Shown: piece by piece, positions 1-20,636 of the stretch
Numbering within the stretch: position 1 is the first letter of the stretch
Layout: every line of letters starts with the position of its first letter
Origin: a virus
IMG/VR virus record: IMGVR_UViG_3300028920_000307
Span: 1 to 20,636 of that record
DNA: 20,636 nucleotides
Strand: one strand, 5' to 3'
Notes under the pieces: model-generated
Seen by the model: only the letters and a program-made list of their open reading frames with translations
Databases searched by the model: none
Told to the model about the DNA's origin: nothing
Program-made: the position numbers and the translations under genes

Positions 1-109
1 TCCATCTTTATACAAACTCTGATTTTAAAGGTCTACATTCCTATCCCTTTATACATTGTTAATAAGTGGATGTTAATACATTCAAAAAAAAAAATTAATA
101 TTGTAGAGA
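1..109 (+). other. AT-rich region upstream of the terminase genes
   Basis: This non-coding stretch precedes the small terminase gene. It contains three copies of TACATT (34-39, 52-57, 77-82) and a run of eleven A (84-94). TAATATTG (96-103) differs in one base from the Bacteroidota -7 element TAnnTTTG. However, I find no -33 TTG at proper spacing, and it would leave almost no leader before the ATG at 110. The position beside the terminase genes is where a cos or pac site could lie, but nothing here proves one. Confidence 0.3.
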
Positions 110-535
110 ATGACAAAGCCAATTACAGATTATACAATCCCGTCCGACATTGGAACGGAAGCGCGACAATACATGAAAGCGTTGTTAAAATCTTTGGACG
201 ATCAGGGTATTCAATGGAACGGCCTTGACAATGGTATACTGAATTTGATAGCTTACGAATATCATAAATTTGTAGAGTCGCGGGATTTAGTTATGAAAGA
301 AGGTTTTGTATTGAGGGAAAGAAACGCCAGGAATGCCGGCGTAACAAAACCCCACCCCGCTGTTAAAATCATGTATGATGCAACAAGTCAATTACGATTA
401 CTGTATATCGAATTTGGATTAACGCCAAAGTCACGGGGTAAAGTCGATGCCTTGCAGAGGCAATTGTTTAATGCTCCGTTGGCGCCTTTCATTCCAAATC
501 CTAATTCTAAAGAAGTAACAACGCCGCAAACATGA
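110..535 (+). CDS. terS: Phage terminase small subunit, P27 family
   Basis: This 141-residue protein is the likely DNA-recognition subunit of the packaging motor. It would bind the phage packaging site and hand DNA to the large terminase. The C-terminal half is typical of P27/Terminase_4 proteins: a KPHPAVKIMYDA segment (about residues 81-92), then a helix ending in LLYIEFGLTPKSRGKV (about 97-112). In this family that region ends in the conserved FGLTP-S-R pattern. Length fits the family. The stop overlaps the ATG of the large terminase by 4 bp (532-535), so the two are probably translationally coupled. The N-terminal DNA-binding part is not recognisable by eye. Assignment is strong because of motif and position. 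Confidence 0.88.
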   Translation: MTKPITDYTIPSDIGTEARQYMKALLKSLDDQGIQWNGLDNGILNLIAYEYHKFVESRDLVMKEGFVLRERNARNAGVTKPHPAVKIMYDATSQLRLLYIEFGLTPKSRGKVDALQRQLFNAPLAPFIPNPNSKEVTTPQT

Positions 536-2151
536 TAATTGATTACGTTGAAAAGGTAAAGAGCGGCGAAATACTGGCGTGCAAGTATGTCCGCCAGGCA
601 ATCGACCGCTTTGAAAAAGACCTGCAACGTGACCAATTTATCTTTATCCCTGAAGCGGCGGAGCGGGTAATTGATTTCTTTTCGAGACTTGAACATTTTG
701 CGGGTAAGTTTGAAGGTAAGAAATTTATACTTACCGATTGGCAAAAATTCGTTGTATATAACCTTTATGGTTTTTATTATAAGGACACGGGCCGCCGTAG
801 GTTTCGGACCGCCTATTTGGAGTTGGCCAGGAAGCAGGGAAAAACTGCCCTAGCCGCCGGCCTTTGTCTTTATCATTTGGTTGCTGATAATGAAGGTTCG
901 CCAGAAGTATTATTAGCGGCCAATTCCAGGGAGCAAGCAAATATAGCTTTTGACATTACCCGTAAATTCGCACGTCGCGCCGATCCAAACGAGCAATTTT
1001 TAAAGGTCCGCCGCAATGATATTCTTTTCGATGCCGCCGACGGCCTTTTAAAAGTCCTGGCCGCCGATGCCGATAAGCTTGACGGTTATAATTGTTCGTT
1101 CGCATTCGTGGACGAATACCACAGCGCACCAACGCCAAGGGTACGGGATGTTTTGCGATCCGGCCAGGGTCTCAGAACAAATCCAATGCTAATGACCGTT
1201 ACAACCGCCGGTTTTGATAAGTCTTTACCTTGCTATGAATTGCGTACCGTTTGCACCGAAATACTTAGCGGGACAAAAGTTGACGATTCTGTTTTTACAA
1301 TGATTTATACCCTTGACCAGGGCGACGACTGGCACGACAAAAAAACCTGGGTAAAGAGTAATCCTAATTTAGGGGTAACGGTTACGGAAGATTGGTTACA
1401 GGAGCAAGTTAACCAGGCGATAAATAACCCTTCCGACGAGGTGGGGGTATTAACAAAAAACCTCAATATTTGGTGTGACTCCGCCGAAACCTGGATACCT
1501 GACGTATATGTTTTAGAGGCAACCAAAGAAATAGACTTATCCATTTACGACAAACAACAGGTATATGTTGGCGTCGACCTGGCAACCAATTACGACCTGG
1601 CGGCGGTCTCATTCCTGGCAGAGGTCGACGGGATGAAATATTTTTATACCAGGTATTATTTACCTGCCGAGTCTTTGTTAACCAGGCCAGATAAAGAGTT
1701 GTACAAACAATGGCATAGAAAAAAACATCTAAATATAACGCCCGGCAATGTTACGGATTACAACTATATTACCCATGACATACTAAAATTTAATGAAGAG
1801 CATGACTGTTTTATAGTCATGATAGCTTACGATCCGTATAACTCGACGCAATGGGCAACCAGGTCGACGGAAGAAGGGTTACCCCTGGAAAAATATTCAC
1901 AGACAATTGGCAATTTTAACAAGCCAACAAAAGAATTTGAGCGCCTTATTTTGGGCGGGAAAATGTATATCGACGACAACCCGGTAAATCGGTTCTGCCT
2001 TCGTAACGTCGAGTTACGTCGGGATTGGAACGGTAATATTAAGCCTGACAAAAGCCAGGAGAAAAAAAAGATCGACGGGGTAATTGCTATGTTGCAAGCC
2101 CTGGCGATGTATCAAGAATATCATAGAGAGTACAATTTAAAGGTCTACTAA
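532..2151 (+). CDS. terL: Phage terminase large subunit (HK97-like, Terminase_1)
   Basis: This 539-residue packaging motor has an N-terminal ATPase and a C-terminal RNase-H-fold nuclease. The Walker A region is ARKQGKT (residues 99-105). Walker B ends in AFVDE (191-195) with D194 and catalytic E195. A TTAG motif follows at about 224-227, as in coupling motif III. The nuclease metal-site acidic residues are likely D349 (VGVDLA), D434 (IAYDP) and D515 (KKIDGV). The length is normal for an intact enzyme of this family. It overlaps the small subunit by 4 bp, and its last base is the first base of the portal start codon. It would act at the portal vertex, translocating DNA and cutting the concatemer. 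Confidence 0.95.
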   Translation: MIIDYVEKVKSGEILACKYVRQAIDRFEKDLQRDQFIFIPEAAERVIDFFSRLEHFAGKFEGKKFILTDWQKFVVYNLYGFYYKDTGRRRFRTAYLELARKQGKTALAAGLCLYHLVADNEGSPEVLLAANSREQANIAFDITRKFARRADPNEQFLKVRRNDILFDAADGLLKVLAADADKLDGYNCSFAFVDEYHSAPTPRVRDVLRSGQGLRTNPMLMTVTTAGFDKSLPCYELRTVCTEILSGTKVDDSVFTMIYTLDQGDDWHDKKTWVKSNPNLGVTVTEDWLQEQVNQAINNPSDEVGVLTKNLNIWCDSAETWIPDVYVLEATKEIDLSIYDKQQVYVGVDLATNYDLAAVSFLAEVDGMKYFYTRYYLPAESLLTRPDKELYKQWHRKKHLNITPGNVTDYNYITHDILKFNEEHDCFIVMIAYDPYNSTQWATRSTEEGLPLEKYSQTIGNFNKPTKEFERLILGGKMYIDDNPVNRFCLRNVELRRDWNGNIKPDKSQEKKKIDGVIAMLQALAMYQEYHREYNLKVY

Positions 2152-3350
2152 TGGCAAATTTATTTAAGAAAAATGTACGTGATTTAACGACCGACTTACT
2201 TACTTTTATGGGTTTGCCTTATGGCTTTGGCTCTGCGTCGTTGTCAAAAATGCAAGCAATGCAGTTGTCAACGGTATATCGTTGCGTCGAGGTTAAAAGC
2301 GACGCAATCGCAACGCCGACCATAATATTGCAGGACAAGACGCCGGGCGGCTGGGTTAAAAATAGCGAGGACGATTTATATAACATCCTGAATGTTGAAC
2401 CCTGCGTAACATATTCAAAAACCTGGTTAATGAAAATGTTGCAGATAAAAAAGGAATTGGAGGGTAACGGGTATGCCAGGATATACCGGGACGGTGCCGG
2501 CAACCCTACGTCAATAAGCCTTATTCTGGACCCTGTAAAAATCATTATCGACGCCGACGGCATTTTATATTACGTCATTCAGAAATACAAGCCTGAAATT
2601 ATTGAGCAGTCAGATATTATCCATCATATGAATTTCTCCTATGATGGTATTATAGGCGTTTCAACGTTAACGCATGCCAATAATGTTTTAAGCCTGGCCG
2701 ATGTAACGGATAGACATGCAAAGGGCTATTTCACAGGCGGCGGAAACGGGGCAATGATCATAAAGGTTGAAGGGAGTTTGGACGAAACAAAGGCGGCGCA
2801 AATAAAGGCCGACGTTGCGGCGGCCCTGGATGCAACCGACGGGGCGCCTAACTCGGCCCTGGTTATGGGTCCCAGGATGAGCGCCGAACCCTGGCCGGCA
2901 GTATCGGCAAGGGAGGCGCAAATGTTGGAAAGCCGCCGATTTAATATACCTGAGATATGCCGATTCTTTGGCGTATCGCCGGTAAAAGTTTTTGAAACAA
3001 GAGACAGTAAATACAATACAGTTGAGTCAATGCAGTTGGCTTTTCTTACCGATACGGCAGGGCCGGAATTTGCACGGCTGGAAAACGAATTTAATAGAAA
3101 ACTTTTTGGGCCTATGCGTCGGCGGTCCCGGCGTATAATGTTTGAAATAAGCGATCTTTTAAGGGCGGACCTTGACAGTACAAGCAATTACCGGCGCAAA
3201 ATGACCGAGATAGGGACATATACGGCCGACGACAACCGGGAATTTGTGGGGTTGCCCCGCTTTAATAAAGGGGCGTCGAACGTGCCAATGATGCCGGTTA
3301 ACTTACAACCAGTAAATTCAAAGAATTATGGAGAAAATGAAAGCGTATGA
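2151..3350 (+). CDS. Phage portal protein, HK97 family
   Basis: This 399-residue protein would form the dodecameric ring at one capsid vertex, through which DNA enters and to which the tail connects. Features seen are an STVYRCVEVKSDAIA segment near residues 40-54, typical of the start of the Phage_portal domain. A long central domain follows, with SYDGIIGVSTL (about 163-173). Toward the end, EICRFFGVSPVKVF and the AFLTDTAGPEFARLENEFNRKLF helix region resemble the stem and crown of HK97-like portals. Length is within the usual 380-450 residues. The 3' end overlaps the protease gene by 23 bp in another frame. Position between terminase and protease makes the call secure. Confidence 0.93.
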   Translation: MANLFKKNVRDLTTDLLTFMGLPYGFGSASLSKMQAMQLSTVYRCVEVKSDAIATPTIILQDKTPGGWVKNSEDDLYNILNVEPCVTYSKTWLMKMLQIKKELEGNGYARIYRDGAGNPTSISLILDPVKIIIDADGILYYVIQKYKPEIIEQSDIIHHMNFSYDGIIGVSTLTHANNVLSLADVTDRHAKGYFTGGGNGAMIIKVEGSLDETKAAQIKADVAAALDATDGAPNSALVMGPRMSAEPWPAVSAREAQMLESRRFNIPEICRFFGVSPVKVFETRDSKYNTVESMQLAFLTDTAGPEFARLENEFNRKLFGPMRRRSRRIMFEISDLLRADLDSTSNYRRKMTEIGTYTADDNREFVGLPRFNKGASNVPMMPVNLQPVNSKNYGENESV

Positions 3351-3963
3351 ACAGCGTTTTTTAACGCCTGAGATAACAGAATTACGGACAGACAAAAAGA
3401 CGGGTGTAATATCCGGCTATGCTATTGTCTTTAATTCCCGTTCTGTACTTCTCTACGGTCAGTTTTACGAAAGGATTGTACCCGAAGCCGTCGACGGCGT
3501 AATTGAAAAATCTGATTGTATGGCCCTTCTGGACCATAACCGTAGCCGGGGCATACTTGGCCGGTCGAAGTTTGGCGAAGGGACTTTAAAGTTAACGCCG
3601 GATAAAAAGGGCGTTTTTGCTGAGTTTACGCCGCCGGATACGGCCTTAGCCTCAGAGGTTGGCCAGTATATTGAGCGTGGAGAAATAGACTCTATGTCGT
3701 TTGAATTTTTCTTAGCAGAAAAGGGCGACCGGTGGGAAGAGATAAAGGGCGGGAAATATGAACGTACAATACTGAAATTCGAAGAGATACGGGATGTATC
3801 GTTAGTATTTCAACCGGCATACCCCGAAACAACGGCGGCAATACGGTCGTTGAATGAGTTTAGGGGCGTGGAAGAGCTAAAGCCGGCGCCTAAATTATCA
3901 TTGACTCAGCTAAATGAGTATTACGCAGAATTTGAAGAGACATTAAAACAATACAAAAAATGA
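3328..3963 (+). CDS. Prohead maturation protease, HK97 family (peptidase S78)
   Basis: This 211-residue serine protease is predicted to cleave the scaffold-like N-terminal delta domain of the capsid protein during head maturation. The likely catalytic histidine is H70 in ALLDHN, followed by GRSKFGEGTL. The nucleophile is S124 in IDSMSFEF. The RDVSLVFQPAYPETTAAIRS segment (about 152-171) is a hallmark of the S78 family and carries strand and helix elements of the herpesvirus-protease-like fold. The start at 3328 lies inside the portal gene, and an alternative in-frame ATG sits at 3337. The stop overlaps the capsid start by 4 bp, which keeps protease and capsid on one message. Confidence 0.92.
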   Translation: MEKMKAYEQRFLTPEITELRTDKKTGVISGYAIVFNSRSVLLYGQFYERIVPEAVDGVIEKSDCMALLDHNRSRGILGRSKFGEGTLKLTPDKKGVFAEFTPPDTALASEVGQYIERGEIDSMSFEFFLAEKGDRWEEIKGGKYERTILKFEEIRDVSLVFQPAYPETTAAIRSLNEFRGVEELKPAPKLSLTQLNEYYAEFEETLKQYKK

Positions 3964-5213
3964 AAACAAAGCAGGAATTAATTGAGGCCAGGGCCGCCAA
4001 AGTTGCCCAAATGGATAAGTTGGTAAAAGACGGACAAGGCGAATTGCGGACAATGACCGACGAGGAAAAGACAGATTTTGAAAACCTGGAAAAAGAGGTT
4101 AGAGATATTGACAAAGACCTAGAACGTATCCGTAGCCTTGAAAATATTAAGGGTGCAACGCCAATTGTAGCGCCGGCGATTATCAAGAAAGAAGAGGGTA
4201 AATTTAGCCTCCTTCGGAGTATCCGTAATATGGTTGAAGGGCGAAACCAGCACGACGCCGACGCCGTAGTACTTGATATGGGTAAATCGGATTCCAGGGA
4301 CGCCGGTATTTCCTCGCAGGTAGGTATTACTATACCCCTGGTAGACCACAGGCACGAACAGAGGGCCGACATTCTGGCAGGGACGGCAACGCAGGGGGCC
4401 GAGGTTGTCGCAACCGACGTTTTAAACCTCGTTGGACCGCTAAGAAATGCCCTGGTATTTTCTCGCTTTGGGGCAACATATCTTACCGGCCTGGTTGGAG
4501 ATGTGGACATACCCAGGTATGCAGGTAGTACGGCAGCATGGAAAGGCGAAGTTGCGGCAGCAGCGGACGCCGCCGGCGCCTTTGATGAACTGAGTTTATC
4601 ACCCCTGAGAATTACCGGCCTTTTGGATATTTCACGGCGTTTTTTGGTCCAAGACTCAGCCAATGCCGAGGCGTTGTTACGTGCCGACCTGGTTGCGGCA
4701 GTCGCCCAAGTCCTTGAGTCGACAGCATTGAGCGACGCCGCCGCAAGTGCCGGCGTTTCCCCTGCCGGATTGCTGGCAGGTACCCCGACATTTACAGGGG
4801 GTGTAATGACATTCGCCGAAGCCGTATCTTTGGAAACGGCAATCGACAACGCCAACGCAGCTACAAGTAATTTGGCGTATATTACAACGCCTTCGGTTCG
4901 TGGGTTGCTGAAATCAACGGCTAAAGTGGCGTCAACAGATTCGGTAATGATCATGAATGATAACACGTTGAACGGGTACCCCGTTGCGACGACTGTTAAT
5001 ATGGACGTTACAATGGGTACCGGTGCCGAGCATGGGATTGCCTTTGCGAATTGGTCACACCTTATTATTGGCCAATGGGGAGGCGTTGACCTAATCGTTG
5101 ATCCCTATTCCTTGGCGTCAACGGCCCAGGTAAGAATTACAGTAAATTCTTACTGGGATTATGTTTACAGGCATGACGATGCCCTTGCCTTTGGCGAAAC
5201 AGCATTATCATAA
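3960..5213 (+). CDS. Major capsid protein, HK97 fold with N-terminal delta domain
   Basis: This 417-residue coat protein would form the icosahedral shell. Residues 1-62 are charged and heptad-rich, predicted as a coiled coil, matching the delta domain that serves as internal scaffold and is removed by the neighbouring protease. The remaining part is Ala/Gly/Thr-rich with long strands. It contains ISRRFLVQDSANAEALLRADL (about 224-244) and a C-terminal NWSHLIIGQWGGVDLIVDPYS segment, which is typical of the P-domain in Phage_capsid family members. The leader is A-rich (ACAAAAAATG) with no Shine-Dalgarno sequence. An intrinsic terminator follows 33 nt after the stop. The exact protease cut site cannot be read from sequence. 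Confidence 0.94.
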   Translation: MKTKQELIEARAAKVAQMDKLVKDGQGELRTMTDEEKTDFENLEKEVRDIDKDLERIRSLENIKGATPIVAPAIIKKEEGKFSLLRSIRNMVEGRNQHDADAVVLDMGKSDSRDAGISSQVGITIPLVDHRHEQRADILAGTATQGAEVVATDVLNLVGPLRNALVFSRFGATYLTGLVGDVDIPRYAGSTAAWKGEVAAAADAAGAFDELSLSPLRITGLLDISRRFLVQDSANAEALLRADLVAAVAQVLESTALSDAAASAGVSPAGLLAGTPTFTGGVMTFAEAVSLETAIDNANAATSNLAYITTPSVRGLLKSTAKVASTDSVMIMNDNTLNGYPVATTVNMDVTMGTGAEHGIAFANWSHLIIGQWGGVDLIVDPYSLASTAQVRITVNSYWDYVYRHDDALAFGETALS

Positions 5214-5246
5214 TTAGTTGGGGTCTGGCGTTCATGGGCCGCAAAA

Positions 5247-5290
5247 AAACCGGGGTACGTAACGCCTGGCCCCGGTTTATTTAAACTTTT
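5247..5290 (+). terminator. Intrinsic terminator after the capsid gene
   Basis: AAACCGGGG (5247-5255) pairs perfectly with CCCCGGTTT (5270-5278) around a 14-nt loop, and a T-containing tail follows (ATTTAAACTTTT). It sits between the capsid stop (5213) and the next start (5296). It should end or attenuate part of the rightward transcripts after the capsid gene. Confidence 0.8.
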
Positions 5291-5295
5291 GAGAT

Positions 5296-5601
5296 ATGGC
5301 ATATCTGACATTGAACCAGGCTAAGAACCAATGTAATATCGACCTGGATTTTACCGACGACGATAATTATATCCTGGATCTTATTGATAAGGCGGAATTG
5401 GCGTTAGCGATAAAGATCAACGACGACCTGGCCAATCATGTTACCGGGAATGACCTAAATAAATACCTTTTGCACGGTATTCAATACCTCGTTGCTAACT
5501 GGTATGAATACAGGGAGCCGGTTGTAAATATCAATGTTCATGTTGTGCCGTATACCCTGGATAATATAATTGGTGACTTTTTTAACTATACCGTAGCATG
5601 A
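5296..5601 (+). CDS. Head-tail connector, HK97 gp6-like (phage_gp6/QLRG type)
   Basis: This 101-residue protein likely forms the adaptor ring below the portal. The N-terminal YLTLNQAKNQCNID segment followed by DDDNYILDLIDKAELAL (about 20-38) is the usual start of gp6-like connector proteins, which are small and all-helical. A second part with HGIQYLVANWYEYREP (about 54-69) matches the C-terminal helix pattern of the family. It begins 82 nt after the capsid stop, just beyond the terminator, and its stop overlaps the next ATG by 4 bp. The gene order portal-protease-capsid-gp6 supports the call. Confidence 0.85.
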   Translation: MAYLTLNQAKNQCNIDLDFTDDDNYILDLIDKAELALAIKINDDLANHVTGNDLNKYLLHGIQYLVANWYEYREPVVNINVHVVPYTLDNIIGDFFNYTVA

Positions 5602-5918
5602 GGGGCGGGGCATTACGTAGTAAGATCGTAATATACGAGCGTACCGACGTGAGAAATTCGGACTATGGGTCTACGGAAGAAACCTTTGCCGAATATCTGA
5701 CAACACGGGCGGAAGTTCGTTTTATGTCGGGAAACGAGGTATTGCAAAACGAAACAATTGCCAACGTTTCAACGGCGACCTTTATAATACGGTACCGGGC
5801 CGGTATCGACGAAAAAATGGAGGTTGAATATAACTCTGACAGGTATAACATAAAGGTCATTGAAGAAAATACCAGGAAAACAATGTTAAAACTAACGTGC
5901 CAAAAAATCGTTAACTAA
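5598..5918 (+). CDS. Head-tail joining / head closure protein (Phage_H_T_join-like)
   Basis: This 106-residue protein resembles SPP1 gp16-like stoppers. It starts with a GALRSKIVIYERTDVRNSDYG pattern, typical of this family (…LRxRIxIxxxxxxxDxxG…). AEVRFMSGNEVLQNETI and TATFIIRYRAGID follow, then a C-terminal YNIKVIEENTRKTMLKLTCQ strand region. The fold is a small beta barrel. It would bind beneath the connector ring and close the filled head. It overlaps both neighbours (4 bp upstream, 1 bp downstream). Confidence 0.87.
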   Translation: MRGGALRSKIVIYERTDVRNSDYGSTEETFAEYLTTRAEVRFMSGNEVLQNETIANVSTATFIIRYRAGIDEKMEVEYNSDRYNIKVIEENTRKTMLKLTCQKIVN

Positions 5919-6463
5919 TGCCCAGGACATACGCAGAAGCAAAAGGTAGAGCGGGAAGCATGCCGGCCAGGACGCCGACATGGAAGGGCGGAACGTTAAT
6001 GAAACTTGAGTCTTTCGGCATTCCTGAATTGGATGATCTTTGGAAAAAGTTAACGCAGGACCAGCAGCGTAATATTGAGGTTGCGGCTTGGCGTAAAGCC
6101 AGCAAGCCCATGTTAGCGGCGATTAAAGGTAATGCAACGTCTATGGTAGGGAGAGTAACTGGCAACTTATATAAATCCATTGGGTCTAGTCCGGTAAGGG
6201 GTAGGGCAATTTTAGAGTTGGGGATACGGAGGTTTCACCCTTGGACGGGTTATCATGGCCACCTTATTAACGACGGTACGATGGAAAGAATGACCGACGC
6301 CGGCGAGCGCCGGGGGGCCGTCGAAGGGACTAAATTTTTCGACCTGGCATACCAGGCGACGAAAGATCAGATCATTGATGATTACAGGGAAGGGCGTATT
6401 GAGGCGTTTCATAAAATGGTCCAGCGTGCCAATGCTAAAGCGAAATCAAAACGCAGGTTATGA
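5918..6463 (+). CDS. HK97 gp10-like neck / tail completion protein
   Basis: This protein has 181 residues from the ATG at 5918, or 154 residues from the ATG at 6000. The second start gives MKLESFGIPELDDLWKKL, a much more usual beginning for HK97-gp10/minor capsid proteins. The 27-residue extension is basic and looks unstructured. The body contains RKASKPMLAAIKGNA, then GRVTGNLYKSIGSSPVRG (about 68-85), the family core, and YHGHLINDGTMERM near the middle. I keep the long start because it overlaps the previous stop by one base (TAATG), but the short one is a real alternative. The product is probably part of the head-tail neck. Confidence 0.8.
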   Translation: MPRTYAEAKGRAGSMPARTPTWKGGTLMKLESFGIPELDDLWKKLTQDQQRNIEVAAWRKASKPMLAAIKGNATSMVGRVTGNLYKSIGSSPVRGRAILELGIRRFHPWTGYHGHLINDGTMERMTDAGERRGAVEGTKFFDLAYQATKDQIIDDYREGRIEAFHKMVQRANAKAKSKRRL

Positions 6464-6837
6464 TAGGTAAAGCGATATACAACTTATGTACGTCGATGTC
6501 CGGTTTAACGGCATTGGTAGGGCAAAGATTTTACCCCGTAGTAATGCCCGAAGGTACGCAAATGCCTTGCCTCGTTTGGCGTATTAGGGGTAACCCAGCC
6601 TATACAAAGTCGGGCGTTGGACATGAAGAAACGGACGTCGATTTTAGGATATTCGCCGGCGAGTATGACGACGCCATTGATATTTTTTTGGCTTTGCGGT
6701 CGGGCCTGGAAGATATACGGGGCGTTTATAATGGCGTTACTGTCTCAGGCGGCAGGATAACTAATTTTTTTGACGATTACGACCGGGAGGCGGCAGCCTT
6801 CTTTTTTGAGGTAACAATAAATTTTAAACATTCATAA
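6460..6837 (+). CDS. DUF3168-like tail terminator/completion protein
   Basis: This 125-residue protein is predicted to cap the tail tube and join it to the neck. It shows the DUF3168 pattern: an N-terminal helix followed by ALVGQRFYPVVMPEGTQMPCLVW (about residues 18-40). A central strand DVDFRIFAGEYDDAIDIFLALRSGLE follows, and a C-terminal strand with DREAAAFFFEVTINF. It overlaps the upstream gene by 4 bp (ATGA), and the tail tube gene starts 2 nt after its stop. Motif and place between the gp10-like and tail tube genes make the role likely. Confidence 0.8.
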   Translation: MIGKAIYNLCTSMSGLTALVGQRFYPVVMPEGTQMPCLVWRIRGNPAYTKSGVGHEETDVDFRIFAGEYDDAIDIFLALRSGLEDIRGVYNGVTVSGGRITNFFDDYDREAAAFFFEVTINFKHS

Positions 6838-6839
6838 AA

Positions 6840-7412
6840 ATGGAAGTATTTAACGGATCAGATTTAATTTTAATGGTACATGACGGTGCCAATGATTACA
6901 AGCCCGTGGCCCATGCCAGAAGTCACCAACTTACGGTTACCAGGACAATACGCCCGGTATCATCAAAGTCCAGCGGCGACGCAGAAGAAAACGAATACGG
7001 GCGGTATAATTGGAGTATATCGGTGGAGGGGTTTACTTCTTATATTACCGATATTGCAAACTTCGATTTCTTTCTGGAAAAGCAATTGACAAAAGACAAA
7101 GTTGACCTTTTGTCGGTATTGCTGGATTATGAAACGAGCGGTAAGGCGCCGTTGGACGATGCAACCGACTATGTTGTTCGGGATGCAACGGGAAATGATA
7201 ACATCGACTCGGCAACGACGACGATAGAAACGACCGACGACAATTTTGCAATGACGTCGGTAATTTCTACAATTACGCCAAAGGCGAATTGGGGCGAGGC
7301 GGTAATTGAAACGGTGGAAAAGACCGGCGGCGACGACGACAACCCAACGTTTTCGATTTCCTTCAAAGGCAATGGGCCGTTGTATCGTTTCGATATTGCA
7401 GCATACGCATAA
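6840..7412 (+). CDS. Major tail tube protein
   Basis: This 190-residue protein would polymerise as stacked hexamers to form the tail tube. It starts MEVFNGSDLILMV and has a LTVTRTIRPV strand, NEYGRYNWSISVEGFTSY (about 51-68) and a late VEKTGGDDDNPTFSISFKG stretch (about 158-176). This is the strand-rich layout of TP901-1-type major tail proteins. A clear paralogue is encoded at 11864-13201. Over the first 110 ungapped residues I count 64 identities, and even the first 23 bases are the same. A strong terminator follows its stop, as for the capsid gene, which fits high expression. Confidence 0.9.
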   Translation: MEVFNGSDLILMVHDGANDYKPVAHARSHQLTVTRTIRPVSSKSSGDAEENEYGRYNWSISVEGFTSYITDIANFDFFLEKQLTKDKVDLLSVLLDYETSGKAPLDDATDYVVRDATGNDNIDSATTTIETTDDNFAMTSVISTITPKANWGEAVIETVEKTGGDDDNPTFSISFKGNGPLYRFDIAAYA

Positions 7413-7447
7413 AGATAGTTTTTCTCTTGATAGTTTAGTGGTATTAG

Positions 7448-7482
7448 CCTGGCCGGTATTTAGGGGCCGGCCAGGTTTTTTT
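7448..7482 (+). terminator. Intrinsic terminator after the major tail gene
   Basis: CCTGGCCGG (7448-7456) and CCGGCCAGG (7467-7475) form a perfect 9-bp GC-rich stem with a 10-nt loop, followed directly by seven T (7476-7482). It lies 35 nt after the major tail stop and 21 nt before the chaperone start, so it likely reduces read-through into the chaperone and tape measure genes. Confidence 0.9.
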
Positions 7483-7483
7483 A

Positions 7484-7492
7484 AACAACAAA
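7484..7492 (+). promoter_or_regulatory. Leader motif AACAACAAA, 11 nt before ATG 7504
   Basis: AACAACAAA is followed by exactly 11 nt and then the ATG of the tail chaperone gene. The related AACAACTAA stands at the same distance from four other starts (16418, 17094, 17435 on plus; 20130 on minus). It has no resemblance to a Shine-Dalgarno sequence and may be a translation-initiation element. Confidence 0.5.
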
Positions 7493-7503
7493 AAATTGAT
7501 ACA

Positions 7504-7812
7504 ATGGAAGCAGTGTTAAAAAGGTATAATTATAAAGGCGGATCGTATTATTTTACGTGGAATTTTGCCGCCGGCATAGCATATGAGGAAATGATTGGCG
7601 ACGTAGTTGACAATGCAAAAACAACAAGGGAATTAGCGGCGATATTGTATTTCGGTACGATAGAAGGCATGTATGAGGTTGGACAGCCCATAGATGTATC
7701 CTTTGACGATTTTACCCATCAAGTCGGCATGGAAGCCATACAAAAAGTATTTAGAGATGTAAGCCCAAAAAAAAAGCGTTGGTGGAAGAGGACCAGGGCG
7801 GCGAAAAGATAA
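7504..7812 (+). CDS. Tail assembly chaperone, G-like (unshifted product)
   Basis: This 102-residue protein starts at ATG 7504, which follows the terminator and an A-rich leader. The same frame is open further upstream, but only through the preceding gene and the terminator hairpin. It sits between the major tail and tape measure genes, where lambda-type G/GT chaperones are encoded. These bind the tape measure and recruit tail tube subunits. Visible features are an aromatic-rich N-terminus (KGGSYYFTWNF), a helical middle and a highly basic C-terminus (SPKKKRWWKRTRAAKR). The lysine run is encoded by A AAA AAG, a classic -1 slippery heptamer (7770-7776). Family similarity is not evident by eye, so the call rests on position and slip site. 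Confidence 0.8.
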   Translation: MEAVLKRYNYKGGSYYFTWNFAAGIAYEEMIGDVVDNAKTTRELAAILYFGTIEGMYEVGQPIDVSFDDFTHQVGMEAIQKVFRDVSPKKKRWWKRTRAAKR

Positions 7813-8138
7813 CGTGCCTTCGGGCGTATCAAATAGCCGTCGGTAAATTGGGCGTAGATCCGGCGTATTTTTTACATAAGATGAGCGTAAAGCAGTTTAA
7901 TAACTTGCTGATAGGGTACAACGAGAAATACGAGGAAGAACATAACAAATGGCGGAAGCTTGTTTACTATATAGCAAAACCGAATTTTAGCATAGGGGCG
8001 TATGAGGATTTCGAGGCATTAAGAAAAGATCCGGTAAGGTCGCAAAAGTCAACGAGGGAAAGGTTTGAAGGTATTGTAAAGCTTTTTAAATTGGATAAGA
8101 AAGTAAAATTGGAGAAAAAAGATTATGGCGTCAGGTAA
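7504..8138 (+). CDS. Tail assembly chaperone fusion G-T via programmed -1 frameshift
   Basis: The -1 frame is open from 7755 (after TAG at 7752-7754) to TAA at 8136-8138, so it overlaps the unshifted frame around the slip site. Slipping at 7770-7776 joins the first 91 residues of the upstream product to about 120 residues of the downstream frame, giving about 211 residues. The T part is helical (…KLGVDPAYFLHKMSVKQFN…) and basic at its end. It has no good ATG of its own near its beginning, only TTG at 7779, which supports expression by frameshift. Its end overlaps the tape measure start by 14 nt. In lambda, GT links tape measure to tail tube protein, and the same role is inferred here. Confidence 0.78.
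7770..7776 (+). promoter_or_regulatory. -1 ribosomal frameshift slippery heptamer A AAA AAG
   Basis: In the G frame the codons run CCA AAA AAA AAG, so the heptamer has the canonical X XXY YYZ phasing. The run is nine A (7767-7775) preceded by CCC. The product of slippage enters the long T frame. I see no convincing stem-loop or Shine-Dalgarno-like stimulator nearby. Confidence 0.75.
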
Positions 8139-9675
8139 GTATGATCTGTTAGTCAGCCTAAAAAGTGACGTTGCGCAGTTTAAAAAGAACATGAACAGCG
8201 CCAGGGGGTCATTGCGTAACTTTACCCAGCAAGCCGGCCCAGGTATGAATATGGCTAATACCCAGGCGTCGAAATTGTTTAGTACCTTCAGTGCCGGCAG
8301 GGGTGTAATTGGTGCCCTGGTACCGACAATCAACAGCGTACAAAAAGCGTTATTGGCGTCCGGTATTGGTGCCGTCTTGGTTGGCATAGGCGTTGCCATT
8401 GCAGGGGTTACCGCACATATAAACCGTACCGTCGAAGGGTCGCACCGGTGGAAAGAGATTTGGAGCCAGGTTAAAAATGTCGGCGACGTCCTGGGCGACC
8501 GCCTCGCAGACATAGGCAAAGGGATAAAAACAATGTTTAGAAACTTTGCCGAAGGTGACCGAATAATTTCCGGCGCCCTGGTTGGAGTATTTAAGGAAAT
8601 ACGCCAGGAGAACCAGGCCGTCGTCGACCTGCAAAGGCGGGAAAATGACCTATGGCGGGAAAAGCTTGACTTTACCGTTGAAGAGGCCAAATTAAGGTCT
8701 GAAATATCAGATCTTATATTGGCGTCCAGGGATAACACTAAGTCCAGCACGGAGCGACAGGAGATACTTAACAAGGCGTATAACCTACAAAATCAATTGT
8801 CAGAGAAAAAGGTATCCTTAGCAAGGGAAGAGTTGGCCATAGCCCAGGGGCGGGCCGACCTGGGCCATAACTCAGTAAAAGACGAAGAAGAGTTAGCGCA
8901 ATTACAGGTTACCGTTTTAACAGTAGAAAAACAGCGTAACGACCAAATAAGGGAGATAGTCAACCGTATCAGGGAGGCCGGAAATTCGCTAAGTGAGTCC
9001 GAGAAAATACAAAAGAAAATCCTTGAAGATGCCGAAAAGATCAACCAGGTATACGATAAGGTTGCTCAAACGGTAAAGATCGTCGTCGATGAGCAGGAAT
9101 TATATAATATGGCATTGGCAGACCTGCCGACGCCTGAAGATGTCGACATTGAACCGCCGGACCTGGAGGAGTGGAGAGGTATAAAAGGCGTGTTTACGGA
9201 TATGAATAATATCCTGGGATTGACGCAAACGGGATTGTTCGCCGTAGAAAATGCTTTTGCCCAACTTGGAGAAACGGGAAAAATGAGCGTTAAAGACCTT
9301 TTGTCGGCGGTAATAAATTCAACGGGCCGTATGGTACAAGCTTATTTGGCCCAGGCAATTGCTTCTTTGATAGCTACGGAAAGTCGTAAAGGGTTGTTGG
9401 GGTTGATAACTGCCGGAATTGGTGTTTCTGCTCTTATGGCCCTATGGAATACCGCCGTGCCTCAGTTTGCCGCCGGCGGCCTGGCATATGGCCCGACGGT
9501 CGGCATGGTTGGCGAATATCCAGGGGCAAAGAATAACCCCGAAGTAATTGCACCCCTAAGCAAGCTTAAAGGGATGATTGGCGGCGGAACGTTGCGGGGT
9601 GAATTGGTCGGCCAGGGAGATACATTAAAAGCGGTAATTGAGGCGACGGAATTTAAAAATAAACAGTTCGGGTAA
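8125..9675 (+). CDS. Tape measure protein
   Basis: This 516-residue protein is expected to set tail length and to pass into the host membrane at infection. Two hydrophobic segments are visible, about 61-98 (VIGALV…GVAIAGVTAHI) and about 423-440 (GLLGLITAGIGVSALMALW). Between them lies a long charged helical stretch (about 150-330) likely to be coiled coil. The C-terminus has PQFAAGGLAYGPTVGMVGE…PEVIAPLSKLKGMI, a signature of many tape measure proteins. It is short for the class. At about 0.15 nm per residue it would span roughly 77 nm, implying a short siphovirus tail. It overlaps the chaperone T frame upstream, and its last base is the first of the next ATG. Confidence 0.9.
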   Translation: MASGKYDLLVSLKSDVAQFKKNMNSARGSLRNFTQQAGPGMNMANTQASKLFSTFSAGRGVIGALVPTINSVQKALLASGIGAVLVGIGVAIAGVTAHINRTVEGSHRWKEIWSQVKNVGDVLGDRLADIGKGIKTMFRNFAEGDRIISGALVGVFKEIRQENQAVVDLQRRENDLWREKLDFTVEEAKLRSEISDLILASRDNTKSSTERQEILNKAYNLQNQLSEKKVSLAREELAIAQGRADLGHNSVKDEEELAQLQVTVLTVEKQRNDQIREIVNRIREAGNSLSESEKIQKKILEDAEKINQVYDKVAQTVKIVVDEQELYNMALADLPTPEDVDIEPPDLEEWRGIKGVFTDMNNILGLTQTGLFAVENAFAQLGETGKMSVKDLLSAVINSTGRMVQAYLAQAIASLIATESRKGLLGLITAGIGVSALMALWNTAVPQFAAGGLAYGPTVGMVGEYPGAKNNPEVIAPLSKLKGMIGGGTLRGELVGQGDTLKAVIEATEFKNKQFG

Positions 9676-11852
9676 TGGCTTGGACAACACAATTTTATAC
9701 TGAATTTTACCAGGGGTCGAACCTTTGCAGAGTGGACATTGAAGAGGACAACGTTGCCTTTAACCAGCTTGTTAACGCCGGACCTAGCCCAATACGCATA
9801 TTACGACCTAAGAAAGACATATTTGATCCGGTGAAAGGGTCGGGGGCGACGATGCAATTTTTAAGTCCCTCAGATAAATATTTTATCGGCCTTATGAATG
9901 CGTCGCCGAAGCAATACAGGTTAAAATTTACCTTTGCTTCGACCCTCAGTTGGTTCGGGTACCTTAATAACTCGCCGTACCGGGAACCATACGACGAAAC
10001 GACGGGGTATTATGTTGAACTGACCGCAAACAATGGCTTTGCCCTATTGGATAGGATAAAGTTTTTAGATGGTTCTGGCGATCCTTACGAAGGCGTTGCA
10101 ACGCAATGGGATGTTATAAAGGTAGTACTTGGCCATTGGGGATTAATGGACCTGGTAACGAACGTATTTGTAGGTATTTCAACAACGTCGTCGGAGGTAA
10201 CCATTGGCAGCAGCGAAACAATATTTCATAATACGTATGTGAATTATGGCAATTACTACGACGAGGACGGCGAGCCAATGACAAGCCGCCAGGTACTTGA
10301 GGCCATATTGCGGCCATACGGGGCCATTATAACAATGATAGGGTCTATAATTCTGATAACAGATATTAACAGCCTGGCCGACGATATATCATATAAGAGT
10401 TATACCAACGCCTTTGTTTATTCGGCGACGGGAACATTGCCGGCCTCATTTATAGTAGACATAAATACAGCCGGGTATTACCGGGGCGGGGCGACATTAA
10501 ACGGCATAGCGTCAAAGAATAGGCAGGTAGTTGCATACTCCCCGTATGCCAATGACTCGCCCGAAGAGAGTATACAGAACGTCGAAGATATGACTTTTTC
10601 GAGCGGTACGGCACCAAGCTTTGCGGGTATCGGTTCGGGATCGTCCCAGCGTGCCGACAATATTAGCGGCCTGGCGGGGTGGACATTTTATAATACACCC
10701 AATACGGACCGCCTTGTTGGGTCTCGCAATGATTCGACGAGCGACGCCGAATACTACATTCGTATCGTCAACCCCAACGACGGGGCGTCGCCGATTGATA
10801 CGACCCATATAAATTTATCTCATAGCCAGGTTGAATGGGATTTACCCTATATTATAGGGATAGATAAGTATTACCTAAAAATAACCGGACTTATACGGGC
10901 ATTGGACGACGTTGACCCATATATTGACCCGACGTATGCAATATATCATGTTGGCTTGCATGCCCGTATTTATATAGGTACCAAATCATTCGACCCGTCA
11001 ACGCATGCCTGGAATACCAGCCAGAACGAATTTATCATAATGGGCGGGAATTATGATAAAAACAATATGGGCGAATGGCAGAAGTTTAAAACAACGCAAT
11101 CATGTGGCGGGTCCATCCTGGCAACGAGTGAATATCCAATGACCGACAGGGATGAATTTAATCATGAGGGTATATATATAGGTCTGCCGGCGGGGGTGTA
11201 TGGTAAGATGAAATTAAACTTTTCCGAGTTTGTTAGTGCTTGGACGGTTATACCGCCCAACTCAGGTTGGGACGATTGGAACGATACGCAAACGGCGTTA
11301 ATAAAGACCTGCGAGGTAAAAGATATAAAGATTGAACTTATTCGGCGCCCTGAGTTAACAAACGCTAATACCGATGATATTGAATACCTGGCAGAGTTTG
11401 ACGATACTTGGCGGGACGAGGCGCCAAAGATAACCCTTAATCATGGTACCAGCGGGGTAGCCGGGACGCCTTTTGACCGGGGCGGCCTGATATATGACGA
11501 CAGCGGCGACAAGGAATTTTTTACGGAGCATACCAGGGCCGGAGATACCGATACAATTGAAAACCTTCTATTGAATAGCTTGCAAGCGAATTACGAAAAT
11601 TCAAGGGTAGAGATTTCGGCGGAGATTGTTAATACTACGGGGGCGGGATTGCTCAGGTATATCGACGGGTCGTACCTGTCCGGCAAAGTACTTTTTGCAA
11701 CAAAGTCGGAATATGACCCGGCATTGGGTTACGAGGCCGTCGACCTTGAAGAGGTAATCGAAGACTCGGAGGTAGGTACATTGAGTAAAACAGAAAGGAA
11801 GGTACCAAAGCGGCACCGCTCCGGCCGGGTATATTGGGACACAAAAGAATAA
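9675..11852 (+). CDS. Tail tip / baseplate hub protein (putative)
   Basis: This 725-residue protein follows the tape measure gene, where siphophages encode distal tail and hub proteins. Residues 1-260 resemble a tail hub by eye: beta-rich segments (RILRPKKDIFDPVKGSGATMQFL, YRLKFTFASTLSWFGYL). An element RQVLEAILRPYGAIITMIGSIILITDINSL (about 205-234) follows, and such 'LEAI-KP-G' strands occur in gp27/gp44-like hub domains. The middle (about 300-560) is rich in Tyr, Asp and Asn and beta-like, perhaps a carbohydrate-binding insertion. The C-terminus carries GVAGTPFDRGGLIYDD and a helical NLLLNSLQANYENSRVEI segment. No catalytic motif is seen. It would cap the tube and carry the fibre proteins encoded next. 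Confidence 0.65.
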   Translation: MAWTTQFYTEFYQGSNLCRVDIEEDNVAFNQLVNAGPSPIRILRPKKDIFDPVKGSGATMQFLSPSDKYFIGLMNASPKQYRLKFTFASTLSWFGYLNNSPYREPYDETTGYYVELTANNGFALLDRIKFLDGSGDPYEGVATQWDVIKVVLGHWGLMDLVTNVFVGISTTSSEVTIGSSETIFHNTYVNYGNYYDEDGEPMTSRQVLEAILRPYGAIITMIGSIILITDINSLADDISYKSYTNAFVYSATGTLPASFIVDINTAGYYRGGATLNGIASKNRQVVAYSPYANDSPEESIQNVEDMTFSSGTAPSFAGIGSGSSQRADNISGLAGWTFYNTPNTDRLVGSRNDSTSDAEYYIRIVNPNDGASPIDTTHINLSHSQVEWDLPYIIGIDKYYLKITGLIRALDDVDPYIDPTYAIYHVGLHARIYIGTKSFDPSTHAWNTSQNEFIIMGGNYDKNNMGEWQKFKTTQSCGGSILATSEYPMTDRDEFNHEGIYIGLPAGVYGKMKLNFSEFVSAWTVIPPNSGWDDWNDTQTALIKTCEVKDIKIELIRRPELTNANTDDIEYLAEFDDTWRDEAPKITLNHGTSGVAGTPFDRGGLIYDDSGDKEFFTEHTRAGDTDTIENLLLNSLQANYENSRVEISAEIVNTTGAGLLRYIDGSYLSGKVLFATKSEYDPALGYEAVDLEEVIEDSEVGTLSKTERKVPKRHRSGRVYWDTKE

Positions 11853-11863
11853 AATAAAATAAG

Positions 11864-13201
11864 ATGGAAGTATTTAACGGATCAGACTTAGTATTAGTAA
11901 TTGAAACCTCCGCAGGGAATTACAAGCCCATTGCCGGCGCAAAGCAATTTACCCTAACGGTAACCCGTACCATACGGGACGTATCGCATAAGCATGTCGG
12001 ACCGGCGCAAAAAAATGAATACGGCCGGTACAATTGGAACGTATCTATTGAAGGGCTGGTAAGCTATTATACAAGCTTTGTAAATCATGATTGGTTTTTA
12101 GAACAGCAGTTAGCAAAGAACAAGGTAAAGATAATTACCTCTTTATTGGACTATCAGACTGCCGGCAAAGCGCCCTTAGCACAGGATACGGCCCTGGCCA
12201 TAGCTGACAGCGGCGACCTGGCCGTTATTGACGCCGATACAACGTCAATACAATGTTCGGATAACCATTTCGCAACCAACAGCGTTATATCTGCTTTGAC
12301 GCCGAAGGCCAATTACGGCCAGGCGGTAATTGAGTCAGTGGAAAAGACGGCCGGCGACGACGACAACCCGACATTTTCGGTAAGCCTGAAGGGTGACGGC
12401 CAAGTATTTTCTTTCGACATAGTATCGACGGCAGGATATTCGGCGGAGTATCAGGCCGTATATAATGCCTTTATAAATAAACCTACGGCGAGCGTTGCCA
12501 ATGCTCAAAATACGTTAGTAGAGTCATTAAAGACGGCGGGGTATTGGGCAACAAGAGACTGTTTTTTTGCCCTGGCGGTACATACTGATAGCGACGATGA
12601 CAGCCTGATAGATTGGATAAGCCCAACGGGTACAAAGGCGCAAAATATTGGCGGGGCGCAAACGTGCGATTTTCTCGCATACTTCGGGTATACCTCAAAG
12701 TCGGCATATTCGGCGGTAATAGATACGCAGTTTGTGCCGTCGACTGACGGGGTTAATTATACCCTAAATGATGCCTCGTACATGATATACACAAATACCA
12801 ATACGGACGGGAATATAGTTAGTTGCGGGATTGACGACGGCAGTAATGATGCGTGGCTCTTTCCTCGTAACTCTGATTCTTGTAATTCAAGGGTGAATGA
12901 TGGAACGACAGATTTTAACGCCAATACCGATTCGTCGGGGTGTTTTATAGTCAACAGGACGGGGGCGAGTGCGACGGAAACATTTCGTAACGGCGTTTCT
13001 TTGGGTACTTCGACGAATGCGGCAACGGCATTGCCGGCATACTCTTTTCATATTGGAGGGAGAAATAATTCTGGAACGACGGCGTCGGTTGACAATCGAG
13101 AACATGCCTTTTTCTCTGCCGGCGGGTCGGTGGCCGATGCAGCCGAAGCCCTGGCAGTATACAACGCAATAAATACTTATTTAACAGCGGTACAACCTTA
13201 A
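11864..13201 (+). CDS. Tail tube paralogue with C-terminal lectin-like domain
   Basis: This 445-residue, two-part protein has residues 1-190 as a full-length paralogue of the major tail protein at 6840-7412. Shared stretches include MEVFNGSDL, LTVTRTIR, NEYGRYNW, LLDY-T-GKAPL and VEKT-GDDDNPTFS. Residues about 193-445 are new. A short helical linker (EYQAVYNAFINKPTA) leads to a beta-rich domain with AYSAVIDTQFVPSTDGVNYT, SYMIYTNTNTDG, ETFRNGVSLGTST and AYSFHIGGRN, then a final helix (AEALAVYNAINTYL). This is the pattern of a concanavalin/LamG-like carbohydrate-binding fold. It lies among tail-tip genes, so the product may replace tube subunits at the tip or decorate it. The function is inferred, while the duplication is directly visible. 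Confidence 0.8.
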   Translation: MEVFNGSDLVLVIETSAGNYKPIAGAKQFTLTVTRTIRDVSHKHVGPAQKNEYGRYNWNVSIEGLVSYYTSFVNHDWFLEQQLAKNKVKIITSLLDYQTAGKAPLAQDTALAIADSGDLAVIDADTTSIQCSDNHFATNSVISALTPKANYGQAVIESVEKTAGDDDNPTFSVSLKGDGQVFSFDIVSTAGYSAEYQAVYNAFINKPTASVANAQNTLVESLKTAGYWATRDCFFALAVHTDSDDDSLIDWISPTGTKAQNIGGAQTCDFLAYFGYTSKSAYSAVIDTQFVPSTDGVNYTLNDASYMIYTNTNTDGNIVSCGIDDGSNDAWLFPRNSDSCNSRVNDGTTDFNANTDSSGCFIVNRTGASATETFRNGVSLGTSTNAATALPAYSFHIGGRNNSGTTASVDNREHAFFSAGGSVADAAEALAVYNAINTYLTAVQP

Positions 13202-13205
13202 TAAA

Positions 13206-13553
13206 ATGGATGAATACGTACAAGGCGGTTCGATAGATGTAACCGTAAACATTAACGACGGGACCAATCCCAGGGATACGGACGACCTTTTAACAATAGA
13301 GGTGCAGATATATAATATTCATAATGGAGATACCGGCGGGACGTATGATCTTGCTGGGGGTACCCTGGCCAAGCAAGACCCGACGACCGAAGGGAATGTA
13401 TTTTGTGACATACCGCCGGCAACCTCTGACACAATGACGCCAGGGTTGTATTACTGCCAGGTTACGACAACGGAAAATGATGTATCATACGACAGCGGGG
13501 TACGTACCAGAAGGGTAACGGGACCGAAATTTATATTACTCGAAAAAGCATGA
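13206..13553 (+). CDS. Small beta-rich tail protein, possibly Ig-like/BppU N-terminal type
   Basis: This 115-residue protein has no firm family assignment. The sequence alternates polar and hydrophobic strands: GGSIDVTVNIND, LLTIEVQIYNIHNGDTGGTYDLAG, then TPGLYYCQVTTTENDVSYDSGVRTRRV. The 'PGxYYxxVTT' strand and the overall length resemble Ig-like or BppU N-terminal modules that attach receptor-binding proteins to a baseplate. It starts 4 nt after the stop of the tail tube paralogue, and its stop overlaps the next gene's ATG by 4 bp, so it is co-translated with the fibre protein. A role as an adaptor for the 696-residue protein downstream is inference. Confidence 0.6.
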   Translation: MDEYVQGGSIDVTVNINDGTNPRDTDDLLTIEVQIYNIHNGDTGGTYDLAGGTLAKQDPTTEGNVFCDIPPATSDTMTPGLYYCQVTTTENDVSYDSGVRTRRVTGPKFILLEKA

Positions 13554-15640
13554 CAACGTTTAACGCAAGTATGGGCGACGGTACGCCCTTTAGTGCCAAT
13601 ATGGGATCGTTTGCAGCGGCGCCGCCAGATAGTGCGGACCTGGAATTTTACGCCAAAACGAGGGACGGCAACACGTTTACCGATAACTTTGGTAATGATG
13701 CAACGATATTAACGCCTTGCTTTTTGCGGGTATCAGATACCGCCGCTGCCGTCCTGGGCAATCCAACGAGATCGGAAGAGCATTTGATTGACGGGAATAG
13801 TTATACTTGTTATTTTCAGCTAAAGCAAATAAACGACGTTACAGAAAGTGGAGCGGACGATATTGTTTCCCTGGGAGGCGGCAGGACGTCAACACGGCGG
13901 GGAATGGAGTTTAGAACGTGGAACGGAAATTTATGGTTTTATATATCCGACGGAGCGACGCAATACAGCCAAAGCCTCGTTACTGACGTTAATACCAACA
14001 TAAAGGGGCAAGGGGTTTTCGATATATTTATTACCATAAATGGGACGGCCGAAGAGGTATTTTGCGGCGTCTATAACTCCGCCGGCGCCCTGGTTGGTTC
14101 TTCCATGACCCAGGATATTAGCGCCTTTGTTTTTAACTCCGACGACAATTACCAGGCCATTAAATTTTACTCTCCAACAACAATAATTGAAAATTTTAAA
14201 AAGTTTACAGCCCTGAAAACATTGGTGCAATGCCAGACAGATACTTACCGTACCGATTTACAAATACATTTACCCAACGTTTTCGCCGGCGCCGATATTT
14301 CTGGTAATGCAATTGACTTTTCGCATTTAAACATAGATGCAACCGATATATATTATACAGATATTAACGCCTGGATATTAGATTACGGCTACGATTGGTA
14401 CCAATACGGATTGGACCCGGATTACGTCAGGACGGTGCCTTATGATACCGACGGCAACGCCTATATTCCATCAAGGGAGGCGGCGGAACCCTGGGTTGCT
14501 ACTAGGATAGTACGGCAAGCCGAAGGGTCGGCCAAAATCAACGCAATGGATTGTGCAATACGTTTTACAAACTCATTCTTTGACAGGTCAAATACAACCA
14601 TATGGGCAGCAGCCGCCAGGACGGGTTATTATGACGCCTCGGACCCGTATTTTTTTCATATATCCGAATTAAATCAAAAGACCCTTTACGATTGGTTAAA
14701 TGATGGGTACCGGGGTAGGGCGTACGTGCATTATTCGGATAACTCAATAGAACAATACGACCGTAAAGTATTAAAAGAGGTCTTTGTATATGCTACGGAC
14801 AGGCAGTTAACAGACAATAAAGAGGTGTTAATATATACCGGTGACCTTATGTCCGCCGTCCTGGATGAGCAAAGCGAGGTTACATATGATGCCGACGACT
14901 ATGTAAAATTGGGTACCCTTATGAGCGCCGGCCCAATGCTTACGATACGTTTCGACGACGGGTTTATTGATCAATTTACTGAATATAAACCGTTTTTTGA
15001 TACTTACGATATTTCACCCCTGGTTGGCATTCATTCGGCCGAAGTAGGGACCGGCAATTATGCGACCTGGGAAACATTGTTAGCGGCATATAAAGACGAC
15101 CCAGCGTATGACATTTGTTGCCATAATAACTACGATAATGATTATTCAACCCTGGCGTATGTCGACATAATGGAGCAAGATATGATAGATGGAAGGGACG
15201 GCCAGGAGGCCCAGGGAATGACCTGCGATTATCATTTTGGTAACCGGCATTCCAGCAGCAACCCATCAATATTTTATTTCTCCCATAAGATCGGCCACAA
15301 AGCGCATATCTGTGCAAGTGATTACGGCGAGGGGCGCATACACGGCGCCAATCCCAGGGTGTTGAACCTTTACCGCCTCTGTGCTATGGGGGTAGATATA
15401 AACCTGCCGGCCGGCCATCCTTATTACCTGGTACCGCAGCCCAATACTACGGCCATAGCGAACATAAAAGCCGAAATGGATAACGTAGTATCAGAAAATG
15501 AGTGGTTGATAATATTCATTCATACCCATAACCAGGACGTCGAAGATGGATTAGCCGAATGCCTGGACTATTGGGAAACGACATTAGGAGAATCATTTTA
15601 TTCAATGTCCGAGGCATTGGATAACTGTAAATACTTATAG
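13550..15640 (+). CDS. Tail fibre/spike with lectin-like N-terminus and polysaccharide deacetylase-like C-terminus
   Basis: This 696-residue protein probably binds and modifies host surface glycans. Residues about 30-220 form a LamG/concanavalin-like domain (DLEFYAKT…GMEFRTWNGNLWFYISDG…GVFDIFITING). A middle domain (about 230-450) has many Tyr and Asp and is unassigned. Residues about 460-690 look like a NodB-type (CE4) deacetylase. LTIRFDDGF carries D469 and D470 (motif 1), H525 lies in DICCHNNYDND (motif 2, with the usual second His replaced), and WLIIFIHTHN carries H658/H660 (motif 5). The RxPY-type motif is not obvious, so the enzyme is divergent or inactive. It is the last large tail gene, just before the lysis genes, a usual place for receptor-binding proteins. 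Confidence 0.72.
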   Translation: MTTFNASMGDGTPFSANMGSFAAAPPDSADLEFYAKTRDGNTFTDNFGNDATILTPCFLRVSDTAAAVLGNPTRSEEHLIDGNSYTCYFQLKQINDVTESGADDIVSLGGGRTSTRRGMEFRTWNGNLWFYISDGATQYSQSLVTDVNTNIKGQGVFDIFITINGTAEEVFCGVYNSAGALVGSSMTQDISAFVFNSDDNYQAIKFYSPTTIIENFKKFTALKTLVQCQTDTYRTDLQIHLPNVFAGADISGNAIDFSHLNIDATDIYYTDINAWILDYGYDWYQYGLDPDYVRTVPYDTDGNAYIPSREAAEPWVATRIVRQAEGSAKINAMDCAIRFTNSFFDRSNTTIWAAAARTGYYDASDPYFFHISELNQKTLYDWLNDGYRGRAYVHYSDNSIEQYDRKVLKEVFVYATDRQLTDNKEVLIYTGDLMSAVLDEQSEVTYDADDYVKLGTLMSAGPMLTIRFDDGFIDQFTEYKPFFDTYDISPLVGIHSAEVGTGNYATWETLLAAYKDDPAYDICCHNNYDNDYSTLAYVDIMEQDMIDGRDGQEAQGMTCDYHFGNRHSSSNPSIFYFSHKIGHKAHICASDYGEGRIHGANPRVLNLYRLCAMGVDINLPAGHPYYLVPQPNTTAIANIKAEMDNVVSENEWLIIFIHTHNQDVEDGLAECLDYWETTLGESFYSMSEALDNCKYL

Positions 15641-15642
15641 CT

Positions 15643-16239
15643 ATGAAAGTAGATAAGATTATTATTCATTGCAGCGATAGCGACGCAATCGCACATAACG
15701 ATATTTCGGTAATTGACGCCTGGCATAAACTCAGGGGGTTTAAAATGGTCGGGTACCATTATTTTATTACCAAAAATGGCAGCGTACAAAAAGGGCGGCC
15801 CCTGGATCAGGACGCCATTTTGGAGCCTAACGAAGTCGGCGCCCATACTAAAGGTGAAAACTTTAACAGCATAGGAATATGTTTACACGGAAAAAACCGC
15901 TTTACATTCGATCAATTCAGATCATTGGCGGGGGTATGTATTGAACTAATGGCCCAATTTGAAATAACCATTGGCGACATATACCCGCACAATTATTTTA
16001 ACGATAAAAAAACCTGTCCAAATTTTGACGTTTCACATTTCATTAAAAAATACTTAAGCGATGGACCAGGACACAATAAACTTTATAACATCCCAAAACC
16101 GGGAATTAAAGCAAGACCTATTAAGGGAGATAAGAAACGGCCAGCAAGTGCTAAACCTAAAAGTCGATCAAGTGCTGGAAAGAAACGAGCGCCTAAGCGG
16201 AAGCCTGGGACGGCACCGGGTAAAGCTTCAAAAGCTTGA
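15643..16239 (+). CDS. Endolysin, N-acetylmuramoyl-L-alanine amidase (Amidase_2/PGRP, T7 lysozyme-like)
   Basis: This enzyme cleaves the lactyl-amide bond between muramic acid and the stem peptide. The expected zinc ligands are H9 (IIIHCSDS), H116 (YPHNYF) and C125 (KKTCPNF), the H/H/C set of T7 lysozyme. K123 near the last ligand and Y38/Y40 in GYHYFI match its catalytic Lys and Tyr. The WHKLRGF and NSIGICLHG segments are family hallmarks. The catalytic domain ends near residue 138, while T7 lysozyme has about 150 residues. The remaining 60 residues are Lys/Arg/Pro/Ala-rich and lie wholly over the next gene in another frame. They may be an accidental extension or a wall-binding tail. No signal peptide is present, so release would need a holin. 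Confidence 0.92.
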   Translation: MKVDKIIIHCSDSDAIAHNDISVIDAWHKLRGFKMVGYHYFITKNGSVQKGRPLDQDAILEPNEVGAHTKGENFNSIGICLHGKNRFTFDQFRSLAGVCIELMAQFEITIGDIYPHNYFNDKKTCPNFDVSHFIKKYLSDGPGHNKLYNIPKPGIKARPIKGDKKRPASAKPKSRSSAGKKRAPKRKPGTAPGKASKA

Positions 16240-16399
16240 CGAGCAAACGGCAGAATGTATAGGCCACAAACGAGCGGTCGATAAAATTGTAAAAAAATGG
16301 AAGCTTATGTTAGTTATTCTTGTTGTTGGCATTTATGCCCTGCACAATATCATGGAATTCATTACCATTTCTCAAATAGTCAATATGTTTATTAATTAA
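16061..16399 (+). CDS. Coiled-coil, membrane-anchored lysis-cassette protein
   Basis: This 112-residue protein is encoded with its first 179 bp inside the amidase gene, in another frame. Residues 1-75 are strongly helical and charged (NRELKQDLLREIRNGQQVL…KVDQVLERNERL), likely a coiled coil. Residues about 81-96 (KLMLVILVVGIYALHN) form one membrane segment after a basic stretch (KIVKKWK). A second hydrophobic patch ends the protein. The order, cytoplasmic coiled coil then C-terminal membrane anchor, resembles small phage proteins annotated as holin-associated or hemolysin XhlA-like. Its place right after the endolysin suggests a lysis role, but neither holin nor spanin activity is shown. Confidence 0.65.
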   Translation: MDQDTINFITSQNRELKQDLLREIRNGQQVLNLKVDQVLERNERLSGSLGRHRVKLQKLDEQTAECIGHKRAVDKIVKKWKLMLVILVVGIYALHNIMEFITISQIVNMFIN

Positions 16400-16406
16400 C
16401 AACTAA
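16398..16406 (+). promoter_or_regulatory. Leader motif AACAACTAA, 11 nt before ATG 16418
   Basis: AACAACTAA is followed by exactly 11 nt and then the start codon of the next membrane protein gene. The motif begins at the stop of the preceding coiled-coil gene (TAAC). TAACTTTA just after it (16404-16411) is one base from TAnnTTTG, but no -33 element is apparent, so a promoter is doubtful. Confidence 0.55.
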
Positions 16407-16417
16407 CTTTATTTATT

Positions 16418-16747
16418 ATGAAACGATTTCTTTTTACCGCCGTAATGCTCATAGTGGGCGTTGCGCTATTTGCTCAAGACCCTGAGCCGGCACCGGAAAA
16501 AACGGGGTGGTTCTGGCAAGCCATAAGCGGCGTTTTGCTTATTTCAACGATGTTTTTTGCCGGTGCAAGAGCCTGGGTATTCGGCAAAATTACCGATCTT
16601 AAATTTATGGTTAAGGAGGTGTTTGAATTACTTGACTATGTTTTGAAAGCAGCAGCAGACAACACATTTACCCAGGAAGAACAACAAAGGATAGTTAAGG
16701 AGGCCCAGGATATTAAAATAGCCTGGCGTAAGGTTATTGGCCGATGA
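16418..16747 (+). CDS. Small membrane protein with signal peptide, candidate holin
   Basis: This protein has 109 residues. MKRFLFTAVMLIVGVALFAQ looks like a signal peptide, with cleavage likely after the ALFAQ stretch, followed by an acidic/proline linker (DPEPAPEK). A second hydrophobic segment (about 32-50, FWQAISGVLLISTMFFAGARAW) should span the membrane. The rest is a soluble helical domain with a charged C-terminus (TQEEQQRIVKEAQDIKIAWRKVIG). The cassette position after the endolysin makes it a candidate holin or spanin-like protein. I recognise no family. The leader is AACAACTAA-N11-ATG. It overlaps the next gene by 4 bp. Confidence 0.7.
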   Translation: MKRFLFTAVMLIVGVALFAQDPEPAPEKTGWFWQAISGVLLISTMFFAGARAWVFGKITDLKFMVKEVFELLDYVLKAAADNTFTQEEQQRIVKEAQDIKIAWRKVIGR

Positions 16748-16938
16748 ATTTAGTTTGGTTAATAGCCTTTTTCGGCGGCCTGAGCGCCGGAATTATCATA
16801 GGCGTATTAATTGACCGGGATACCCTTTTAAAGGTCGGAAAGATCAAATTTAGAGGCCGGGGGTATACTGCGGATGATATATTGGATGTTAACCTAACCA
16901 GGCGGGAAAAACGACGGCGCCGCAAAAATAGGCGGTAA
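16744..16938 (+). CDS. Small single-pass membrane protein in the lysis cassette
   Basis: This 64-residue protein has a hydrophobic Gly-rich N-terminal segment (residues 3-23, LVWLIAFFGGLSAGIIIGVLI). After it come an Asp/Arg turn, a hydrophilic stretch and a very basic tail (RREKRRRRKNRR). The Gly-rich membrane helix with a positive cytoplasmic tail is common among small phage holins and antiholins. The start overlaps the preceding stop by 4 bp, so expression is coupled. It is the last gene of the long rightward block, and a strong terminator follows. The function within lysis is inferred from position and membrane topology only. Confidence 0.65.
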   Translation: MNLVWLIAFFGGLSAGIIIGVLIDRDTLLKVGKIKFRGRGYTADDILDVNLTRREKRRRRKNRR

Positions 16939-16975
16939 AAATTGGCGTTCCATTGTGCCGGTTTTTAGTTGTTTG

Positions 16976-17004
16976 CCGGGGTCAGAAATGGCCCCGGTTT
17001 TTTT
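16976..17004 (+). terminator. Intrinsic terminator after the lysis cassette
   Basis: CCGGGG (16976-16981) pairs with CCCCGG (16992-16997). The stem extends inward by U-G, C-G and A-U to a GAAA tetraloop (16985-16988). A run of seven T follows (16998-17004). This closes the late rightward transcription unit. Confidence 0.92.
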
Positions 17005-17020
17005 ATGTTAATTATTTTGT

Positions 17021-17061
17021 AACTTTTTTTAAAAAAAAACGTAGAAAAAGTTGTATATTGC
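17021..17061 (+). promoter_or_regulatory. Inverted repeat and weak promoter-like element before the small-gene cassette
   Basis: AACTTTTT (17021-17028) is an exact inverted copy of AAAAAGTT (17045-17052), around a run of nine A. Immediately after it, TATATTGC (17054-17061) partly matches TAnnTTTG. The TTG at 17017-17019 is 34 nt upstream, too far for a standard -33 element. The region lies between a terminator and the first gene of a new cassette, where a promoter with an operator would be expected. Confidence 0.35.
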
Positions 17062-17073
17062 CAAAGTATTAAA

Positions 17074-17082
17074 AACAACTAA
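17074..17082 (+). promoter_or_regulatory. Leader motif AACAACTAA, 11 nt before ATG 17094
   Basis: The nonamer is followed by exactly 11 nt and then the ATG. The wider leader is similar to that of the next gene: both have AAAACAACTAAAA and end in ACAATGGAA. This points to a shared translation-initiation or regulatory element. Confidence 0.6.
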
Positions 17083-17093
17083 AAATCAAAACA

Positions 17094-17414
17094 ATGGAAA
17101 ATTCTTATTTCTCTTTTCGTTTGTCAAGCTCTTTAATTAAGCGTTTGATTTTCTTCTTTGACCTGGCCAGGGAATGGTCAGCAACCCTTAAAAATCTTAA
17201 TTCTGATAGGTCTCATTGCTATGTTGAGTATGAAGAGAATAACTCAGGAAAGTGGGTTTATGTTCGGGCGTATTGTGGTGACAATGAAGGCGGTCGAAAA
17301 ATTTGTATGGATCTTTATACGGATCTTATATTGGCTGAAAAGTTAGTTGCCGTAATGGTTGAGAGTGTAATTTCTGAATATAATGAGTATGTTAAATCTA
17401 ATCCAGATTTATAA
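17094..17414 (+). CDS. Hypothetical small phage protein
   Basis: This 106-residue protein belongs to no family I recognise. The N-terminus is aromatic and basic (SYFSFRLSSSLIKRLIFFFDLAREW), not a clear membrane anchor. The middle has two beta strands with CYVEYEENNSGKWVYVRAYCGD, and the C-terminal third is helical (LILAEKLVAVMVESVISEYNEY), so the whole suggests a small alpha/beta protein. It is the first gene after the late terminator, with its own leader, so the four-gene cassette may be transcribed separately from the structural genes. Codons are more AT-rich than in the tail genes, which may point to a different origin. Confidence 0.7.
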   Translation: MENSYFSFRLSSSLIKRLIFFFDLAREWSATLKNLNSDRSHCYVEYEENNSGKWVYVRAYCGDNEGGRKICMDLYTDLILAEKLVAVMVESVISEYNEYVKSNPDL

Positions 17415-17423
17415 AACAACTAA
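17415..17423 (+). promoter_or_regulatory. Leader motif AACAACTAA, 11 nt before ATG 17435
   Basis: The intergenic gap is only 20 nt and the motif fills its 5' part, 11 nt before the ATG. There is no room for a promoter with -33 and -7 elements in the gap, which favours a role in translation. Confidence 0.6.
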
Positions 17424-17434
17424 AACGTAAGACA

Positions 17435-17704
17435 ATGGAACAATTAAAAAAAGGCATGATTGTAATGATCTATGTAAAGCCCGACACAGAAACGGGCGAA
17501 ATCGGCGAAGCCGAATTACTTGAGCGACATTATACCGGCGGCGGGATTGAGTTTTGGGATGTCGAATTTATCGAACGTCCTGGCCAGGTCTACGGCCAGT
17601 TTATCAAAACGCCAGAAACGGAGCCGGCATATAACGACCATTATAAAACGGGTGTAAAGGGTGAATTTGATTTAGATAACTGGATAGCAAAACAACTAAA
17701 ATAA
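17435..17704 (+). CDS. Hypothetical small phage protein
   Basis: This 89-residue, acidic protein has a beta-rich beginning: QLKKGMIVMIYVKPDTETGEIGEAELLERH, then GGGIEFWDVEFIERPGQVYGQFI. A KGMIVMIYV strand followed by a loop and an EFWDVEF strand suggests a small barrel, like KOW/SH3-type fragments. No catalytic or metal-binding motif is seen. The last codons (AAA CAA CTA AAA) themselves contain AACAACTAA, here only 4 nt before the next ATG, so that copy is probably coincidental. The stop overlaps the next ATG by one base (TAATG). The function is unknown. Confidence 0.7.
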   Translation: MEQLKKGMIVMIYVKPDTETGEIGEAELLERHYTGGGIEFWDVEFIERPGQVYGQFIKTPETEPAYNDHYKTGVKGEFDLDNWIAKQLK

Positions 17705-17949
17705 TGGGATTTACAAGGTACGAAACGAAATGTCGTAAGTGCGGCAAAATACATATGCACAATATGCCCCTGATTGCCGAAAGCCGGGATCAAGCATGGC
17801 AGAGGCAGCGGGAATTTATGAACCTGATAGATTTTATATCTGCACATAGCAACAAGGCGTTGTTATTGCCGTGTGATTGCGTTGAACACGGATCAAGCGT
17901 ACATGAAATTGTAGGAATGGTTATACAAGACGATGAACATGACGAATAA
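17704..17949 (+). CDS. Hypothetical small protein with possible zinc-binding cysteines
   Basis: This 81-residue protein has CRKCGKIHMHNM near the start (C9 and C12 with nearby histidines) and CDC near residues 57-59 (LLLPCDCVEHG). Together these could form a zinc ribbon-like site. The part between them is helical (SRDQAWQRQREFMNLIDFISAHSNKAL). The end is acidic (QDDEHDE). It overlaps the next gene by 17 nt (17933-17949), and one base is shared with the gene before. No named family is recognised, and a nucleic-acid or protein adaptor role is only a guess from the cysteines. Confidence 0.65.
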   Translation: MGFTRYETKCRKCGKIHMHNMPLIAESRDQAWQRQREFMNLIDFISAHSNKALLLPCDCVEHGSSVHEIVGMVIQDDEHDE

Positions 17950-18241
17950 CGGGTTTTATAGTGTCCATAGGGACGGCAAAAAGGAAGAGCATTATAAAAA
18001 TGGTGTTTCCTTTAAGGTATATTATTTAAATGAGAAAACGGGAATATACGAAGAGTTGCCGGCCGGTGCCGTTACTAACATAACGGTCAGGGCGCCGAAA
18101 ACGAAGCGTTGGAAAAAGATGCGTAAGAAGTTTAAAAAATGGAATGCGACGATTACCGGTTTAATTGACCCTTATGCTTTTCTTTGTGACAAGGGATACA
18201 AAGACTTTGGAGATTGTCCCAATCGTAAGCCAGAAAAATAA
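17933..18241 (+). CDS. Hypothetical basic small protein overlapping the antisense HNH gene
   Basis: This protein has 102 residues, or 100 from a second in-frame ATG at 17939. A beta-rich N-terminal half (GFYSVHRDGKKEEHYKNGVSFKVYYL…AVTNITVRA) is followed by a very basic patch (KTKRWKKMRKKFKKWN, about 75-90). The end holds two cysteines. The basic patch would suit nucleic-acid or membrane-surface binding. The last 89 bp lie opposite the 3' end of the HNH gene. A perfect 9-bp hairpin with a T-rich tail follows 43 nt after the stop (18285-18318), which fits a genuine rightward transcript ending here. The function is unknown. Confidence 0.6.
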   Translation: MNMTNNGFYSVHRDGKKEEHYKNGVSFKVYYLNEKTGIYEELPAGAVTNITVRAPKTKRWKKMRKKFKKWNATITGLIDPYAFLCDKGYKDFGDCPNRKPEK

Positions 18242-18464
18242 CTTCGTTATAATCTCTACCCTCTTCAAAGGGTCTAATATGATCAACCTCACGGGCTACC
18301 CTCGTGAGGTTTTTCTTTGCGCATAATTCACAAATGGGATTAGACCGGATCTTTGCCCGGCGTAACTTTTGCCAACGTGAACTATTATAGATATTTAGGG
18401 CCGTAGCTTTACGGGTTGTTTTTATCCTGGGGGGGTGTTTTACCTTTAGATTAATCTTTGCCAT
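18153..18464 (-). CDS. HNH endonuclease
   Basis: This 103-residue nuclease has a zinc-stapled HNH fold. C45 and C48 (CELC) and C89 and C92 (CIPC) should hold the structural zinc. The catalytic motif has D61-H62 in REVDHIRP, N84 in WDNLQSLC, and H93/H97 in CHKEKH. In many HK97-like phages an HNH protein of this size beside the terminase genes is needed for cos cleavage. Here it lies far from the terminase, on the other strand and at the end of the leftward operon. Its ATG overlaps the stop of the lipoprotein gene (TAATG). Its 3' end overlaps a rightward gene by 89 bp, and it contains a terminator for the other strand. Confidence 0.9.
   Translation of the reverse strand: MAKINLKVKHPPRIKTTRKATALNIYNSSRWQKLRRAKIRSNPICELCAKKNLTRVAREVDHIRPFEEGRDYNEVIFLAYDWDNLQSLCIPCHKEKHKGQLNR
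18285..18318 (+). terminator. Rightward intrinsic terminator inside the antisense HNH gene
   Basis: AACCTCACG (18285-18293) pairs perfectly with CGTGAGGTT (18303-18311) around a 9-nt loop, followed by TTTCTTT on the plus strand. Read leftward, the downstream flank is not T-rich, so the terminator should act only on rightward transcripts, those of the 17094-18241 cassette. On the minus strand the same bases encode HNH residues from about 52 to 60, just before the DH motif. Confidence 0.7.
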
Positions 18465-19042
18465 TATTCAACCTCTAATTTTAACGTATATAGTTCAATT
18501 CCGAGTTTTGCCCTGGCAGCAGAGTCAACGGGGAACCATATATCTGTATTGGGGTAGTATCCGGCGGCGTAGGTATGATTTAAGGATTGCCAGGTAACCA
18601 GGTTATGATCATATTTAATAGAGTCCCAATATTGCCTATAATAGCGCCTCATATGGTTTTCAATATTATGTTGGTAAGTCATTAGTATGGCCTTGTTTTG
18701 CTGCCAGGTAAGCGTAAAAAAAGATGAATCAACCCTAATTTCTGGCGGCATAGTATCAAGTAAAACGACGTCGAAACGCCTGGTATTAATATTACCTGAT
18801 ATGTCGACGGCCTCAATTGTTACTTCTACGTATGGCGATCCGGCATCGAGGATATACCCGGCGGGCGGGTTTTGGGTCGGTATGGCTCCGCCGCAATTGT
18901 CAAAGACGTCGAAATAAATCAAATAATTGGGTAAAGTAGCTTGGCAATTTTCGTCGGCGTAGAGCGTTTGAATAGGTATCTGAGGTAAGCAATTACAGGA
19001 AATTAGCGTTACCATTGCGGCAAAAATAGTTGTTTTTTTCAT
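18464..19042 (-). CDS. HYR-like domain lipoprotein
   Basis: This 192-residue protein starts at ATG 19042, one base after the upstream stop (TAACATG). The frame is open further upstream, but only across the preceding gene. MKKTTIFAAMVTLISC is a lipoprotein signal with lipobox L13-I-S-C16. Residues about 30-100 follow the HYR pattern (an Ig-like module): C33, DNCGG (48-52), PTQNPPAG (55-62), VEVTIEAVDISGN (72-84) and DTMPP (96-100). Residues 110-192 are unassigned, aromatic and charged (HMRRYYRQYWDSIKYDH). It would be exported and membrane-anchored. For a phage gene this suggests alteration of the infected or lysogenic cell surface, such as superinfection exclusion, but that is inference. Confidence 0.82.
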   Translation of the reverse strand: MKKTTIFAAMVTLISCNCLPQIPIQTLYADENCQATLPNYLIYFDVFDNCGGAIPTQNPPAGYILDAGSPYVEVTIEAVDISGNINTRRFDVVLLDTMPPEIRVDSSFFTLTWQQNKAILMTYQHNIENHMRRYYRQYWDSIKYDHNLVTWQSLNHTYAAGYYPNTDIWFPVDSAARAKLGIELYTLKLEVE

Positions 19043-19043
19043 G

Positions 19044-19370
19044 TTATAAAAATTTGATGTTATGTTGTACCTCTTTGGATAGCTTTTTCTTTTCGCCGTA
19101 TTTGGTGCCTCGTAATTCTGGCCTGGTTTCCTGAAGGCGTTGCCGGCACCGTCTAATTGACTCAGGCGAGGCATAAACGCCGTCGATAAATTCCCTTGCA
19201 AACGATTCAAAGTTAATTGAAGGGCGACCGCTGCGAGGGTCGGGCCTTAATAAATGGTTCTGCCGGCACCAAATCTTTACCATTAATAGGCGGTCGTTGT
19301 CCCTGGTTGCTGGATGGGATCGGAGGATTAAATAAACCTCGTTTTGAAGGTCTTTAAGTCTGCTTATCAT
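19044..19370 (-). CDS. Conserved-looking small phage protein of unknown function
   Basis: This 108-residue, basic, mostly helical protein has an N-terminal helix (MISRLKDLQNEVYLILRSHPATRDND) followed by LLMVKIWCRQNH. A later PSINFESFAREFIDG and SPESIRRCRQRLQETRPELRG (about 69-89) gives a pattern I associate with small proteins in phage and conjugative-element early regions. There, 'PESIRR-RQ-LQE-PELRG' could be a winged-helix or DNA-contacting helix. The stop overlaps the upstream gene arrangement tightly: its ATG overlaps the previous stop by 4 bp, and the lipoprotein ATG follows after one base. A DNA-binding role is a weak inference. Confidence 0.75.
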   Translation of the reverse strand: MISRLKDLQNEVYLILRSHPATRDNDRLLMVKIWCRQNHLLRPDPRSGRPSINFESFAREFIDGVYASPESIRRCRQRLQETRPELRGTKYGEKKKLSKEVQHNIKFL

Positions 19371-19645
19371 GGCTTTTCCTCCTGTTGGTTAATCCATTCT
19401 TCATATCGTTTTTCTATTCTTTCAACTGTTTTTTTGTATCCATCAACAACAATTGGTGTCATTGGAATATAGCAGTCTTTTACAAAATCAACCGCATTTT
19501 GTTTCTTTTCCTGTCGGGCGTATTCTGATAAAAGTTCGTTCAAATCTTTTTCAAATTGAATGGGACCGCCATGACTCTCACCGAGAAATTTATAAGGATG
19601 GTACTTGTAGACAAAATTCCGTTTCAATTCTTTTAGTTTATCCAT
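19367..19645 (-). CDS. Hypothetical small phage protein
   Basis: This 92-residue protein is read from ATG 19645. The frame extends upstream to a TTG at 19675, but ATG 19645 has the leader AAACCAAAGACA directly before it, the same as the next gene upstream. MDKLKELKRNFVYKYHPYKFLG opens a basic helix. The rest is mainly helical and charged (FEKDLNELLSEYARQEKKQNAVDFV, KKTVERIEKRYEEWINQQEEK), suggesting a small coiled-coil or helical-bundle protein. No family is recognised. It overlaps the following gene by 4 bp, so the two are coupled. Confidence 0.7.
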   Translation of the reverse strand: MDKLKELKRNFVYKYHPYKFLGESHGGPIQFEKDLNELLSEYARQEKKQNAVDFVKDCYIPMTPIVVDGYKKTVERIEKRYEEWINQQEEKP

Positions 19646-19678
19646 TGTCTTTGGTTTGTTGGTGATTAAATTCAAAAT

Positions 19679-19870
19679 TTATATTTTTGTTATATCCTTT
19701 TCAGGGTTAATTTCAAAATCGTAATGTGTAGATTCTTCAGTTCCATAAGAAAGACTGTACAACAATCCATATCCTCGTACAATAATGGCTGTTACAAGTC
19801 TGTCATGTTGGTCGGAATCTGTTTTCAAATAAACTGTTTGTCCGATTTCAAATATGTTATTTATTTTCAT
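19679..19870 (-). CDS. Small conserved-looking protein with SH3/KOW-like start
   Basis: This 63-residue protein opens with FEIGQTVYLKTDSDQHDRLVTAIIVRGYG, then LLYSLSYGTEESTHYDFEI. The pattern 'G-x-V-YLKTDxxQ…VTAIIVR…Y-LS-GTE-T-HYDFEI' is one I associate with small proteins of Bacteroidota mobile elements. It suggests a small beta barrel, possibly binding nucleic acid or protein. The leader AAACCAAAGACA-ATG is the same as at the next gene (19645). The gene is AT-rich. Exact function is unknown. Confidence 0.72.
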   Translation of the reverse strand: MKINNIFEIGQTVYLKTDSDQHDRLVTAIIVRGYGLLYSLSYGTEESTHYDFEINPEKDITKI

Positions 19871-19881
19871 TGTCTTTGGTT

Positions 19882-20130
19882 TTATATCTCAAGGTCTTTA
19901 AGATCGTTAACACATTTTAAGCTTACCAGGTCGTCGGGATCTATTGACAGTACGTCAATGTCATTGTCTACAACTATTGTATAATACCCTTCCAAGTCAA
20001 GGGCGTCAACGGCCTCTTTTAGTTGATCCATTTCGTCACGGCTTAGGTGCCGTTTGTGCCGGAATATAATAACCGGCTTAGTGTTTGATTTTTGTTGTGG
20101 TGGTGGTGGAATGTTTGGTTTTTCAATCAT
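19882..20130 (-). CDS. Hypothetical small phage protein
   Basis: This 82-residue protein has an N-terminal proline-rich stretch (EKPNIPPPPQQKSNTKP). It is followed by a compact alpha/beta segment: VIIFRHKRHLSRDEMDQLKEAVDALDLEGYYTIVVDNDIDVLSI. The strand-helix-strand order (residues about 19-62) resembles small proteins that bind a nucleotide or a partner. No catalytic motif is clear. The leader AACAACTAA-N11-ATG is the same as at three rightward genes. The ATG overlaps the end of the upstream 75-residue frame by 8 nt. Confidence 0.72.
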   Translation of the reverse strand: MIEKPNIPPPPQQKSNTKPVIIFRHKRHLSRDEMDQLKEAVDALDLEGYYTIVVDNDIDVLSIDPDDLVSLKCVNDLKDLEI

Positions 20131-20350
20131 TGCGTTGTTGTTTAGTTGTTAATATTTTGGCTAATTCCCATGATGTTTTAAAGCCAAAACGGGTTTTATA
20201 CCAATGTAATTGAGTGTTGTAATCATTTTGAGTACCGATAAAGTTAAAGAAAACTCCGACGAATTTAAACACGTTCCGCCTTGCCTCCCGTTGGGAGATG
20301 AACCAAGCACTTGCATGATTCCAGACAATACTACATTTACCCCTTGCCAT
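20123..20350 (-). CDS. Hypothetical small protein, probable
   Basis: This 75-residue frame is the better of two overlapping minus-strand frames here. It contains WFISQREARRNVFKFVGVFFNFIGTQND, then HWYKTRFGFKTSWELAKIL. That spacing of aromatic, basic and hydrophobic residues looks like a real helical protein, unlike the Ser/Gly/Leu-rich alternative frame. Two consecutive TAA codons lie four codons upstream of the ATG, so it cannot extend. Its stop overlaps the following gene (ATGATTGA, 8 nt). Against it: the following gene has the AACAACTAA leader, which would fall inside this coding frame. The function is unknown. Confidence 0.5.
   Translation of the reverse strand: MARGKCSIVWNHASAWFISQREARRNVFKFVGVFFNFIGTQNDYNTQLHWYKTRFGFKTSWELAKILTTKQQRND
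20142..20150 (-). promoter_or_regulatory. Leader motif AACAACTAA, 11 nt before minus-strand ATG 20130
   Basis: On the minus strand AACAACTAA is followed by exactly 11 nt (ACAACAACGCA) and the ATG of the 82-residue gene. This is the only copy on this strand and shows that the element is not limited to the late region. The same bases would encode residues near the end of the upstream 75-residue frame. Confidence 0.55.
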
Positions 20351-20362
20351 TGGGCGCCCTTA

Positions 20363-20500
20363 TTACGATACAATGATGTACAACGGATTTGACCTAACGA
20401 CGGCGGCGGGTCGATACAGGATTTCAGGCGAATGTTTCTTGTCAAGCCTTTTGTTAAACCGGTAGTCTGCATTTCGAACCGGGTTGAATACGTTAATCAT
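20363..20500 (-). CDS. Possible 45-residue small protein
   Basis: An ATG at 20500 opens a short frame ending at TAA (20365-20363) with a basic product (MINVFNPVRNADYRF…KRLDKKHSPEILYRPAAV). It is in the same frame as the 75-residue gene downstream, separated by two stops. The predicted promoter -7 element lies only four bases before the ATG, so a transcript would be nearly leaderless. It could be real, a leader peptide, or chance. Confidence 0.3.
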   Translation of the reverse strand: MINVFNPVRNADYRFNKRLDKKHSPEILYRPAAVVRSNPLYIIVS

Positions 20501-20504
20501 TCCT

Positions 20505-20536
20505 CAAAGTTATAACGATAATTCCAAATAAATCAA
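20505..20536 (-). promoter_or_regulatory. Leftward Bacteroidota-type promoter TTG-N21-TAACTTTG
   Basis: On the minus strand TAACTTTG (plus 20505-20512) is an exact match to the Bacteroidota -7 element TAnnTTTG, and TTG (plus 20534-20536) is 21 nt upstream of it, within the known spacing range. Transcription would begin near 20498-20500 and drive the leftward operon down to the HNH gene. Confidence 0.65.
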
Positions 20537-20564
20537 GCCAGACATATCGAAAGTTATTAACAAC

Positions 20565-20597
20565 GGATTGGTTCAGGTTGTTTGAGGATTGTTCAGG
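20565..20597. repeat. Imperfect direct repeat GGATTG(G)TTCAGG, two copies
   Basis: GGATTGGTTCAGG (20565-20577) and GGATTGTTCAGG (20586-20597) begin 21 bp apart, about two helical turns. They lie just upstream of the leftward promoter, so they could bind a regulator. The second copy runs into a G-rich stretch. Confidence 0.45.
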
Positions 20598-20636
20598 GGA
20601 TAGGGGGGGGTGGAAAAAACGGCTACCCGGTTAAAC
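20596..20636 (+). other. G-rich tract at the right edge
   Basis: GGGG (20596-20599), then GGGGGGGG (20603-20610) and TGG give a G-rich run on the plus strand, which is purine-only apart from two T's. A six-A run follows. I see no gene here. The tract could fold as a G-quadruplex, but there are too few separated G runs for confidence. The window ends before a partner gene to the right can be seen. Confidence 0.3.

Follow-up and report, generated by a model that had tools for sequence, protein, structure and literature searches.

The DNA analysed here is a single virus record of 20,636 bases, taken in its entirety and referred to below as the window. The window carries the usual siphophage gene order of terminase, portal, protease, capsid, connectors, tail terminator, major tail protein (MTP), tape measure, hub and lysis amidase, with a second and longer MTP-like gene directly behind the hub gene (Table 1). 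Besides the family matches of the tape measure product, an iterative profile ties it to the relatives' syntenic tape measure genes. For the small protein encoded next downstream of the longer gene, searches of PHROGs and Pfam gave no family match above cut-off, and the 696-residue protein that follows matched no sequence in Pfam or the PDB; by eye, the N-terminal part of this large protein is beta-rich and LamG-like, and its C-terminal part contains a TIRFDDG motif like that of polysaccharide deacetylases. From about 18.1 kb onward the genes appear to lie on the minus strand, among them a small open reading frame (18153-18464) that resembles an HNH endonuclease (CELCAKK...DHIRPFEEG...LQSLCIPCHKEKH).

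Table 1. Positions in the window of the tail genes, domains and hairpin discussed in the text
Feature	Position	Strand	Support
Parent major tail protein (MTP), 190 aa	6840..7412	+	PF06199 Phage_tail_2; phrog_1407; between tail terminator and tape measure
Intrinsic-terminator-like hairpin and T-run directly 3' of MTP gene	7446..7483	+	12-bp stem, -23.9 kcal/mol, z -4.0
Tape measure protein, 516 aa	8125..9675	+	weak tape-measure matches in PHROGs and Pfam
Baseplate hub-type protein, 725 aa	9675..11852	+	phrog_30639 (unknown function), E 3.5e-29; name 'hub' from gene order
MTP paralogue, tube-ring domain (residues 1-190)	11864..12433	+	57% identity to MTP; PF06199, 26.1 bits
C-terminal concanavalin-A-like jelly roll (residues 189-443) of paralogue	12428..13192	+	leave-one-out profile; model; VIA-align
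Small protein, next gene downstream of paralogue	13206..13553	+	ORF only
Large putative tail or adhesion protein, 696 aa	13550..15640	+	ORF; weak phrog_21759 match (E 0.05) only

The longer MTP-like gene, at 11864-13201, is open for 445 codons, has its own start and forms an open reading frame separate from the MTP gene, from which it lies 4451 bases away. Over the first 190 residues the two products align by BLASTP without gaps, with 108 identities (57%), 76% positives and an E value of 5e-78; in a shuffle control, the best of 10,000 shuffles gave 26 identities over 190 positions, with a mean of 12. The initial annotation of this DNA had called the gene a separate, full paralogue of the MTP rather than a frameshift product, and had placed it after the hub gene at about 4.5 kb from the parent copy. 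All of this is borne out here, and exact counts agree with its hand count of 64 identities among the first 110 residues and with its 23 identical leading bases. At the nucleotide level the pair is 60% identical (63, 75 and 41% at codon positions 1, 2 and 3), with dN of 0.39 by NG86 and saturated dS, so that the duplication is old and both copies have been kept under purifying selection; identity so much lower at third than at second positions also argues against a recent assembly repeat.

Both products match PF06199 above the cut-off of 23.8 bits, the MTP with 36.2 bits and the paralogue less strongly, and the MTP matches the major tail protein family phrog_1407 with an E value of 2.8e-17. Residues 1-190 of the paralogue were modelled as a monomer with AlphaFold2 on the basis of 26 related MTPs, at moderate confidence (pLDDT 68). 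The best Foldseek match of this model is the monocin tail tube (E 1.8e-7), VIA-align superposes it on chain 6v8i_AB of phage 80alpha (Z 12.1, rmsd 3.3, 132 residues) ahead of the GTA, monocin, lambda and SPP1 tubes, and its fold matches are uniformly tube proteins, from monocin, lambda, 80alpha, NF5, GTA and SPP1. The tube-ring fold on which the initial annotation had made its reading depend was thus obtained. The ring domain and the C-terminal domain were modelled from separate alignments, a joint MAFFT alignment of relatives having been misaligned, and the ring part of the full-length model, which was poor (pLDDT about 40), was left out of the analysis. Of the 46 family-conserved positions, 24 are retained in the paralogue and 21 in the MTP, so the paralogue shows no sign of decay, and the residues common to both proteins are most frequent in the predicted long strands (37/51, vs 71/139 elsewhere; p 0.009). 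Because its fold matches are to tubes, its conserved positions are kept and its identity to the MTP is concentrated in the long strands, the ring domain of the paralogue looks assembly-competent, as judged from the monomer model and from conservation.

The extension begins near residue 188, the point at which the MTP is ended by its stop codon, and is in this sense a clean fusion. When a profile was made of the 250-residue domains of other phages, with the paralogue left out, it matched residues 189-443 at an i-E value of 1.6e-51; what had initially been described as about 250 residues of a beta-rich, lectin-like extension is therefore a 255-residue domain, with a fold that is modelled as concanavalin-A-like. 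The domain family was collected via proteins of Sinorhizobium, Mesorhizobium, Gordonia and Microcystis phages together with a motif scan of viral contigs, and comprises 62 carrier open reading frames. Only the one in the window also holds a tube domain; elsewhere the domain forms the C-terminus of many unrelated phage proteins or stands nearly alone. The family includes the mobile concanavalin-A-like C-terminus of phrog_26223 and domains in proteins of Sinorhizobium phages phiM12 and phiN3, of Microcystis phage Mwe-JY13 and of Gordonia phage Murp, with 26-30% identity to the domain of the paralogue. On these sequence relationships, the added domain is a member of a mobile phage domain family. 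At two other loci (L128:3467-5857 and L116:12229-14454), two adjacent genes each end in this same domain.

The model of the added domain is very confident, with pLDDT above 90 for most residues. VIA-align matches it to domain 4 of the arabinanase AbnA (5ho0; Z 17.1, rmsd 3.0, 188 residues), the structure of which was solved with an arabino-oligosaccharide, and then to lectin-like domains of clostridial neurotoxins. Foldseek matches include sialidase lectin domains, CBM40 and a cyanophage tailspike, and matches in a viral library are named concanavalin A-like or LamG-like. As modelled, the domain is a concanavalin-A-like jelly roll. Searched in isolation against Pfam, it gave no lectin, LamG or CBM family match up to E 1, and we therefore use 'lectin-like' for the fold only. 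The concanavalin-A-like fold is also used by enzymes and by protein-binding and structural domains, and sugar binding by this domain is a model-based hypothesis. Toxicity, as might be read from the matches to clostridial neurotoxin binding domains, was rejected, as these matches reflect the common jelly roll only, at 6-10% identity.

We gathered 81 related loci via the capsid protein and scanned them for MTP-like open reading frames. These relatives keep the order MTP, tape measure, hub, and in several a second MTP lies directly behind the first: L054 (159 + 277 aa), L058 (157 + 342 aa), L064-L067 (148 + 335 aa) and L008 (136 + 252 aa), four lineages in which the duplicate carries a C-terminal addition, and L062/L063 (181 + 149 aa), in which the first copy has a Pro/Glu-rich tail without a folded domain. 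The added parts of these duplicates gave no match to the profile of the window's C-terminal domain. By eye, the C-terminal part of the tandem paralogue at L058:12477-13469 is like leucine-rich BspA-type repeats and unrelated to the window's domain. A maximum-likelihood tree places every duplicate next to its own parent as sister (five of six pairs starred; L064 pair 88/82), and the branch of the addition-carrying copy is as long as or longer than that of its partner. MTP duplication thus looks recurrent and lineage-specific in this tree, a pattern that gene conversion could also give. No MTP was found behind the hub in any of about 30 relative loci that extend at least 600 bases past it (some of them near-duplicates), so the post-hub copy is so far unique to the window; the relatives whose post-hub gene was read (L011, L013, L053 and L148) hold fibre-like genes in that slot. 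Portal and hub scans for phages with an MTP copy behind the hub found none. In the search for the same arrangement in related phages that the initial annotation had proposed, MTP duplicates with C-terminal additions thus recur in tandem, and none stands behind the hub in the loci that reach past it.

Single-protein scans of viral contigs gave no close relatives of either the paralogue or the MTP, and tblastn of the MTP against cultured phages gave no match; three of the tandem paralogues, searched against cultured phages, matched only one unannotated faecal scaffold. In a 395-genome sample of the phylum of a Bacteroides congonensis match, matches were found in four genomes, none of which had a second copy in tandem or close by.

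The hairpin just 3' of the MTP stop codon, which the initial annotation does not mention and which bears on stoichiometry, has a G+C-rich stem and a T-run and is the only one of its kind within 100 nt after 18 gene ends in the window. Among 21 single-MTP relatives, 17 have an equivalent hairpin behind the MTP, a few of these loci being near-duplicates of each other; among 625 random stretches taken from these loci, 2 have one. The position of the hairpin is conserved, its sequence is not. In the tandem lineages L054, L058 and L064 the hairpin follows the second copy, with none between the copies; L008 and L062 have no MTP hairpin by the same criterion. In the window the long copy lies 4.4 kb behind the hairpin, after the tape measure and hub genes. 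This predicted terminator seems to close an MTP-rich transcript and to leave the tape measure, hub and later genes to read-through, which would put both copies of the three tandem lineages on the rich side and the long copy of the window on the poor side. Since this copy is placed past the hairpin, among the low-copy tail genes, we predict the paralogue to be a minor component, probably made in smaller amounts than the MTP if the hairpin acts as it looks. Dosage would be set differently in the three tandem lineages, in which the long copy is upstream of the hairpin.

Decorated and partly decorated tail tubes are already known. The tube proteins of lambda (gpV), T5 (pb6), YSD1 and JBD30 carry C-terminal Ig-like domains encoded by a single tube gene and so present on every subunit; like the paralogue, they have an outward-facing beta domain after the tube-ring domain, whereas in the window the main MTP is undecorated and the domain is borne by the paralogue alone. 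In SPP1, one gene yields gp17.1 and, by frameshift, gp17.1* at a ratio of about 3:1, the longer form bearing an FN3 domain (PMC8718954). The window likewise encodes two tube proteins with a common ring domain, one of them with a C-terminal beta domain, and that of gp17.1* is thought to touch cell-wall carbohydrates; unlike SPP1, it does so from two genes 4.4 kb apart that are 57% identical, with a larger jelly roll of another fold. In the 936-group lactococcal phages, the MTP extension TpeX, with a putative carbohydrate-binding module, is added by programmed frameshift behind an Ig-type domain (PMC6669499). There too a long MTP form bears a large domain, which is a putative carbohydrate-binding module on the tail, but the window uses a separate paralogue without an Ig domain. 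The common ring domain with one extended form is thus present in the window as in the SPP1 and 936-group systems and the frameshift origin is not; the pair may work like such a system but by origin is not one. The tandem relatives share with the window a lineage-specific MTP duplicate, and differ in that their copy lies directly behind the MTP, before the hairpin in three lineages, and carries unrelated additions. In the openly licensed literature we found no description of a paralogue with a concanavalin-A-like domain, of recurrent MTP duplications or of the hairpin arrangement, and literature searches for duplicated or paralogous MTPs, with partial coverage of openly licensed papers, found nothing.

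Two other identities for the gene were dropped. Neck-passage-structure proteins start with a BppU-like domain rather than an MTP (PMC6669499), and an assignment as the distal tail protein Dit does not suit a gene that follows the hub and shares 57% identity with the MTP.

The reading that we favour, and to which we give about an even chance of being right, is that the paralogue is a minor tail-tube subunit that displays a putative adhesion domain. Residues 1-190 would form a normal tube-ring domain that joins or stacks on ordinary MTP rings, as their sequence and predicted fold suggest. C-terminal domains of known MTPs stand outside the tube, and the jelly roll would therefore be expected to face the tail exterior, where it may bind host-surface glycans weakly but at many points before adsorption becomes irreversible, and so aid reversible adsorption. 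Stoichiometry would probably be set by gene position relative to the hairpin, with naked MTP in excess, and the result would be a mixed tail of the same kind as in SPP1 and the 936 group, reached through a separate paralogue instead of a frameshift. A wider generalization is possible, though we advance it tentatively: that related siphophages repeatedly duplicate the tube gene and load one copy with differing C-terminal domains, and that the position of this copy before or after the conserved terminator sets the number of decorated subunits, a gene-dosage route to heteromeric tubes that is an alternative to frameshifting.

The main rival is that the paralogue forms a single adhesive ring at the tail tip, which we consider rather unlikely. 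Tube-fold rings at tail tips are common in general (Dit, lambda gpM, T4 gp48 and gp54), the gene comes immediately after the hub, where four relatives have fibre-like genes, and beyond the hairpin with low-copy tail genes, and no gene for a separate distal tail protein was seen in the window between tape measure and hub. The roughly 30 loci that reach past the hub, however, have the same gene order without a second MTP there, so that such a ring would not be a required part of these tails; and tip rings are usually far diverged, whereas this copy has diverged by only 43% and keeps the family's conserved tube positions.

A tail protein whose C-terminal domain binds a protein, or serves as structural or protective decoration without binding glycans, strikes us as improbable. 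The occurrence of the domain family at the C-terminus of many unrelated phage proteins would fit a generic decoration module, and no Pfam lectin or CBM family matches it; yet its nearest solved folds are largely glycan-related (AbnA domain 4, sialidase lectin domains, CBM40, phage tailspike), shared fold in itself showing no function. That the paralogue lies outside the virion, or that the locus is a functionless duplicate or an assembly chimera, we hold to be very improbable. The gene is known from a single virus record of 20.6 kb, and a close relative with the same gene was not found in the viral contig scans, but the 445-codon frame is open, synonymous change is saturated while non-synonymous change is limited, GC and GC3 are similar to those of the neighbouring, tightly packed genes, and comparable duplicates occur in other phages.

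Should the paralogue indeed be a minor decorated subunit, it would represent a second genetic route, besides frameshifting, to a partly decorated tail, one that the relatives suggest has arisen several times in one uncultured phage group. With parent and decorated subunit on separate genes, subunit mixing and the role of decoration in adsorption become cleanly testable, and the conserved hairpin offers a specific hypothesis, open to checking, for the control of tube stoichiometry.

Short MTP open reading frames with an in-frame stop in five relatives (L015, L019, L029, L034 and L012) were considered as split or readthrough MTPs and rejected as such. In four of them (L015, L019, L029 and L034) TAG occurs in frame at varied positions in the MTP gene, and in L012 a TGA at 3066-3068 stands at a conserved Trp position; together these suggest stop-codon recoding in relatives of the window phage.
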